DNA from: Paenibacillus sp. yr247 | GTDB lineage: Bacteria > Bacillota > Bacilli > Paenibacillales > NBRC-103111 | Length of the DNA: 64,000 nucleotides | NCBI RefSeq assembly: GCF_900103825.1 | Contig: NZ_FNIF01000005.1 | Coordinates: 124,001-188,000, forward strand | Direction: 5' to 3' | Shown here: positions 1 through 64,000 of the stretch, in pieces | Numbering within the stretch: the stretch's first letter is position 1 | How the letters are laid out: every line of letters begins with the position of its first letter | Translations under genes and position numbers: made by a program | Notes under the pieces: generated by a model | The model's database searches: none | What the model saw: only the letters and a program-made list of their open reading frames with translations | What the model was told of the DNA's origin: nothing

Positions 1-1
1 A

Positions 2-58
2 GATAAGTTCGGTATCCATTGGCAGTTTAACTATGACAATGGTGAATCCGTCATGTAA
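2..58 (+). CDS. C-terminal end of a VOC (glyoxalase/PhnB-like) family protein, partial
   Basis: Only the last 18 codons and the TAA stop lie in the window; the gene runs in from the left edge. The visible tail, DKFGIHWQFNYDNGESVM, resembles the C-terminal strand of PhnB/3-demethylubiquinone-methyltransferase-like VOC proteins, which often end in a DKFG(V/I)xW stretch. A hairpin terminator follows directly, which supports this being the real end of a plus-strand gene. The family is heterogeneous, so no substrate can be given. The call rests on a very short fragment. Confidence 0.45.
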   Translation, partial: DKFGIHWQFNYDNGESVM

Positions 59-90
59 ATGGAAAGAAAATTTTAATGCATTCAAAAAGG

Positions 91-133
91 ATATCGACTC
101 TTTCTTTTTCAAGAAATGAATCGATATTTTTTT
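91..133 (+). terminator. Rho-independent terminator of the VOC gene
   Basis: An outer arm ATATCGA pairs with TCGATAT and an inner CTTTCTT pairs with AAGAAA; a run of seven T follows at 127-133. It lies between the plus-strand VOC gene and the converging cls gene. Confidence 0.7.
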
Positions 134-153
134 GTATCTCGCTACGCCTCCAC

Positions 154-1608
154 TTACAATATAGGAGAAATCAATTTCGAGATGGATTCCAGAAACCGGA
201 TTCGCAAAGAACGCTTATCATATTCCTCTAACGTCAGCTCCATACAACCATTCATATCAATCCAGAATGTGTTTTCCAATTTCTTCGCTGTCTCCTCGTG
301 ATACATGAGTGCATTCGTCTCAAAATTAAGCCGCAGGCTTCTAATATCGAAATTGGCTGTCCCTACCGAGGCTACTTTCCCATCGACGATAATCGTTTTC
401 GCATGAAGAAAACCTTGATCATACAGGTAGCATTTCACCCCAGCGCGAAGTAATTCTCCCACATAGTATAAGGACGCCCAGTGTACAAACAAATGATCTG
501 CTTTCTGAGGAATCATAATTCTAACATCGATCCCTGATAACGCAGCAATTCGCAGTGCATTCAACATGCTCTCTTCCGGAATAAAATAAGGGGTTTGCAG
601 GAGAATCCTGCTTTTGGCCATATGAATCATTTTCAGAAACGTATACACGAAATGAGGCCAAGCTTCGTTCGGTCCACTAGCCACAATTTGCATGGGCACC
701 TGTTCTAGGCTATTCTCCTCCATATGCTCAGGAAAATATTGCATATCAACCTCCATTGGAATCGCTGCGGCTAAGTTCCAATCCAGAATAAATCTGGACT
801 GCAAAGCACGAACGACACTTCCGGTCAAACGCAGGTGTGTATCTCTCCAGTTGCCGAAATGCGGGTCCAAACCAAGATATTCATTACCAATATTAAAACC
901 GCCTATATATCCAATTTGACCATCAATAATAACAAGCTTACGGTGGTTTCGATAATTGACTCGATAGTTCAGATATGGAATTCGCGAAGGGAAAAATGCC
1001 GCTTTTTGACCTCCGGCCTTAAGGAAATCTTGGAAAAATGAATCCTTCAAGGATCGCGAACCGATGTCATCATACAAGAATCTGACGACGACACCTTGCT
1101 CCGCTTTTCTCGTTAGAGCTTGCATGATCTTTTGACCCAGCGAATCATTCTTAACAATGTAATATTGCAAATGAATATGGGACTCAGCAGCTTCAATTTT
1201 CATCAGCAAATCAGTGAATTTAGCTACGCCATTTGTGAAAATATGAACACCGTTATCCTGAGTAAGGAACGCATCATTCGTTGCGACATTCAAATAAATC
1301 AAATCTCGGTATTGGCTTACCATTGGATCAATATAAGAGAGCGTACCGTTTATCAGCTGCTCCCGCTGTTCTGAAATAACGGTCTGCACCCTTTCGAGCA
1401 TACGGCGGTTCCATTTATACAGCTTTCTACGGCTCAAATTTTGTCCAAGTATCACATAGAGCAGGAAACCGAGGATAGGAATGAATAAGAGCACCATTAA
1501 CCAAGACCATGTAGCTGCCACGTTTCGACGTTCTAAGAACACGACCGTTAAGGCGAGTAAAATATTGATGATAAATACGACAGTAAGTGCATGTGATATC
1601 CAGTCCAT
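154..1608 (-). CDS. cls: cardiolipin synthase
   Basis: Membrane phospholipase-D-superfamily enzyme that condenses two phosphatidylglycerols into cardiolipin and glycerol. The 484-residue product has the usual family length. Two N-terminal transmembrane segments (about residues 5-25 and 33-54) are followed by two HKD catalytic motifs: H222-x-K224-x4-D229 and H402-x-K404-x4-D409. The ATG is preceded by AGGAG at seven bases. It is the last minus-strand gene here and is separated from glgA by a terminator, so it is probably transcribed on its own from a promoter in the 65-base gap. Which Cls paralogue it is cannot be told from this sequence. Confidence 0.93.
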   Translation of the reverse strand: MDWISHALTVVFIINILLALTVVFLERRNVAATWSWLMVLLFIPILGFLLYVILGQNLSRRKLYKWNRRMLERVQTVISEQREQLINGTLSYIDPMVSQYRDLIYLNVATNDAFLTQDNGVHIFTNGVAKFTDLLMKIEAAESHIHLQYYIVKNDSLGQKIMQALTRKAEQGVVVRFLYDDIGSRSLKDSFFQDFLKAGGQKAAFFPSRIPYLNYRVNYRNHRKLVIIDGQIGYIGGFNIGNEYLGLDPHFGNWRDTHLRLTGSVVRALQSRFILDWNLAAAIPMEVDMQYFPEHMEENSLEQVPMQIVASGPNEAWPHFVYTFLKMIHMAKSRILLQTPYFIPEESMLNALRIAALSGIDVRIMIPQKADHLFVHWASLYYVGELLRAGVKCYLYDQGFLHAKTIIVDGKVASVGTANFDIRSLRLNFETNALMYHEETAKKLENTFWIDMNGCMELTLEEYDKRSLRIRFLESISKLISPIL

Positions 1609-1646
1609 AATTCCACTCCTTACCCATGATGTCAGTGATTAGGAAT

Positions 1647-1652
1647 ATTATA
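1647..1652 (-). promoter_or_regulatory. candidate -10 box for cls
   Basis: A perfect TATAAT on the minus strand lies about 40 bases upstream of the cls ATG, just beyond the glgA terminator. The -35 region is poor (TTTCTA at 17-base spacing) and would overlap the terminator T-run. Because the terminator should isolate cls from glgA, a promoter is expected here. Confidence 0.4.
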
Positions 1653-1672
1653 CCTTAATTTCAGCAAATTAG

Positions 1673-1708
1673 AAAAAGACCCCCTATTCACGGCTCGAAT
1701 AGGAGGTC
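1673..1708 (-). terminator. terminator of the glg operon
   Basis: On the minus strand the 12-base arm GACCTCCTATTC pairs with GAATAGGGGGTC around a 7-base loop, followed by TTTTT. It sits 46 bases past the glgA stop and closes the glycogen operon. Confidence 0.88.
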
Positions 1709-1754
1709 ATCTTCATTCTTTTTATTTGGAAGCTATGAGCCTCCAGTCTCTTGT

Positions 1755-3194
1755 TTATGAGTTGTTATTGGTCATTTCCTTATAAAGTTCGATATATTGC
1801 TGAGCGGATTTCTTCCAGCTGAAGTCGCCTTTCTTCATGTTTTGCTGAATTTTCAGCCATGCATCTCTATCATTCTTGTAAAAAAATACGGCACGGCGAA
1901 TGGTATGCAGCATATCATGCGCATTGTAATCGCTGAAAGAGAATCCGGTTCCCTCACCCGTGAACTCATTATATGGCTGCACAGTATCTTTGAGACCGCC
2001 TGTCTCTCTGACGATGGGGACAGAACGATACCGAAGGGCAATCAACTGCCCAATCCCGCAAGGCTCAAACTGAGACGGCATTAAGAACAAGTCCGATGCT
2101 GCATAAATTTGATGGGCTAATGCCTCATTGAAGCAAACTTGAGAAGATACTTTGTCTGGATGTGTCTGAGCAGCATAACGGAACATCTGCTCATAGCCGG
2201 GTTCCCCAGTGCCAAGAACGACAAGCTGAATGTCAAAAGCTAAAATCTCCGAAAGGACGTGCTGGATGAGATCAAGCCCTTTTTGCTGAACCAAGCGGGT
2301 AACTAAAGCAATCATCGGTACATCGCCATTCACAGGCAATCCCAAGCGCTCCTGGAGAGCTAGCTTATTCTGCTGCTTCTTCGGTAATGAATCTCGATAA
2401 TTCTGGGTGAGATGCGTGTCGCTCATCGGATCGAACACATCATAATCGATACCGTTCACAATACCCGTTAACTGATCTTTGCGGTGACGCAATAGGCTGT
2501 CCAAATATTCACCATAAAAGGGGGTTTGAATTTCCTCGGCATAGGTCTGACTCACCGTTGTTATTCGATCAGCGTACAGAAGCCCGCCTTTGAGGAAACT
2601 AGCACCTCCGTGCAGTTCAAGCGCAGTCCCAGTGAAATGATCGTCCGACAAGCCGAACAAATCCTTCAAGAGTGATTGACCAAAAACACCTTGGTATTTC
2701 AAATTATGTACGGTGGAAATGGTTTTAATCTCACTATAGAAAGGGAGGTGTTGATAGTGTGCCTTAAGCAAGACTGGAATCATTCCTGTTTGCCAATCAT
2801 GGCAATGAATCACATCCGGCCTAAAATCAAGTAACGGCAGCGCCTCAATAACACCTTTACAGAAGAACCCAAATCGCTCAGCCTCATCCCCGTAACCATA
2901 TATGCCTGGCCGCTTGAAATAATATTCATTATCCACGAAGTAAAAGGTGACCCCATCCTGCTGCAGGACATCTATCCCGATGTATTGCTTTCTCCAACCA
3001 ATATACACGTCAAATGTGATTGCCTTTGTCATGGCCTCCCGATAAACAGCAGAAATATCGCCATACTTGGGCAAAATAACACGTACATCCAATCCTTGAC
3101 GAGTAAGTTCCTTGGGCAGAGAACCGATAACATCGGCCAAACCACCGGTTTTAATAAAAGGTACAGCCTCTGATGCAGCAAACAGTACTTTCAT
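1755..3194 (-). CDS. glgA: glycogen synthase (ADP-glucose, GT5)
   Basis: Transfers glucose from ADP-glucose to the non-reducing end of growing alpha-1,4-glucan. The start is placed at the ATG at 3194, giving MKVLFAASEAVPF: GGAGGAG lies at correct spacing, and this is the canonical GlgA N-terminus, whereas the upstream in-frame ATG has no ribosome site. The product is 479 residues, the normal bacterial length. The ADP-glucose-binding KTGGL is at residues 15-19, and the C-terminal Rossmann domain carries the FEPCGIGQL motif. It is the last gene of glgB-glgC-glgD-glgA, 59 bases after glgD. No glycogen phosphorylase gene follows; a terminator does. Confidence 0.95.
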   Translation of the reverse strand: MKVLFAASEAVPFIKTGGLADVIGSLPKELTRQGLDVRVILPKYGDISAVYREAMTKAITFDVYIGWRKQYIGIDVLQQDGVTFYFVDNEYYFKRPGIYGYGDEAERFGFFCKGVIEALPLLDFRPDVIHCHDWQTGMIPVLLKAHYQHLPFYSEIKTISTVHNLKYQGVFGQSLLKDLFGLSDDHFTGTALELHGGASFLKGGLLYADRITTVSQTYAEEIQTPFYGEYLDSLLRHRKDQLTGIVNGIDYDVFDPMSDTHLTQNYRDSLPKKQQNKLALQERLGLPVNGDVPMIALVTRLVQQKGLDLIQHVLSEILAFDIQLVVLGTGEPGYEQMFRYAAQTHPDKVSSQVCFNEALAHQIYAASDLFLMPSQFEPCGIGQLIALRYRSVPIVRETGGLKDTVQPYNEFTGEGTGFSFSDYNAHDMLHTIRRAVFFYKNDRDAWLKIQQNMKKGDFSWKKSAQQYIELYKEMTNNNS

Positions 3195-3253
3195 CTTCCT
3201 ACTCCTCCAATAGATATTTGAAAAGCCGCCCTTTTCAAACATTTGTTACAACG

Positions 3254-4363
3254 TTAAATCACTTTCGTTTTCGCCGCAATGAATGGCGCTTTATTATCAC
3301 CTGTTAAGACACGGCCACGACTGATGAAGACATCTTTATCAAGGATTGCATTCTCGATGATGACATTCTCCTCAATTTCACAGTTTTGGAGAATGATACT
3401 ATTCTTCACGTAGGCGCCTTTACGAATTTTCACACCGCGGAACAAAATGCTATTTTCCACTTTACCTTCGATGATGCAGCCGTTCGCTATAAGCGCGTTT
3501 TTTGCAGCTGCGGTATTCGAATACTTCGCAGGCGGCTCATCCTTAACCTTTGTATAAATCAGGTTTTTCTGGAAGAACAGCTCTCTCCAGATTTCTGGAT
3601 TGAGCAGCTGCATGCTGTGCTTATAATAGCCTTGGATTGAGTTCACAATCCCAACGTGGCCTTCAAATTTGTAGCCATAGACACTAAGCTTATCAATATT
3701 TTTCATGATGCCATCACGTACAAAATGATCATAACCTTGCGCTAAGCATGATTCAACCATATCCAGCAGCAGCGCTTTGCTCATGACGTACATTTCCATA
3801 GAAATGTTGTTCGTACGCAGTCTTCCCGTGTGATCCTCCATGAGTGTCACTTGCCCACTATCTTTGACGGCTAGACGGCGGAATTTACCTTGAATATCTT
3901 CATCTGTTTGCTTATAGATAACCGTAATGTCCGCTTGCGAATCCTCATGATAACGAACAACGTCACGCAGATCGAGGTTACATACCATGTGGCTGCGTGA
4001 AATAATAACCAGCTCTTCTTTGCCACGATAGAAGTAATCCCTATGACTATAGAACTGATATAAATCACCTCGTGAAATACCTGTTGGTTCATCAAGAACA
4101 GATGGAAGCACGAACAAGCCGCCACGCTTCCTATCCAAATCCCATTCTTTCCCAGATCCCAGGTGATCCATTAATGAACGATATTTATGCTGGGTGAATA
4201 CAGCAACATTATCAATGCCTGAATTTACCATGTTCGATAAAGTAAAATCAATTAACCGATAACGACCTCCGAACGGCACTGATGCCGGACAGCGAAAGTA
4301 TGTCAGTTCCTCCAAATCATCCGGTTCATTCACTAAATTAATGACACCCATCACATGTTTCAT
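3254..4363 (-). CDS. glgD: ADP-glucose pyrophosphorylase-like regulatory subunit GlgD
   Basis: A 369-residue nucleotidyltransferase-fold protein related to GlgC that in Bacillales forms a heteromer with it. The N-terminus keeps the PFGGRYRLIDFTLSN segment, but the nucleotide-binding GGxGxRL loop seen in GlgC is replaced by VNEPDDLEEL. This is the known GlgD signature and suggests a non-catalytic or modulating subunit. A left-handed beta-helix-like hexapeptide region occupies about the last 100 residues. It starts 6 bases after glgC ends, so the two are surely co-translated. The missing loop is seen directly; the regulatory role is taken from the family. Confidence 0.9.
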   Translation of the reverse strand: MKHVMGVINLVNEPDDLEELTYFRCPASVPFGGRYRLIDFTLSNMVNSGIDNVAVFTQHKYRSLMDHLGSGKEWDLDRKRGGLFVLPSVLDEPTGISRGDLYQFYSHRDYFYRGKEELVIISRSHMVCNLDLRDVVRYHEDSQADITVIYKQTDEDIQGKFRRLAVKDSGQVTLMEDHTGRLRTNNISMEMYVMSKALLLDMVESCLAQGYDHFVRDGIMKNIDKLSVYGYKFEGHVGIVNSIQGYYKHSMQLLNPEIWRELFFQKNLIYTKVKDEPPAKYSNTAAAKNALIANGCIIEGKVENSILFRGVKIRKGAYVKNSIILQNCEIEENVIIENAILDKDVFISRGRVLTGDNKAPFIAAKTKVI

Positions 4364-4369
4364 CTGACA

Positions 4370-5518
4370 TCATCCCTTCTGATTGGCATTCGCTGCAACT
4401 CTTTCATTGCCACCAATGAGTACAATTTCCCCTTTTCCATCCACTACGGCACCGTCTTCAACTACTGTGTTTTCACCGATAATCGCTTTGTTAATGGTTA
4501 CGTTATTGCCGATTTTAGCATTAGGCATAATGACGGAATCGCGAATTTGACTTCCCTCTCCAACTTGTACACCGAAAAACAAAACGGAATGATCGACATC
4601 TCCGAAAATCGCACAGCCCTCATTGACAAGCGAACGCTTAATATTCGCAGCCGGCGCCACATACTGAGCTGGCTGGTATGGATTTTGAGAATAAACGCGC
4701 CAGTCTTTATCATTTAAATTAAGTTCATTTTTATCATCAAGCAGATCCATATTCGCTTCCCATAGGCTATCGATCGTGCCTACATCTTTCCAGTAGCCTT
4801 CGAATGGATACGCGAACATTCTCGCCTCGTCCTTCAGCATCATGGGAATTATGTCTTTACCGAAATCTTTGCTGGAATTCGGATTTTCTTCGTCCTCTAG
4901 CAGATAGGCTTTCAATACGCTCCAGCTGAAAATATAAATACCCATGGAAGCTAAGTTACTGTTCGCCTCTTTTGGTTTTTCAGCAAATTCAGTTATTTCA
5001 TATTTGTCATTGATACTCATGATCCCGAAACGGCTTGTTTCTTCCCATTTCACTTCAATGACAGCAATTGTTGCGTCCGCTTTTTTCTCTTTGTGGTAAG
5101 ACAACATGAGATCATAGTCCATTTTATAAATATGATCACCCGAGATGACCAAGACATATTCAGGATCATATTGCTCAATAAAGCCAATGTTGCGATAGAT
5201 GGCATCCGCAGTTCCTTTATACCAGTCGCCGCCTTTTTGTTCCATAAACGGCGGCAACACTGTTACACCGCCATTTTTGCGGTCCAGGTCCCACGAACTA
5301 CCGATTCCGATGTAAGTGTTAAGCACGAGAGGTTGATACTGCGTCAGAACACCGACGGTGTCGATCCCTGAATTCGTACAATTGCTTAGGGTGAAATCAA
5401 TAATACGATACTTCCCGCCAAAATGAACAGCTGGCTTGGCCAAATTGTTCGTCAGTACGCCTAATCTTCGTCCTTCTCCTCCAGCGAGGAGCATGGCAAC
5501 ACATTCTTTACTGCGCAT
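4370..5518 (-). CDS. glgC: glucose-1-phosphate adenylyltransferase
   Basis: Makes ADP-glucose from ATP and glucose-1-phosphate, the committed step of bacterial glycogen synthesis. The 382-residue product begins [16 protein letters not shown] with the intact [10 protein letters not shown] nucleotide loop. It also has the [19 protein letters not shown] substrate segment and a C-terminal hexapeptide beta-helix. The start and its AAGGGGG ribosome site lie inside the end of glgB, giving a 58-base overlap. It is the second gene of the glg operon and is expected to act with GlgD. Confidence 0.95.
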
Positions 5519-7467
5519 TTCTGATTTCCCCCTTCAACTTCGTCATTCACAGTTTGGAATTCACTCACACATTTTATATAAACAGCCGCAAGCGGCGGAA
5601 TACACATCGCTAAACTATTAGGCAGTTGGTGCCATGAACGTTTCTCACTAGAAATTGGCATCGAATTACCTTGACCAGAACCGCCAAATTCAAGTGCATC
5701 ACTGTTAAATACGACCTCGTACACACCATGCCGCGGGACGCCGATTCGGTAATCCGGATGGACCTCAGGGGTGAAATTACAAACGAGAATCAAGTCATCC
5801 TCTGGCAATTTCCCTTTGCGCATAAAGGTCACAACGCTCTGGCTTTCATCATGAGGGTTGATCCATTGAAACCCTTCCGGACTATGATCCCGCTGCCACA
5901 AAGCAGGTTCGCCCAAATAAAATTGATTAAGAGACTTCACATAATGATGCATTTGGCTATGCTTTTCGTATCCATCCAGTAAAAACCAATCTACTTCCTC
6001 AAGATCCTTCCATTCGTCGAATTGACCGAATTCACTGCCCATGAACAGCAGCTTTTTGCCAGGGTGACCCATCATGTAGCCATATAGGACGCGTAGGTTA
6101 GCAAATTTCTGCCAATAATCACCTGGCATCTTATGCAGAAGTGAGCGTTTGCCATGTACAACTTCATCGTGAGAAAACGGCAGTACATAATTTTCACTAA
6201 AGGCGTACATAAATGAGAACGTAATCAGCTTATGATGATGTTTACGGTGAATGGGATCTAATTTCATGTAACGCAGCATATCGTTCATCCAACCCATATT
6301 CCACTTGTAATTAAAACCGAGTCCACCATCGTGAACTGGCGCAGTAACGAGTGGCCAATCGGTTGAGTCCTCAGCCATCATCAGCGCATCAGGGTAAAAC
6401 GAGAATATGACTTGATTCAACTTTCGCAAGAAAGCGACTGCTTCCGGATTGTCATCACCTCCCCATTGATTCTTGAGGGGCTTTTCGTTCCACCTGCCGA
6501 AATTTAGATGCAGCATAGAAGCAACCGCATCCACTCTAATACCATCAATATGATATATGTCCATCCAAAAAACAGCATTTGAAATTAAGAAGCTTTGGAC
6601 TTCGGGTCGTCCAAAATCGAAAGTAAGTGTTCCCCACTCCAGCTTCTCTGCTTTGCGAGGGTCTTCATACTCATAAAGCGGTTTCCCGTCAAACTGCCTT
6701 AGTCCATGACTGTCCTTGCAGAAATGGCCTGGGACCCAGTCCATAATGACACCGATCCCTTTCTGATGACAGCGGTCGACGAAATGCATGAAAGACTTCG
6801 GAGAGCCATGGCGGCTCGTTACGGAGTAGTAGCCTGTCGCTTGATAGCCCCAAGAGCGGTCAAACGGATGCTCAGCAAGCGGCATTAATTCAATGTGCGT
6901 ATAACCCATATCAACAGCGTAATCCACAAGCTCATCGGCAAGCTGTTCATAGGTGTATAATTCTTCGCTATTTCGGTCTTTTTTACGCCATGTACCCAGA
7001 TGTACCTCGTAAATAGATAGTGGTTTATCGTAAGCAGGACCTTCCTTTTTTTGCTGCTGCCAGTTCTGATCCTTCCATTCGTAACCTTCCAGATCAACGA
7101 CACGTGATGCTGTACCTGGACGTAATTCGGAATAAAAGGCATATGGGTCTGCTTTCAACAAAATCTGGCCCGACTCGCTATGAATTTCAAACTTATAATA
7201 ATCGCCTTCACTTGCTTCAGGAATAAACATCATCCAAAGACCAAGTGTACTTATCTTCTCCATGGGGTGTACCCCAGACTGCCAACTATTGAAATCACCA
7301 AGCAAGTAAACCTGTTTGGCATGCGGTGCCCATACGGTGAAACGAACACCCTCTTGCCCTTTTGTTTTGCTTACATGCGCCCCTAAGATGCGATAACTGT
7401 GGTAAAGGGATCCTTCATGAAGCAGAAACAAATCTTCTGAGCTGGGTATACCAACATTTGCCCCCAT
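5461..7467 (-). CDS. glgB: 1,4-alpha-glucan branching enzyme (GH13)
   Basis: Introduces alpha-1,6 branches into glycogen. The 668-residue protein has an N-terminal CBM48-like domain (about 20-125) and a GH13 barrel with all conserved regions: DWVPGHF (243-249), GIRVDAV with nucleophile D313, MMAED with acid/base E366, and FSHDE with D434. The usual C-terminal beta-domain ends near [10 protein letters not shown] (about 632). A further tail of about 36 polar residues follows, encoded across the glgC ribosome site and start. It is the first gene of the glg operon. A 20-base palindrome abuts its Shine-Dalgarno sequence. Confidence 0.95.
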
Positions 7468-7469
7468 GT

Positions 7470-7516
7470 TATCCCTCCCTGAGAGTTTTGCTTTAGCAAA
7501 ACTAGCTTCGTAAGCA
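7470..7516 (-). repeat. Shine-Dalgarno-adjacent palindromic element, copy A (glgB)
   Basis: In the glgB sense direction this reads TGCTTACGAAGCTAG, then the palindrome AGTTTTGCTAAAGCAAAACT (7484-7503), then CTCAGGGAGGG and the ATG. The main stem is 9 bp with a 2-nt loop; GCTTACGAAGC can form a small second stem. Close copies lie before the GerMN lipoprotein gene and leuD, and a variant lies before asnS. Confidence 0.8.
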
Positions 7517-7692
7517 GTAGGTAAATCAATCTGTTTTCGTCTAAAACATGGATTTTACAAATAATCACTTACTCTACAAATACTACAACCAGGTAGTGAA
7601 ATCCTTCAATTCCAATTTATTAAAAAAAGGAAAATACTTAACCCTCGGTGAATTATTGGAGTGACATTTTATTGAAAGGTGGAAACAAAATT

Positions 7693-8820
7693 ATGAATGA
7701 CAAGATGAAGGGACTTATCGTTGGTTTAACGATCGGTTCATTATTAAGCGGGACAGCAGCTTTTGCGGCAAGCAGTCAAATTGAAGTAGCATTCCGAAGT
7801 CTTACGTATATGTTTGATGGTGTCGAAAAAGCACCCGCAGATGCTAAAGGATTTATTTATGAAGGTTCTACTTATGTACCCCTTCGATTCGTTAGTGAAG
7901 CACTAGGGAAAAAAGTCGAGTGGGACGAAGAAAATGGAACCATTTGGATCGGCAGCAATCCTAAACATGTCGTTGCAGCTTATAAAGGTGGAACTGTAAC
8001 CAAAGGCGAGTTTGATACATTCTTCGCTTTGCAAGCTCTCTTCAATAATGGCCATGGCTCCTCGAAAGATAACCCAGAGTATCAAAAAAATGTTATCACA
8101 CAACTAATACAAAACCGAATTCTTTTCGGCAGAGCATCTGAGGGAGACCAAAACGCTGCAAAAGACAGTGCGGCCAAGCAAATTACGGCTTGGAAATCAC
8201 AATTTGGCGAAACTAAGTTTCAGGCCGATTTGAAAAAGGTGAATGTAACGGAAGCCGACCTTCAATATTTTTTGGTTGGCAGCATCGGTTCACAAAATTA
8301 TATCAAGTCCAGTATTTCCGAAACCCAATTAAAAGCCAAGTATGATGAAACTCTTAAAGTGGATAAAGATGCTTATACGATTGCATCCGTACGTCACATT
8401 TTGATCGGAATAAACGACCCTAGTTCAGCGGGTAAACAGCTGCGCACAAAAGAGGAAGCCCTCAAACTAGCCAAAGAAGTTCAGCAGAAACTTAAGAACG
8501 GTGAAGAATTCGCAGTACTGGCCAAACAATTTTCAGACGACCCAGGTTCTAAAGAAACGGGCGGGCTTTATGCAGATGCCGATGTGAGTGCGTGGGTACC
8601 TGAGTTCAAGAAAGCTGCGATCGAGCAAGCAATCGGGACGATTGGTGATCCTATAGAGACGCAATTCGGCTATCATGTGATCAAAGTAGAGTCCATATCC
8701 GTTAAAACTTTAGATTCTGTGAAAGATCAGCTGAAAGCTTCGCTTGAACAAGAGCAAATTCAACAATTTACAGAAAAAGAACTGCCTGGTTTGATTGAAA
8801 AGATCGATTTAGGTCAATAA
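7693..8820 (+). CDS. secreted parvulin-type peptidyl-prolyl isomerase with stalk domain
   Basis: A predicted extracytoplasmic foldase related to PrsA. The start is set at the ATG at 7693 because AAAGGTGG precedes it and it yields a clean signal peptide (residues 1-25, cleavage near AFA-AS). There is no lipobox cysteine, unlike classical PrsA, so it is probably released or wall-held. Residues 30-90 form a copper-amine-oxidase-like N-terminal (stalk) domain with YVPLRFVSEALG. Residues 100-225 form a helical SurA/PrsA-like region, and residues 230-335 the parvulin domain, VRHILI to GYHVIKVE. Length is 375 residues. It stands alone, divergent from glgB. Confidence 0.85.
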   Translation: MNDKMKGLIVGLTIGSLLSGTAAFAASSQIEVAFRSLTYMFDGVEKAPADAKGFIYEGSTYVPLRFVSEALGKKVEWDEENGTIWIGSNPKHVVAAYKGGTVTKGEFDTFFALQALFNNGHGSSKDNPEYQKNVITQLIQNRILFGRASEGDQNAAKDSAAKQITAWKSQFGETKFQADLKKVNVTEADLQYFLVGSIGSQNYIKSSISETQLKAKYDETLKVDKDAYTIASVRHILIGINDPSSAGKQLRTKEEALKLAKEVQQKLKNGEEFAVLAKQFSDDPGSKETGGLYADADVSAWVPEFKKAAIEQAIGTIGDPIETQFGYHVIKVESISVKTLDSVKDQLKASLEQEQIQQFTEKELPGLIEKIDLGQ

Positions 8821-8874
8821 ATGGTGTACAATGGATGTTTGTTAAAGTATACAAGTTGAAGGATGGATTGCAGC

Positions 8875-9741
8875 ATGTTTTATGCAAAAGATTGGGTAGA
8901 TTATGAGCTTCTCGATACAGGCGGCGGCGAAAAGTTAGAGCGCTGGGGCACGATCGTTCTGAGAAGACCGGACCCACAAATTATTTGGCCTTTAGAAAAA
9001 GAAACGCCGGCATGGCGTCAAGCTGATGCCCATTATCACCGAAGCTCTAGCGGCGGCGGACAATGGCAGCAGCATGCCGAGCTTCCTGAGCGCTGGACGA
9101 TCAACTATGACCAGAAGCTGTCTTTCTATATTAAGCCAACCAGCTTCAAACATACGGGCTTATTCCCTGAGCAAGCCGTCAACTGGAAATGGATGATTGA
9201 TAAAATCCAGGGAGCAGGACGCCCCATCAAGGTACTAAACCTGTTTGCTTATACAGGTGGAGCCTCACTTGCTTGCGCTTATGCAGGTGCCGAAGTCTGC
9301 CACGTGGATGCTTCCAAAGGTGTCGTTCAATGGGCAAAAGAAAATTTACATTTAAGCGGGCTAGGCAGCCGCCCTGTTCGTTTTATTACGGATGATGTTT
9401 TCAAATTTGTGCAGAGAGAACAGCGTCGCGGAAGCAAGTACGATGCGATCATCATGGATCCTCCTTCCTACGGGCGCGGACCCAATGGTGAAACCTGGAA
9501 GTTAGAAGATGACCTCTTCCCTTTCATTCAGACCTGCCAAAGCATTCTGACGGACAATCCCTTGTTCCTGTTGATTAACTCCTATACAACAGGCATATCG
9601 GCAACCGTACTGCAGAACATCTTAACGATGGCGATGAAAGCCAAACATGGCGGTACAATTTCTAGTGGAGAAATTGGCCTGCCGATCACCCACTCCGGTT
9701 TAATGCTCCCTTGCGGAATTCTGGGACGCTGGGAGGCTTAG
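8875..9741 (+). CDS. class I SAM-dependent methyltransferase (RlmI/COG1092-like)
   Basis: A probable RNA methyltransferase of 288 residues. A SAM-binding NLFAYTGGASL motif is followed by the acidic strand-2 region and a DPPSYGRG catalytic motif, the arrangement of the RlmI/RlmL-type rRNA m5C or m2G enzymes. The N-terminal PUA domain of RlmI is not evident. The ATG at 8875 is preferred over 8863 because GAAGGA precedes it at usable spacing. The stop is one base before the GTG of the pseudouridine synthase gene, so the two are translationally coupled, which supports a shared RNA-modification role. The exact target base is unknown. Confidence 0.8.
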   Translation: MFYAKDWVDYELLDTGGGEKLERWGTIVLRRPDPQIIWPLEKETPAWRQADAHYHRSSSGGGQWQQHAELPERWTINYDQKLSFYIKPTSFKHTGLFPEQAVNWKWMIDKIQGAGRPIKVLNLFAYTGGASLACAYAGAEVCHVDASKGVVQWAKENLHLSGLGSRPVRFITDDVFKFVQREQRRGSKYDAIIMDPPSYGRGPNGETWKLEDDLFPFIQTCQSILTDNPLFLLINSYTTGISATVLQNILTMAMKAKHGGTISSGEIGLPITHSGLMLPCGILGRWEA

Positions 9742-9742
9742 G

Positions 9743-10438
9743 GTGACAGGATCCTCACAAATTCCGATATTGTTCGAAGACAACCACATTCTCGTGGTTG
9801 AGAAGCCCGTCAATATGCCGACGCAGGAGGACGATTCGCGTGATCCGGATCTGTTGAATGTACTGAAGGCAGACCTGAAGCACCGACACAATAAGCCCGG
9901 AAATGTGTACCTCGGGCTTGTACACCGGCTTGATCGTCCTGTTGGCGGCGTGATGGTATTCGCCAAAACGTCAAAAGCCGCGTCACGACTATCAGACGCG
10001 GTGAGAACAAGACAGCTCGACAAGACGTACGTCGCTGTCGTACATGGCAAGCCGCCACAGCCATCCGCTACGCTGCGTCACTGGCTTTGGAAAGACACGC
10101 GGACGAATACCGTCAGCGTAGTCAGAGAAGGCCAGCAGGACGCCAAGGAGGCTGTGCTGGACTATAAACTGCTCGGCAGCGAAGGCGGGTTCAGCTTGAT
10201 CCAAATCAAGCTGCACACTGGGCGGCCGCATCAGATCCGTGTGCAGCTGGCCGCCATCGGCTGCACGCTCTACGGCGACCAGCGCTACGGGAGCGCGGTC
10301 AACAAACCCGGCCAGCAGCTTGCGCTCTGGGCGACAGCTCTCGCCTTTGAGCATCCAACGCTCAAAGAAACGCTGCGCTTTCGGTCACTGCCGCCAATGC
10401 AGCGGCCATGGAGTGAATTTACTCTCCCAGATTTGTAA
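9743..10438 (+). CDS. RluA-family pseudouridine synthase
   Basis: Isomerises specific uridines in rRNA or tRNA to pseudouridine. The 231-residue product has VEKPVNMPTQ, the catalytic-Asp motif HRLDRPVGG, and the TGRPHQIRVQLA motif of the family. No N-terminal S4 domain is present, as in the shorter RluA/RluC-type enzymes. The start is GTG, one base after the methyltransferase stop, with GGGAGG inside that gene. The coding sequence is markedly GC-rich compared with its neighbours and contains several short perfect inverted repeats. Substrate position cannot be assigned. Confidence 0.9.
   Translation: MTGSSQIPILFEDNHILVVEKPVNMPTQEDDSRDPDLLNVLKADLKHRHNKPGNVYLGLVHRLDRPVGGVMVFAKTSKAASRLSDAVRTRQLDKTYVAVVHGKPPQPSATLRHWLWKDTRTNTVSVVREGQQDAKEAVLDYKLLGSEGGFSLIQIKLHTGRPHQIRVQLAAIGCTLYGDQRYGSAVNKPGQQLALWATALAFEHPTLKETLRFRSLPPMQRPWSEFTLPDL
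9781..10367. repeat. cluster of perfect inverted repeats inside the pseudouridine synthase gene
   Basis: Hairpin-capable arms read by eye (left / right): CAACCAC 9781-9787 / 9794-9800; AAGCCCG 9893-9899 / 9913-9919; GTGTAC 9905-9910 / 9920-9925; CCGCGTC 9978-9984 / 9995-10001; CAGCTTGAT 10192-10200 / 10205-10213; CTGCACAC 10211-10218 / 10239-10246; CTTTGAGC 10345-10352 / 10360-10367. Arms are 6-9 bp with no mismatch. Confidence 0.7.
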
Positions 10439-10464
10439 ATTTACGCCAGAAAATGTTCCGCTAC

Positions 10465-10878
10465 TTAATTAGCAACCTTCCCCAACAAATAAATTAGTAA
10501 TTTCTGGTTATGGGCGGAAACGCGGCTCAGGTACGAATCCAACAGTTGTTCTCGGATTCCCGTACCTCGCTCGCATTCCGCCTTTCCTTTATCTGTTACG
10601 TTGACCCATACGATTCGACGGTCTTTCTCATCCCGCTCCCGTACGATCAATTCACTTTTCTCCATACGATCTAATAGTGTTGTAACAGCCGCAGGTGTTG
10701 TAGATAAATATTCGATCAAATCCGAAGGCTTCATCCGCTCATACGTCATAAGCAATTCTAGTACGTTAAGCTGTCCTTCTGTGATAGTAGGTGCTAAACC
10801 TACTTCCATCTGACTTTTCAATTCCTTGGACAATTTTAGCCACAGCTTTCCAAACTCATCGGAATACATCCTCATCAA
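10465..10878 (-). CDS. MarR-family transcriptional regulator
   Basis: A 137-residue winged-helix repressor. Residues about 30-95 form the DNA-binding domain, with recognition-helix region TTPAAVTTLLDRMEKSELIVRERDEKDRRI and the wing DRR signature. The ends form the helical dimerisation domain. It converges on the pseudouridine synthase gene and is monocistronic. Its upstream region carries a perfect TTGACA -35 box and two overlapping palindromes, the usual layout for autorepression. The ligand and other target genes are not evident. Confidence 0.88.
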   Translation of the reverse strand: MMRMYSDEFGKLWLKLSKELKSQMEVGLAPTITEGQLNVLELLMTYERMKPSDLIEYLSTTPAAVTTLLDRMEKSELIVRERDEKDRRIVWVNVTDKGKAECERGTGIREQLLDSYLSRVSAHNQKLLIYLLGKVAN

Positions 10879-10936
10879 CTCGCTTCCAACATCTACTATA
10901 ACGCAAGTATAGCACGCCTTTTCTTACGTTTAAAGG

Positions 10937-10984
10937 TTAATGCCATTAATATTTTCTTACAAAAGCTGCATGTCAATGGGACAT
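10937..10984 (-). promoter_or_regulatory. marR promoter with two candidate operators
   Basis: On the minus strand a -35 TTGACA (10971-10976) and a -10 AATATT (10948-10953) are 17 bases apart. The palindrome TTAATG-C-CATTAA (10937-10949) overlaps the -10 and start region. An inverted repeat GCATGTC (10968-10974) / GACATGC (about 10980-10986) overlaps the -35 box, and GACATGC occurs again at 10990. Operators of this kind placed over the promoter fit MarR autoregulation; binding itself is inferred. Confidence 0.55.
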
Positions 10985-11064
10985 GCTGTGACATGCTGTC
11001 GATCGATAAATAACTTTGTCCTATTAGAGGAAAAACCGTCAGAGAATTCATCCTGCTTTCTGGC

Positions 11065-11101
11065 GTGGAGAAGATTTAACCCAAGCTTCTCCACTTCTTT
11101 T
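11065..11101 (+). terminator. plus-strand hairpin terminator with no gene before it
   Basis: GTGGAGAAG (11065-11073) pairs perfectly with CTTCTCCAC (11085-11093) and is followed by TTCTTTT. The plus-strand sequence between the marR start and this hairpin (10879-11064) has no convincing reading frame. The hairpin could end a small RNA or act as an attenuator in the leader of the 55-residue gene at 11211. The rest of the 332-base gene-free stretch 10879-11210 holds only the marR promoter and operators. Confidence 0.55.
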
Positions 11102-11210
11102 AACACCTAGCCCACTACTAACATATACTGTGAAGCAGGCATGTATAGCATCTACGAATGGGAGTGCTTACTGTTATCCTTCGTAATGATTCATAAAGGA
11201 GTGGTTCAAG

Positions 11211-11378
11211 GTGGAAGCTTGGAAATTAGAGATTGGCAAAAAAGCACTGGAAGCAGGCATAATGAAAGACCCACAGTGGCTGGATCGATTAGACGAACCG
11301 ATGCCTCTGTGGGTCATGTTGGAGTTAGCTTTTATGCTCATTGAGAAGCTGGATCCACCTACAATCAGTTATGATTGA
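11211..11378 (+). CDS. small hypothetical protein, 55 residues
   Basis: A GTG-initiated frame with an excellent AAAGGAG nine bases upstream. The product begins MEAWKLEIGKKALEAGI, contains DPQWLDRLDEPMPLW, and ends in EKLDPPTISYD. It is amphipathic and acidic with no signal peptide. The ribosome site and natural amino-acid composition argue that it is real. It converges on parC and the two stops overlap by 10 bases (11369-11378). I do not recognise the family and assign no function. Confidence 0.65.
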   Translation: MEAWKLEIGKKALEAGIMKDPQWLDRLDEPMPLWVMLELAFMLIEKLDPPTISYD

Positions 11379-13810
11379 GGGAATCGCAATACCTCTACGA
11401 TCGAATCTGTTTTGCTAACAGGTATTAGCTGTTTTCCTTGCGCTTTGCGATCCTCGAGAGGTGCCGTCTCCGTGGAGAAACGCTGCTTCTCCCCACTACT
11501 CATGATCGCTGTAATGAGATAATCCATTTTCACGATAAATGTGCGTATTAACGCTGAACCGTTAGGTCTCACACGCTTGCCTTCCTTAAACTCGAAGGTA
11601 AGTATGCCTTTTCCTCCGCGTCCTTGAATTGGATAATCTACGACTAGGGATCGCTTCGCATACCCAAGGTCCGAGATGACCAGCACTTCCCCTTCATCCC
11701 CATAAATCCACTCTGCCGAGACTACAACATCGTCTTCCTTGAGTTGGATGCCGCGTACACCTGCGGCCGCTCGGCCCATCGGGTTCACTTCCTCCTCACG
11801 GAAACGGATGCTCATACCCTGCTTCGTGACAAGCAAGATTTCCTTCGTATTGTCACTTAGGTGCACTTGGAGCACTTCATCATGCTCACCGAGCTTACAG
11901 GCCACAAGTCCATTGGAGCGGTTCGTCATATACTCTTTAAGCTCTGTACGCTTTACTTGACCTTTGCGCGTGACGAACACAAGAGACTTAGTCGGTTCCT
12001 CAAAGCCCTTCACAGGAATAACGCTTACGATCCGATCTTCCTTGGCAATTGGAATGACATTAACAATCGCGGTGCCGTTCTCTTTCCACTTATATTCAGG
12101 CACTTGGTGGACAGGCAGCAAGTAATATTGACCTTTCTTGGTGAAGATCAGTAAACTCTCAATCGTATTCACGTCGAGCAGGAAGCGTAAGTAATCGCCT
12201 TCCTTCAGCCCTGTATTCTCGAGCTCTCCGCCGGAACGCGTGAAGGAAAGCTTGCTCGTACGTTTCAGATAACCTTCATGGGACAAAGTAACAAGGACGT
12301 CTTCCTGGTTCACGAGAACCTCGAGATTAACCTTTAGTTCTTCCACTTCACCTTGGATTTCCGATCGGCGGTCAATGCCATATTTCTTACGAATTTCGCC
12401 CATTTCATCTTTAATAACGCCTAACAACTTTTTCAGGTTACCAAGAATACCACGTAAGTAGGCAATGGTTTTCTCAACATCCTTCAGCTCTTTTTCAAGT
12501 GTTGTGATTTCTAAATTCGTTAATCGGTATAATTGCAAAACAAGAATAGCATCCGCTTGTCGCTCTGAGAATCCAAACTTCTCAACGAGGTTGTTTTGTG
12601 CATCTTGCCGATTCTTGGAAGCCTTAATTGTTGCAATCACTTCGTCCAAGATGTTAAGGGCTTTTACAAGTCCTTCTAACACATGTGCTCGGTCTTCGGC
12701 TTTCTCGAGCTCATACTGGGAACGGAACGTGACAACTTCCTTCTGATGCCCAATGTAGGCTTCAAGAATCTCACGAATACCCAATTGGCGCGGTGCTTTA
12801 TTCACAATCGCAACCATATTGAAATTGTAAGTTACCTGCAAATCAGTCTTCTTCAACAAGTAAGCTAAAATACCTTGGGCATCTGCTTCCTTCTTCAACT
12901 CGACTACAATCCGTAAACCATTACGGCCGCTTTCGTCACGTACTTCAGCAATTCCTTCGATTTTCTTTTCAAGTCGAATGTTTTCCATTGCCGTAACGAG
13001 ACGAGATTTTACAACTTGATATGGAATTTCGGTGATTACGATCTGTTGTCTGCCGCCGCGCATATCTTCTATCCCTGTTTTGGAACGAATGTGTATACGG
13101 CCTTTCCCTGTACGATATGCTTCACGAATACCGTCTTCGCCCATGATAATGCCGGAAGTAGGGAAATCAGGCCCTTTGACGATTGTCATCAATTCATCGA
13201 CCGTAATTTCAGGTTTGTCGATCATCGCCGTGCAGGCATCGATAATTTCGCGTAAATTATGCGGGGGAATTTCCGTCGCAAACCCGGCTGAAATTCCACT
13301 GACACCATTCACAAGCAAGTTAGGATAACGCGCTGGGAGCACGACTGGCTCTTTCGTGGAGTTATCAAAATTATCCTTGAACATCACCGTACGTTTCTCG
13401 ATATCGCGCAGCAGTTCCATTGCTATCTCTGAGAGACGAGCCTCAGTGTAACGCATAGCTGCAGGCGGATCATCATCGAGTGACCCCCAGTTGCCATGGC
13501 CATCCACCAGTGTATGGCCCATCTTCCACGGCTGCGCCATACGAACCATACCATCATAAATGGACGCGTCACCGTGCGGGTGGTAATTACCCATGACATC
13601 ACCGACGGTTTTGGCCGATTTACGATAAGGCTTATCCGGGGTATTCCCTGAGTCGTACATTGCATATAATACACGTCGTTGTACAGGTTTCAAGCCATCT
13701 CTAACATCTGGAATCGCGCGATCCTGAATAATATATTTGGAATAACGCCCGAAGCGATCGCCAACGATCTCCTCCAGATAGGCTGGTAAAAACTCTTCTA
13801 ATATGTTCAA
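11369..13810 (-). CDS. parC: DNA topoisomerase IV subunit A
   Basis: The DNA-cleaving subunit of topoisomerase IV, which decatenates daughter chromosomes. The 813-residue product has the winged-helix/tower core with catalytic Y121 in AAMRYTEARLS, and a C-terminal beta-pinwheel of GyrA_C-type repeats. Initiation is at TTG (MNILEEFLPAYLEEIVGDRF). In the quinolone-resistance region, HPHGDASIYDGMV, the positions equal to E. coli ParC S80 and E84 are A82 and D86. It lies 24 bases after parE, in one operon. Adjacency to parE and the short acidic-poor tail favour ParC over GyrA. Confidence 0.93.
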   Translation of the reverse strand: MNILEEFLPAYLEEIVGDRFGRYSKYIIQDRAIPDVRDGLKPVQRRVLYAMYDSGNTPDKPYRKSAKTVGDVMGNYHPHGDASIYDGMVRMAQPWKMGHTLVDGHGNWGSLDDDPPAAMRYTEARLSEIAMELLRDIEKRTVMFKDNFDNSTKEPVVLPARYPNLLVNGVSGISAGFATEIPPHNLREIIDACTAMIDKPEITVDELMTIVKGPDFPTSGIIMGEDGIREAYRTGKGRIHIRSKTGIEDMRGGRQQIVITEIPYQVVKSRLVTAMENIRLEKKIEGIAEVRDESGRNGLRIVVELKKEADAQGILAYLLKKTDLQVTYNFNMVAIVNKAPRQLGIREILEAYIGHQKEVVTFRSQYELEKAEDRAHVLEGLVKALNILDEVIATIKASKNRQDAQNNLVEKFGFSERQADAILVLQLYRLTNLEITTLEKELKDVEKTIAYLRGILGNLKKLLGVIKDEMGEIRKKYGIDRRSEIQGEVEELKVNLEVLVNQEDVLVTLSHEGYLKRTSKLSFTRSGGELENTGLKEGDYLRFLLDVNTIESLLIFTKKGQYYLLPVHQVPEYKWKENGTAIVNVIPIAKEDRIVSVIPVKGFEEPTKSLVFVTRKGQVKRTELKEYMTNRSNGLVACKLGEHDEVLQVHLSDNTKEILLVTKQGMSIRFREEEVNPMGRAAAGVRGIQLKEDDVVVSAEWIYGDEGEVLVISDLGYAKRSLVVDYPIQGRGGKGILTFEFKEGKRVRPNGSALIRTFIVKMDYLITAIMSSGEKQRFSTETAPLEDRKAQGKQLIPVSKTDSIVEVLRFPQS

Positions 13811-13834
13811 CTTTCAGTCACCACTCTTTTTGGT

Positions 13835-15802
13835 CTACTCTACATATTCGGTAAAATCAACGTTCTCAATAATCCAGCGCTTACGTGGATCTACCTTATC
13901 GCCCATTAATGTCGTCACACGTCGTTCAGCTTTAGCGGCATCTTCAATCTGTACTTGCAGTAAGGTACGGCTCTCCGGATTCATCGTCGTTTCCCACAAC
14001 TGCTCCGGGTTCATCTCTCCAAGACCTTTGTATCGCTGAAGCTCGGTGTTTTTACCAAGTTCTTTGACCACAACCTGCAGCTGATCGTCCGTCCAGGCAT
14101 ACCGATGCCCCCCATTCTTGCCCTTTCTTGTCACTTTATAAAGCGGTGGTTGTGCGATATATACTTTGCCCGCATCAATCATTGGCTTCATATAGCGGTA
14201 AAAGAAGGTCAAAAGCAGGACCTGAATGTGTGCACCGTCGGTATCTGCATCCGTCATAATAATAATTTTGCCGTAATTCATCTCTTCTAATTCGAATTCA
14301 GAGCCAACTCCTGCCCCAATAGCGGAAATAATCGCTTTGTATTCGTCATTTTTCATGATATCGAGAAGCTTGGCTTTCTCGGGGTTCATCGGTTTTCCTT
14401 TGAGCGGTAAAATAGCCTGATGCTTGGAATCACGTCCTTGCTTCGCGGATCCGCCGGCAGAATCTCCTTCAACGACAAACAATTCATTGCGCTGTAAATC
14501 CTTGGATTGCGCAGGAGTAAGCTTACCATTCAGGTTGGAGCTCTCACTCCGCCCTTTCTTCCCGCTGCGAATTTCTTCCCGCGCTTTACGTGCAGCTTCC
14601 CGTGCTTTGGATGCTTGTACAGCCTTCTTCAGCATCATTTGCGCGATTTGCGGATTTTCCTCCAAAAAAACAGTCATTTTATCAGAAACAACTGCATCCA
14701 CTGCACTTCTTGCAATAGCACTTCCAAGCTGATCCTTCGTTTGTCCAACGAATTCGACATCACCCATCTTAATATTGATGACGACCATCATACCTTCTCG
14801 CAGGTCGGTACCATCCAGGTTTTTCTCTTTTTCTTTGAGAATTCCCGCTTTACGGGCATATTCATTCATTACTCTGGTATATGCGGTCTTAAATCCCGTC
14901 TCATGCGTACCACCGCCGCGGGTCGGAATGGCATTAACGAATGACGCAATCGTTTCGGTGTAGCCATCATTGTATTGCAGCGCTACTTCGACTTCAATTT
15001 CATCCTTTTCCGATGCAAAATGAATGACGGGGTGAAGCACGGTTTTCTCTTCATTCAGGAATTCAACGAATTGGCTCGCACCACCTTCATATTGGAAGGA
15101 ATCCTGTTTATCTGAGCGATCATCTTTCAAGTTGACGAGAAGACCAGAGTTCAAGAACGCAATTTCTTGCAAACGCTCAGCGAGCGTATCGTAATTAATC
15201 GTTGTTCCGCCCTGGAATACGCGTTTATCAGGTTTAAAGGTTACTTTCGTACCTGTTCTGTTGGAATTTCCAATCACTTCTAACCCGGTTGTTGGTTGAC
15301 CCACATGTTCGATGCCTAAATCATCTACCCAGTATTCAAAACGTTGTTTATGCGTTTTGCCATCGCGATAAATTTCCACTTCCAACCACTCGGATAATGC
15401 ATTGGTGACTGATGCTCCTACACCATGAAGTCCACCTGATTTTTTGTAGCCAGATCCGCCAAACTTACCACCAGCATGTAAGATTGTAAATACAACCTGC
15501 GGTGTAGGAACTCCTGTCTTATGCATACCGGTCGGAATGCCCCTGCCGTTATCCTGAACCGTAATGGACTGATCCTTATGTATCGTTACACTTATTTTTG
15601 AACAGTGCTTGGCTAGATGCTCGTCAACCGCATTATCTACGATCTCCCAGATCAAATGGTGCAAGCCTGAAGCACTTGTGCTGCCGATATACATCCCTGG
15701 TCTTTTGCGTACGGCAACCAGACCTTCTAGTACTTGTATATCATCGACATCATAATCGGATGTTGGGGCTTTTCCATTCGCAAATTCTAGTTGCTCAGTC
15801 AT
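13835..15802 (-). CDS. parE: DNA topoisomerase IV subunit B
   Basis: The ATPase subunit of topoisomerase IV. The 655-residue product has the GHKL ATPase domain with EIVDNAVDEHLA and the GRGIPTG loop. A transducer domain follows, then a Toprim domain with EGDSAGGSA and an acidic DADTDG motif. LPLKGKPMN resembles ParE rather than GyrB. AAAGGAGGG precedes the ATG. The next gene is parC, as in other Firmicutes. Gyrase genes are elsewhere. Confidence 0.93.
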   Translation of the reverse strand: MTEQLEFANGKAPTSDYDVDDIQVLEGLVAVRKRPGMYIGSTSASGLHHLIWEIVDNAVDEHLAKHCSKISVTIHKDQSITVQDNGRGIPTGMHKTGVPTPQVVFTILHAGGKFGGSGYKKSGGLHGVGASVTNALSEWLEVEIYRDGKTHKQRFEYWVDDLGIEHVGQPTTGLEVIGNSNRTGTKVTFKPDKRVFQGGTTINYDTLAERLQEIAFLNSGLLVNLKDDRSDKQDSFQYEGGASQFVEFLNEEKTVLHPVIHFASEKDEIEVEVALQYNDGYTETIASFVNAIPTRGGGTHETGFKTAYTRVMNEYARKAGILKEKEKNLDGTDLREGMMVVINIKMGDVEFVGQTKDQLGSAIARSAVDAVVSDKMTVFLEENPQIAQMMLKKAVQASKAREAARKAREEIRSGKKGRSESSNLNGKLTPAQSKDLQRNELFVVEGDSAGGSAKQGRDSKHQAILPLKGKPMNPEKAKLLDIMKNDEYKAIISAIGAGVGSEFELEEMNYGKIIIMTDADTDGAHIQVLLLTFFYRYMKPMIDAGKVYIAQPPLYKVTRKGKNGGHRYAWTDDQLQVVVKELGKNTELQRYKGLGEMNPEQLWETTMNPESRTLLQVQIEDAAKAERRVTTLMGDKVDPRKRWIIENVDFTEYVE

Positions 15803-15867
15803 TGAAGCCCTCCTTTATCTAATATTGGGACCTTTGATTTGAGATCAAAGTCTCTCCTTTTTATCCT

Positions 15868-16869
15868 TTAATTCAATACATCTTTGCGAGAAAATACCGT
15901 AAATGAAACGATCAGCGAGGCAATCGCCCAAACACTTAAAACGCTTAGCGAGAATGTCAAGTTCATCCCTTTGATTGGAGGAAGGCCTCCCGTTAAATAC
16001 TTGGTTAAGTCCAAATTGACCATAAACAAATATTTCGCAGTTTCCCACGAAGACACCATATTCGAAAGAATGGTTCCTGATATTAATACCGCCAGCATGA
16101 CCCCCATACCTGCTGCTGTGGAACGAATGAGAACGGAAAGCATTAACGACATGAGTGCTACGACTAATGCCGAGAACCAAACCAATCCAAACTCCATCAT
16201 TAGGAAGAACCATTGATCAACCGCACGTACAAGACTGAAATCCACCTCCGTACCTGTCAATTGAATCCCTGTAAATATAGGCATCGTCCAGCCGTTATAG
16301 CCAAAAACGACTCCAGAAATCAAGTAACATAATACACCAGTGGACAGTACAGTTAGCGAAGTAAAGAAGACGACCGTTATTAATTTACTCAATAGGATTT
16401 TCCATCGCCGGACCGGTCTTGTCAACAATAATTTAATAGTCCCCGTAGAATGCTCAGATGATACGATGTCAGCTGAAATGACCATGATAATAAGAGGAAT
16501 GAATAAACCGACAGCATTTTTTACAAATTCACGTGTAAAAGTAACCGCATTCGGTGTACTAGGATCAACATCCTTTTCAAGGTAATAGTTCGCGATTTGA
16601 ATCTGGACTCTAAGCTGTTGTTTCCATTCTTCCGGCGTTCGTGCCGAGCTTAAACGCTTTTCCCAGTCTGCAATTTTTTGACGCTGATCCGCTTTCCAGT
16701 CCGTCGTCCCGAACTGCTTTTGTGTATTTTGGGCAACACGCATTTGTGCGTAAGTGAACATGGGAATTAAAGCAAGTAGGATAAGGATGATGACATAAAA
16801 GCGTTTTTTCTTAATCATTTTGATGCATTCATTTTTGACTAGCGCATATAAACTACGCAATTCTCTCAC
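15868..16869 (-). CDS. ABC-2 type transporter permease
   Basis: A membrane component of an ABC exporter. The 333-residue product has one N-terminal transmembrane segment (about 24-42), an extracytoplasmic loop of about 80 charged residues, and then five or so further transmembrane segments, typical of the ABC-2 family. GTG is taken as start, although the purine-rich stretch before it is unusually close, so a TTG three codons later is possible. It lies 6 bases after the ATP-binding subunit gene. Substrate unknown. Confidence 0.85.
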   Translation of the reverse strand: MRELRSLYALVKNECIKMIKKKRFYVIILILLALIPMFTYAQMRVAQNTQKQFGTTDWKADQRQKIADWEKRLSSARTPEEWKQQLRVQIQIANYYLEKDVDPSTPNAVTFTREFVKNAVGLFIPLIIMVISADIVSSEHSTGTIKLLLTRPVRRWKILLSKLITVVFFTSLTVLSTGVLCYLISGVVFGYNGWTMPIFTGIQLTGTEVDFSLVRAVDQWFFLMMEFGLVWFSALVVALMSLMLSVLIRSTAAGMGVMLAVLISGTILSNMVSSWETAKYLFMVNLDLTKYLTGGLPPIKGMNLTFSLSVLSVWAIASLIVSFTVFSRKDVLN

Positions 16870-16875
16870 CTTCCC

Positions 16876-17841
16876 CTATTGAATTGATTCACCTTCGGTT
16901 AGGCTTAAGAACAAATCTTCAAGCGTCGGATTTTTGATTTCTACAGCAAAGAGGCTAATTCCTGCTTCCATCAACTGCCGACTTATTTGCGGGACATGCT
17001 CCTTATCCATTTGCGTAACGATTTGTTTCACCAATGTGGGTAAGCCAACGGGACTTTCATCAACTATTTCCTCAATAGCTTGTACAAGTGGTGACGCATA
17101 TAGAAGCCTCTCAGCCTTATCGGCCGGAGACACGGACCAGACAACTTTGCCGCCGTGCGCAATCAAATCATCGACCGCTCCCACTTGAATCACTTGGCCA
17201 TGACTTATTATCGCAACACGGTCACACATTTGCTGAATCTCGCTTAGCAAGTGACTTGAGACGAACAAACTAAGTCCACCTGCGGCCAAGCGCTGAATGA
17301 ACTCCCTCATTTCCTTAATCCCTTGGGGATCAAGACCATTCGTAGGTTCGTCCAATATTAATAAACTGGGCCTCCCAAGCAAAGCCTGTGCGATGCCGAG
17401 CCGCTGCCGCATACCAAGGGAATAGGTTCGTACCTTATCATGAATACGTTGATCCATAGCGACGATTTCAACGACCTCTTGGATCCGCTTCTCATCGACA
17501 TCCGTCAGCATTCTTGCAAAATGCTCGAGATTTTCCCATCCAGTCAAATACAAGTAAAGCTCCGGATTCTCAACGATACATCCGACATGGCGCATCGCTT
17601 GATTATGCTCCTTGCGTACATCATGCCCACAAATATGTATAGACCCTTCTGTCGGACGTATTAAATCAACGAGCATGCGAATGGTCGTTGTTTTACCTGA
17701 TCCGTTGGGTCCCAAGAAACCAAAGATTTCTCCAGCATATACATCAAACGAAATCCCTTTTATAATCTCTTTATTTTTAATTTTTTTCTTTAAATTTTTC
17801 ACGGAAAGTACCGTTGTTGGAACAGTCATTGTTGCTGCCAT
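16876..17841 (-). CDS. ABC transporter ATP-binding protein
   Basis: The ATPase of the exporter encoded with the following permease gene. The 321-residue product has Walker A GPNGSGKTT, a signature in the YSLGMRQRLGIAQ context, and Walker B LLILDEPTNGLDP. A C-terminal extension of about 90 residues is typical of the CcmA/YadG-type drug, antibiotic or bacitracin-like exporters. AGGGGGG precedes the ATG. The SGNH hydrolase gene ends 11 bases upstream, so the three genes probably form one transcript. Substrate not inferable. Confidence 0.88.
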   Translation of the reverse strand: MAATMTVPTTVLSVKNLKKKIKNKEIIKGISFDVYAGEIFGFLGPNGSGKTTTIRMLVDLIRPTEGSIHICGHDVRKEHNQAMRHVGCIVENPELYLYLTGWENLEHFARMLTDVDEKRIQEVVEIVAMDQRIHDKVRTYSLGMRQRLGIAQALLGRPSLLILDEPTNGLDPQGIKEMREFIQRLAAGGLSLFVSSHLLSEIQQMCDRVAIISHGQVIQVGAVDDLIAHGGKVVWSVSPADKAERLLYASPLVQAIEEIVDESPVGLPTLVKQIVTQMDKEHVPQISRQLMEAGISLFAVEIKNPTLEDLFLSLTEGESIQ

Positions 17842-17852
17842 CTTTTCCCCCC

Positions 17853-18668
17853 CTACTTCAGAATTTGTACAATTCGATCAGCAATCCGCTCATAGCCGTC
17901 CCCGTTAGGATGAAAATGATCGGCAGAAGACAAATATTTGATCAAATTTTGTTCAAACAAATCATAGGTTGGGACAATGACCATTTGAGGATACCGATTC
18001 GTCATTTCAAAGACGCGGTTATTCCAGCGCTGTACTATCAGAGAACCTTCTCGTTTCGGGTCTAAATCGAGAAAAGGATGATATAAACCAACATACAACA
18101 CGGTTGCCTTTGGATTTGCCTTATTTATCGACTGAATAATTTTTTCCATTTTGACCAGCGCAGGCTCTACACGTTTCACAGCACCCTCGGGGTTAAACTC
18201 AGTCTTATTTTCCCCTATAAAAAGCCCATCCCCGCCAGCAAAAATATCGTTGCCACCAATCGTCAACAAAATGATGTCCGCCTGGGCAAGTGCATCCTGC
18301 GTCTTTTTAAGTGCAAGATCAGAGAGGAGTTGGTCACTTATATAGCCTGGAATTGCCAAATTATTGAGCACGAATACCGGCTTACCCGTTTCCTTCTCTA
18401 GCTTTTCACGGACACGGCCAACATAGCCTTTGCCTGTATTATCGCCCGTTCCTGCGGTTAATGAATCACCAAGAGCGACAATTTGAAGCTTACTTTTGCT
18501 TTCAATCATCGTTTCTTTCTTAGGAGCTGAAGTCACAAGATTAAGATCTCCGGATGCTTTGGGAAACCATATCTGATTCGCCGCGTAGGCAAAGCCTACG
18601 GCGAAAACAATCGTGGATATTGATGCTGTAAGGCCAATTACACTCCATATGAAGCGAGTAGATCTCAA
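17853..18668 (-). CDS. SGNH/GDSL-type hydrolase (lysophospholipase L1-like), exported
   Basis: A serine esterase of the SGNH superfamily. I place the start at a TTG at 18668 because AGGAGGGG lies six bases before it; this gives a 271-residue protein opening with a hydrophobic signal or anchor (about residues 5-28). Block I is VALGDSLTAGTG with the nucleophilic Ser, block III is TIGGNDI, and block V supplies the Asp/His in the SSADHFHPNGDGY tail. The longer ATG-initiated frame has no ribosome site. It acts outside the membrane; the substrate is unknown. It heads the putative transcript with the ABC-2 exporter. Confidence 0.85.
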   Translation of the reverse strand: MRSTRFIWSVIGLTASISTIVFAVGFAYAANQIWFPKASGDLNLVTSAPKKETMIESKSKLQIVALGDSLTAGTGDNTGKGYVGRVREKLEKETGKPVFVLNNLAIPGYISDQLLSDLALKKTQDALAQADIILLTIGGNDIFAGGDGLFIGENKTEFNPEGAVKRVEPALVKMEKIIQSINKANPKATVLYVGLYHPFLDLDPKREGSLIVQRWNNRVFEMTNRYPQMVIVPTYDLFEQNLIKYLSSADHFHPNGDGYERIADRIVQILK

Positions 18669-18795
18669 GTAAGTCCCCTCCTGCGAAAAAATGGCATAAT
18701 TCACTTTAAGAGTATAGCTTCTTGAATAAATTTGCAAACATTACAATACGGAACAGACCCCAAAGGGATCATACGTTCGCCATGTTCATCATAAC

Positions 18796-18834
18796 AAAAA
18801 AGCCGCTTAACTGCTACACAGTTAAACAGCTTTT
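18796..18834 (-). terminator. terminator after the ABC multidrug exporter operon
   Basis: On the minus strand AAAAGCTGTTTAACTG pairs with CAGTTAAGCGGCTTTT around a 5-base loop and runs into six T. It lies 10 bases past the stop of the second exporter gene. Confidence 0.85.
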
Positions 18835-18843
18835 CTCAGAAAG

Positions 18844-20691
18844 CTAAACGGCGTCTTGCAAAAATTTGTACTGGGCTTGAATAAGTCCATAGTAAATCCT
18901 TTGTTCCTTCATGAGTTCCTCATGATTCCCGATCTCCATCATACGCCCATGATCTAGCACAACGATTTTGTCAGCATTGCGAATCGTGGATAGTCTGTGC
19001 GCCACGATAAAGGATGTTCGACCAGCGAGCAGCGTTTTCAGAGCCTCCTGAATTTTCAGCTCCGTATCCGTATCAATACTTGCCGTTGCTTCATCCAGGA
19101 TGAGTACTCGCGGATCTGCCAGCAGCGCCCTTGCAAAGGAAATCAACTGACGTTGGCCCATCGACAGCACGTTGCCGCGCTCTTGAACCTCCGTATCATA
19201 GCCATTCTGTAAGCTCATGATAAAATCATGTGCATGAACAGCCTTGGCTACTAGTTCAACTTCTTCATTCGTTGCATCTAAACGGCCGAAGCGGATATTG
19301 TCCCGAATTGTACCCGAGAAAATAAACGTATCTTGAAGCACGACACCGATTTGTGAACGCAAGCTTTGAATGGTTACGTTCCGAATATCCTGACCATCGA
19401 TAAGTATTTTGCCTTCAACAGGATCATAGAAACGGCACAATAAATTCATGATAGTGCTTTTACCCGATCCAGTATGACCGACTAACGCAATAGATTGCCC
19501 AGCCTGTACGTCTAAATTAATCCCATTGAGAGCTGGTCTACCTGGCTCATATTCGAATACGAGATTCTCAAACTTCACATTTCCTTGGATACTTGAAAGT
19601 GGTTTCGCATCTTCTATTTCAGCGACGCTTGGCTTTTCATCGATAAACTCAAAAATCCGCTCCGCTGAGGCCATTGCAATAAGAAGTTGAGAATACATTT
19701 GTCCTAATCGCGTAATAGGTTCCCAGAAATAGCCTATGTAAGTAGCAAATGCAACCAGTAAACCAACTGATATTTCCTCAGTTTGAATTAAATGAGCCCC
19801 TAACCAGAACAGAATACAGTAGCCAATAGCCCCTGTAATTTCAATTAAAGGACCAAATGATTGATTGAGCATCGAAGCTCGGTTCCAGGATAACCGATTG
19901 ACCATATTCATTTTAGTAAAGAACTGAATATTTTCTTTTTCTTGAGAATAGGCTTGGGTGACTCTAATCCCTTGAATACACTCATTTAAATGCGCATTCA
20001 GACGAGATTGCTTCATCGTAACGTCCTGCCAAGCGTGACGAATCTTTTTACGTAGCTTGGTCGATATCAAGAACATAATCGGAACAGTCACAATGATCGC
20101 AGCACCTAGTTTGAAATTAAAAGTTAACAAAATAATAATTATGCCACAGAGCTGAACAATATCAATTAATAAGTTCACTACACCATTCGTAAACAAATCT
20201 TGCAACGAGTTCACATAATTCGTTACACGAACGAGTACGGAGCCAGCAGGACGTGTATCGAAGAAGCGGAACGACAGCTTCTGAATATGACTGAATAAAT
20301 CATGACGCAGATCGTAGATGACACGCTGGCCAATCATATTCGTGTACTTGATCCGAAAGGTATTTGCTAGCCATTGAATGACATATACGCTTAGCATAAT
20401 GCCAACAATGAGCAGAAGCAGATTCTTATCCCTAGGTATGATGGCTCCATCAATCGCTTCACGAATGAGCAGTGGAACTGTCAGCTTAGTGATTGCGCCA
20501 ACCAACATCATAATAATGATAATTGGCAGCATTTGTTTCCGATAAGGCTTCATATAACTAAACAAACGTTTCAGTTGACTCCAATCAAAAGGCTTATCAA
20601 TCAGTTCATCATCTTGATAAACGAATCGTTGTCCAGCTTGGGATTCTTCTTTTTGGGCAGATGCCTCGGCTTGCTTCGAATTAGAACTCAA
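18844..20691 (-). CDS. heterodimeric ABC exporter subunit with canonical Walker B and altered signature
   Basis: A multidrug-type half-transporter of 615 residues: six transmembrane helices (about 45-330), then a nucleotide-binding domain with Walker A GHTGSGKST and Walker B LILDEATASID with intact catalytic Glu. The signature is LSMGQ rather than LSGGQ. Its partner has the complementary defect, so the pair would form one good and one degenerate ATP site, as in the BmrC/BmrD (YheI/YheH) type. It overlaps the preceding gene by 4 bases. The transported drug is unknown. Confidence 0.9.
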   Translation of the reverse strand: MSSNSKQAEASAQKEESQAGQRFVYQDDELIDKPFDWSQLKRLFSYMKPYRKQMLPIIIIMMLVGAITKLTVPLLIREAIDGAIIPRDKNLLLLIVGIMLSVYVIQWLANTFRIKYTNMIGQRVIYDLRHDLFSHIQKLSFRFFDTRPAGSVLVRVTNYVNSLQDLFTNGVVNLLIDIVQLCGIIIILLTFNFKLGAAIIVTVPIMFLISTKLRKKIRHAWQDVTMKQSRLNAHLNECIQGIRVTQAYSQEKENIQFFTKMNMVNRLSWNRASMLNQSFGPLIEITGAIGYCILFWLGAHLIQTEEISVGLLVAFATYIGYFWEPITRLGQMYSQLLIAMASAERIFEFIDEKPSVAEIEDAKPLSSIQGNVKFENLVFEYEPGRPALNGINLDVQAGQSIALVGHTGSGKSTIMNLLCRFYDPVEGKILIDGQDIRNVTIQSLRSQIGVVLQDTFIFSGTIRDNIRFGRLDATNEEVELVAKAVHAHDFIMSLQNGYDTEVQERGNVLSMGQRQLISFARALLADPRVLILDEATASIDTDTELKIQEALKTLLAGRTSFIVAHRLSTIRNADKIVVLDHGRMMEIGNHEELMKEQRIYYGLIQAQYKFLQDAV

Positions 20692-22523
20692 TGTGCTAAC
20701 CTTCTTTCTTTCGAAGAGGATTGGTTTTGAGTATCCATATCCGAATCTGTATCCTTAGCAGCTGCAGCTTGATCCCCGGCAGCCGATTGTTGAGGTTGAT
20801 CCGCATACTGAATCTCATAAGTTTGGCGGTAAAGTCCATCCTGCTGCAGAAGCTCCTGGTGGGTGCCTCTTTGTATAATCCGTCCTTTATCCAAAACAAT
20901 AATTTCATTGGCGTGCTTCAAGGAAGAAATCCTATGGGCAATGACGAATGTTGTCCGCCCTCTCATAACCTCTCCGAAGCCCGCTTGAATCTCATGTTCT
21001 GTTTCCATATCAACAGCGCTTGTTGCATCGTCCAGTACAAGGATTTTAGGATCCTTAATCAGTGCCCTAGCGATGGCAATCCGCTGCTTTTGACCGCCTG
21101 ACAAGCCTAGTCCGCGCTCACCGACAACCGTGTCATAACCTTCCGGCAGCTCCATAATGAAATCATGGGCTTTGGACAGCTTCGCTGCACGAATAATATC
21201 ATCCATCGTGACATCCTTAAGTCCATAAGCGATATTGTTGCGTATCGTAGATGAGAACAAGAATGTCTCTTGAAATACAGTCGCAATCTGATTGCGATAG
21301 CTCTCTAATTGTAAAGAACGAATATCTTTACCATCCAACAGGACCTTGCCATCTTTCACGTTATAAGCTCTCATCAGTAAGGAAATCACTGTTGTTTTGC
21401 CCGAACCTGTGCTGCCCAGAAGGCCAATGACAGAGCCCGGAGCAGCATCAACCGTGAAATTATAGAGTGAAGGCTGTTTTTCCGGATATGAGAATGTGAC
21501 ATTCTCAAAACGCACATGCCCTTTCACATCTTCGTTCTTCAAAGCAATTGCTTCCTGCTGATCTTTCACGTGCATGTATTGATGCAGGATTTCCAAAATT
21601 TTCTCACCGGAAGCCTTTGTTTGCGTAAAGTTATTGATATGAAAGCCAAGACCCCACATGGGACCAATGATATACCAAATGAGACTAAAGCAAGCTACGA
21701 GCTCACCTAACGTAATGGTATTTTCGATCACCATGTAACCGCCTACACCGAGCAAAGTAACCACACTCAGATTCGCCAATATCTCCATGATGGGAAAATA
21801 CTTAGCCCAGATCCCTGAGGTTTCTATATTCATGGCCTTATAATCCTCATTGCGAGCTGAAAACTTTGTTACTTCATGAGGTTCACGTGCGAATGATTTC
21901 ACGGTTCGAACCCCTGTAATATTTTCTTGTACCGCGGTAGTCATCGAACTGAGAGATTGACGCACCATCCGAAAAGCAGGATGAATTTTGCCCTCAAAAC
22001 GAACCGCAGTAAACGCCAGAAATGGCATCGTTATCATAGTAAGTAAAGCCAGTTTCCAGTTAATCGAGAACATCATTCCCATGCCGAAAATCAGCATCAA
22101 TAATACGTTTAAAAGCTGCGCAAAGCCGAAGCCGATAAATTGACGAATGGCTTCCAAATCTGCTGTCAATCTGGACATTAAGTCCCCTGTTCTAGCCTGA
22201 TCGTAATACTGAAACGATAAGTACTGCAGCTTGTTATATAGCGCATTTCGCAAATGATACGCTACGCGGTTACCTAATCGGCCTCCGCTCAAGCCATGAA
22301 GAAATTGAAACATCCCCTTCAAAGATACGACGAAAACAACCACGAGCGCTAACTTGGGAACGAGCTCAAATTGTTTCTTAGCGATCACGTCATCGATTAA
22401 ATACCGAAGCAAATTCGGATAAACGAGACCAAGCGCAGTTGCTGTCGCTAAACATAAAATCGCTCCAAAAAATAATTTTTTCTCTGGCCAAAAATACGGC
22501 TTCAGTTGCCTGAACACATCCAC
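20688..22523 (-). CDS. heterodimeric ABC exporter subunit with Asp in place of catalytic Glu
   Basis: The other half-transporter. The GTG at 22523 (MDVFRQLKPYFWPEKK) is chosen because GGAGGGG lies seven bases before it; the longer TTG frame would start within that ribosome site. Product 611 residues. It has a six-helix membrane domain, Walker A GSTGSGKTT, a canonical LSGGQ signature, and Walker B LVLDDATSAVD, where Asp replaces the catalytic Glu. Its Walker motifs and the LSMGQ of the partner would together make the degenerate site. An unusual 35-residue Gln/Ser/Asp-rich tail follows the ATPase domain. Confidence 0.9.
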   Translation of the reverse strand: MDVFRQLKPYFWPEKKLFFGAILCLATATALGLVYPNLLRYLIDDVIAKKQFELVPKLALVVVFVVSLKGMFQFLHGLSGGRLGNRVAYHLRNALYNKLQYLSFQYYDQARTGDLMSRLTADLEAIRQFIGFGFAQLLNVLLMLIFGMGMMFSINWKLALLTMITMPFLAFTAVRFEGKIHPAFRMVRQSLSSMTTAVQENITGVRTVKSFAREPHEVTKFSARNEDYKAMNIETSGIWAKYFPIMEILANLSVVTLLGVGGYMVIENTITLGELVACFSLIWYIIGPMWGLGFHINNFTQTKASGEKILEILHQYMHVKDQQEAIALKNEDVKGHVRFENVTFSYPEKQPSLYNFTVDAAPGSVIGLLGSTGSGKTTVISLLMRAYNVKDGKVLLDGKDIRSLQLESYRNQIATVFQETFLFSSTIRNNIAYGLKDVTMDDIIRAAKLSKAHDFIMELPEGYDTVVGERGLGLSGGQKQRIAIARALIKDPKILVLDDATSAVDMETEHEIQAGFGEVMRGRTTFVIAHRISSLKHANEIIVLDKGRIIQRGTHQELLQQDGLYRQTYEIQYADQPQQSAAGDQAAAAKDTDSDMDTQNQSSSKERRLAH

Positions 22524-22741
22524 TTTGGGGCCCCTCCTCAAGAAGGATAATTTGGAAAAGCTAGGTAAGCGTAATAATACTTAATGAATCTTAACACCAT
22601 CCCTAGGTGCGAGCAATCAAAGGAATGAGGGATTTAAACGCTTAAACGCTCATAACTCCACAAAAATGTGCAGAAATCCCCGCTATTCTTTAAAATCATC
22701 CCAATAACCATAGATGTAAGCCTTTTCATGGAAATGCATAG

Positions 22742-22783
22742 AAAAGGGTTGGCCATGTTCAATTGAACCGGTCCAACCCTTTT
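22742..22783 (-). terminator. terminator of dynA
   Basis: AAAAGGGTTGG and CCAACCCTTTT form an 11-bp stem, with GTTCAATTGAAC able to pair within the loop. It sits 10 bases after the dynA stop. The U-tract is short (CTTTTC). The remainder of 22542-22741, upstream toward the exporter genes, shows no gene. Confidence 0.75.
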
Positions 22784-22792
22784 ATTTATTTA

Positions 22793-25700
22793 TTAAACAA
22801 ACGACCTTAATTGATGCTGTTTGGATATAAGTTCGTTCAAATCAATCTTCATTTCCAAGGCATCGCGCATCCCCTCGGCATGTTCATTTAACTGCAGCAG
22901 CATTTGATTTTTCTGTTTGTTCAGCCAAATTTCCAATTGATCTGCATAGGCCTCTTCAAGCTCCAATGCTTGCTGCTCGATAAATTGAGCTACCGGTGTT
23001 GTCATTCGATTTTCTAGATCTGCCCTGAGCTTGCTTTTACCATCGCCCTCGAAAAATTGCTTCGCATTATTGAAATAACTTTGGAGCATCTTGATAGATA
23101 TGTCAGGAACTTCTAGTTTAGATCTGATTTCTGGAGTTACAAATGAACTTGACTCATATGTGCCGCTTTCGAATCCTTCCATCACCTGACGAAGCTGCTC
23201 TTCCCAACGCTTTACACGGCTCTTACTGATCAGATTCATACGATTCTCGACCCGAAGCGTCGTAGCCAATACTTCTTGGGAAAGATCATAGCCAATCATA
23301 CGCAGCAGCTCACCCCAAGCGGACTGAAGAGCTAGTTTCGGATCTTTGGCTTCATCCCTGAAGGTTGAAGGATTAAAGGCGTAATTGTACAATTCGCCGA
23401 AGCGGTACATCGTCCGCTGCTTGACGTAGTACAAAAGTTCTTGAATTTCCTTCTTCAATTCTTTATGCTCTGTGTCAAAAAGGGTACTTTCCAGCAGCTC
23501 TGCTCCGGCATGCTCCGCTTGCCCAAGCTGCGTTAGCTGAAGCTTCCTATGTTCTTCCCCAGATTGCGCACTTTCCAGCCATTGCTGCATCGTAGCAATC
23601 GCGCGATTCAGCTCCAAATTAGCCGCATGAATAGAGACCTCGCTAAGCTCATTGAAGGTAAACTTCACAAACTCTTGTTCAAAAGGTCGTATGCCTGATT
23701 GCTTAACCAACTCTTCGTTCCCTATTATTTTTCCCTCGGCAGCCAAATAGCTGGAGATTGGATAAATACGCGGATTTCGAATACCGTGCTGCAGCAAATT
23801 TGTCTCCACATGTTTAATTACACCATCTAGTTCTTCCGTGCTAGCCGCAAGGTCAGCAGCATTTACGATGAAAAACATTTTATCCATCTCAAAACTATCC
23901 TTCACGCGTCCGAGCTGTAAAAGGAATTCACGGTCTGCTTGCGAGAAAGCGTGATTGTAATAGGTCACAAAAAGAATAGCATCCGCATTCTTAATATAGT
24001 TAAAAGCTACTCCTGTATGGCGGGCATTAATGGAATCTGCCCCTGGCGTGTCAACGAAAATAATGCCTTGTTCGGTCAATGGATTTGAATAATATAATTC
24101 AATAAATTCAACAAAACATGACTTGGATTCGTCAGCGACATAGCTTGGGAACTGATCTTTGGTGATTTTCAGTTCAGTGCCTAAATGGACTTGAGCAAGT
24201 GTCCAGCCTTTCTCCACAGCCTTTAGGAAGGAATAGTGCGGCTTTCCTTTTGCCGTGACGTGCGCGGGAGACAATGCGCTTATGCGTTTCAACGCAGATG
24301 CCATATCTGTCGCTTGCACGCCAAGTATTTCTAAGGAATAGAGAACGTCCTGCAGAATCGCATCCGCCTTTTTCATCTTAACTTTGGCCGTTCCATGCGG
24401 CCAGCCTTCCTGAGGCGGCATGATCTTGTTGATTGCTGCCGTTGTCGGGTTTGGCGAGACAGGCAGCACTCTTTCACCAATCAATGCGTTGGCGAAAGAA
24501 GATTTACCGGCGCTAAAGGCGCCGAACAGGGCAATCGTGAACGTCCGCTGCCGCAGACGTTCCGATTTCTCGCGCATGGAGCGCGCGATCGACCTCATCG
24601 ACGGCAGTCCGTCGATGAGGCTCGAGGCCGCTTGCAGCGCAGCGGCCTTGCGCTCCATGCGCCTACCGTGTTCACCCGTGGTGAACGCGGTAGGCACTGA
24701 TGACGCTGCCTCCGCAGGGGCAGCTGTAGTGCCTGCGGCCGCCGATGCCGTGGCAGCGGCCTGCAGGATCGTGTCCATGGAGGTCACGCGCAGACCCGCG
24801 ATTTGCGGGGAGGCTGCCTTCACCTCCATAGGCGAATAATGCTGCGCATCCGGCAACGCTGGCGCGTGCGGTCTTGGCCAGCTGGCCATGCGCAGCAGCT
24901 GGGCCTCTGCCGCCGCATCGGCTTCCTCGAGGCGCTGCAGTTCCCGGAAAGCGCTAAGGCGGCCGCCTAGCGCTTCAAGCTCGGCTGCAAGCGCCTCAAC
25001 CGCTTGCACAGAGTGCTCGCGAACTGCAGCCGCGAGCAGATCAATCACAGCAAATGCTTGTTTGCGATACTGCTGCTTAATATCTGATGACACTTGCTTC
25101 ATGTAGTTAAGGGTATACTCACCGCCGAAAGTCGCGCCGGAGTTTACTTGTGCCGCAAGCCACTGCGTCGTAACATCAACCTGAAGGGCTTCGATCTGCT
25201 CTGTAATCGCTGGATCGTACTGCCCGTGGTCCTGCGCTGCCTTCTTCAAGGCATCCCGCAGATGCCAGTCGAGCTTTGCTTCCACCTGCTCAGCGAGATC
25301 CGCCTGAAACGCGGCTAGCCGTTTCTCCGTTTCCACGGCTGTCTGGACAGCTCGTGAGAAAAACCCCACCTTGAACCCAGGCTTCCGGCTCTCCAAATAC
25401 GCGTGAGCCTGATCCCGGGTTAAGGCCGGCGTAATGTTGGCATTCTCGATAATCATGCCAACTTCCTTACGCAGCCCTGCCGTTAATGCTTCCGGCAGTC
25501 CCTTCAAATCCGAAAGCTCTTCCTGCTTTGCAGCAGCTTGCGCCTGAACCTCCTGCACGTCGCCTTCCTGGCTGATCTGCTCCATGAGCTCCGCCTTCTG
25601 CGGCTCATGCTGCTCAGCCAGCCATTTGCCGTGCTCTGCTGCCAGATAGCGCGCAGATGCGTCGATGCTGAAGCTTCGCAGCTCATCACCGCGCTCAATC

Positions 25701-26491
25701 AAACGACTCAGGAGCCATTGCAGCTTCGTATATTCATTATGCGGATGACTCGGCTCCTTCATCGTGACGTACAGCAGATCATCCGGCTCTATTCCCCAGC
25801 TCAGAAAGGCTTGCTTCGTTCCCTCCTGATACTGTGCGAAAGGCAGCTCCCATTCTTTGTGTTTATCAATCATATTGACAACGAGATAGAGGGGTTTGCC
25901 CCACTCTTTCATCTTCTTCGTAAACGCGAGATTGACTTCGGATTGCACATGGTTATAATCCATGACATAGAACACAACATCCGCTAGATGTAAGGCCGAC
26001 TCCGTGGATTGATGATGCGCATCGTCCGTAGAATCAATACCGGGAGTGTCCAGAAGCGCTGTATGCTCACCCAGAAACGAAATCGGATAAGTAATCTCTA
26101 CCGTTTCAATATCAGTGCCATTTACGCAATATGCCTCCAACTCATCAAGCGCGATCGTCTTTGTTGTTCCCTGAGAATCCCCATCGTCTTCCTTCCATCG
26201 ATGCGTAACATGAGCGCCTGGCGCCCCATTTCGGATACTTACGATGTTCGCACTTGTTGGAATTGGACTGGAGGGGAGCAGCGCATTTCCGCAGAGCTGA
26301 TTAATTAAGGTCGATTTCCCCGCAGAGAAATGACCGCAAAACGCAATATTCATCCGTCCTGAATCTATTTTGTCGAGCAGCTGTCCTAGCTTAATCGCAT
26401 TATCCAGATCTCCCGCTGCACGCATCACAACCTGCATTTTCCTGATCGCATCCGGCATGACCGAGATACTTGTATCTATCGCTTGCGCCAT
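22793..26491 (-). CDS. dynA: double dynamin-like GTPase (DynA type)
   Basis: A 1232-residue protein with two dynamin modules in tandem, the arrangement of Bacillus DynA (about 1190 residues), which tethers and fuses membranes and supports survival of membrane damage. The first P-loop GHFSAGKS is at residues 53-60, with DTPGIDS and NMIDKHKE following. The second P-loop GAFSAGKSS is near residue 657, with DTPGADS and NAADLA. Each is followed by a long helical stalk. The linker between modules (about 480-650) is Ala/Glu-rich, and its DNA is GC-rich and packed with inverted repeats. Nth and a small unknown gene lie upstream; a terminator separates dynA from them. Confidence 0.9.
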   Translation of the reverse strand: MAQAIDTSISVMPDAIRKMQVVMRAAGDLDNAIKLGQLLDKIDSGRMNIAFCGHFSAGKSTLINQLCGNALLPSSPIPTSANIVSIRNGAPGAHVTHRWKEDDGDSQGTTKTIALDELEAYCVNGTDIETVEITYPISFLGEHTALLDTPGIDSTDDAHHQSTESALHLADVVFYVMDYNHVQSEVNLAFTKKMKEWGKPLYLVVNMIDKHKEWELPFAQYQEGTKQAFLSWGIEPDDLLYVTMKEPSHPHNEYTKLQWLLSRLIERGDELRSFSIDASARYLAAEHGKWLAEQHEPQKAELMEQISQEGDVQEVQAQAAAKQEELSDLKGLPEALTAGLRKEVGMIIENANITPALTRDQAHAYLESRKPGFKVGFFSRAVQTAVETEKRLAAFQADLAEQVEAKLDWHLRDALKKAAQDHGQYDPAITEQIEALQVDVTTQWLAAQVNSGATFGGEYTLNYMKQVSSDIKQQYRKQAFAVIDLLAAAVREHSVQAVEALAAELEALGGRLSAFRELQRLEEADAAAEAQLLRMASWPRPHAPALPDAQHYSPMEVKAASPQIAGLRVTSMDTILQAAATASAAAGTTAAPAEAASSVPTAFTTGEHGRRMERKAAALQAASSLIDGLPSMRSIARSMREKSERLRQRTFTIALFGAFSAGKSSFANALIGERVLPVSPNPTTAAINKIMPPQEGWPHGTAKVKMKKADAILQDVLYSLEILGVQATDMASALKRISALSPAHVTAKGKPHYSFLKAVEKGWTLAQVHLGTELKITKDQFPSYVADESKSCFVEFIELYYSNPLTEQGIIFVDTPGADSINARHTGVAFNYIKNADAILFVTYYNHAFSQADREFLLQLGRVKDSFEMDKMFFIVNAADLAASTEELDGVIKHVETNLLQHGIRNPRIYPISSYLAAEGKIIGNEELVKQSGIRPFEQEFVKFTFNELSEVSIHAANLELNRAIATMQQWLESAQSGEEHRKLQLTQLGQAEHAGAELLESTLFDTEHKELKKEIQELLYYVKQRTMYRFGELYNYAFNPSTFRDEAKDPKLALQSAWGELLRMIGYDLSQEVLATTLRVENRMNLISKSRVKRWEEQLRQVMEGFESGTYESSSFVTPEIRSKLEVPDISIKMLQSYFNNAKQFFEGDGKSKLRADLENRMTTPVAQFIEQQALELEEAYADQLEIWLNKQKNQMLLQLNEHAEGMRDALEMKIDLNELISKQHQLRSFV
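24539..25038. repeat. dense array of perfect inverted repeats inside dynA
   Basis: At least nine hairpins in 500 coding bases (left / right arm): 24539-24545/24556-24562 (7 bp); 24593-24604/24609-24620 (12 bp, 4-nt loop); 24625-24632/24641-24648 (8 bp); 24661-24676/24680-24695 (16 bp with one T-G wobble, 3-nt loop); 24733-24742/24756-24766 (10 bp, one bulge); 24841-24849/24888-24896 (9 bp) enclosing the 14-bp palindrome 24875-24888; 24951-24973 (12-bp palindrome with flanking arms); 24986-24993/25001-25008 (8 bp); 25014-25021/25031-25038 (8 bp). Another lies at 25583-25609. Confidence 0.8.
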
Positions 26492-26548
26492 TCGTCCATT
26501 CCGCTCCTTATATACCGATCTTCTTCACACTTGCCTATGATGATACAG

Positions 26549-26573
26549 AAAAAAATCTCCCATAGGGAGATTT
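26549..26573 (-). terminator. terminator between the 91-residue gene and dynA
   Basis: AAATCTCCC and GGGAGATTT pair around a TAT loop and run into TTTTTTTC on the minus strand. It is 5 bases past the small gene's stop. Confidence 0.88.
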
Positions 26574-26578
26574 AGTTT

Positions 26579-26854
26579 TTAGGACATAACCACTTTTTCT
26601 TTTTCCGGTAAGAAAATTTCAAATACATCGCGATGCTGCAAAATCGTAATGTCTGAGTCTTTCACTTTCATCACGACTACCTCAGTTTTAGTTTTCATTT
26701 TGTCTATGTAATTCTGAGGAACCTCACCTGATTCACTGACAGTTATACCTTCAATGACTTTTTCCTCATTATCGGCTAATGGCGTGTTAATTACTTGTTC
26801 AAAAATATCAGAGAACAATTCAAAACTATTGGTATATACGGCGATGCATTTCAT
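26579..26854 (-). CDS. hypothetical protein, 91 residues
   Basis: The start is placed at the ATG at 26854 (MKCIAVYTNSFELFSDIF) because AAGGATGGG precedes it; the longer frame has no ribosome site and overlaps nth. The protein is soluble and acidic, with alternating strands and helices and a C-terminal ITILQHRDVFEIFLPEKEK. No signal peptide or membrane segment is seen. It begins 25 bases after the nth stop and is followed by a terminator, so it is co-transcribed with nth. I do not recognise the family and give no function. Confidence 0.75.
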   Translation of the reverse strand: MKCIAVYTNSFELFSDIFEQVINTPLADNEEKVIEGITVSESGEVPQNYIDKMKTKTEVVVMKVKDSDITILQHRDVFEIFLPEKEKVVMS

Positions 26855-26879
26855 TTCAATCCCATCCTTTGTCTGCATA

Positions 26880-27551
26880 TCATTTGTTTGTAATAGTTTT
26901 CCTACTTGCACTCGGTTTCATACGTTTCTTGCCCTCACGGCAATTGTCCAATAATGGGCATATCGTGCATTGCGGGTTCTGAGCTTTGCAGTGATACCGA
27001 CCGAAGAATATAAGGCGATGATGCGTCTGTGTCCATTCTTCACGCGGAACCTTCTTCATCAACTTCTTTTCAACTTCAAGGACCGAATCATCCCAGCCAG
27101 CTAGGCCTAGTCTTTTGGCTACTCGTTCCACATGGGTATCTACGGCAATCGCAGGTACTCCAAAAGCGTTCGATACAACGACATTTGCCGTTTTACGGCC
27201 TACGCCTGGCAGCTCGACCAAGTGTTCGTGCTTCTCTGGAATTTCGCCATCAAACTTGTCCAGCAAGAGTTGACACAATTTTTGAATATTGCTTGCCTTA
27301 TTTCGAAATAGTCCAATCCGACGAATGTCTTGCTCCAGCTCCGAAAGTGGGACGGCCAAGTAATCTTCAGGACACTTATATTTCTGAAATAAATCCAATG
27401 TCACCTTATTCACGGTTTCATCGGTGCATTGAGCCGATAGCAGTACAGCAATCGTTAATTCAAACGGATTACTGTGACGCAGCTCGCAATGTGCATCCGG
27501 AAAGAGTTCACCTATGGTATCCAAAATATGCCTTACTAACTTCTGCGTCAT
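26880..27551 (-). CDS. nth: endonuclease III (DNA glycosylase/AP lyase)
   Basis: A base-excision-repair enzyme that removes oxidised pyrimidines and cleaves the abasic site. The 223-residue product has the helix-hairpin-helix LPGVGRKTA with catalytic Lys K120, and VDTHVERV with Asp D138. The [4Fe-4S] ligands C188-x6-C195-x2-C198-x5-C204 are all intact. A basic 17-residue tail follows. In B. subtilis nth follows asnS-dnaD; here it is about 23 kb away, so that cluster is rearranged. AAGGA precedes the ATG. Confidence 0.95.
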   Translation of the reverse strand: MTQKLVRHILDTIGELFPDAHCELRHSNPFELTIAVLLSAQCTDETVNKVTLDLFQKYKCPEDYLAVPLSELEQDIRRIGLFRNKASNIQKLCQLLLDKFDGEIPEKHEHLVELPGVGRKTANVVVSNAFGVPAIAVDTHVERVAKRLGLAGWDDSVLEVEKKLMKKVPREEWTQTHHRLIFFGRYHCKAQNPQCTICPLLDNCREGKKRMKPSASRKTITNK

Positions 27552-27675
27552 GTCTTTACTTCCTTAGGGTCGTAATATTCTCCAGTTTAGCGAATTGTGA
27601 CGTTAGAATCAATGCTTGAAAGCGTCAAAATGCGAACATTTTCTAAAAAATTGCCATATTTATTTTTAAAATAAT

Positions 27676-27722
27676 AAAAAAAACCGTCTGCATTAGAAGT
27701 CAAGCTCCTAATATACAGACGG
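27676..27722 (-). terminator. terminator of the envelope operon (after the SLH gene)
   Basis: CCGTCTGTATATTAGGAG pairs with CTTCTAATGCAGACGG (imperfect in the middle), followed by eight T on the minus strand, 26 bases beyond the SLH gene stop. Confidence 0.85.
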
Positions 27723-27748
27723 ACGAACTTTATTTTTTGTTCAAAACC

Positions 27749-30469
27749 TTATTTCTCAATCTCAACAATCTTGTTATCCAGCACATAAATCGTGACTTGA
27801 TCACCAGACACAAAGGAAGACGGCACTACCACTTCTGGCCCTTTATGATAATACGCTCTTGGGAACAGACTATAAGCCGTTTTATCTCCGGCGTTTGTTG
27901 CTTTTAAGTAGAATTGATTCACAACACTATTGTAGTTATCTACTTCCCGCTTAGATGCAACTGCGACTTGAATAAGAAGCTTGTCATTTGCGTCTTTCAT
28001 CACTTGTACACGATCGCCAACCTTGATAGATGCGAAACTCCACTCTACGCCGCCATTAAGCTTTACGCCATAGTTAGTGCCAGCGTTTATCACTTGACTC
28101 TTACCTGAGAAATCTTGAATAGTTAGACTGGAACTAGCCGCATTAACTGCTGTTACCTTGCCGCGCAAAGGACTAACAATCTCCGCTTTTATTACAGCCA
28201 GACCTTTGAACTTAAGCTTCACATAGTCATCAAGGGCAAAATCATTAACTGAACCTGCGCTTTGATCCGGCTTGCTGATTGGAACACCGTCCAGAGAAAT
28301 AACATAAGACGTATTAGCATCGTCCGTTACCGTAATCTGACTGCTGTTTATATTGGTCAAAATGGTTTTATAAATGGCTGTCTTACTTGTTACAATTTTC
28401 GTAACAATGTTCTGATCGAAGCTAAGTAATAAGCTGACATTATCCCCCACTTTCAAGTCGGAAAGTGTGCTGTTCGGTTTGTTCGCAAGTTCAACCTGCG
28501 GTGCATAAGTAAGTTTGAAAGTCAAGTTTTGACCACTGTCTGTTTTCAATGTAATATCATTCGTTTGCAAATTTAATTGCGTTAATGCACCATTCAGTTG
28601 GGTAGACATTTGAATTTGTGTAACTGTATCTTTGGAAACTAACAAATCTACATATTTTCCTGCGGTAAACGTGCCACTAAAGCTCGAGAATGGAAGCTTC
28701 GTACCTGCATAGGAAATAGAAACGGTATCATTCAATATATAAGCATGCGGTTTGCCTGTATTATCAATAACAGTTAATGATTTCGATGGCTGATCATAGG
28801 CAACTATTTTAGCAAAGTATAAATTATCAATAGAACGGTTAGTTACTGTAATCAAAGTAACTTTGTTATTAAGCACGTCCAGCTTAAGCTGATCTCCGGG
28901 TGCAATATCATAAATGCTTGCAGTCGCCAAACCATTAATTCGCACTTGAACATTTTCGGCTAATAAGTATGATGCTAACGGTGTGCCAGTCGACTTTGTA
29001 ATAGTTAGATAGGTTTTATCGTCACTCACATCTTTGAGAGTCCCCTCAACACTAACACCAACATCGGCTTGCTTTTTAACAGCAATCTTAACTACTTCAC
29101 TATTCTTAATCGTATACTCTACCGTATCTCCGATATGCAGTGAATTCAGATCTACCAAGCTGTTATCTGTTGATGTAATAATCAAGCCTGAGGAGTAGCT
29201 GTACGATTCCGGTTGGCCTGAATCGGTCTCGAGCATCGTAATTTGCGCAGTGTCTTTATTCAATGTTTGGATCGCGCCATTTGCTGTTTTATTAACGGGA
29301 ACCTGCTTAACAATGATGGAAGTAAACTTATCGCTTTTGACAATCTTGCTTTTACGCAATTGAATCGTGCTGCCAGCAACGATATCACCAAGGCTGAGAC
29401 CGCGACCATCTGTATCTGTTACAGTGACATCCGGAGCCAAATCATAGCTCTCAAAGTCATCCAATGTAGCCTTAAGGGTATTCATATTTAGCTTTAATAG
29501 TTTACCCTCTTGGATATCTAACTGAAGCTCATCACTAAGGATTTCAACATAGTAGGCCATACCATTTACTTGAACGAGAGAGACTTCGAACGTTTCTTCT
29601 AGTTTGTTCGAAGCAATTGCGTTATCATTTTTGTTCCCGTAAAACACTGTGTTCGGAGAAATTTTATATGTACTTGTATTCCCATCTTTGTCCATAATGC
29701 CAATACTGCCGCTAGTTAGGCTAGTCATGTAACCTTTGACAGCACGTGAAGGCAATATAGCTAGTTCTTTCTGCGAACGACTTAGAAACGCAGCCATCTG
29801 AGCACGTGTTACAGCCCCTTTAGGTTGGAATGTGCCATCTTCAAAGCCATCAACAACCTTTAGTGCAACGGCTGCATTAACAAAACCTAATGTTGTGCTG
29901 CTAATGGCACTATTATCTTGGAAAGCAGTCTGTGTCGTAGATAGACTTTGTGCGAATGCCGCCTTGCCAATGGCGCGAATAACCACTTCAGCTACCCATT
30001 CTCTTGTCGCCTTCCGCTGGCCCCACTTCTCTTTGGACTTATCGGTCTGACTTCTAACTTTCTCTTCCTCGTTGGAGATTAAACCCTTTTGAAGAGCAAC
30101 AGCTACATAATTACGCGCATAGTTATCAACTAACATGAAATCCGGAAAAACAGTTGCTGTCGTCATGGCGTCTACTTCGCCTTGTAAGCCCATCATACGT
30201 GTAGCCATAATAAGAACATCTTGCTGCGAAACCGGGTTTTCTGCCCGATAAGCACCATCCTCATAGCCCTCAATTATGCCTTCCAAAGCAAGTTTGGATA
30301 TATGTCGAATACCCCAGTAGTCCGATTTTACGTCAGGGAATGAAAGCTTAACGTTACTCGCAGTCGTCGACGGTGTTGTATTGACTGATTCAGCCATAAC
30401 CGGTGTCCCCGCCAAACTTGTTACGATTAAAGAGCTAACAATTGCACTTGCCAATTTCTTATTTTTCAT
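27749..30469 (-). CDS. SLH-domain surface protein with tandem beta-repeat region
   Basis: A 906-residue exported cell-wall protein. The signal peptide is residues 1-26 (cleavage near VMA-ES). Three S-layer-homology modules span about 44-95, 108-170 and 182-235; the first and third have the GYEDGxYR / GFEDGTFQPKGAVTRAQMAAFL signature that binds pyruvylated wall polymer. Residues 240-906 consist of related units of about 71-79 residues, each ending in a GDxVxLxxxxxxVxxIxV strand (near 447, 525, 604, 675, 747, 818 and 889). It is the last gene after the amidase and GerMN lipoprotein genes. A structural or anchoring role is likely; no enzyme motif is seen. Confidence 0.88.
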   Translation of the reverse strand: MKNKKLASAIVSSLIVTSLAGTPVMAESVNTTPSTTASNVKLSFPDVKSDYWGIRHISKLALEGIIEGYEDGAYRAENPVSQQDVLIMATRMMGLQGEVDAMTTATVFPDFMLVDNYARNYVAVALQKGLISNEEEKVRSQTDKSKEKWGQRKATREWVAEVVIRAIGKAAFAQSLSTTQTAFQDNSAISSTTLGFVNAAVALKVVDGFEDGTFQPKGAVTRAQMAAFLSRSQKELAILPSRAVKGYMTSLTSGSIGIMDKDGNTSTYKISPNTVFYGNKNDNAIASNKLEETFEVSLVQVNGMAYYVEILSDELQLDIQEGKLLKLNMNTLKATLDDFESYDLAPDVTVTDTDGRGLSLGDIVAGSTIQLRKSKIVKSDKFTSIIVKQVPVNKTANGAIQTLNKDTAQITMLETDSGQPESYSYSSGLIITSTDNSLVDLNSLHIGDTVEYTIKNSEVVKIAVKKQADVGVSVEGTLKDVSDDKTYLTITKSTGTPLASYLLAENVQVRINGLATASIYDIAPGDQLKLDVLNNKVTLITVTNRSIDNLYFAKIVAYDQPSKSLTVIDNTGKPHAYILNDTVSISYAGTKLPFSSFSGTFTAGKYVDLLVSKDTVTQIQMSTQLNGALTQLNLQTNDITLKTDSGQNLTFKLTYAPQVELANKPNSTLSDLKVGDNVSLLLSFDQNIVTKIVTSKTAIYKTILTNINSSQITVTDDANTSYVISLDGVPISKPDQSAGSVNDFALDDYVKLKFKGLAVIKAEIVSPLRGKVTAVNAASSSLTIQDFSGKSQVINAGTNYGVKLNGGVEWSFASIKVGDRVQVMKDANDKLLIQVAVASKREVDNYNSVVNQFYLKATNAGDKTAYSLFPRAYYHKGPEVVVPSSFVSGDQVTIYVLDNKIVEIEK

Positions 30470-30498
30470 CTTTGATATTGACTCCTCTGCTGCTCCAT

Positions 30499-31077
30499 TT
30501 AGTTAGGTCGTTTAATTGGATATGGAAGCTCAAGATGCCCCATTAAGCTATCCACTTGTTTGCCATCTTTCAGCACATACAAAGACTTGACTTCTGGAAA
30601 TTGAAAAACTGTTTTTTTCAAAGCTTGTAAAAATAATTCTTCACCAGGCGCACCTAATTGCGTTTTGGGGCCAAATTTAAGATCAATCTTCAACTCACCC
30701 TTGGCTTTATCAAAAGCAGTATTTGTGAACTTCAGATCATCAAATAATGGTATTGCTTTAGGATCGTCACTCTTTTTGAGTGCATTTAGCGCAGCTTCAT
30801 ACACGTCAGCTTCCTGCTTATAACTGATTGTGACTTCTTTTTCTACAAGTTTCATTTCGTCCTGATCGCTATAAAAGGTTTTTACCTTTTTTTGCTTTAA
30901 AGGTTCTGGTGTGGAACTTGGTAAAGGACTTTGTATCAAGGGTGTACTGCTCGGCGCAATCGTAGCTTGCGGTGTTGCTCCACCTGTCAATTGAGCTTTT
31001 TGACCGCAGGCGGTTAAAGATAACGTGATGGCACTTACAAGAAGAACACCTTGAAATAGGCGACTTGTTTTAGTCAT
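30499..31077 (-). CDS. GerMN-domain lipoprotein
   Basis: A predicted membrane lipoprotein of 192 residues. The start is at the ATG at 31077 because AAAGGAG lies eight bases before it; the longer frame would begin inside the upstream palindrome. The signal ends in the lipobox LTAC with C24 as lipidated residue. A Ser/Thr/Pro-rich linker (about 25-60) leads to a GerMN domain (about 65-190), with FPEVKSLYVLKDGKQ near the end. GerMN domains occur in germination and sporulation proteins, often near amidases. It sits 29 bases before the SLH gene and 70 bases after the amidase gene. Confidence 0.85.
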   Translation of the reverse strand: MTKTSRLFQGVLLVSAITLSLTACGQKAQLTGGATPQATIAPSSTPLIQSPLPSSTPEPLKQKKVKTFYSDQDEMKLVEKEVTISYKQEADVYEAALNALKKSDDPKAIPLFDDLKFTNTAFDKAKGELKIDLKFGPKTQLGAPGEELFLQALKKTVFQFPEVKSLYVLKDGKQVDSLMGHLELPYPIKRPN

Positions 31078-31085
31078 CTCACTCA

Positions 31086-31126
31086 CTCCTTTAGAGTTTT
31101 GCATAGCAAAACTAACTTCGAAAGCA
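31086..31126 (-). repeat. Shine-Dalgarno-adjacent palindromic element, copy B (GerMN gene)
   Basis: The sense strand reads ATGCTTTCGAAGTT, then AGTTTTGCTATGCAAAACT (31095-31113; 8-bp stem, 3-nt loop), then CTAAAGGAGTG and the start. It is the same architecture as the glgB and leuD copies, and lies between amidase and GerMN lipoprotein genes of one operon. Confidence 0.8.
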
Positions 31127-31147
31127 TACGCTTAATGCCTTCGTCTC

Positions 31148-32581
31148 TTATTTGAGGTTCAAGTATTCTTTGATGGCAGCAGCAATGGAAGCCGCTACTT
31201 TGTCTTGAAATGCTTCCTTGTACATGGCGGACTCATCATTCTTATTGGATAGATATCCCACTTCAACCAGAACCGCTGGCATTGTTGTTTTCGTGATGAC
31301 TCTGAAATCGGCTTGGCGCACTTTGCGATCCGCAAATCCTGCTGCGGCAACTACATTTTTATGGATGACATTCGCAAAAGCCATGCTTTCCGGTCTGTTA
31401 TAGTACGTTTCTGTGCCTGATATCGTTGCTTTGGCGCTATTCCCATGAATCGATAAGAAAAGATCCGCCAGATTGTTATTAGCAAAAGATACCCGGTCAT
31501 CCAGTGGAATGAACGTATCATCAGATCTGGTCATTAATACGGCAATACGCTTGTCCTGAAGAAGAAGACTCTCTACCTTCTTCGCTGTTGCGAGTGTAAA
31601 ATCCTTCTCATGCCTGCCTGTTATAGACAAAGCGCCTGGGTCTTGATCGCCGTGACCTGCATCAATCACCACGGTTAACTGATGCTCCCCAATCGAAGCA
31701 GTCCATTGATTTGGAAGCTTAGTAGGCTGAGCATGATAGTCCGCCGTACCTTTCAAATCCAAAATAATTCTTACTGTTGCCGGGTTATCCGTAAAGTTCG
31801 AAAAACGTACTTTCTGCACAAGCGGATGCTTAGATGGCAATTCCCCAGCATTATTGACTAGCAGCTTTTGAAGAGAATCATCTAGTGTCGTATTTGGGAA
31901 ATCAAATACAATTCGATTCGGATTTGATAATTTCATGATCGTTGGAACCAATGAACCGTCTTTTGCGTTAACGACCAAATCTTTATCTGATAACTCGATC
32001 GATGTCAGCAAGTGTACACTAGAGTCTGGTGTTTTCGTCCCTGTCCCTGTGCCCGTCGTTGGCGGCTTTGGCGGTGTTACCTCGCCATGATCATGGTTTT
32101 CCTCGTCATCAATTGGTCCTGTGACTGGCTTGGAATCGGAATCGTCTTTTTTGAACATATGTACGGATGTGGTTAAAGAGTCCCATTTAAATTCAATACC
32201 CAAAAACTGACCAATGAAACGAAGTGGCAGCATGGTATTACCTTTTTCAATGACGGGCGCAACTTCTAAGCTTTCCTTCTTGCCTTTAATTAGTGCCGTT
32301 TTGCTGTCGATAACCAGTTCAATGTTCACATCGTTTTTGACAATGGTAACCTTACGTGTGGTTTCATCCCAACTCACCTTCGCACCGATTTCTTCAACGA
32401 TAATCCTTACAGGTACAATCGTATTCCCGCTCACAATACGGGGCTGGACTTCATTAGACACCAGCTTTTTTTCATTCATATAGAGATTAATGCCACTAGG
32501 GGATTCCGCTCCCAATGCGTAAGATGGCAGGAGCAGCATGCAAACAAGCAACGTCAAACAAAATGCAGAAAATTTCATCAT
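31148..32581 (-). CDS. N-acetylmuramoyl-L-alanine amidase with stalk and AMIN domains
   Basis: A secreted zinc amidase that cuts the lactyl-peptide bond of peptidoglycan. The 477-residue product has a signal peptide (1-24) and a copper-amine-oxidase-like stalk domain (about 32-143, with VPVRIIVEEIGA and LPLRFIGQFLG). An acidic Pro/Thr/Gly linker leads to an AMIN domain (about 190-295) and an Amidase_3 domain (302-475). The metal and catalytic residues H310 (DAGHG), E325, H379 (SIHGN) and E440 (VEVGYLSN) are all present. AGAGGTG precedes two tandem ATGs; either could start. It heads the envelope operon. Confidence 0.92.
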   Translation of the reverse strand: MMKFSAFCLTLLVCMLLLPSYALGAESPSGINLYMNEKKLVSNEVQPRIVSGNTIVPVRIIVEEIGAKVSWDETTRKVTIVKNDVNIELVIDSKTALIKGKKESLEVAPVIEKGNTMLPLRFIGQFLGIEFKWDSLTTSVHMFKKDDSDSKPVTGPIDDEENHDHGEVTPPKPPTTGTGTGTKTPDSSVHLLTSIELSDKDLVVNAKDGSLVPTIMKLSNPNRIVFDFPNTTLDDSLQKLLVNNAGELPSKHPLVQKVRFSNFTDNPATVRIILDLKGTADYHAQPTKLPNQWTASIGEHQLTVVIDAGHGDQDPGALSITGRHEKDFTLATAKKVESLLLQDKRIAVLMTRSDDTFIPLDDRVSFANNNLADLFLSIHGNSAKATISGTETYYNRPESMAFANVIHKNVVAAAGFADRKVRQADFRVITKTTMPAVLVEVGYLSNKNDESAMYKEAFQDKVAASIAAAIKEYLNLK

Positions 32582-32769
32582 TCACCTCTATGTAATGTCG
32601 GAATTAGGATTGTTATCTTAAACACTCGAAATCTATTTCTTAAAAACTAGCAGCAACTTATCCATTGTAGCAAAATAGTCATACGCCCGACAGCAAAACC
32701 TCCGTTCCTTCGACAATCTAGTAATCTATTAGACGTGAGAAACTGCCAAAAGTTGCAAAAATGAATGAT

Positions 32770-32810
32770 AAAAAAACGAACCTTTAGAATCGCTTCTAAT
32801 GCTCGTTTTA
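32770..32810 (-). terminator. second hairpin terminator between leuD and the amidase gene
   Basis: The minus-strand arm AACGAGCATTAGAAG pairs with CTTCTAAAGGTTCGTT-like sequence with internal mismatches and runs into TTTTTTT. It lies 26 bases beyond the leuD terminator, making a tandem pair. The rest of the 309-base gap 32582-32890 shows no gene. Confidence 0.65.
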
Positions 32811-32835
32811 ATTACAATAACTTTGATACATGGGC

Positions 32836-32880
32836 AAAAAAAAGACGCCGCCAATGAAAGATCTCATTGGTTTGCGTCTT
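32836..32880 (-). terminator. leuCD terminator
   Basis: AAGACGCAAACCAATGAG pairs with CATTGGCGGCGTCTT around a short loop, followed by eight T on the minus strand, 10 bases after the leuD stop. Confidence 0.88.
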
Positions 32881-32890
32881 CGATGACAAC

Positions 32891-33496
32891 TTATTTATAA
32901 GCCAAACGCTTTTGGTGAGCTTGCTCATAAGCAGTGATTTTTTCTTCGTGCTGAAGTGTTAAGCCGATGTCATCCATGCCTTGCAGCAGGAATTGACGAC
33001 GATGCTCATCCAATTCAAAATTAATACTAAGCCCGTAATCATCAGTCAACTTGTTGTTTTCCAGATCGACATTTAACTTGTAGCCTTCGTACATCGCTGT
33101 ACGAGCGAACAAATCGTCAACTTGCTCTTCCGAAAGCTTGATTGGCAGAATGCTGTTTTTGAAGCAGTTGTTATAGAAGATGTCGGCATAAGACGGCGCG
33201 ATAATGACGCGGAAACCGAAATCTTGAATGGCCCATGGTGCATGCTCACGAGAAGATCCGCAACCGAAGTTTGCTCTGGAGAGCAGGACCGATGCTCCTT
33301 GATAGCGGTCTTGGTTTAATGGGAAGTTCTCGATCACATTGCCCGCCTCATCCCATCTCCATTCGAAGAAGAGGAATTGACCGAACCCGGAACGCTCAAT
33401 TCTTTTGAGAAATTGCTTAGGAATAATGGCATCTGTATCTACATTTACGCGATCCACAGGACCTACTAGGCCTGTATGTTGTTTAAAAGCTTCCAT
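32891..33496 (-). CDS. leuD: 3-isopropylmalate dehydratase small subunit
   Basis: The swivelling domain of isopropylmalate isomerase in leucine synthesis; works with LeuC. The start is placed at the ATG at 33496 (MEAFKQHTGLVGPVDRVNVD) with AAGGAG ten bases upstream; the longer frame would run through the palindromic element. Product 201 residues, the normal length. Motifs NVDTDAIIPKQF and GCGSSREHAPWA, which binds substrate, are intact. It follows leuC by 69 bases containing palindromic element C. Confidence 0.94.
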   Translation of the reverse strand: MEAFKQHTGLVGPVDRVNVDTDAIIPKQFLKRIERSGFGQFLFFEWRWDEAGNVIENFPLNQDRYQGASVLLSRANFGCGSSREHAPWAIQDFGFRVIIAPSYADIFYNNCFKNSILPIKLSEEQVDDLFARTAMYEGYKLNVDLENNKLTDDYGLSINFELDEHRRQFLLQGMDDIGLTLQHEEKITAYEQAHQKRLAYK

Positions 33497-33504
33497 GTTT
33501 TCAT

Positions 33505-33546
33505 TCTCCTTAAAGTTTTGCTTTAGCAAAACTAGCATCGTAAGCA
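33505..33546 (-). repeat. Shine-Dalgarno-adjacent palindromic element, copy C (leuD)
   Basis: The sense strand reads ATGCTTACGATGCT, then AGTTTTGCTAAAGCAAAACT (33514-33533), then TTAAGGAG and the leuD start. The 20-base palindrome is identical to the glgB copy. This copy lies between two genes of one operon, so it acts, if at all, on an internal ribosome site or as an internal processing or pausing site. Confidence 0.82.
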
Positions 33547-33565
33547 TTGCCTTAATCAGCCCAAA

Positions 33566-34987
33566 TTAAGCTTGTTGGTATTCTTTGATTTCCCAATCGC
33601 GAACGTCGTAGAAGTGACCCTTGATTGCTGCAGCAACAGCCATTGCTGGGGATACGAGATGCGTACGTCCACCGCGGCCTTGACGACCTTCGAAGTTGCG
33701 GTTGGATGTCGATGCACAGCGTTGGCCTGGTTGCAGAACGTCTGGATTCATTGCCAGACACATACTGCAGCCTGCATCGCGCCATTCGAAGCCTGCGTTA
33801 GAGAAAATTTTGTCCAAGCCTTCTTTCTCAGCTTGAATTTTCACACGTCCAGAACCTGGAACAACGATTGCAGTTACGCTTGGATCAACTGTGTAACCTT
33901 GAGCAATTTTTGCAGCGGCACGAAGGTCTTCAATTCGTCCGTTTGTACAAGAACCGATGAAGACATAGTCAACTTTGAGGCTCGTCATTGGAGTTCCTGG
34001 TGTTAAATCCATATATTCAAGCGCTTTTTCAGCCGCTTTACGTTCATTTTCTGTTTCGAAGCTTTGCGGATCCGGAACCAATGCATTAACGCCTGTTCCC
34101 ATGCCTGGGTTTGTGCCCCAGGTGACTTGCGGGATCAAGGAATCCGCATCGAAGTCAACAACGCGATCGTATGCTGCCCCTTCATCTGTCACATATTGCT
34201 TCCACGTTTCAACCGCTGCATCGAAATCTGCGCCTTGCGGCACATATTCTCGACCACGCAGATAGTTGAATGTCGTTTCGTCAGGAGCAATCAAGCCTGC
34301 TCTTGCTCCACCTTCAATGGACATGTTACAAACGGTCATACGCTCTTCCATCGAAAGTCCACGAATCACTTCGCCCGTGTACTCAATGACATAGCCTGTC
34401 GCGAAGTCAGTGCCATATTTCGCAATAACGCCAAGGATCAAATCCTTCGCTGTTACGCCTGGCTTCAAACTGCCGGTAATACGTACTTCCAACGTTTTGG
34501 CTTTGGATTGCTGCAGTGTTTGTGTAGCAAGAACGTGCTCCACTTCACTTGTTCCAATCCCGAAAGCGAGCGCACCGAACGCACCGTGTGTCGATGTGTG
34601 GCTATCGCCGCAAACGATGGTTTTGCCCGGATGTGTAAGGCCAAGCTCAGGTCCCATAACGTGTACGACACCTTGGTCGAGGCTGTCTAGGTCGAATAAC
34701 GTAACGCCGAAATCACGGCAGTTTTGTGAAAGTGTATCAATTTGTTGTTTGGAAATGGGATCCGTAATGTTGAAACGGTCTTTTGTCGGTACGTTATGAT
34801 CCATTGTTGCGAATGTAAGATCAGGTCTGCGAACTTTACGACCCGATAAACGAAGTCCTTCGAAAGCTTGCGGTGATGTTACTTCATGCACCAGCTGCAA
34901 GTCAATATAGATAACGCTAGGTTTGCCTTCTTCCTGGTTAATCACGTGATTTTCCCAGATTTTCTCGAACATTGTCTTTTTACTCAT
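33566..34987 (-). CDS. leuC: 3-isopropylmalate dehydratase large subunit
   Basis: The iron-sulfur aconitase-family subunit that isomerises 2- to 3-isopropylmalate. The 473-residue product has MDHNVPT, the [12 protein letters not shown] substrate loop, and cluster ligands in SCTNGR and CSMC. leuA and leuB are not present here, so the leucine genes are split. A LysR-type regulator is divergently transcribed with a shared 167-base control region, and no leucine T-box is evident. Confidence 0.95.
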
Positions 34988-35085
34988 ATCCAGTCACCTC
35001 TTGTCATTATCCGCTCAATTTGTAAATGTCTTACCCTCATAACGTAGTTTATCATGGATATCATCATTGCTCCAAGATATAATAA

Positions 35086-35100
35086 CTATAAGCTTGATAG
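35086..35100. promoter_or_regulatory. candidate LysR-type operator between leuC and the LysR gene
   Basis: CTATAAGCTTGATAG is an interrupted palindrome containing T-N11-A, the core pattern of LysR-family sites. It is placed in the divergent leuC/lysR intergenic region, 55 bases before the regulator's ATG. A second AT-rich stretch lies on each side. Confidence 0.45.
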
Positions 35101-35154
35101 ATATTACCTATTAATTGAAAACCTTAAAGTTGAAAATTAGGAGATGTTTTTACC

Positions 35155-36048
35155 ATGGAATTACGTCAACTTCAATATGCGATTCAAATCGCGATCGAAC
35201 GGAACTTCTCACGCGCCGCGGAGAAACTTCATATCGCCCAGCCTTCTCTAAGCCAACAATTGTCCAAGCTGGAGAAAGAAATCGGCGTCCTTCTTTTCCA
35301 GCGCAGCACCAACTCGGTTGAGCTCACCCATGCAGGAGCACTCTTTGTAGAAAAATCGCAAAAAATTCTCGACATGGTTGAGCAGCTTAAGAAAGAAATG
35401 GAAGACATTTCGCAAATGAAAAAGGGCCGTCTTGTGGTAGGCAGTATGCCAATCACGGGATCGACCATTCTTCCTTTTGTAGTTCCAGCCTTTCAATCCG
35501 CTTATCCGGATATTGAAATTACTCTCGTTGAGGAAACCTCATCTAACCTAGAAACCCTTACGATGAATGGCCAAACTGATATCTCGCTTCTGTCTTTGCC
35601 TTTACGTGAGGATTCTCTTGTATATGAGACATTGCTGGAGGAAGAAATTGTTCTCGCGGTGCCCCCACAGCATCCATTAGCCAAAAGCAAAAAACCAATT
35701 CGTATAGATCAGCTTGAAAAAGAAGCTTTTATCGCCTTGAAAAAAGGGCAAGGCTTCCGCAAGCTAACTTTGGATCTGTGCCAAAAGGCAGGCATCATCC
35801 CCAGTATTGTCTTCGAATCCAGTAATATGGAAACGGTTCAGTCACTAGTCGCTGCAGGTATGGGCATTGCTTTTGTTCCCTATTTAATCTCGAAAAGAAG
35901 CTACAGCGAATTATCACCTGTTCACCTCACGCTTGAAGGCAGTCCAACTCGCACACTGGTTATTGCTTACCGTAAAGGCAGGTATATCTCCAAAGCTGCC
36001 GAGGCTTTCATCTCCACGATGAAAGAGGTCATGCGCACAATCGGTTAG
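35155..36048 (+). CDS. LysR-family transcriptional regulator
   Basis: A 297-residue regulator. The N-terminal winged helix (1-60) carries the family HTH sequence FSRAAEKLHIAQPSLSQQL, followed by a linker helix and a two-lobe periplasmic-binding-like effector domain (about 90-295). AGGAGATG precedes the ATG. Its divergent position next to leuC and the T-N11-A motif between them make control of leuCD and of itself the simplest idea. Resemblance to CysL/CitR/AlsR-type regulators is general, and the effector cannot be named. Confidence 0.88.
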   Translation: MELRQLQYAIQIAIERNFSRAAEKLHIAQPSLSQQLSKLEKEIGVLLFQRSTNSVELTHAGALFVEKSQKILDMVEQLKKEMEDISQMKKGRLVVGSMPITGSTILPFVVPAFQSAYPDIEITLVEETSSNLETLTMNGQTDISLLSLPLREDSLVYETLLEEEIVLAVPPQHPLAKSKKPIRIDQLEKEAFIALKKGQGFRKLTLDLCQKAGIIPSIVFESSNMETVQSLVAAGMGIAFVPYLISKRSYSELSPVHLTLEGSPTRTLVIAYRKGRYISKAAEAFISTMKEVMRTIG

Positions 36049-36127
36049 CTTTTATTCTCGAACAAATATGACTTCACAGATATCGATGGCAGACGTATGC
36101 CTCCATTTCGGGTTTAGATTCATCCGC

Positions 36128-36568
36128 TCATTTCATTAACCATTTTTGAATAAAATTCGGCGGTTGGATGCGGCAATTGTGAAAAGCCGCAATTTTCCAA
36201 TCGCCTTTCTCTTTGACAAGCACATTCGTATTAATGGAATCTCTGTTCTTTGGCGCCTTTTTCTGCCATCTGAGTTTGATAGCCCCTACACAGTGGGCAA
36301 CAGCCATGTCAGGAGATAGAAATCGGATCTGGATCGAGCCGCCGTCCGTCATCGAGGAGCCTCTGAGCACACCATTAAAAAGCTTCTGATGAATATCTGC
36401 AATCGCTTGACGCCCCTTGATATGCTGTCCATTGAAGGTCACATAGTCCGCATCTTCTGTAAAACATTGACCAAATGCTTGCCCATTATATTCATTCCAT
36501 GCTTTACCCAGCGCCTCGAAAATAGCATTTATTGCATTCTCATCTTGTTCTTTTCCTTTCACAATCAT
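36128..36568 (-). CDS. SgcJ/EcaC-like NTF2-fold protein
   Basis: A 146-residue single-domain protein of the SnoaL/DUF4440 group, with an alpha-beta cone fold. Markers are the helical INAIFEALGKAWNEYNG start, the DADYVTFNG and IKGRQAIADIHQKLF segments, and a closing KEKGDWKIAAFHNCRI. Members are often annotated as SgcJ/EcaC oxidoreductases, but functions are mostly unknown. It is monocistronic, convergent with the LysR gene. No substrate can be inferred. Confidence 0.75.
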   Translation of the reverse strand: MIVKGKEQDENAINAIFEALGKAWNEYNGQAFGQCFTEDADYVTFNGQHIKGRQAIADIHQKLFNGVLRGSSMTDGGSIQIRFLSPDMAVAHCVGAIKLRWQKKAPKNRDSINTNVLVKEKGDWKIAAFHNCRIQPPNFIQKWLMK

Positions 36569-36849
36569 CAGCTCACATCCTCTCTTTAATAACTTTAATA
36601 TTTAATAACCAAACCTGAGCGGTTTTTCCGCAAGTGAACACTTCCAATTTTGACATAAGAGCCCCGTCAAGGAATCGCACTGGGGTAGGAATAAATCCCG
36701 GTCTGCAGCCCGATTACATGCCTTTTCATTTATTTCTAACCAAATACCCTAACCCTTTGACCTCTGAAAGCATATAATATAAAAATTTCTTATCCATTTC
36801 CCAATAAAAAATGATAAAGAGATAGCAATAAGCTTAGGAGGCTGAAACC

Positions 36850-37341
36850 ATGATGTTATTAAGAGCAATTGAGCAGACATTCTGTAAGTTGCAAGAACCC
36901 TCTCTAGATCAGCTAAAAGCAGCGCTGCAATCCATAGATTGCTTACTGCACAATGTCCCTGATTATAAAACTGAGCCTCAACAGCTCTCTTATGGCCGTA
37001 ATGTTATTTACAGCACTAAGAATCTTGAAGTGATTGTGATTCACATTCCCGCTTCTGGGTCAACAGCGATTCACAACCATGGATCGTCTGTAGGAACCGC
37101 TTGTTTGATCAAGGGTTCGCTAGTCAATACCAAGTTCCTCTTGGACTCAGAAGGCTACCCCATCGCCCAAGCAGATGACTTTATTAGAGCCGGAGAATAC
37201 TTTGAAGCTCCTCGAGAGCAAATCCATCAGCTTAGTAACCCTTTTCACGAACCAGCTATTTCTGTTCATGTTTATAGCCCACCTCTTGATAATGTTAAAC
37301 GCTACTTGCCTTACAGTGAAGTCCTCGATTATGTCATCTAA
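36850..37341 (+). CDS. cdoA: cysteine dioxygenase, type I
   Basis: A cupin iron enzyme that oxidises cysteine to cysteine sulfinate. The 163-residue protein matches the length and layout of Bacillus YubC/CdoA: GRNVIY near residue 49, the metal-binding H75-N-H77 in the first cupin box, and H126 in the second. A conserved SVHVYSPPL follows at about 138-146. TTAGGAGG precedes the ATG. It stands alone between SgcJ-like and glyQS genes, with a shared terminator. The 280-base gap before it has no other gene. Confidence 0.88.
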   Translation: MMLLRAIEQTFCKLQEPSLDQLKAALQSIDCLLHNVPDYKTEPQQLSYGRNVIYSTKNLEVIVIHIPASGSTAIHNHGSSVGTACLIKGSLVNTKFLLDSEGYPIAQADDFIRAGEYFEAPREQIHQLSNPFHEPAISVHVYSPPLDNVKRYLPYSEVLDYVI

Positions 37342-37391
37342 AAAAAGACCCCCTGCAAACTCACGCGTTAGTCGGCGTGCTCACAGGGGGT
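37340..37391. terminator. bidirectional terminator between cdoA and glyQS
   Basis: ACCCCCTG pairs with CAGGGGGT and an inner CACGC pairs with GCGTG. A run of six or more T follows on the minus strand (glyQS side) and a shorter GGTTTGG on the plus side. Confidence 0.82.
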
Positions 37392-37397
37392 TTGGTA

Positions 37398-38780
37398 TTA
37401 AAATTGAAGTGAATCCTCAATGAATGCTTTCAATTCGGAAATTGGGATCCGTTTTTGTTCCATTGTGTCACGGTCACGAACCGTCACTTGACCATCAGTT
37501 TCGGACTCGAAGTCGTATGTGATACAGAATGGAGTACCGATTTCATCGTGACGCCGGTATCTTTTACCGATCGAACCTGTATCATCGTAATCCACCATGA
37601 AATGTTTCGCAAGATCGGCAAATACAGCCTGTGCACCTTCATTCAACTTCTTGGAAAGTGGGAAAATAGCTGCTTTAATAGGTGCAAGCGCAGGATGGAA
37701 GTGCAGGACTGTACGGCTGTCGTCTCCTTCCAGCTTTTGCTCTTCAAATGCATCAATCAGGAGTGCTAAAGTTACGCGGTCTGCGCCAAGCGAAGGCTCG
37801 ATACAGTAAGGAATGTAACGTTCGTTCGTTTCTTGATCGATATAGTTAAAGTCTTCACCGGAATGCTCCATGTGCTGCTTCAAATCAAAATCCGTACGAT
37901 CCGCGATACCCCAGAGTTCGCCCCAGCCGAACGGGAATTTGTACTCGATATCTGTCGTAGCATTACTGTAATGGGACAACTCATCGTCGTTGTGATCGCG
38001 AAGGCGAAGATTATCCGGTTTTGCGCCTAGGGACAACAGCCAGTTATGACAGAAGCTTCTCCAGTACTCGAACCACTTCATGTCCTCGCCTGGCTTACAG
38101 AAAAACTCAAGCTCCATTTGTTCGAATTCACGAGTTCGGAACGTAAAGTTACCTGGCGTAATTTCGTTACGGAAGCTTTTACCGATTTGGCCGATACCGA
38201 ATGGCAGCTTTTTGCGCATCGTGCGTTGAACGTTTTTGAAGTTGACGAATATCCCCTGTGCTGTTTCCGGACGCAAGTAAACTACGTTAGTGCTAGCTTC
38301 TGTTACGCCTTGGAATGTTTTGAACATCAGATTGAACTGACGAATATCCGTGAAATCCTTGCTGCCGCAATCCGGGCAAACGATGTTATGCTCGACAATG
38401 AGCTTCATCATATCGTCAAATGTCATCCCATCAACGATGATTTCGATATCTTTTTCAGCCAGTTTATTTTCAATCAATTTATCTGCGCGGTGACGAGCTT
38501 TACAGCTTTTGCAATCGATCATCGGATCGTTGAAATTACCGACATGGCCGGATGCTACCCATGCTTGTGGGTTCATCAAAATCGCCGCGTCAAGCCCCAC
38601 ATTATAAGGGGATTCTTGAATGAATTTTTTCCACCAAGCACGCTTGATGTTGTTTTTCAGCTCGACACCAAGCGGACCGTAATCCCATGTGTTAGCCAAA
38701 CCGCCATATACCTCTGAACCTGGGAAAACAAAACCTCTGTGTTTCGCTAATGCTACTACTTGATCCATGGTTACACTCAT
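37398..38780 (-). CDS. glyQS: glycyl-tRNA synthetase, single-chain homodimeric type
   Basis: A class II synthetase charging tRNA-Gly. The 460-residue product is of the alpha2 type ([20 protein letters not shown] at the N-terminus), with [25 protein letters not shown] as motif 2 and [10 protein letters not shown] as motif 3. An insertion with CPDCGSKD and CKSCKARH suggests a zinc site. A full T-box leader with a glycine specifier candidate precedes it. It converges on cdoA. Confidence 0.95.
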
Positions 38781-38853
38781 TGTTCATTCGCTCCTTCAGC
38801 TTCTCGTATATAGGTCAACAACCTTTGACGACCGTTTGGATATGAGTAAACGC

Positions 38854-39088
38854 AAAAAAAGCTCAACATCCAAAGGCATCAAATAATGCCTAGGGACGAG
38901 AGCCTTACGCACCCGCGGTTCCACCCTAGTTGATACACCTATACTAAGCGCGTATCCCCTTTATCGTATTGGCTCCGGATAGCCTTTTCCTTGAGCTTCA
39001 GTCTGGGCTCTCACCGTCCCCAGCTCGCTGAACTTGAAGTTGTTCAAGTACTATTCATCCCTCACAGCCACAATTGATCATTCAATTG
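38854..39088 (-). ncRNA. T-box riboswitch, glycine type
   Basis: The minus strand shows a Stem I region with AGTACTTGAACAACTTCAAG and AGCGAGCTGGGGACGGTGAG. A candidate GGC specifier lies at 38982-38984. The invariant T-box AGGGTGGAACCGCGGGT is at 38911-38927. The terminator pairs GGCTCTCGTCCCTAGGCAT with GATGCC...GAGC and ends in seven T (38854-38860). The T-box sequence can pair with the terminator's 5' arm to make the antiterminator. It controls glyQS, whose start is 73 bases further on, and it fills most of the 369-base gap 38781-39149. Confidence 0.93.
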
Positions 39089-39149
39089 GCTTTAGTTTAC
39101 AGAAAAACCTATAAAAAATCAAATCGGAACAGGTATATTTCTATTTTGA

Positions 39150-39950
39150 CTAATACAAGTGTGGACGACGGTCTTCAAAGACTGGAATTTTCTCGCGAAC
39201 TCGCACAACTTCAGCCAAATCGATGGTAGCATGCAAAATCGCTTCGCTCTCATCGCCTTCCACCAGCACCTCGCCCCAAGGGTCAATAACCATGGAGTGT
39301 CCGAAGAAATTCGTCGTACCGCTGGTTCCGACACGATTGCAGGATACTACGTACATCTGATTCTCAATGGCTCTGGCCATGAGCAGCGTACGCCAGTGGT
39401 GTAAGCGTGGGTGTGGCCATTCCGCAGGTACGAATAAAATCCGCGCTCCATCCAACGCTAATTTGCGTGCAAGCTCTGGGAAACGAATGTCATAACAGAT
39501 CATCGCGCCAGCCGGAACGCCTTCAAGCTCAAAAAGGCCAAGCTGGTCACCGCTATGAAGAAACTTTTCTTCGTCCATGAGACGGAATAAATGGATTTTG
39601 GAATACTCCATTATTTCCGCGCCTTCGCGGTCAAAAGCATATATCGTGTTTAGAACGCGATCTTCTCTTTTATCAGCTATCGATCCGCCAATAATAATCA
39701 CACCATTTGTTCGGGCAAAATCACTTAAAAATGCCTTCGTCCGCTCCCCATTTGGGTCGGCAAGCTGCTGAATCTCAGTCAAGGCATAGCCTGTGTTCCA
39801 CATTTCAGGAAAAACGATAACATCAGGCCTTTGAGCTGCTTGAACCGCTTGTTGAAGAAGTTTTTCTAATTGCGCAAAATTCGTATCGGGTTCACCGATT
39901 TTGATATCCATTTGAATAAGAGCAATGTGGAGATGCTGTGAATCTGACAT
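39150..39950 (-). CDS. mtnU: carbon-nitrogen hydrolase, probable 2-oxoglutaramate/omega-amidase of methionine salvage
   Basis: A nitrilase-superfamily amidase of 266 residues with the catalytic triad E49 (VFPEMWNTG), K118 (YSKIHLF) and C152 (ICYDIRFPE). Its proximity to mtnE and mtnWXB matches the mtnU (ykrU) position in Bacillales. There it is thought to hydrolyse the alpha-keto acid amide left when glutamine serves as amino donor for MtnE. A general NIT2-like omega-amidase is equally consistent. AAGGAG lies 11 bases before the ATG. It is transcribed away from mtnE. Confidence 0.82.
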   Translation of the reverse strand: MSDSQHLHIALIQMDIKIGEPDTNFAQLEKLLQQAVQAAQRPDVIVFPEMWNTGYALTEIQQLADPNGERTKAFLSDFARTNGVIIIGGSIADKREDRVLNTIYAFDREGAEIMEYSKIHLFRLMDEEKFLHSGDQLGLFELEGVPAGAMICYDIRFPELARKLALDGARILFVPAEWPHPRLHHWRTLLMARAIENQMYVVSCNRVGTSGTTNFFGHSMVIDPWGEVLVEGDESEAILHATIDLAEVVRVREKIPVFEDRRPHLY

Positions 39951-40028
39951 GCTGTGAAGGCTCCTTCCAGTGGCAAAAATACCTTTTCTTTTATAGTAAT
40001 CTAATTAAACTTTAAACCCAAATAAAGC

Positions 40029-40556
40029 TCATTGAGGCTTGAAAGATTTAGACTGTCCTCTTGCAATACTAAGTGTCTCCCAATGATGACTTGCCCAATG
40101 TTTACTGAGGAAAACGATCTGACCCACATGATAACCGTAGTGAGATACCTGCCGCTGAATGGCTTTCAAGACAGAATTCTCTTCTCCTCGAATTTGAATG
40201 GTCTTCAGAACATCTTCCGGCGTGAGCGCGTGTAGTGCAGTAAACAAAACCTTCCAGCCTTCTTCCCAAATGGAAATAAGTTCTTCACGCGAGTGCTGGC
40301 TGCTTTCAAACTCACCGTCGCGCTCCCTTGTTTCCTTTTCCCCATCGGTTGTTAAGAAATCTGTCCAGCGCGACAGCATGTTCCCGTGCATATGCTTAAT
40401 TAGTACCTCTAAAGAATTGGACTCCTCATCCAAGGTTTGGTAAAAATGAGAATCATCCGCTTGCGCTAAAGCATTATCAGCCAGCTTCTTCATATTCTCA
40501 AAAGCGCGAATCGATTCCTGCAAAAAAACATCGGCAACTAGGCTTATTTGCTTCAT
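40029..40556 (-). CDS. DinB-like / DUF1572 family protein
   Basis: A 175-residue four-helix-bundle protein. The start is at the ATG at 40556 (MKQISLVADVFLQES), with AAGGTG upstream; the longer frame lacks a site. Histidines in LIKHMHGNMLSRW and QVSHYGYHVGQIVFL match the three-His metal site of the DinB/DUF1572 superfamily. Members include thiol-dependent S-transferases such as bacillithiol transferases, but no activity is established for this subgroup. It may share a transcript with mtnU, 78 bases away. Confidence 0.78.
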   Translation of the reverse strand: MKQISLVADVFLQESIRAFENMKKLADNALAQADDSHFYQTLDEESNSLEVLIKHMHGNMLSRWTDFLTTDGEKETRERDGEFESSQHSREELISIWEEGWKVLFTALHALTPEDVLKTIQIRGEENSVLKAIQRQVSHYGYHVGQIVFLSKHWASHHWETLSIARGQSKSFKPQ

Positions 40557-40754
40557 GGAGATCACACCTTCCCTTTGAATACACCATAATAATAAATTCA
40601 CTTTCTTATTTCATAAACTCAATCCTACATTATGTCAATACCCAACTTGCATCAGGGATAAACGGTATGGGGGTTGCTTCCTATACATCCCCACTTAATC
40701 ATGGTACATTAGTAGTATTATCCTAATCCCGACTCCCGGAGTGTGAATTAAATC

Positions 40755-41957
40755 GTGACTAACCTATCTACCAAATCTAGCGCTTTTTCTATACAGCCTG
40801 CTGAACGTATGAAAGGATTGCCGACACAGTTCTTTGCGTCGCTCGTCCGTAAAGCGAATGAACAAATTGCTGAGGGCCATGACGTCATTAATCTCGGCCA
40901 AGGAAATCCAGACCGTCCTACGCCAGCTCATATCGTCTCATCCATCCAAGAAGCGGCTGCTAACCCCTTGTATCATAAATATCCGCCCTTCAGCGGCTTT
41001 CCCTTTCTGAAACAAGCGATTGCTCACCGTTATAAGGAAGATTACAACGTAGATCTAGATCCTGAGACGGAAGTAGCCATTCTGTTCGGCGGCAAAACAG
41101 GTCTCATTGAGATCGCTCAATGTTTGCTTAATCCAGGCGATGTTTGTTTGGTTCCTGACCCAGGCTACCCCGATTATTGGTCTGGGGTAGCACTAGCCGG
41201 CGCAGAAATGGCTTTCATGCCCTTGCGAGAAGAAAACAATTTCCTGCCTGATTACTCGGCACTTAAAGAATCCGCATTGAACCGAGCAAAGCTCATGTTC
41301 ATTAATTATCCGAACAATCCAACAGGCGCAACAGCTCCGGCTTCTTTCTATGAAGAAACGGTCCAATTTGCGCAGCAGCACGGTATTGTTGTCGCTAGTG
41401 ATTTCGCTTATGGCGCCATCGGTTTCGACGGTCAAAAGCCGATCAGCTTCCTGCAAACGCCTGGCGCCAAAGAAGTTGGCATCGAGTTCTACACCCTGTC
41501 CAAAACGTACAACATGGCAGGCTGGCGAGTAGGATTTGCGCTTGGCAATCGGGAAATCATCCGCCTCATTAACTTGATGCAGGATCATTACTACTGCTCG
41601 CTGTTCGGCGGTATTCAAGCTGCGGCAGCAACAGCTCTCACAGCTTCACAAGATTGTGTCACTGAACTGCGCGACGTTTACGAAAGCCGACGCAACGCCT
41701 TATATTCGGCGCTTGCCAGTATCGGCTGGAATGCGCGTCCTTCTCAGGGGTCATTCTTCTCTTGGTTGCCTGTGCCGAAAGGGCACACCTCGCAGAGTCT
41801 TGCCGATCTGCTTCTGCAAGAAGCCAAGGTTGTTGTCGCGCCTGGTGTTGGCTTTGGAACACATGGAGAAGGCTATGTACGTCTCGGTCTATTATCCACA
41901 GAAGAAAGATTAGAAGAAGCTGTTCAACGAATCGGCAAGCTGCATCTTTTTGATTAA
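40755..41957 (+). CDS. mtnE: aminotransferase of methionine salvage
   Basis: A fold-type I PLP enzyme that aminates 4-methylthio-2-oxobutanoate to methionine as the last salvage step. The 400-residue product has NPTG at about 188-191, D216 (SDFAYG) and the PLP lysine K250 in LSKTYNMAGWRVG. It closely follows the pattern of Bacillus YkrV/MtnE (GLPTQFFASLVRKANEQI). The start is GTG with GGAG about 13 bases upstream; an internal ATG at 40809 has no site. No SAM riboswitch is visible before it. The mtnU gene is nearby on the other strand. Confidence 0.87.
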   Translation: MTNLSTKSSAFSIQPAERMKGLPTQFFASLVRKANEQIAEGHDVINLGQGNPDRPTPAHIVSSIQEAAANPLYHKYPPFSGFPFLKQAIAHRYKEDYNVDLDPETEVAILFGGKTGLIEIAQCLLNPGDVCLVPDPGYPDYWSGVALAGAEMAFMPLREENNFLPDYSALKESALNRAKLMFINYPNNPTGATAPASFYEETVQFAQQHGIVVASDFAYGAIGFDGQKPISFLQTPGAKEVGIEFYTLSKTYNMAGWRVGFALGNREIIRLINLMQDHYYCSLFGGIQAAAATALTASQDCVTELRDVYESRRNALYSALASIGWNARPSQGSFFSWLPVPKGHTSQSLADLLLQEAKVVVAPGVGFGTHGEGYVRLGLLSTEERLEEAVQRIGKLHLFD

Positions 41958-42025
41958 TCCGTAAAAAAGAGAGGCTGGTCGGTGACTCCATCACCTGCTC
42001 GCTGTGCAGCCTAGGCTTCTGCTTC

Positions 42026-42055
42026 TTTACAAACGCTTGTACAGCGTGCTATTCT
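42026..42055 (+). promoter_or_regulatory. candidate promoter of the proBSAC operon
   Basis: -35 TTTACA (42026-42031) and -10 TATTCT (42050-42055) at 18-base spacing lie about 30 bases before the T-box leader begins. A GC-rich hairpin (AGGCTG/CAGCCT with an inner GGTGA/TCACC) at about 41970-42012 separates it from mtnE. That hairpin lacks a U-tract, so some read-through from mtnE is possible. Confidence 0.5.
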
Positions 42056-42089
42056 AGATAGAACAAAAAAAAGGAAGTCCTCAAAACTT

Positions 42090-42347
42090 CTATATCGCAA
42101 CGTTATGATGGGAATAGTAGGAACCGTGCAGCACGTTAACAGAGAGTAAGCTCCACTGACTGAGAGAGCTTGCCGTGAACCGGCTCCGAACCCGCCCCTG
42201 AACAGTCAACGATGAGTTGAACAGTGCCCTACTGTTATTTAGGGAATCTAGAGTTGGGTGCAGCCGCCATCGGTGTGCGCCAATCTAAGGTGGTACCGCG
42301 GAAGCAGCAGACTTTCGTCCTTATGTGTTAAGGACGGGAGTCTTTTT
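42090..42347 (+). ncRNA. T-box riboswitch, proline type
   Basis: The leader shows a Stem I start (GGGAATAGTAGG), an apical region with AGAGAGTAAGCTCC, and a candidate proline specifier CCT near 42197-42199. The T-box AAGGTGGTACCGCGG is at 42287-42301. The terminator has AGACTTTCGTCCTTA pairing with TTAAGGACGGGAGTCT, ending in TTTTT (42343-42347). The downstream genes are all proline genes including prolyl-tRNA synthetase, which makes tRNA-Pro the expected ligand. It occupies most of the 428-base gap 41958-42385. Specifier choice is tentative. Confidence 0.9.
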
Positions 42348-42385
42348 GGTATATCTACATACACAGAAACAAAGGATGGGATCGT

Positions 42386-43486
42386 ATGATGCAGCGAATC
42401 GTCGTCAAAATCGGCAGCAGCTCTTTAACCTCAGACACGGGGGGCCTGAATCCGGAAAAAATACGTTTTTTCGCTTCGGAGCTGGCACAATTGCAGCAGA
42501 ACGGCAATCAAGTCCTGCTCGTTACCTCCGGTGCCGTAGCCGCGGGCTTCACCAACTTAGGCTATCGTACACGGCCGAAGGTGCTGCACGAGAAGCAAGC
42601 CGCGGCCGCTGTCGGGCAAGCGCTACTCATGCAAGCGTACCATGAAGCTTTTGCGTCCCACGGTGTGAGCGTGGCGCAAATTTTGCTGACTAGGTACGAC
42701 TTCACTAACCGCAAGCGAGTTCAGAACGCGCTGATGACAATTGACGAGCTGCTGCAGCGCGGCGTCGTTCCGATCATTAACGAGAACGACACCGTCTCAG
42801 TCGATGAATTGAAATTCGGCGACAATGATACGTTGTCGGCTTTGGTAGGCAATTTGGTCAAGGCCAACAAATTGATCATCATTACGGATATGGACGGCCT
42901 GTACACAGACGATCCCCGCAAGAATGCGAACGCACAGCGCATCGATCGTGTGGATGCCATCAGCGATGAGCTGTTCAGCTTCGCTGGAGGCTCAGGGAGC
43001 TCGGTCGGCACCGGCGGCATGCGTTCTAAGGTCGAGGCTGCCCGCATAGCGATGCGCGGAGGCGTGCCAGTGTTCATCGGGCGCGTGCTTGAGCCCGGTG
43101 ATCTGCCGCATGCCGTGCACGGCAGCGGCAAGGGTACGTACTTCGACACGTCGCTAAATAACCTGCCGGTGAAGAAACAATGGGTCGGTTTCCATTCGCT
43201 GCCCCAAGGACAAATCATCGTCGATCAAGGCGCGAAATCGGCCCTGTTGAGCGGAGGAAAGAGCTTACTCCCCGCCGGAATTATCGGCGCCTCAGGCGAC
43301 TTCCACCCCGGCGATGTTGTAGAGGTGCTCAGCAGTGAAGGCGCACTGTTAGGACGCGGCGTTGTCAATTACGCGGCTTGGCAAGTACAAGCCGCGGCAG
43401 GTTTATCGACCGATGAAGTTCAGAAGCGGGTTGAAGTGGCAAGAATCGAAGTCATTCACCGCGATGAATGGGTACCATTGACTTAA
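42386..43486 (+). CDS. proB: glutamate 5-kinase
   Basis: Phosphorylates glutamate to gamma-glutamyl phosphate, the first step of proline synthesis. The 366-residue product has an amino-acid-kinase domain (RIVVKIGSSSLT, NENDTVSVDEL, GTGGMRSKVEAA) and a C-terminal PUA domain (about 280-360). It is the first gene after the proline T-box, with AAAGGATGG before tandem ATGs. The middle of the gene is GC-richer than its neighbours and contains several perfect inverted repeats. Confidence 0.95.
   Translation: MMQRIVVKIGSSSLTSDTGGLNPEKIRFFASELAQLQQNGNQVLLVTSGAVAAGFTNLGYRTRPKVLHEKQAAAAVGQALLMQAYHEAFASHGVSVAQILLTRYDFTNRKRVQNALMTIDELLQRGVVPIINENDTVSVDELKFGDNDTLSALVGNLVKANKLIIITDMDGLYTDDPRKNANAQRIDRVDAISDELFSFAGGSGSSVGTGGMRSKVEAARIAMRGGVPVFIGRVLEPGDLPHAVHGSGKGTYFDTSLNNLPVKKQWVGFHSLPQGQIIVDQGAKSALLSGGKSLLPAGIIGASGDFHPGDVVEVLSSEGALLGRGVVNYAAWQVQAAAGLSTDEVQKRVEVARIEVIHRDEWVPLT
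42660..42874. repeat. inverted-repeat cluster inside proB
   Basis: Arms read by eye: CGCGCTG 42727-42733 / CAGCGCG 42755-42761; CAATTTG 42850-42856 / CAAATTG 42868-42874 with an inner TTGG/CCAA. A TTGCG..CCACG / CGTGG.CGCAA hairpin lies near 42650-42685, and CGACAA / TTGTCG near 42820-42840. It is less dense than in dynA. Confidence 0.55.
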
Positions 43487-43511
43487 CTATGAAAGAGAGG
43501 CACTTCTACAC

Positions 43512-45248
43512 ATGAGACAACAACGACTGCTTATCCCAACCTTGCGAGATGTTCCGGGTGATGCGGAAGCCGCAAGCCACCGACTGATGCTGCGTGCTGG
43601 GTTGATCCGACAGCTATCCAGCGGCATTTACTCCTACTTACCCTTAGGACTCAAAGCCTTACAACATATTCAAACCATTATCCGTGAAGAAATGGATGCT
43701 GCCGGTGCTCAAGAAATGCTAATGCCAGCTCTCCACCCTTCCGAATTATGGAAAGCATCTGGCAGATGGGACGTGTATGGTCCCGAGCTGATGCGTCTAG
43801 AAGACCGGAACGGCCGGGAGTTTGCTCTGGGAGCTACACATGAAGAAGTCGTCACAACGATTGTGAAGGATGAAATTCATTCCTACAAAAAGCTGCCAGT
43901 CACGCTGTATCAAATTCAAACGAAGTATAGAGATGAACGAAGACCTCGATTTGGCCTCCTGCGCGGGCGAGAATTCCTTATGAAGGATGCTTATTCCTTC
44001 GATCGTACAGGAAGTGGGCTTGATGATAGCTATAAAAGCATGTACAACGCATATGTTAACATTTTCACTCGTTGCGGACTGCAGTTCCGGGCTGTTGAAG
44101 CAGATTCCGGAGCGATTGGCGGTACAGATACCCATGAATTCATGGCTCTTGCAGATGTTGGCGAGGATACGATCGTTCATTGCACATCCTGTCAATATGC
44201 AGCCAATATTGAAAAAGCAGTCGGAACGCTGCCGGAACAAAGCGAACACAATCAGAAGGAAAACGTTCTGCAACATTCGCAACCAGTGAAAGTTCATACA
44301 CCTCAAATGACCAGCATCAAACAGCTCAGTCAATTTCTTCAGGTCCCCCCTCATCAAATCATTAAATCAATCGCCATAGAAGCCGACGGAACGCCTATTG
44401 TCGTCCTTCTTCGGGGTGATTATGAATTAAATGAAATCAAATTAAAGCAAGCCATTGGTGCCAATGACGTTCCCATGCTCTCCGAAGCAGATATTCTAAA
44501 ACTAGGATCCATTGCCGGTTTTATAGGTCCAATAGGACTTAAGAACGTCAGGATCATTGCTGATTCCTCTGTCAAAGGCATGCGAGACGCTGTCGTTGGA
44601 GCAAATGAGCTCGATTATCATTTGCAGCATGTTGAGTTGGAGAGGGATCTACCAATGATGACTTATCATGACGTTCGCAATGTAGCCCAAGGTGAATGTT
44701 GTTCAAATTGCGGGCACGAGCTCTCTTTCGCAAAAGGGATTGAGGTTGGACATGTTTTTAAACTCGGCACCAAATACAGCAGTTCGCTTGGTGCTTCTTT
44801 CAACGATGAAAATGGCGTGTCTGAACCCATCATTATGGGCTGCTACGGAATTGGCGTTTCACGTGTGTTGGCTGCCATTATCGAGCAGAACTATGATGAG
44901 CGGGGCATTATTTGGCCCGCATCCATTACGCCGTTCACCGTTCATCTTCTGACTGTTCATGTACAGGATGAGACGCAGATGAAATTATCCGAAGAAATTT
45001 ACACAACGCTAAAACAAGCTGGCTATTCTGTTTTATGGGATGATCGAGAAGAACGCCCAGGCGTTAAATTCAACGATGCAGATCTACTCGGTTTCCCTCT
45101 GCGAATAACCGTCGGAAAGAAAGCAAGCAAGCGAATCATAGAATGCAAAGAACGCCGAAGCGGCAGTCAATATGAATTATCAGCCAAGCAAATACTTACG
45201 CATTGCCATTCCTTTTTCCAAACAGGAGGTCGATCTTCCCATGAGTGA
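43512..45248 (+). CDS. proS: prolyl-tRNA synthetase, bacterial type
   Basis: A class II synthetase charging tRNA-Pro. The 578-residue product has motif 1 region EEMDAAGAQEMLMPALHPSELW, motif 2 TKYRDERRPRFGLLRGREFLMKD, and a YbaK-like editing insertion (about 225-395). Motif 3 is GCYGIGVSRVLAA, and an anticodon-binding domain occupies the C-terminal 110 residues. It lies between proB and proA, within one operon under the proline T-box. Its end overlaps proA by 8 bases. Confidence 0.94.
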   Translation: MRQQRLLIPTLRDVPGDAEAASHRLMLRAGLIRQLSSGIYSYLPLGLKALQHIQTIIREEMDAAGAQEMLMPALHPSELWKASGRWDVYGPELMRLEDRNGREFALGATHEEVVTTIVKDEIHSYKKLPVTLYQIQTKYRDERRPRFGLLRGREFLMKDAYSFDRTGSGLDDSYKSMYNAYVNIFTRCGLQFRAVEADSGAIGGTDTHEFMALADVGEDTIVHCTSCQYAANIEKAVGTLPEQSEHNQKENVLQHSQPVKVHTPQMTSIKQLSQFLQVPPHQIIKSIAIEADGTPIVVLLRGDYELNEIKLKQAIGANDVPMLSEADILKLGSIAGFIGPIGLKNVRIIADSSVKGMRDAVVGANELDYHLQHVELERDLPMMTYHDVRNVAQGECCSNCGHELSFAKGIEVGHVFKLGTKYSSSLGASFNDENGVSEPIIMGCYGIGVSRVLAAIIEQNYDERGIIWPASITPFTVHLLTVHVQDETQMKLSEEIYTTLKQAGYSVLWDDREERPGVKFNDADLLGFPLRITVGKKASKRIIECKERRSGSQYELSAKQILTHCHSFFQTGGRSSHE

Positions 45249-46488
45249 AGTCATTCAAAAATCTCAATTAGCCAAGCAAGCAGCCCATACCATGGGCAAT
45301 CTCACAACCGAGCAGAAAAACGCGGCTTTGCTTCTCATGGCGGATGCCCTTGTAACGGAGCAGCAGGCGATCATCGAAGCGAATGCGAAGGATTTGCAGC
45401 GAGGCAAAGCATTAGGCACAAGCGCTTCCTTACTCGATCGTCTTGCCCTGACTGAATCACGCATTGCAGGAATGGCTGAAGGACTGCGCCAAATTGCCGA
45501 GCTGCCTGATCCAATTGGGGATATGCTTGAAGCCTTTGAACGTCCAAATGGTCTTCGTATTCGCAAAGTTCGAGTTCCTTTAGGTGTTGTCGGTATTATT
45601 TATGAAGCCAGGCCAAATGTAACCGTCGATGCGGCAGGGTTATGTCTAAAGACAGGTAACGCAGTCGTGCTGCGTGGAGGCTCTTCCGCTTTATTTTCCA
45701 ATGAGAAAATCGTTGAAGTTCTGCACGCTGCACTTAATCGCTCTGCCATTCCTGCTGACGCTCTTCAGCTGATCCTTAGTGCTGACCGCAGTTCTGTGGA
45801 TGAAATGCTGAAGTTGAACGGCTTGATCGATGTCCTCATCCCAAGAGGGGGACACTCACTTATTCAAAATGTTGTCAATAACGCCTCTGTCCCTGTCATT
45901 GAAACAGGCGCGGGTGTATGTCATACTTTTATAGATGAAAGTGCTCAGCTGGATATGGCTGTCCGAATCGGTATCAATGCCAAAGCTCAGCGTCCGTCCG
46001 TCTGCAATTCGATGGAAACATTGCTTGTGCATGAGGCAATCGCAGATAAGCATTTGAGTGCAATTGCAGAAGCCTTCACAAGTGCTCATGTAGAGCTCAG
46101 AGGTGACGAGCGCGCCCGAGCGATAGTGCCTACTATGCATGTCGCCGAAGCGGAAGACTGGAAAACGGAATACGGGGACTATATTCTTTCCGTCAAAGTT
46201 GTGAAGGATCTCGACGAAGCGCTCGCCCATATCCGCGAATACGGTACGATGCACTCCGAATGTATCGTGACGGAAGATGCGGCAAATACCGAAAGATTTT
46301 TACAGGAAGTTGATGCAGCAGCAGTCTATCACAATGCTTCGACCCGCTTCACGGATGGCTTTGAATTCGGCTTCGGTGCGGAAATCGGCATCTCCACCCA
46401 AAAACTTCACGCTCGCGGACCGATGGGTTTGCCAGCGTTAACTTCAACCAAATACCGCGTTTATGGAAGCGGACAAATACGCGAATAA
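45241..46488 (+). CDS. proA: gamma-glutamyl phosphate reductase
   Basis: The NADPH-dependent second step of proline synthesis, giving glutamate semialdehyde. The start is at the ATG at 45241 (MSEVIQKSQLAKQ), with AGGAGGT inside the proS end; an upstream in-frame ATG is buried in proS and lacks a site. Product 415 residues, normal length. RPSVCNSMETLL carries the catalytic Cys, and VPLGVVGIIYEARPNVT is conserved. The ATGAGTGA overlap with proS indicates translational coupling. Confidence 0.95.
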   Translation: MSEVIQKSQLAKQAAHTMGNLTTEQKNAALLLMADALVTEQQAIIEANAKDLQRGKALGTSASLLDRLALTESRIAGMAEGLRQIAELPDPIGDMLEAFERPNGLRIRKVRVPLGVVGIIYEARPNVTVDAAGLCLKTGNAVVLRGGSSALFSNEKIVEVLHAALNRSAIPADALQLILSADRSSVDEMLKLNGLIDVLIPRGGHSLIQNVVNNASVPVIETGAGVCHTFIDESAQLDMAVRIGINAKAQRPSVCNSMETLLVHEAIADKHLSAIAEAFTSAHVELRGDERARAIVPTMHVAEAEDWKTEYGDYILSVKVVKDLDEALAHIREYGTMHSECIVTEDAANTERFLQEVDAAAVYHNASTRFTDGFEFGFGAEIGISTQKLHARGPMGLPALTSTKYRVYGSGQIRE

Positions 46489-46515
46489 CCATCTAAATTT
46501 GAGGAGGAATGCACG

Positions 46516-47394
46516 ATGTCCACAACTTTATCGCAAGCCAAAATTGCCTTTGTAGGTGCCGGTTCCATGGCGGAAGCGATTATCCGCGGACTTATCGAAA
46601 CAAAGGTTGCTAATCCGCAAAATTTATATGTGATGAACCGCTCAGATCAAGACAGGTTAGCTTTTCTCCAATCAGAATACGGATTGCAGGCAACTTCCGA
46701 CACCCTAACCAAGGAATCCTTTCTGCGTGAAGCCGATGTTGTCGTTCTCTGTATGAAGCCTAAAGATGTCGTAACTGCTTTCGCCGAACTGCAGCCGCTT
46801 TTAAATGATCAGCAGCTTCTCATTTCAGTTATCGCTGGGCTGTCTATCGCTAAAACAGAAGCTCTGTTGCAAACCAATATGCCGATCGTTCGAACAATGC
46901 CGAATACGTCCAGTACGATCGGATTGGGAGCTACAGGAATGAGCTTCTCCGCAAAAGTCAATGATACATTCAAGCAGTTCGCTACCCAAATGTTCGAAGC
47001 TGTCGGCACGGTTACGATCGTAGAAGAAGAGAAATTAGAGATTCTGACAGGTGTATCCGGCAGCGGTCCCGCCTATGTCTACTATCTTATGGAAGCCATG
47101 ATCAAAGCCGCCATCGAAGGTGGTCTTTCTGAGGAAGATGCAAATCAACTAACACTGCAAACGGTGCTTGGAGCCGCTCATATGGTTCAGCTTACGCAGG
47201 AACACCCTGCTGAGCTTCGTCGTAAAGTATCTTCGCCAAACGGCGCAACGCAAGCTTCGATTGAAGTGCTGGATCGTTTTCAGTTCGGAGAAGCTGTCTC
47301 TGCGGCTGTATTCCGTTCTGGAGAACGTGCCAAAGAAATGGGCGAACAAATTGCAGCACCAAGCCCTGTAACGAAATCTTCTTCATCCAAGTAG
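46516..47394 (+). CDS. proC: pyrroline-5-carboxylate reductase
   Basis: The last step of proline synthesis, reducing P5C with NAD(P)H. The 292-residue product has an N-terminal Rossmann motif FVGAGSMAEAIIRG, MPNTSSTIGLGATG, and the C-terminal signature GSGPAYVYYLMEAMIKAAIEG. A Ser-rich tail closes the protein. TGAGGAGG precedes the ATG, 27 bases after proA. It is the last proline gene; mtnW begins 33 bases on with no terminator between them. Confidence 0.94.
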   Translation: MSTTLSQAKIAFVGAGSMAEAIIRGLIETKVANPQNLYVMNRSDQDRLAFLQSEYGLQATSDTLTKESFLREADVVVLCMKPKDVVTAFAELQPLLNDQQLLISVIAGLSIAKTEALLQTNMPIVRTMPNTSSTIGLGATGMSFSAKVNDTFKQFATQMFEAVGTVTIVEEEKLEILTGVSGSGPAYVYYLMEAMIKAAIEGGLSEEDANQLTLQTVLGAAHMVQLTQEHPAELRRKVSSPNGATQASIEVLDRFQFGEAVSAAVFRSGERAKEMGEQIAAPSPVTKSSSSK

Positions 47395-47427
47395 GTCTTA
47401 TTCTATTAAAGCAGGTGAGCGGTTTTG

Positions 47428-48696
47428 ATGAGTGCATATTGTTTAGCAACATATCGGAGTTTCGATGAGAAAGCCGATTTTCATAAAAAAGCTACAAATA
47501 TAGCTGTCGGCTTAACGGTTGGCAGCTGGACGGAGCTGCCAGAAGCGCAGAAAGCTCAAATGGAGAAGCATTTAGGGAAAGTCATCTCTGTCGAAGTGCA
47601 TGAGCCGGCCCAAGGAGAACCTCGTTTTAATCGCTATGCCGATATTACAATCGCTTACCCGGATGTGAACTTCAGTCGGGACATTCCCGCCTTATTGGTC
47701 ACCGTATTCGGAAAGTTGTCGATGGATGGCAAAATTAAATTAATTGACTTAGCCTTCTCATCCGATTTCCTTAGCGGCTTTTCTGGACCAAAATTCGGTA
47801 TGCAAGGCGTACGCGACCTTCTTGGTGTTCAAGAACGTCCCTTGCTGATGAGTATCTTTAAATCCGTTGTTGGCTATGAGCTGCCTGCGCTGCGCGAACA
47901 ATTTTATTTACAAGCAGCCGGCGGTGTCGATTTAATTAAAGACGATGAGATTTTATTTGAAAATCCATTAACTCCGCTGGAGAAACGGATTGAGGTATGC
48001 CTTGGAGCAGCCGCACAAGCCTCCAAGGAAACAGGTCAAAAACTGCTATATGCCGTAAATTTGACCGGCCCCACCTCCAAACTTGCCGCTCAAGCCAAAA
48101 AAGCGATCGGAGCCGGAGCTAACGCTTTGCTGTTTAATGTATTAGCCTACGGTTTCGATGTCCTGCATGAATTAAGCTCCGACCCGGAGATTACGATACC
48201 AATTATGGCGCATCCAGCCATGGCTGGTGCGACTTATCCGTCACCGCACTACGGGATATCCCCCTCTGTGCTTCTTGGCAAGCTCATGCGCCTGGCTGGT
48301 GCAGATTTGGTACTGTTCCCTTCTCCTTACGGTTCTGTCGTGATGCCACGAGAAGAAAACTTGGCTATCAAGCATGTGCTGTTAACGAATGATTTACGTA
48401 AAGATTACGCCTTTAACGCTTCAGCCGAGGTGCAATTGAAACTAGCTGCCAGCTTCCCTGTTCCTTCCGCAGGCATTCACCCTGGTCTTGTTCCTCTTAT
48501 TCTGCGCGATTTTGGCAGAAACGTCATTGTAAATGCAGGCGGAGGAATTCATGGACATCCACTCGGTACGATTGCTGGTGGACAAGCCTTCCGACAGGCG
48601 ATAGACGCAACCTTACAAGGTATCAACCTTCGAGATTACGCCATTTCACATCCGGAATTACAAACAGCTATTAACACTTGGGGGATTAGAGAATGA
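47428..48696 (+). CDS. mtnW: 2,3-diketo-5-methylthiopentyl-1-phosphate enolase (RuBisCO-like)
   Basis: A RuBisCO-like protein of the methionine-salvage pathway, enolising 2,3-diketo-5-methylthiopentyl-1-phosphate. The 422-residue product has GGVDLIKDDE, where the Lys is the carbamylated magnesium ligand of the family, and GGGIHGHPLGTIAGG near the C-terminus. It lacks bona fide RuBisCO loop-6 chemistry. ATG at 47428 is chosen over a preceding TTG; AGGTGAG lies about eight bases upstream. It follows proC without a terminator and overlaps mtnX by 4 bases. Confidence 0.93.
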   Translation: MSAYCLATYRSFDEKADFHKKATNIAVGLTVGSWTELPEAQKAQMEKHLGKVISVEVHEPAQGEPRFNRYADITIAYPDVNFSRDIPALLVTVFGKLSMDGKIKLIDLAFSSDFLSGFSGPKFGMQGVRDLLGVQERPLLMSIFKSVVGYELPALREQFYLQAAGGVDLIKDDEILFENPLTPLEKRIEVCLGAAAQASKETGQKLLYAVNLTGPTSKLAAQAKKAIGAGANALLFNVLAYGFDVLHELSSDPEITIPIMAHPAMAGATYPSPHYGISPSVLLGKLMRLAGADLVLFPSPYGSVVMPREENLAIKHVLLTNDLRKDYAFNASAEVQLKLAASFPVPSAGIHPGLVPLILRDFGRNVIVNAGGGIHGHPLGTIAGGQAFRQAIDATLQGINLRDYAISHPELQTAINTWGIRE

Positions 48697-49355
48697 GTAA
48701 GGAACGCGTTATTTTTTGCGACTTTGACGGTACCATTACCGTGAACGATAACATCGTAGCCATCATGAAGCATTTCAATCCAACCGGTTGGGAAGCTATC
48801 GTACAACGAATTGTGGACAAAACCATCTCGATACGTCAAGGAGTCGGAGAGATGTTCTCCCTCCTCCCTACTTCCCGTAAGGATGAGATCATCGAATACG
48901 CCATCGGAAACGCTGTGATCCGGGATGGCTTTAAAGAATTTGTGGACTACTGTAAAGAGCATGGCATCAAACTTCTGATTACGAGCGGGGGCATTGATTT
49001 CTTTATCTATCCGCTGCTCAAGCCCTTCCCGATTCCAACTGAGCATATTTACTGCAATGCCAGCACATTCGAAGGAAGCGTCATTGAAATTTTATGGCCA
49101 AATCGTTGTGACGAGCACTGTGCAACAGACTGTGGGATGTGTAAAACAAGTATTATTCGGTCTTATGATTCAGAGCGTTATGAGCGGATTATCATTGGGG
49201 ATAGCATTACGGATTTCGAGGGAGCTAAGCTGGTCGATACGATTTTTGCACGCTCACATCTCATCGAAATGTGTGAGCAGCTGAAATATCCTTATCACCC
49301 ATTCGACAACTTCTTCGATATTATGAAGCAATTGGAGGCTGAACCTGTAACATGA
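48693..49355 (+). CDS. mtnX: 2-hydroxy-3-keto-5-methylthiopentenyl-1-phosphate phosphatase
   Basis: A HAD-superfamily phosphatase, the step after MtnW. The 220-residue product has motif I CDFDGTITVND with D10 as nucleophile and D12 as acid/base, motif II LLITSGGID, and motif III near GDSITDFEGAK. A Cys-rich insertion (CDEHCATDCGMC) is seen in the cap region, as in other MtnX proteins. The start overlaps the mtnW stop (ATGA), and the stop overlaps mtnB in the same way. Confidence 0.93.
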   Translation: MSKERVIFCDFDGTITVNDNIVAIMKHFNPTGWEAIVQRIVDKTISIRQGVGEMFSLLPTSRKDEIIEYAIGNAVIRDGFKEFVDYCKEHGIKLLITSGGIDFFIYPLLKPFPIPTEHIYCNASTFEGSVIEILWPNRCDEHCATDCGMCKTSIIRSYDSERYERIIIGDSITDFEGAKLVDTIFARSHLIEMCEQLKYPYHPFDNFFDIMKQLEAEPVT

Positions 49356-49993
49356 GTATTTTACTAGAAGAGAAACAACGCGCATTCGCGGATTTACGTA
49401 ATATTAAAGCCAATTTAGCGGCCAGAGGATGGTTTCCTGCGACCAGCGGTAATTTATCCGTTCGTGTAGGGGGCTTCGAGCCTGACGCATTCACATTCGC
49501 CATTACCTCCAGTGGTAGAGATAAGTCCGTTCAAACACCAGAAGATTTTCTGCTCGTAAATGAGAAAGGTCAACCCACGGAAGCCACAGGCCTGAAGCCA
49601 TCGGCAGAAACCTTGATTCATAGTGAAATCTACCGATTGACAGGCGCCGGCGCCATTTTTCATGTACATACCATATTCAATAATTTGATTTCTGAGCTAT
49701 TTTGGGAACGTAAAAGCATACCCGTAGACGGTGTAGAGCTTATCAAAGCTTTCAACATCTGGGATGAAGAAGCTCACATCGAGATCCCTATTTTGCCAAA
49801 CTATGCGGAAATCCCTCGGATTGCCGAGCTGGTGGAAGGATCAATAATTCCGCGCATTCCCGGCATCGTGCTGCGTAAACATGGCATTTATGCATGGGGG
49901 GCCAATGCTTTTGAAACTAAGCGTCATCTGGAAGCTTTCGAGTTTCTTTTTGAATATGTCTACCGCTCCCATTTGCTTCAAAAAAGCTTATAG
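49352..49993 (+). CDS. mtnB: methylthioribulose-1-phosphate dehydratase
   Basis: A zinc-dependent class II aldolase-fold enzyme that precedes MtnW in the pathway. The 213-residue product has the conserved WFPATSGNLSVR substrate region, zinc ligands H104 and H106 (FHVHT) and a third His in LRKHGIYAWG. It ends the mtnWXB run and a terminator follows. The acireductone dioxygenase gene mtnD, next in B. subtilis, is absent here, so that step is encoded elsewhere or differently. Confidence 0.93.
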   Translation: MSILLEEKQRAFADLRNIKANLAARGWFPATSGNLSVRVGGFEPDAFTFAITSSGRDKSVQTPEDFLLVNEKGQPTEATGLKPSAETLIHSEIYRLTGAGAIFHVHTIFNNLISELFWERKSIPVDGVELIKAFNIWDEEAHIEIPILPNYAEIPRIAELVEGSIIPRIPGIVLRKHGIYAWGANAFETKRHLEAFEFLFEYVYRSHLLQKSL

Positions 49994-50013
49994 CATCTTG
50001 CCATCATCGATCG

Positions 50014-50054
50014 TAAGTCAGGCTCTCCCCATTTGGGTGAGGTCTGGCTTTTTT
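50014..50054 (+). terminator. terminator of the pro-mtn transcript
   Basis: AAGTCAGGCTCTCCC pairs, with several wobbles, with GGGTGAGGTCTGGCTT, followed by TTTTTT, 20 bases after the mtnB stop. Confidence 0.75.
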
Positions 50055-50111
50055 GGCGAAGGATTGTGAATATTCGTATGCTCTTAATCATTGCGATATG
50101 GCAGTCACAAT

Positions 50112-50154
50112 AAAAAAAGTCCTATCTTCCATGAGAGAAGATTAGGACTTTTTT
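50112..50154. terminator. bidirectional terminator, dnaD side
   Basis: AAAAAAGTCCTATCTTC pairs with GAAGATTAGGACTTTTTT around an 8-base loop. It has T-runs on both strands and ends 3 bases before the dnaD stop codon. Confidence 0.88.
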
Positions 50155-50156
50155 AT

Positions 50157-50840
50157 TCATCTGGATTGTCGAAAGCGCTGTGAATATTCCTTCGCTTGAT
50201 CGACCGTGGCTACTCGATTTCGGCTCCATTCCAGCAGTATCCGGTCAATATAGCGGAAATGAACTTTCCCCGCAAATACGGCTTCTTTCAAAGCCGTCAT
50301 GATGAGCTCTTCCTTGTACAAATCCTTATCCAACCAACCGCTGATTGTTTCCAGCTCCATCGGGGTTAAGGGACGCGCAAATTCTTTTTCAAAAGTTGTG
50401 AAAATGCTTTTGGCACTCTCATCGGACTGAATTGATGTACGGCTGGCAGTTAACTGAGCCATCTGCTGCTCCGCCACCAGTTTGGCCAATTTTCTGTATA
50501 ACGGCGTAAGATTATATCGTTCACTGCGAATACCTGTCGTTTCTTCTGTATCCTCATCGATCGCGATGAACTGCTCATGAATCAATTTCTGCAGGCTAGC
50601 AATCACCAGATCGGGTGAAGCGGACATGCGGGATTGAATTTCATCGGTGGTTGGAAAGTCATTCTTTTCCTTTTCCAGAAATGAAATCAAATGAATCAGT
50701 GTCATCACTTCAATTTCGCTCAAATTTAGAGCAGGGTAATTTTTCAGAAATAGGAGAGGGACCGAAACACTGCCCTCCTGAAAGCCTGCCAATAGGGCAG
50801 CCTCGATCTGAAGCTGCTGCGTACTAGACTGTTTACTCAT
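50157..50840 (-). CDS. dnaD: DnaD-family replication initiation/primosomal protein
   Basis: A Firmicute primosome component that helps load the DnaC helicase at origins and restart forks. The 227-residue product has an N-terminal winged-helix DDBH1 domain (about 15-120, LNLSEIEVMTLIHLISF) and a C-terminal DDBH2 domain (about 140-215). The latter contains FEKEFARPLTPMELETISGWL and the YIDRIL...W motif. It is 35 bases downstream of asnS, the conserved asnS-dnaD pair of Bacillales. Confidence 0.92.
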   Translation of the reverse strand: MSKQSSTQQLQIEAALLAGFQEGSVSVPLLFLKNYPALNLSEIEVMTLIHLISFLEKEKNDFPTTDEIQSRMSASPDLVIASLQKLIHEQFIAIDEDTEETTGIRSERYNLTPLYRKLAKLVAEQQMAQLTASRTSIQSDESAKSIFTTFEKEFARPLTPMELETISGWLDKDLYKEELIMTALKEAVFAGKVHFRYIDRILLEWSRNRVATVDQAKEYSQRFRQSR

Positions 50841-50875
50841 CCGATCCCCTTTCTACCCATGGTCGATAAAATGGT

Positions 50876-52165
50876 TTACGGATACAAACGATATAGGAGA
50901 CGCGGGAATGGAATCGTTTCGCGAACATGATCCAGACCACAGATCCATGCAACCGTACGTTCAAGTCCAAGCCCGAAACCAGAATGCGGCACTGTACCGT
51001 ATTTCCGAAGGTCTAGATACCATTGATATGCTTCTTTCGATAAATCATGCTCCTGGAAACGCTGCTCCATTAATTCCGGATCATCGATTCGCTGACTTCC
51101 TCCGATAATTTCTCCATAGCCCTCAGGCGCAATCATATCCGCACAAAGTACGACTTCAGGACGGTTAGGATCTGGTTTCATATAGAAAGCCTTAATTTCT
51201 GTTGGCCAATGGGTAATGAACACAGGTGTTTCATATTGTGCAGCAATCGCAGTCTCATGCGGAGCTCCGAAATCCTCGCCCCATTTGAATTCATGCCCGT
51301 TCTTTTGTAGAAAATCTACAGCTTGGTCGTATGTAATTCGCGGGAAGCTGCCTTGAATTTTCTCCAGCTTAGATGTATCTCTCTCCAAGGTTTCCAGCTC
51401 TTGTGCACAATTTTTGAGTACGGATTGAACGATATAAGATACGAATTGCTCCTGTACCTCCAGGTTCTCGGCATGATCAACGAAAGCCATTTCAGGTTCA
51501 ATCATCCAGAACTCAATCAAATGTCGGCGTGTCTTCGATTTCTCTGCGCGGAACGTTGGTCCAAAGGAATACACACGGCCAAGCGCCATTGCAGCCGCCT
51601 CCATATATAGCTGTCCGCTTTGGGTTAGGAAGGCATCCTCATCAAAGTATTTGGTGTGGAATAAATTCGTTGTTCCTTCACACGAGGAAGGAGTTAAAAT
51701 CGGTGGATCAACCAAATGGAAGCCACGCTCATTGAAAAATTGCTGTACTGCTTGAATAATTTGGGCGCGAATCACGAGCACCGCACGCTGACGGGGACTA
51801 CGAATCCAAAGATGACGGTTATCCATCAAGAAATCAACGCCATGCTCCTTCGGTGTAATCGGATATTCTTCCGTCACTTGAATAATTTCAACACCAAGTA
51901 CATCAAGCTCATAGCCGCCTTTACTGCGAGTATCCTCTTTCACTTTTCCTGTTATGTACAGTGAGCTTTCTTGTGTTAACTTGGATGCGGCTTCCCAAAC
52001 GTCTTCACTGACATCACTTTTGACCACAACTCCTTGTATATATCCCGAACCGTCTCTTAGTTGTAAAAACTGAATTTTACCGCTGGAACGTTTCTTGTTT
52101 AGCCAACAGCCAATCGTAACTGACTCGCCGACATGATGTTTAACTTCGCCTATCGTACATTTCAT
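50876..52165 (-). CDS. asnS: asparaginyl-tRNA synthetase
   Basis: A class IIb synthetase. The 429-residue product has an N-terminal OB-fold anticodon domain (about 1-105) and the catalytic core with motif 2 [25 protein letters not shown] and motif 3 [13 protein letters not shown]. Sequence and length fit AsnRS rather than AspRS. GGGAGGG precedes the ATG at about 11 bases and is flanked by the variant palindromic element D. It is co-transcribed with dnaD. Confidence 0.95.
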
Positions 52166-52177
52166 ACTGCTTTTGAC

Positions 52178-52210
52178 CCTCCCTAGAGTTTTCGTTGAAA
52201 ACTAACTTAA
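52178..52210 (-). repeat. Shine-Dalgarno-adjacent palindromic element, copy D (asnS), variant
   Basis: The sense strand reads TTAAGTT, then AGTTTTCAACGAAAACT (52187-52203; 7-bp stem, 3-nt loop), then CTAGGGAGGG and the asnS start. Relative to copies A-C the pair at stem position 7 is C-G instead of G-C, so pairing is kept. The small GCTTACGAAGC stem is missing. Confidence 0.7.
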
Positions 52211-52288
52211 TGAATCATATCCTTTGAGATTCCGGAACTCTCCAGCCTACTGAATACTTTTCTATTGTACACTATTTTCATAAAAGAA

Positions 52289-53497
52289 TCAGTCCGTCGA
52301 TGACCGAATTAGTCTATACGTATCCCGAGCAATCATCCACTCCTCATTGGTTGGGATTACGAGCACTTGTACTTTGGAGCCTTTTGTCGTAATGCGCCGC
52401 TCCTGCCCTCTTCCCTTGCGGTTTGCTTCTTCATCGAATTCCACGCCAAGGAAGGTCAAACGCTCGCATACCCTCTTACGAAACAGCTCCGAGTTTTCTC
52501 CGACGCCTGCCGTAAAAACGATTGCATCGATGCCATTCATCGCCGCGGCATAAGCGCCGATGTATTTGCGAAGCCGATACTCATACATCTCAAAAGCAAG
52601 CGCGGCGTTCTTATCGCCCGCCTCCAGTGCTTCCACGATCTCCCGCATATCGCTGGAAATCCCCGAGATTGCCTGCAGTCCGCTGTGCTTGTTCAGCATG
52701 GAGCTGATCTCGCCCAGCGTCAAATCCTCCTTGCCCATTACATAAGGCACGATAGCGGGGTCGATATCGCCGCTGCGCGTGCCCATCATCAACCCTTCGA
52801 GCGGGGTCATCCCCATGCTCGTATCCACCGACTTGCCGCCCAGTACGGCAGCGCAGGAAGCTCCGTTACCGATGTGACAGGTAACGAGCTTCAGCTGCTC
52901 CAGCGGGCGGCCTAGGAAGGCAGCGGCGCGTTCGCTCACGTAGTTATGCGAAGTGCCGTGAAAGCCATAGCGGCGCACCTTGTGCTTCCGGTACAGCGCC
53001 ATTGGCACCGGGTAGAGATAGGCTGGCGCCGGCATGGACTGATGGAAGGCGGTGTCGAACACGACGGCCTGCGGCACGCCGGGCATGTTCGCTTCCACCG
53101 CCGAGATGCCAAGCATATGCGCCGGGTTATGGAGCGGTGCCAGATCGAAGAGCCGCTTAATCTCCTTCTTCACTTCGTCATTGACGAGGACGGAGTTCTT
53201 AAAGGATTCACCGCCGTGAACGACCCGGTGCCCAACGGCGTCAATCTCCGACGTCGACACCAGTACGCCGTGTTCGGGGTGAACAAGCAGCCCGAGCACC
53301 TTGCGAATGGCTGTCTTATGTTCGAGAATCTCACTAACCTCATGAACCTCAGCTTTACCTGTCGGTTCATGCGTCAAAATGGCCGTTTCCATTCCGATGC
53401 GCTTTATTCGACCTTTTGCGAGAATAGATTCATCTTCCATTTGAAAAAGCTGGTATTTGAGTGACGAGCTCCCGGCATTTATAACGAGAATATTCAC
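52289..53497 (-). CDS. ackA: acetate kinase
   Basis: Interconverts acetyl phosphate plus ADP with acetate plus ATP. The 402-residue product has phosphate-binding VINAGSSSLKYQ (about 4-15), HRVVHGGESF, FHGTSHNYV, HIGNGASCAA and FTAGVGENS. GTG start overlaps the hbd stop (GTGA) with AAGGACGG upstream, so it is coupled to hbd. No pta lies nearby. The gene is GC-richer than its surroundings and contains several perfect inverted repeats. Confidence 0.94.
   Translation of the reverse strand: MNILVINAGSSSLKYQLFQMEDESILAKGRIKRIGMETAILTHEPTGKAEVHEVSEILEHKTAIRKVLGLLVHPEHGVLVSTSEIDAVGHRVVHGGESFKNSVLVNDEVKKEIKRLFDLAPLHNPAHMLGISAVEANMPGVPQAVVFDTAFHQSMPAPAYLYPVPMALYRKHKVRRYGFHGTSHNYVSERAAAFLGRPLEQLKLVTCHIGNGASCAAVLGGKSVDTSMGMTPLEGLMMGTRSGDIDPAIVPYVMGKEDLTLGEISSMLNKHSGLQAISGISSDMREIVEALEAGDKNAALAFEMYEYRLRKYIGAYAAAMNGIDAIVFTAGVGENSELFRKRVCERLTFLGVEFDEEANRKGRGQERRITTKGSKVQVLVIPTNEEWMIARDTYRLIRSSTD
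52801..53102. repeat. inverted-repeat cluster inside ackA
   Basis: GAAGCTC 52857-52863 and GTTACC 52865-52870 pair with GGTAAC 52880-52885 and GAGCTTC 52886-52892 (13 bp, one bulged C, 9-nt loop). GGCGGT 53048-53053 and CGAACA 53056-53061 pair with TGTTCG 53086-53091 and ACCGCC 53097-53102. A CGAGC-GGGG / CCCC-GCTCG hairpin lies near 52798-52821. Confidence 0.65.
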
Positions 53498-54366
53498 AGA
53501 CGGTCACCGTCCTTGTCGTAGCGGAAGAAGCCTTCTCCCGTTTTTGCGCCCAGATGGCCAGCGCGTACCATTTGTTTCAATAGGAAAGAAGGACGGTATT
53601 TAATGTCCCCATAATCACGGAACATGCCTTCCAGCGCATCATGTACGGAATCTAACCCGAAACGGTCGCACATTTCTAAAGGGCCGTATTTGAAATCATA
53701 CCCGATACGCATCGCGCTATCGATATCTTCTGCGGAAGCCACTCCCTCAGAAAGCGTGTGCAAAGCCTCGTTAATTAACGTGCAAATCAACCTTGTCGTA
53801 ATGAAGCCAGGCGACTCATTGACCTTAATGCTTTTTTTTTGAATGAGATCATCCACGAATCGTCGCGTCTGTTCGAAGGTTGCATCCGACGTTTTCATCG
53901 CACGAATAATTTCTACGAGGTTAATCTTTGCTACGGGATGCAGAAAATGTAGTCCTATCACACGCTGAGGATTCGTTGTGACTGCAGCAATCTCTGTCAC
54001 ACTAAGGGTGGATGTATTTGTTGCTAAAATAATGGATGAATTGCAAATTTGATTCAGCTGGAAAAACACATGCTTTTTGGCATTCAGGTCTTCCGTTATT
54101 GTCTCAATCACCATATCGCAAGTAGCCATGTCTTGAAGTGAATCGGCTTTTTTAATTTTGGCTAAAATCAGCTTTTTCTCTGCTTCTGTCAATGCCCACC
54201 GTTCTATTTGCTTATCAAGGCTGGCCGTAATCTGCTCAATCGCGCGGTCCAGCTTATCTGTTGTTTTCTCAGCGAGTAAAACTTCCAGGCCGCGGGCTGC
54301 GAGCATTTCAGAAATCCCCTGTCCCATCGTTCCCCCGCCGATTACACCAATCGTTTTGAATACCAT
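53494..54366 (-). CDS. hbd: 3-hydroxybutyryl-CoA dehydrogenase
   Basis: Interconverts 3-hydroxyacyl-CoA and acetoacetyl-CoA with NAD(P)H. The start is at the ATG at 54366 (MVFKTIGVIGGGTMGQG), with AAGGAG upstream; the longer frame has an untypical charged N-terminus. Product 290 residues. It has an N-terminal Rossmann GGGTMGQG, LHFLHPV with the catalytic His, and a C-terminal helical domain with GYDFKYGPLEMCDRFGLD. Directly coupled to ackA, an unusual pairing. Thiolase and crotonase genes are not nearby. Confidence 0.92.
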   Translation of the reverse strand: MVFKTIGVIGGGTMGQGISEMLAARGLEVLLAEKTTDKLDRAIEQITASLDKQIERWALTEAEKKLILAKIKKADSLQDMATCDMVIETITEDLNAKKHVFFQLNQICNSSIILATNTSTLSVTEIAAVTTNPQRVIGLHFLHPVAKINLVEIIRAMKTSDATFEQTRRFVDDLIQKKSIKVNESPGFITTRLICTLINEALHTLSEGVASAEDIDSAMRIGYDFKYGPLEMCDRFGLDSVHDALEGMFRDYGDIKYRPSFLLKQMVRAGHLGAKTGEGFFRYDKDGDRL

Positions 54367-54602
54367 GCCATGTTTCTCCTTCTCAACTGCTTCGTCCTTT
54401 ATCATTCTCAAGGGAATCTTCCCTATATCCTCGAAAACCCTATCCTATCATACAATTTTTGCTTCCTAATTTCATTAGTATACACTAAACGTTCTTGAGA
54501 CTTTCTCAGCTTTGAAACAATTCCGGTATGAATGGAAGACGTTACCTTTTTACTTATCCACAACTAACTTATGGGTATAAATAAATTCGGAGCTAGAATA
54601 AC

Positions 54603-54631
54603 AAAAAAACCGCTGGCCTCAAGGCCAACGG
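54603..54631 (-). terminator. terminator of the FtsH-like operon
   Basis: CCGTTGGCCTTGAGGCCAGCGG forms a stem of about nine pairs, with seven T following on the minus strand, 7 bases after the stop of the FtsH-like gene. Confidence 0.88.
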
Positions 54632-54637
54632 TCGTGC

Positions 54638-56140
54638 TTATGCAGTCTGTGAAAAAGAAGCATCAAACAATTTACGGAATGTATCACCTGAAAGGACTTC
54701 TTCTTTCATCAAAATCGCAAGAGAATGTTCGAACACACCCCGCTGCTGCTCTAACAGCTCCTTCGTGCGAATCATGAGCGCATCAAGGATAACGGTATTC
54801 TCTTTCATAAGCTGATCTTTCGTAACCATCTCACGGTCGATGATACCAAGGGAAGTAAGACCGGAGTCCATCATATTACGGACCATAGAAAGTGCCTGCT
54901 CGAAGTCATTTCGCGAACCAGTACTGCGTCCGCCATAGAACATTTCTTCAGCCGCGGCACCGCCTAAGGAAATCATGATTTGCTGCTCGATATAATCTTT
55001 GGTGTATAAATAATGGTCCTTCGGTGGATTATGACGAACATATCCCAGTGCTTTTCCGCGCGGACTAACCGTAACTTGAGAAACGGAGCCAGGGCGTACA
55101 ATTTCTGCAATAATAGCATGGCCCAATTCATGATAAGCAACGCGTTCTTTCTCTTCTTGCGCCGTTTCTTTATCTGTTCTTTCACCCATCATCACTTTAT
55201 CAATCGCGGAAGCCAAATGGTGCTGCTCGATAGCCACTTTATCTTCTCTCATCGCATAGATGGCTGCTTCATTCAGAACGCCCTCTAGCTGCGCGCCGGA
55301 GAAACCAAACGTTTGATCCGCGATGACATCCAAAGAAACTCCTTCAGACAGCGGTTTATTTTTCACATGAATATCGAGAATGGAGAGACGACCCTTCTTA
55401 TCCGGCAGGTCCACCTCAATATGACGGTCAAAACGTCCTGGACGCAGTAAAGCACTGTCCAGCATTTCTTTACGATTCGTAGCTGCCATGATCAAAATAC
55501 GGGGAGCATCGTTCGTATGAATGCCGTCCATTTCTGTTAATAACTGGTTGAGCGTTTGGTCGTATTCTCGTTGTTGACCACCATCACGCTTACCACCGAT
55601 AACATCAATCTCATCAATAAAAATAATCGCATTATCTTTGCCTTCTTTAACTGCACGTGTTCTAGCTTCCTTAAAAAGGTCACGTACTCGACTAGCACCA
55701 ACACCAACGTACATTTCAACAAATTCGCTTCCTGAAGCAGCCAAATAAACAGAATTCGTATAATGAGCGGCTGCTTTAGCCATTAACGTTTTCCCTGTTC
55801 CCGGAGGCCCTGTGAGCAAAATCCCTTTGAGTGGACGAATACCTAACTTCTTAATTTCTTCATGTTTAATAAGAAAATCAAGGGCTTCTGTCAATTCCTT
55901 CTTCGCCCGATCTTGTCCGCCGATTTCATCAAAAGTTAAGAACGAAGGCGTGCGATTCTTGCTCTTACGTTCACCGCCGGCAGAAATGCCTACACCTCCG
56001 CGGCCTTTGATCATATAAAACAAGGATACGCCGAATACACTAACAAACAAGATAGGAATCACATTAATGCCTAAAAAGGCTAAAAAGATGAGTAGAACCG
56101 GTATAAATCCTATTCCTATTTCTTTATACATTTTACTCAT
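54638..56140 (-). CDS. FtsH-type membrane AAA protease, short paralogue
   Basis: A membrane-bound ATP-dependent zinc protease of 500 residues, against about 600-650 for housekeeping FtsH. All catalytic parts are intact: pore loop MYVGVGA (143-149), Walker A GPPGTGKT (111-118), Walker B IIFIDEID (172-179), second region of homology AATNRKEMLDSALLRPGRFDR, zinc site H337-E338-x2-H341, and third ligand D412. The N-terminus has only a hydrophobic hairpin (about 9-45) and lacks the extracytoplasmic domain between the two FtsH membrane helices. Its start overlaps an upstream membrane-protein gene by 8 bases. Substrates unknown; the main ftsH is presumably elsewhere. Confidence 0.88.
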   Translation of the reverse strand: MSKMYKEIGIGFIPVLLIFLAFLGINVIPILFVSVFGVSLFYMIKGRGGVGISAGGERKSKNRTPSFLTFDEIGGQDRAKKELTEALDFLIKHEEIKKLGIRPLKGILLTGPPGTGKTLMAKAAAHYTNSVYLAASGSEFVEMYVGVGASRVRDLFKEARTRAVKEGKDNAIIFIDEIDVIGGKRDGGQQREYDQTLNQLLTEMDGIHTNDAPRILIMAATNRKEMLDSALLRPGRFDRHIEVDLPDKKGRLSILDIHVKNKPLSEGVSLDVIADQTFGFSGAQLEGVLNEAAIYAMREDKVAIEQHHLASAIDKVMMGERTDKETAQEEKERVAYHELGHAIIAEIVRPGSVSQVTVSPRGKALGYVRHNPPKDHYLYTKDYIEQQIMISLGGAAAEEMFYGGRSTGSRNDFEQALSMVRNMMDSGLTSLGIIDREMVTKDQLMKENTVILDALMIRTKELLEQQRGVFEHSLAILMKEEVLSGDTFRKLFDASFSQTA

Positions 56141-56663
56141 TCGGCCACACTCCTATCTGGGAAGTCCTAGGTAGCATGATGAATTTCGTAGCCTCACCAT
56201 CCGTCAATCGAATGTATACGTACGATTGATCCATTTCACTGTCAACTTTCATACCTGGCACATCCGCTGCATATTTCTGTAGTGTCGTTGGAATGTCTGC
56301 GTAATGCTTTGTTTCCATCGCTTGTGCTACCTCGAATAAAGCTTTGGACCACCACTGATCCAATTTCTCAGACGGTTTGCTCTTTATATCAATACTCACA
56401 GAACGTTTACCAATAATAGAAGCGCCATCCTTATGGATATGATCAACAACATTTCTTAAATTTGCGTCTGAATTTAAAGTCAATTCTATGTCAACACTAT
56501 TATTGTCCAATTTCATCGTCGAGCTTGTCACACCGGGAACCTTGCTAATGATATCAGATAATGGATTCTCCATAGCTAAACTTGTATAGGCGAACCAACC
56601 ACCGAATAAAACCCCGGCAGAGATAATAACGCTCATCACGACAGGTAAGAGACGCAGCTTCAT
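56133..56663 (-). CDS. membrane-anchored extracytoplasmic protein, partner candidate for the FtsH paralogue
   Basis: A 176-residue protein with one N-terminal transmembrane or signal-anchor segment (about 7-30) and an external domain of about 140 residues. That domain contains ITLNSDANLRNVVDHI-like alternating strands and helices, SDIISKVPGV near its start, and KFIMLPRTSQIGVW at its end. No enzyme motif is visible, and I do not recognise the family. Its stop lies inside the start of the FtsH-like gene (8-base overlap). That overlap argues for stoichiometric co-translation and possibly a complex in which this protein supplies the missing outside domain. That role is inference. Confidence 0.78.
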   Translation of the reverse strand: MKLRLLPVVMSVIISAGVLFGGWFAYTSLAMENPLSDIISKVPGVTSSTMKLDNNSVDIELTLNSDANLRNVVDHIHKDGASIIGKRSVSIDIKSKPSEKLDQWWSKALFEVAQAMETKHYADIPTTLQKYAADVPGMKVDSEMDQSYVYIRLTDGEATKFIMLPRTSQIGVWPNE

Positions 56664-56767
56664 CAGTCAACGTCCCCCTTTCTATACGTATTTTGTTTCT
56701 AACAATGCAATACACATAGTATATCATTTGATATATAAATTAGCTTTATGAAATGAGTGGAAACAAG

Positions 56768-56793
56768 AAAACTCAGCCTAATGCAGGCTGAGT
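56768..56793 (-). terminator. hairpin terminator overlapping the ypmB stop
   Basis: ACTCAGCCT and AGGCTGAGT form a 9-bp stem with a 5-nt loop, followed by TTTCTTG on the minus strand. The ypmB TAG lies in the loop and 3' arm. The short U-tract makes efficiency uncertain. Confidence 0.6.
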
Positions 56794-57272
56794 CGGTAGG
56801 TATCCATAAAGCGTCCATCTTTGAATTTGTAATAATCATAGAAATAGCGCGTTCCGCTATCGTCCTTCTTTTTATAAAATACTTCCCAGACATAATCTTG
56901 ACCTAGCTTTCCAGGCATCACACGCTCTATTTCATAATCTGCACCTTTTTTGAGCATCGTATCTCGCACTTGCGCTTCAGTGAAAGCTTCAGCAGCCATC
57001 TCGGCATGCACGTCTTTATCCGAAACCCAAACAATGACACTTTGACCTAATTTGTCTTCTCCATAGACAATTTGAAAAGGCTCATCACCATAGAAAAAAT
57101 CAACATTGGTTGCTTTCGTCAAAATGCTCTTCTCATACGCAGTCTCAACCGCTTTGCGTTTGCCGTCCCAGTGTTCATTCTGAACATTTAAGTAGAAGCG
57201 GCTGAGCACTACACCAAGTGTTAAAATAATAAATACAAAGAATGTTAGTATTCTTGTTCGCTTCGCATTCAT
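56778..57272 (-). CDS. ypmB: YpmB-like (DUF5590) membrane protein
   Basis: A 164-residue protein with an N-terminal transmembrane segment (about 9-27) and an external PepSY-like domain. Characteristic features are EKSILTKATNVDFFYGDEPFQIVYG, VIVWVSDKDV, and a closing YYFKDGRFMDTYR-type strand. In B. subtilis ypmB lies between dinG/ypmA and aspB-asnS-dnaD; here it is in the same general neighbourhood. Function is unknown; PepSY-like domains are often inhibitory or chaperone-like. GGGGAGGTG precedes the ATG. Confidence 0.78.
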   Translation of the reverse strand: MNAKRTRILTFFVFIILTLGVVLSRFYLNVQNEHWDGKRKAVETAYEKSILTKATNVDFFYGDEPFQIVYGEDKLGQSVIVWVSDKDVHAEMAAEAFTEAQVRDTMLKKGADYEIERVMPGKLGQDYVWEVFYKKKDDSGTRYFYDYYKFKDGRFMDTYRLSLH

Positions 57273-57315
57273 AAACGCCGCTCACCTCCCCAAACGAACC
57301 TTACTGGCCCCTCTC

Positions 57316-58611
57316 TTAGCCAATTAACTTATCGAAACATTGTTCAAATTCACGCTTAATTTTCTCTTCATCCAATGTTAAACATTCACCCTTACGGACG
57401 ATCCAATGTCCATCCACACACACATCCACTACATCTTTTGCACTTGCAGAGTAAACAATATGTGAAACGAAGTCTGTCTTCGGCAGGAAATGCGGTTGAT
57501 CGATATCCAGTGCAATGAAGTCTGCCTTCATCCCTGGTTGAAGTACGCCTATATTATCTAACCATAATGATTCTGCACCCATTTTTGTTCCCATAAGAAG
57601 CGCTTCTGCAGCAGGAACAGCTAGCGGATCGCCAGATACACCTTTGTGAATCAGCGCGGCGAGTCTCATTTCTTCGAACATATCCAAGTTATTATTAGAG
57701 GCCGCTCCATCCGTTCCAAGTGACACCTTCACACCAGCACGAAGCAGTTCAGGTACTCGGGCCACACCGCTGGCGAGCTTAAGATTGCTTCCAGGATTAT
57801 GAGAAATGCGTACGTCATACTGCTTAAGGATGCTAATTTCTTCATCTGTAAGATGAACACCATGCGCTACGAGAGTCGGCCTGCTGAACACACCGAGTTT
57901 CTCTAGATGTGCGACAGGGCGAAGTCCATACTGATCCACATTCGCTTGTACTTCACGGCTTGTCTCGGACATGTGTGTGTGAATAGGCAGGTTTAAATCA
58001 TGGGCAACCTGTACGATACGCTCAATATAATCAGGAGGACATGTATAAGGCGCGTGCGGAGACATCATTGTCGTGATTCTCCCATTCGCCCCACCATGCC
58101 AGTTTCTTGCAAACTCGGTGGCATCTTTTAATTTAGCATCCTGTACTTCTGGAGGACAAAGACCAATTACACCACGAGTTAGAACACCGCGCATTCCTGA
58201 CTCTTCAACAGCTTTAGCCACTTCGTTCATGTGGTCATACATATCTACGACTGTCGTCGTTCCGCCTTTAATCATTTCTAAAATGGAGAGCAGCGTCCCC
58301 CATTTTACATCTTGGGCATTAAATTTAGCTTCCATCGGCCACATTTTCTCTTCTAACCAAATTTGGAGCGCCAGATCGTCACCGTATCCGCGCAATAGTG
58401 ACATAGCCGCATGACCATGTGTATTCACAAGGCCAGGCATGTAAAGCTTGTTCGTGCCGTCAATTACTTCTTCATAATTTTCCTGAGGCTCAGGTACCTG
58501 CTCACCGATATATGTAATTTGGTTGCCTTCAATGACCATACAGCCTTTGATAGACGATTTCGCTTCATTATTAGAAATGAAAATGCCGTTCATAATTAAT
58601 GTTTTTTTCAT
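57316..58611 (-). CDS. mtaD: 5-methylthioadenosine/S-adenosylhomocysteine deaminase
   Basis: A zinc amidohydrolase that deaminates MTA or SAH to the inosine forms. The 431-residue product has metal ligands H65 and H67 (NTHGHAAMS), the LRGYGDDLALQIWLEEKMWP loop typical of MtaD/Ssn-type deaminases, MMSPHAPYTC, HTHMSE and LGTDGAASNN with the catalytic Asp. The final beta-sandwich strand is CVDGHWIVRKGE. It is divergent from the phosphate-transport pair. It links by metabolism, not by operon, to the mtn genes. Confidence 0.88.
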   Translation of the reverse strand: MKKTLIMNGIFISNNEAKSSIKGCMVIEGNQITYIGEQVPEPQENYEEVIDGTNKLYMPGLVNTHGHAAMSLLRGYGDDLALQIWLEEKMWPMEAKFNAQDVKWGTLLSILEMIKGGTTTVVDMYDHMNEVAKAVEESGMRGVLTRGVIGLCPPEVQDAKLKDATEFARNWHGGANGRITTMMSPHAPYTCPPDYIERIVQVAHDLNLPIHTHMSETSREVQANVDQYGLRPVAHLEKLGVFSRPTLVAHGVHLTDEEISILKQYDVRISHNPGSNLKLASGVARVPELLRAGVKVSLGTDGAASNNNLDMFEEMRLAALIHKGVSGDPLAVPAAEALLMGTKMGAESLWLDNIGVLQPGMKADFIALDIDQPHFLPKTDFVSHIVYSASAKDVVDVCVDGHWIVRKGECLTLDEEKIKREFEQCFDKLIG

Positions 58612-58702
58612 ACTAAAATACCCTCTCTATGCTCATTCTATAGATAATTCCTGCTTAATAAACTTTACATCTTCAAGCATGTAAAATCAAGAAATCTACC
58701 AT

Positions 58703-58719
58703 TGTAAAGAAATTGTAAA
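58703..58719 (-). promoter_or_regulatory. candidate PhoP-type direct repeat
   Basis: TTTACA occurs twice on the minus strand with a 5-base spacer (58703-58708 and 58714-58719), an 11-base period as in Bacillus PhoP boxes. A third copy lies at 58680-58685. The site is between mtaD and the DUF47-pit phosphate genes, about 140 bases before the latter. The region 58612-58857 holds no gene. Confidence 0.35.
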
Positions 58720-58857
58720 TTGTCACGGAATTTTCGTTGCTTTAAATACAATTATTATGATACTTTTAGCATTGTGAGTTTTTTTCTACACTTTGGTCTG
58801 TTTATCTAATAAATTCGATCAAAATCTTGTACATATAGTAAAATATAGGAGGATTCT

Positions 58858-59484
58858 ATGACAACGTTATTCACAAAAAAGAATGAAGTTGATTTCTTGC
58901 AGCTTCTCATCCGTGCTGCAGAAAACGCACTAAAAACGGCACAACTGTTTCGCACAGCCATGATGGGTGATAAACCTCCTGTTGACTATGTCAAAGCGAT
59001 TAACGATTTAGAACATGCAGGCGATTCCATTACACATGAAATTTTTAAAGGTCTGAACAAAGTATTTATTACACCAATTGATCGTGAAGACATTATGGTC
59101 CTAGCTTCCAAAGTTGATGATGTAACAGACGGTATTGAAGCTACGATTGCTCGTTTTGATTACCTCTCTGTGTCGCATACGGATTCCTATATGAAAGAAT
59201 TCTCAGCAGTCATCGTTGACTCTTGCCAACATATGCTGGATGCATTCAAGCTGCTTGCTAAGAAAAAATATATGCAAATCCCTGAGCATACGGTAGCCAT
59301 TAACTCCCTTGAAAATGACGGAGACCGTTTGATGCGTGAAGGGATACGTCAAATTTTCATTACACGTAAAGACCCGTACGAAGATTTCAAATTGAAAGAA
59401 ATTTATGAACGCCTGGAAGAAACCACTGACGCTTGTGAAGACGTAGCCAACATCCTTGATAGCGTGGTACTTCGTTATTCATAA
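58858..59484 (+). CDS. DUF47 / PhoU-like regulator of phosphate transport
   Basis: A 208-residue all-helical protein of the DUF47 (TIGR00153, YkaA) family, structurally PhoU-like. Acidic metal-binding motifs are seen in INDLEHAGDSITHE (about 47-60) and VAINSLENDGDRLMRE (about 148-163), plus EETTDACEDVANILDS near the C-terminus. Such genes almost always precede pit genes, as here (63 bases). The protein is thought to tune the transporter or metal-phosphate flux. AGGAGG precedes the ATG. Confidence 0.88.
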   Translation: MTTLFTKKNEVDFLQLLIRAAENALKTAQLFRTAMMGDKPPVDYVKAINDLEHAGDSITHEIFKGLNKVFITPIDREDIMVLASKVDDVTDGIEATIARFDYLSVSHTDSYMKEFSAVIVDSCQHMLDAFKLLAKKKYMQIPEHTVAINSLENDGDRLMREGIRQIFITRKDPYEDFKLKEIYERLEETTDACEDVANILDSVVLRYS

Positions 59485-59547
59485 GGACATTCATGTCCTT
59501 TGCATACGAAGAAAGTTTTCCTTATGGAAGACTCTTAGGAGGAACTC

Positions 59548-60549
59548 ATGTTAACTTATTTGATCATTATTGTTGTACTAGCCTTATTTTTCGATTTCAT
59601 TAACGGATTTCACGATACAGCCAACGCGATAGCAACTTCTATTTCAACGCGAGCGTTAAGTCCGCGTGTTGCCATCGCCATGGCGGCCACTCTGAACTTC
59701 GTTGGAGCCATGGTGTCCTCGAAGGTTGCCAAAACTGTTGGAGGGAGCATAGCCAACCCGGCCAAAATAGAAAATGGTGTTGAAATCGTCATCGCTGCTT
59801 TACTTGCTGCCATCATCTGGAACCTGTTAACTTGGTATCTAGCGATTCCCTCATCGTCATCTCATACCCTACTTGGCTCTCTCGCGGGTGCAGTTATCGC
59901 AGGCGCCGGCGTACACGCGGTGAACTGGAATGGTTTTACGCAAATTATTATCATATTGATTTTATCGCCGATTATTGCTTTCGTGCTTGGATATCTGATT
60001 ATGATTTTGATCAAGTATATCATCTTATGGTCGGGGAACACATCAAGATCGAAGCTTAATCGCATGTTCCGTACTTTACAAGTTTTATCAGCAGGATTAC
60101 TTTCTTACTCCCATGGTGGTAACGATGCTCAAAAAGCTATGGGTATTATCGTATTTGGTCTAGTAGCAGCCGGTGTTCAAACTGATCTGAATGTACCTCT
60201 CTGGGTGAAAATCTCTGCCGCTTTGTCCATGGGACTTGGAACATCCATCGGTGGATGGCGAATTATTAAAACGGTATCCAGTAAGATTGTTAAAATCGAA
60301 CCGATTAACGGCTTCGCCTCGGACTTAACATCATCACTCGTTATTCAATTCTCAACCTATCTGGGTAAACCATTGTCAACAACTCATGTTATTTCTTCCG
60401 CGATTATCGGGACAGGCAGTGTCATGCGTTTCCATGAGGTACAATGGGGAACCGTTGGCCGAATGCTGATTACTTGGGTTATTACGATTCCAATCAGCAT
60501 CGCGCTCGCATTCTCGATCTACTTCGTTTTATTCAGACTTATATTATAA
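59548..60549 (+). CDS. pit: low-affinity inorganic phosphate transporter, Pit family
   Basis: A membrane phosphate:proton (metal-phosphate) symporter. The 333-residue product has about ten transmembrane helices and the two inverted Pit signature motifs, FDFINGFHDTANAIATSIST (about 12-31) and SYSHGGNDAQKAMGI (about 189-203). It is paired with the DUF47 gene and ends at a terminator shared with rex. It is of the shorter YkaB type, without a large central loop. Confidence 0.93.
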   Translation: MLTYLIIIVVLALFFDFINGFHDTANAIATSISTRALSPRVAIAMAATLNFVGAMVSSKVAKTVGGSIANPAKIENGVEIVIAALLAAIIWNLLTWYLAIPSSSSHTLLGSLAGAVIAGAGVHAVNWNGFTQIIIILILSPIIAFVLGYLIMILIKYIILWSGNTSRSKLNRMFRTLQVLSAGLLSYSHGGNDAQKAMGIIVFGLVAAGVQTDLNVPLWVKISAALSMGLGTSIGGWRIIKTVSSKIVKIEPINGFASDLTSSLVIQFSTYLGKPLSTTHVISSAIIGTGSVMRFHEVQWGTVGRMLITWVITIPISIALAFSIYFVLFRLIL

Positions 60550-60554
60550 TAAAT

Positions 60555-60593
60555 AAAGGCACGACCCGTGATTACCGCGAGTCGTGCCTTTTT
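60555..60593. terminator. bidirectional terminator between pit and rex
   Basis: AAAGGCACGAC pairs with GTCGTGCCTTT around a loop that contains a further CGTG/CGCG pairing. T-runs occur on the plus strand, and AAATAAA on the other side serves the minus strand. It ends one base before the rex stop. Confidence 0.88.
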
Positions 60594-61214
60594 CTAGTCC
60601 AAATAATAAGCCAAGCTTTGCAGTTCCGTTGTAAAATCGGCATAATGTACACGGACTTCAGGAGGTACCTTAATAATAACGGGAGCAAAATTCAGAATTG
60701 CTTCTATACCACAATCTACGAATTGATCGGCAACATTTTGAGCCTCGGTTGCAGGTACCGTTATGATGCCGATACGCACGCCTAATTCAGATAATGCAGT
60801 TTTCATCTCCTGCATTGGCTTGACAATCAAATTATTGATTGTCTCTCCTGCTTTGCTAGGCATTGCATCAAATACAGCGACAATTTTCATATCATTCCGT
60901 AAGTAGGTATTATAATTGCATAAGGCGCGACCTAAGTTACCAGCTCCAACGAGGGCTACTTGAATGTGACGATCCAGCTTTAGAATCTGTCTAATTTTCT
61001 CAATCAAATACGTAATATCGTAGCCTATTCCCTTTTTCCCGAATTCCCCGAAATATGCCAAATCCTTGCGAATCTGAGCCGGATTTAAATCAAGCTTTTG
61101 TCCCAAATCCTGTGAAGATACTGTCGACACATTTTTCATCGCCAGTTCGTTTAGATAGCGTAAATAAATGGGCAGCCTCCGAACGACGGCTTCCGATATT
61201 TTTTGTGATTTCAT
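60594..61214 (-). CDS. rex: redox-sensing transcriptional repressor Rex
   Basis: An NADH/NAD+-responsive repressor of fermentative and respiratory genes. The ATG at 61214 gives MKSQKISEAVVRRLPIYLRY, the standard Rex N-terminus, with a G-rich site upstream; the longer frame adds seven residues. Product 206 residues. It has a winged-helix domain (1-80, with LDLNPAQIRKDLAYFGEFGKKGIGY) and a Rossmann domain with VALVGAGNLGRAL. It follows dinG by 2 bases. No convincing Rex operator is visible in the window, including before hbd-ackA. Confidence 0.94.
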   Translation of the reverse strand: MKSQKISEAVVRRLPIYLRYLNELAMKNVSTVSSQDLGQKLDLNPAQIRKDLAYFGEFGKKGIGYDITYLIEKIRQILKLDRHIQVALVGAGNLGRALCNYNTYLRNDMKIVAVFDAMPSKAGETINNLIVKPMQEMKTALSELGVRIGIITVPATEAQNVADQFVDCGIEAILNFAPVIIKVPPEVRVHYADFTTELQSLAYYLD

Positions 61215-61216
61215 CT

Positions 61217-64000
61217 TTACGCCCCCCCCATCCACTGCTCAATCCTCGGTAACATTTGCTCTGTCGTCATGTGCTCAATCTTCGGTCCAGGCAGTGAATA
61301 GAGGAAGTGCTTGCCATAATACGTATCAATTACGCGAGTATCATAGATGATGACAATACCTTTATCGGATGCGCGTCTGACAAGTCGACCAAAGCCTTGC
61401 TTAAATCGAATGACAGCCTGCGGCACCGAAAATTTCATAAATGGATTCTCGTTGCGTTTCTTAATATTTTCACACTTTGCTTCAACAAGAGGGTGATTAG
61501 GCGGTTGGAACGGCAACCTAATAATCGCTAAGCAGCTTAGCGCATCCCCTGGGATATCGACACCTTCCCAAAACGAACTGGTGCCAAGTAGGACGCACAT
61601 TTTATTATCTTGGAACATCCGGGTTAACTTGCTGCGATTGCCGCTGTCAATGCCCTGCCCAAGCACAGTAATCCCATGCGGCTTCAAGAAGTCCTTCATG
61701 CCCGCATAAATTTGCTTCAACATCCGATTCGATGTGCATAAAATTAACATGCGACCTTTGGTAATTCGCGCGACATCGCTAAGTGACCCTATAAGTGCGT
61801 TGATAAAGACGGGGTCACCAGCTCCTTTTATAGTCGGAAAATCCCGAGGAATCACGACCAGAGCTTGCTCTCGGTAATTGAATGGAGATGGCAATTGAAC
61901 AGTTTTCAGCTTGCCCTTTTCTTCATCCTCTGGAATTACTAGCCCCAATTGATCCGCCGAATATTGAAACGATTTATTAACAGACAATGTCGCTGAGGTC
62001 AGGATGATACTGTCCTTAGTTTCAAAGAAATGCTGCTGCAGCAAGCCGCTCACATCCGTCGGTACTGAATTGAGCTGAAGTGACTTCGCTTTGGCATAGG
62101 TCCCTGCTTCCATCCAATACACATATCCCTCGTCCGCCATTTTCATGAAAAAGTGCAGGGCATCCCGATGATTATAAAGCTCCTTCACCGTACCATTGAG
62201 GTCGGTTACTAAACCTTGAACCCCGAATACTTCCTGCATCTCTTTCACTTCATTTAACAACTTATCAAGCGTTCGAAGCAAATCATTCGCATTCAAATAG
62301 ATGTTATCTTCCATTATCAGAAGCTCACGCCAATTCTCTGGGAGTGTCTCGGGCTTCATCCGCAGCACGTACTGCGAGTTTTCCGTTTGAGAAGGATCGC
62401 TTTGGGAAGACAACAACTCATAGAGCGATTCACTAAGTCGATCCCAATCCTCTTTGATTTTCACAATTTTAGGAAAAATGCTGTCAATGGTTTGGCTCCA
62501 AGCGACTGCGCACTCTTGCTGCTCATCGGACTTCTGTAAACGAAACCTCAGCATCGGCAATTGCCCACTGCGATTATCTTTATAGAGCCATTGTAACGAA
62601 TGATAAAATGCCGAGGCATGAAGCTCAATGCCAAGGTGTTTACTGGCCACTTCTTCAAAGTGATGCGCCTCGTCGATCACAAGGTGCTTATAAGACGGTA
62701 AAAGGCGGTTCTCAGCCTTCATATCCGTGAAGAGGAGTGAATGGTTCGTAATGATTACATCGGTCGTGTTGGCATCATTACGGGCGCGATGATAGAAGCA
62801 TTTTTTGTACCATGGGCACATTCGATTCAAACAAGAATCAGTGTCACTGGCAACCGTATACCAGAACTGTGCACCCTTATTTCCAAAATGCAGCTCCTCT
62901 TCATCTCCATGCTCCGTCTCACTAAGCCAGACAACCATCTGCGCTGCTGTAATCGGATCTTCCTTGCCATTCTCATAATCACGAGTTGTCAGCTTAGTCT
63001 CGAATTTACGCAAGCACAAATAATGGCTTCTGCCTTTGAGCACCGCGGCTTTGAATGGAACAGGGAAAATCTCCTTCAGCAGCGGAATATCCCGCTCGCG
63101 AAGCTGTTCTTGTAAGTTAATCGTATGTGTGGAAACAACCACTTTCTTCTCATATTTGATGCCATAATAAATAGACGGTATCAAATACCCCAGGGATTTA
63201 CCTGTTCCCGTTCCCGCTTCAATCATCAAATGCTGATCGTCCTCGAGTGACTTTTCAACTTCCCGGATCATCTGCTCCTGTGACTCGCGATCTTCAAAAA
63301 TCTCGAATTTTTCCTTTAAGGCCGTTTTCAAACCTTGATGAAACTCTTTAAAGGAAGCACCTAAACCCTCAGCATCTGAATCTTTGCGAATATCCTCATC
63401 ATCGCCCCAATCAGAGACATTGAGAGTAAATTGCCGGAAATAACGATTCGTATCCATATCGACACTGGTAATGGACTCTTTATATAAACATATTTCATCA
63501 AGGAACCAGCCTAAATCGCTGTTACCGTTTTCGAAAATATTTTGTAAGCGTTGGACCGTGAGAAGTGATAATCCTAACAAACGTTCCATACAAATAATCC
63601 AAATCGCTGCAGTTACTTCCGCATCACTGTCCGCTTGGTGGGGTCTTTCATGATCAATGCCAAATAAACCAGCCACCATGCTAAGTTGGAGACTAGAAAT
63701 GGAAGGAAATAGGATGCGCAGCATATCCATCGTATCTAGAACACGACCAGAGAAAGGCGGATATCCGGTTTTCGTTAGCCCTTTTTGCAAAAAGGATACA
63801 TCGAAAGCAGCATGGTGCGCCACAAGCACGCAATCAAACAAAAGCGGAAACATATCCGACATCACTTGGTCTAGGGTGGGAGCATCCTCAATCATCTCTT
63901 CCGTAATTCCTGTAAGTGTTGTAATCGAAGAAGGTATACCAATCCCTGGTTTTACCAGAGAAGTATACCTGTCGGTGATTTGAAATTGATCTATAATGAC
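61217..64000 (-). CDS. dinG: DinG-family helicase with N-terminal DnaQ-like 3'-5' exonuclease, 5' end outside the window
   Basis: The reading frame stays open from the ATG at 63895 to the window edge. Codons 63896-64000 encode a typical exonuclease stretch ending LTGITEE, so the true start is beyond 64000. Exo II (HHAAFDVSFLQKG) and Exo III (HQADSDAEVT) motifs are seen; Exo I lies outside. The helicase part has Walker A EAGTGTGKS, VIDEAHH and motif VI QGFGRLVRR. Four cysteines at C, then C-x4-C-x5-C (codons near 63016, 62833, 62818 and 62800) match the iron-sulfur pattern of E. coli DinG. It lies 2 bases before rex. Confidence 0.92.
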   Translation of the reverse strand, partial: VIIDQFQITDRYTSLVKPGIGIPSSITTLTGITEEMIEDAPTLDQVMSDMFPLLFDCVLVAHHAAFDVSFLQKGLTKTGYPPFSGRVLDTMDMLRILFPSISSLQLSMVAGLFGIDHERPHQADSDAEVTAAIWIICMERLLGLSLLTVQRLQNIFENGNSDLGWFLDEICLYKESITSVDMDTNRYFRQFTLNVSDWGDDEDIRKDSDAEGLGASFKEFHQGLKTALKEKFEIFEDRESQEQMIREVEKSLEDDQHLMIEAGTGTGKSLGYLIPSIYYGIKYEKKVVVSTHTINLQEQLRERDIPLLKEIFPVPFKAAVLKGRSHYLCLRKFETKLTTRDYENGKEDPITAAQMVVWLSETEHGDEEELHFGNKGAQFWYTVASDTDSCLNRMCPWYKKCFYHRARNDANTTDVIITNHSLLFTDMKAENRLLPSYKHLVIDEAHHFEEVASKHLGIELHASAFYHSLQWLYKDNRSGQLPMLRFRLQKSDEQQECAVAWSQTIDSIFPKIVKIKEDWDRLSESLYELLSSQSDPSQTENSQYVLRMKPETLPENWRELLIMEDNIYLNANDLLRTLDKLLNEVKEMQEVFGVQGLVTDLNGTVKELYNHRDALHFFMKMADEGYVYWMEAGTYAKAKSLQLNSVPTDVSGLLQQHFFETKDSIILTSATLSVNKSFQYSADQLGLVIPEDEEKGKLKTVQLPSPFNYREQALVVIPRDFPTIKGAGDPVFINALIGSLSDVARITKGRMLILCTSNRMLKQIYAGMKDFLKPHGITVLGQGIDSGNRSKLTRMFQDNKMCVLLGTSSFWEGVDIPGDALSCLAIIRLPFQPPNHPLVEAKCENIKKRNENPFMKFSVPQAVIRFKQGFGRLVRRASDKGIVIIYDTRVIDTYYGKHFLYSLPGPKIEHMTTEQMLPRIEQWMGGA

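Follow-up and report, generated by a model that had tools for sequence, protein, structure and literature searches.

A dispersed palindromic repeat tied to Shine-Dalgarno sequences in Paenibacillus, probably retained as an mRNA 5'-end element

The window, by which we mean the whole stretch of 64,000 nucleotides of Paenibacillus sp. yr247 that was analysed, carries a short palindromic repeat at the ribosome sites of several genes. Four palindromes just 5' of ribosome sites had been pointed out from the letters alone (the sequence-only reading). All four are present, on the minus strand and 2-4 nt before the Shine-Dalgarno sequence (SD), and profile search upheld the gene identities proposed with them, namely glgB, a GerMN (Germane-domain) lipoprotein, leuD and asnS. 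The unit upstream of glgB (7484..7517, -) consists of CTGCTTACGAAGCT and an 8-bp hairpin with a 4-nt loop, followed by the SD CAGGGAGGG (56.5 bits, E 2e-11). That of the lipoprotein gene (31095..31127, -) has the 5' motif and an 8-bp hairpin with a 3-nt loop, followed by the SD CTAAAGGAG (45.2 bits, E 8.5e-9). The unit in the leuC-leuD spacer (33514..33547, -; 58.4 bits, E 7.3e-12) is joined directly on its 3' side by the SD stretch of leuD, TTAAGGAGAAT (33503..33513, -), and TTAAGG also stands 5' of the unit. The asnS copy (52187..52208, -) is a relic, in which the 7-bp hairpin AGTTTTC-AAC-GAAAACT is retained before the SD CTAGGGAGG and the 5' motif is gone (11.4 bits, E 0.58). A fifth, imperfect copy had been overlooked; it lies on the plus strand (59500..59533) before the SD CTTAGGAGG of a gene for a PHO4-family phosphate transporter (24.6 bits, E 5e-4).

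The window contains 3 copies of the exact palindrome AGTTTTGCN{0,10}GCAAAACT, where 100 shuffles average 0.00, and 4 copies of a looser form that takes in the asnS palindrome, where shuffles average 0.09. Our script accepted 34 window genes, each with an SD and an ORF of 100 aa or more. Exactly four of them, namely glgB, the lipoprotein gene, leuD and asnS, have at the SD a perfect hairpin that is 6 bp or longer; shifted positions give an average of 1.2. A separate observation concerns the leuD reading frame: the program that lists ORFs starts it at 33547, on the ATG of the unit's own ATGCTTACG, in frame with the true start at 33496 (33494-33547, -). A unit whose ATG is in frame with leuD is a possible cause of misannotated start codons.

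Read in the sense of the mRNA, the unit is ATGCTTACGAWGnn followed by a hairpin of 7-8 bp and then CTWAGGAGG. It is noncoding, about 34-43 nt long, and stands singly or in tandem runs of up to five. In 102 distinct units the 5' motif is most constant at C4 (98%), G9 (94%), A10 (98%) and G12 (97%); positions 9-10 thus form a near-invariant GA, and the hairpin begins 5 nt further on. The stems come in several types, including AGTTTTGC/GCAAAACT, AGTTTTC/GAAAACT, AGTTTTTC/GAAAAACT and AGCTTTGC/GCAAAGCT. The spacers inside tandem runs are mostly CAGnn(n), CTAAGnnn or CTAAGGnn(n), and resemble the 5' part of an SD plus 2-4 bases. At leuD, tpiA and addB both sides of the unit carry AAG or AAGG, and at carB AAG; these letters may be a target duplication or part of the unit. 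The sequence-only reading had taken GCTTACGAAGC for a mini-stem (GCTT-ACG-AAGC), and here we disagree: the sequence is conserved, but position 11, the closing base, is free, with A in 60% of units and, in 34%, a T that disrupts the stem. An upstream reading frame within the unit (ATG CTT ACG ...) was rejected because unit length changes by single bases. We found no T run 3' of the units that would mark an intrinsic terminator, and the unit has no inverted repeat at its two ends, which read ATGCTTACG... and ...GCAAAACT.

From 20 ungapped units we built a covariance model 34 positions long. The SD was left out of it, so that the link to the SD remained an independent test. The search gave at least 152 matches, with the best 150 of 5080 first-look candidates scored, and we kept 132 matches with E up to 1.63 after setting aside a few weak matches and the shadows that palindromes give on the opposite strand. 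The 6.25 Mb genome accordingly holds at least 132 usable units at 84 or more places, counts that are lower bounds because only those 150 candidates were scored. The exact palindrome alone occurs 29 times in this genome, and its backwards control 0 times. Copies are therefore abundant beyond the window, where their absence had been named as one of the observations that would count against a family; the genome search, the search of relatives and the covariance model that had been proposed as checks place the family genome-wide and in all 30 genomes of the genus that were searched. The 84 arrays comprise 53 single units, 18 doubles, 10 triples, 2 runs of four and 1 of five.

The position of these arrays is nearly fixed. 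An SD lies within 18 nt downstream of 81 of the 84 arrays, compared to 2.4% of random window positions, and in 80 of them it starts 1-3 nt past the hairpin (0.5% of random window positions), which agrees with the constant distance noticed in the window. Orientation, claimed to be constant, is nearly so: 78 of the 84 arrays are followed on the same strand by an SD, a start codon and an open frame. Of the six arrays that lack an accepted frame, three have an SD and a frame outside the script's rules (one of these genes resembles rpmJ by eye and is very short). The other three lack an SD within 18 nt; they are C56:37238 (a truncated match with an SD just beyond), C38:82216 (a weak match, E 1.38) and C70:17285. 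The last of these (C70:17285-17316, locus L122), with no SD behind it, is the only array that clearly runs against its neighbouring ORFs. Palindrome shadows aside, the list of at least 152 matches contains no opposite-strand unit beside an array. By the script's rule a co-directional ORF lies upstream of 62 of the 84 arrays, and in 28 of the 84 the first unit begins at most 25 nt from the stop of that ORF or overlaps it. The downstream genes are mixed housekeeping genes (purQ, carB, pyrR, rsmH, divIVA, ruvB, nusB, ndk, gpsA and others) with no apparent regulon; the names were mostly given by eye from N-termini, and by profile search for the window genes.

The two arms of the hairpin covary. 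Standard pairs fill 98.0% of the stem cells, compared to 92.9% when the letters of the 3' arm are redealt among units, and cells changed on both sides number 29 compared to 5.9; in both measures, as in the covariation score, 0 of 500 shuffles reached the observed value. Two weaker measures gave less separation, with 3 pairs changed on both sides against 1.6 (reached by 18 of 500 shuffles) and 9 further pair types against 8.1 (164 of 500). When the partner is slid by one column, pairing falls to 52-65%. These figures come from an alignment that was fitted to the model and from units that are mutually related. They bear on the reading of the perfect palindrome as a transcription-factor operator or an intrinsic terminator, which we find hardly credible: the pairs covary with G.U included, the units lie between an upstream stop codon and an SD (at most 25 nt from a co-directional ORF, or overlapping it, in the 28 arrays given above), and no T run follows.

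Beyond this genome, matches at E up to 1e-3 were found in 37 of 60 genomes (our own included), with 1-107 matches each; these include 30 of 30 genomes of the genus and fall in 7 of the 24 genera of the set. Among 299 genomes drawn from the phylum, four match, namely our own and three others from its order. When named genomes were scanned, at least 119 stretches emerged, and the 80 listed are nearly all from Paenibacillus, the rest coming from a Paenibacillaceae bacterium, from Gordonibacillus kamchatkensis and from MAGs. Among the matches listed, 96 units were selected by pattern: 56 have an SD at their end, 33 lie within arrays (32 of these lead on to an SD and one reaches the end of its locus), and the remaining 7 are neither and sit inside longer repeats.

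Several forms depart from the simple unit. The core unit was seen within longer repeats away from SDs (about 150-200 nt by eye) that contain an extra large hairpin, at L152, L157, L177 and L198 in Gordonibacillus and at L170 in Paenibacillus sp. H1-7. One genome with 32 copies (G034) has all five of its inspected copies (L083, L266, L272, L279, L284) in such longer repeats with an extra large hairpin, again not at SDs. In L173 and L218 of the MAG RYN_352, two of the seven units away from SDs, the surrounding stretch is MITE-like, and its ends look by eye like terminal inverted repeats, GAGTGTGTTYAA. Relatives with a longer hairpin (about 55-63 nt), which share the outer stem and the 5' motif with the unit, stand before SDs and partly in tandem at L262, L268, L274 and L281 (G045), L273, L280 and L286 (G058), L270 (G052), L282 (G031) and our own C20:115421-115480; this form belongs to genomes of another family of the order, with single copies in our own genome and G031. 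Units were also seen in rRNA operons in the sense orientation, 5-6 nt before the mature 5S rRNA at L057, L264 (G037) and L283 (G035), and about 30 nt after the 23S rRNA at L285 (G037). The copies adjacent to 5S rRNA, from three loci in two other genera, fit an RNA-level role or an insertion preference for such sites.

By its anatomy (a short 5' motif, a hairpin, about 100 copies and tandem runs) the unit recalls the REPs described in PMC2817692, and could be pictured as an element of the REP kind that depends for its movement on a Y1 tyrosine transposase (RAYT or IS200/IS605 type). Matches to the Y1 profile PF01797 occur in 15 of the 60 genomes, ours among them with three, one of which is without stops. 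However, none was found in G001, G002, G015, G016 and G021, which hold 78-107 units each, and a RAYT or Y1 enzyme is thereby rejected as a present requirement. In addition, REPs in BIMEs alternate in orientation, which the Paenibacillus units do not. We consider a REP-like element of this kind very improbable.

Orthologous sites in relatives were surveyed for 34 of our target genes in three genomes and for up to 33 more in two closer ones. Clean pairs of empty and filled sites were obtained at leuD, tpiA, carB and addB, the other sites being filled, relics or blurred by drift. In the leuC-leuD spacer of 30 genomes of the genus, 14 have a unit with the GC-type stem, 2 have another stem type and 14 have no recognisable unit. 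Nine of the empty spacers read GATTAAGGAGAATG, whereas several filled ones read GATTAAGG-CA-unit-TTAAGGAGAATG. On the tree this requires at least four changes of state at leuD, where gains and losses are not fully separable as the root is not fixed. At tpiA the empty site reads TTTTCAAAGGAGAGC and the filled one TTTTCAAAGG-unit-TTTAAGGAGAGC. The empty carB site reads CATCTGTGAAGGAGG, and its filled form alters the last codons of carA. We noted there that the unit in our genome (C34:514261-514294) gives carA its stop codon and a new C-terminus, and that in G012 and G024, without the carA-carB unit, the carA frame by eye runs into carB. At addB, a gene named by eye, G028 has the empty form (ACAAAGGAGCCTG), and G002 and our genome have the same unit. 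Since this unit is shared and the tree groups G028 with G002, precise loss in G028 would be the likelier course. In relatives, the arrays at C34:588464 and C48:125746 have one unit more, which differs in stem type and lies next to the SD, 3' of the shared unit. Serial insertion would explain this arrangement, the alternative being a loss in our genome. At sigE the order and type of the units differ even between close species.

Since precisely empty orthologous sites exist, units come and go. The alternative that the sequence-only reading had set beside a function, a palindrome that is mobile and inserts just 5' of the ribosome site, is thus substantiated insofar as units are gained and lost (by the empty sites, the two stem types at one SD and the patchy occurrence), but a constraint in the mRNA is indicated as well. 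Taken together, it is highly probable that we are dealing with a dispersed, insertion-capable repeat linked to the SD.

Such spread may not call for a dedicated enzyme. Template switching or gene conversion between SDs is conceivable, since SDs offer a shared short match and AAG(G) flanks the filled sites, and deletion between the repeats would amount to precise loss. This route would account for the restriction to SDs, the fixed orientation, the tandem growth, the likely precise loss at addB in G028 and the changes of unit order and type at sigE between close species. It leaves the copies before 5S rRNA or within other repeats unexplained, however, and the flanking matches are short (3-8 nt). 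We regard enzyme-free spread as a serious alternative, if less likely than not, and one compatible with the interpretation that we favour below. A further idea is that the unit is the binding site of a putative trans-acting RNA-binding regulator which controls the translation of a regulon. A strongly conserved unpaired motif and a hairpin placed exactly at the SD would suit such a site, but the downstream genes look like unrelated housekeeping genes, occupancy differs between species, and there are copies before 5S rRNA; a regulator site is, in our judgement, improbable.

We then ask whether the hairpin is kept once it is in place. Among the 14 species with a GC-type unit at leuD, a single one of the 16 arm columns is variable (A to G, leaving a U.G pair), compared to 3 of 4 loop columns, 6 of 14 columns of the 5' motif and 20 of 20 columns of the left flank; the last six columns of the motif, GATGCT, do not vary. 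The arms differ from motif plus loop with Fisher p 0.008. This comparison is to be read with the selection of its rows in mind, as the pattern used to choose the 14 accepts only near-intact arms, and indels in some of them inflate the flank count. By eye, none of the other 16 leuD genomes has a GC-type unit with broken arms (G014 and G021 are hard to read). At sigE the terminal hairpin keeps at least 7 of its 8 pairs in 28 of 30 species, with G-C, C-G and T-A all seen at pair 7, and 7.93 of 8 pairs are formed compared to 7.41 when the arms are swapped among species. Here the 5' arm was taken as the best-pairing 8-mer, so that pairing is favoured by the choice. At orthologous loci in general, a perfect hairpin is present at 10 of 30 in G010, 6 of 29 in G012 and 11 of 30 in G024, against controls of 2.0, 0.8 and 0.8. 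This is a minority of loci; most sites therefore do not need one. The hairpin seems to be favoured where it is present and dispensable at most sites, and it is likely under selection in the mRNA.

A rival reading is that of a purely selfish repeat. It holds that insertion prefers AAGGAGG or harmless places and that the hairpin serves mobility only, with no gain to the host. The gain and loss of units, the relics that the eye finds commonly, and the copies away from SDs in rRNA spacers and in longer repeats are all what it would lead one to expect. Predicted folding of the 66 of 84 arrays that have at most two units and enough flank is also in keeping with a benign passenger, as the unit pairs with itself and SD accessibility is 0.452 in the native sequence, 0.466 with the unit removed (p 0.70) and 0.414 with shuffled sequence (p 0.006). 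A passenger, on the other hand, is expected to decay evenly after insertion, and the conservation of the arms speaks against this: they persist across 14 species at leuD, where the loop, the 5' motif and the flank have drifted, and the terminal hairpin of sigE is kept in 28 of 30. A selfish repeat without any use to the host is accordingly possible but, on these grounds, rather unlikely. The folding result bears equally on a direct effect on the ribosome site. Sequestration or exposure of the SD was considered and rejected, since removal of the unit leaves the predicted accessibility unchanged, and a translation switch is therefore not favoured.

On balance we favour a dispersed, SD-linked insertion repeat that is probably retained as an mRNA 5'-end element, its hairpin most likely serving in processing and stabilisation. 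Units would be inserted and lost precisely, just 5' of the SD core, and the SD would be kept or rebuilt on the hairpin side, so that the gene retains its start signal. With the SD retained, a further unit could be accepted, and tandem arrays would result. Each unit would leave in the mRNA a hairpin that folds on itself and stands about 2 nt ahead of the SD; an RNase Y-like endonuclease may cut within the stretch that contains the near-invariant GA (ACGAWG), whereupon the hairpin would shield the new 5' end and uncouple the level of the downstream cistron from that of the operon. In Bacillus subtilis, sites of RNase Y are described with a GA dinucleotide, in AU-rich and weakly structured RNA, often with structure downstream (PMC11780869). 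With a near-invariant GA, then a hairpin and then an SD, the units have the anatomy of processed operon sites; according to the same source the GA is a weak and degenerate feature, since cggR and glnR can dispense with a G ahead of the cut and the sites show no clear motif for RNase Y. The hairpins of cggR and glnR are reported there to act chiefly by stabilising the cut product, and in the cip-cel operon of Ruminiclostridium the ratios of the transcripts are set by stem-loops between the genes (PMC10311766). That processing or stabilisation is the reason for the retention of the hairpin, as at cggR-gapA, is a proposal we put forward tentatively. The sequence-only reading had argued for a function in the mRNA. 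A constraint at that level is indeed indicated by the fixed orientation, the spacing to the SD, the covariation and the conservation of the arms, whereas the particular function is one that we infer. A bolder version, in which a mobile element integrates at the SD itself, rebuilds it, installs a hairpin for processing or 5' protection and, being swapped in and out, retunes cistron stoichiometry at dozens of housekeeping genes, is possible but somewhat doubtful. The repeat may nonetheless be a portable piece that shapes the ends of mRNAs in operons, and the empty and filled sites of close relatives amount to a natural experiment on the effect of an SD-adjacent hairpin on mRNA processing, stability and cistron ratios.

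As to known systems, the sequence-only reading knew of no named family of this form, and our searches point the same way. No Rfam family matches in the window at its gathering score; seven unit loci searched at E up to 1 gave just a sub-threshold match to mir-16. A literature search that covered neither preprints nor most subscription papers returned no description of a hairpin repeat at the SDs of Paenibacillus. MITEs and the Rickettsia palindromic elements are likewise small, non-autonomous repeats with palindromes. The Paenibacillus unit differs from them in lacking terminal inverted repeats, in its size of about 34-43 nt and, in our genome, in its restriction to SDs. REPs are GC-rich, and carry conserved bases 5' of the hairpin, as does the Paenibacillus unit. 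The likeness to REPs and BIMEs, as these are portrayed in PMC2817692, extends to short extragenic palindromes in about 100 copies per genome and in regularly spaced runs. In contrast, the Paenibacillus unit is low in GC, has a fixed orientation and position at SDs, and occurs in the five copy-rich genomes that are without a Y1 match. The TAACTGA repeats of marine Beggiatoaceae likewise form forward arrays directly upstream of the start codons of unrelated genes, and a post-transcriptional role is proposed by their authors (PMC4679880). They are 7 nt long and overlap the place of the SD, with an SD in only about 10% of the regions (same source), whereas the Paenibacillus hairpin precedes an intact SD. 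At cggR-gapA and glnRA (PMC11780869) and in cip-cel (PMC10311766), a hairpin between cistrons marks a processing site and determines how abundant the processed mRNA is; the parallel in Paenibacillus is the position of the hairpin, cleavage being putative. Those are features of single operons, whereas the Paenibacillus repeat is one dispersed family at dozens of genes. A dispersed palindromic repeat is in itself a known kind of element; the SD-restricted placement is its unusual property.
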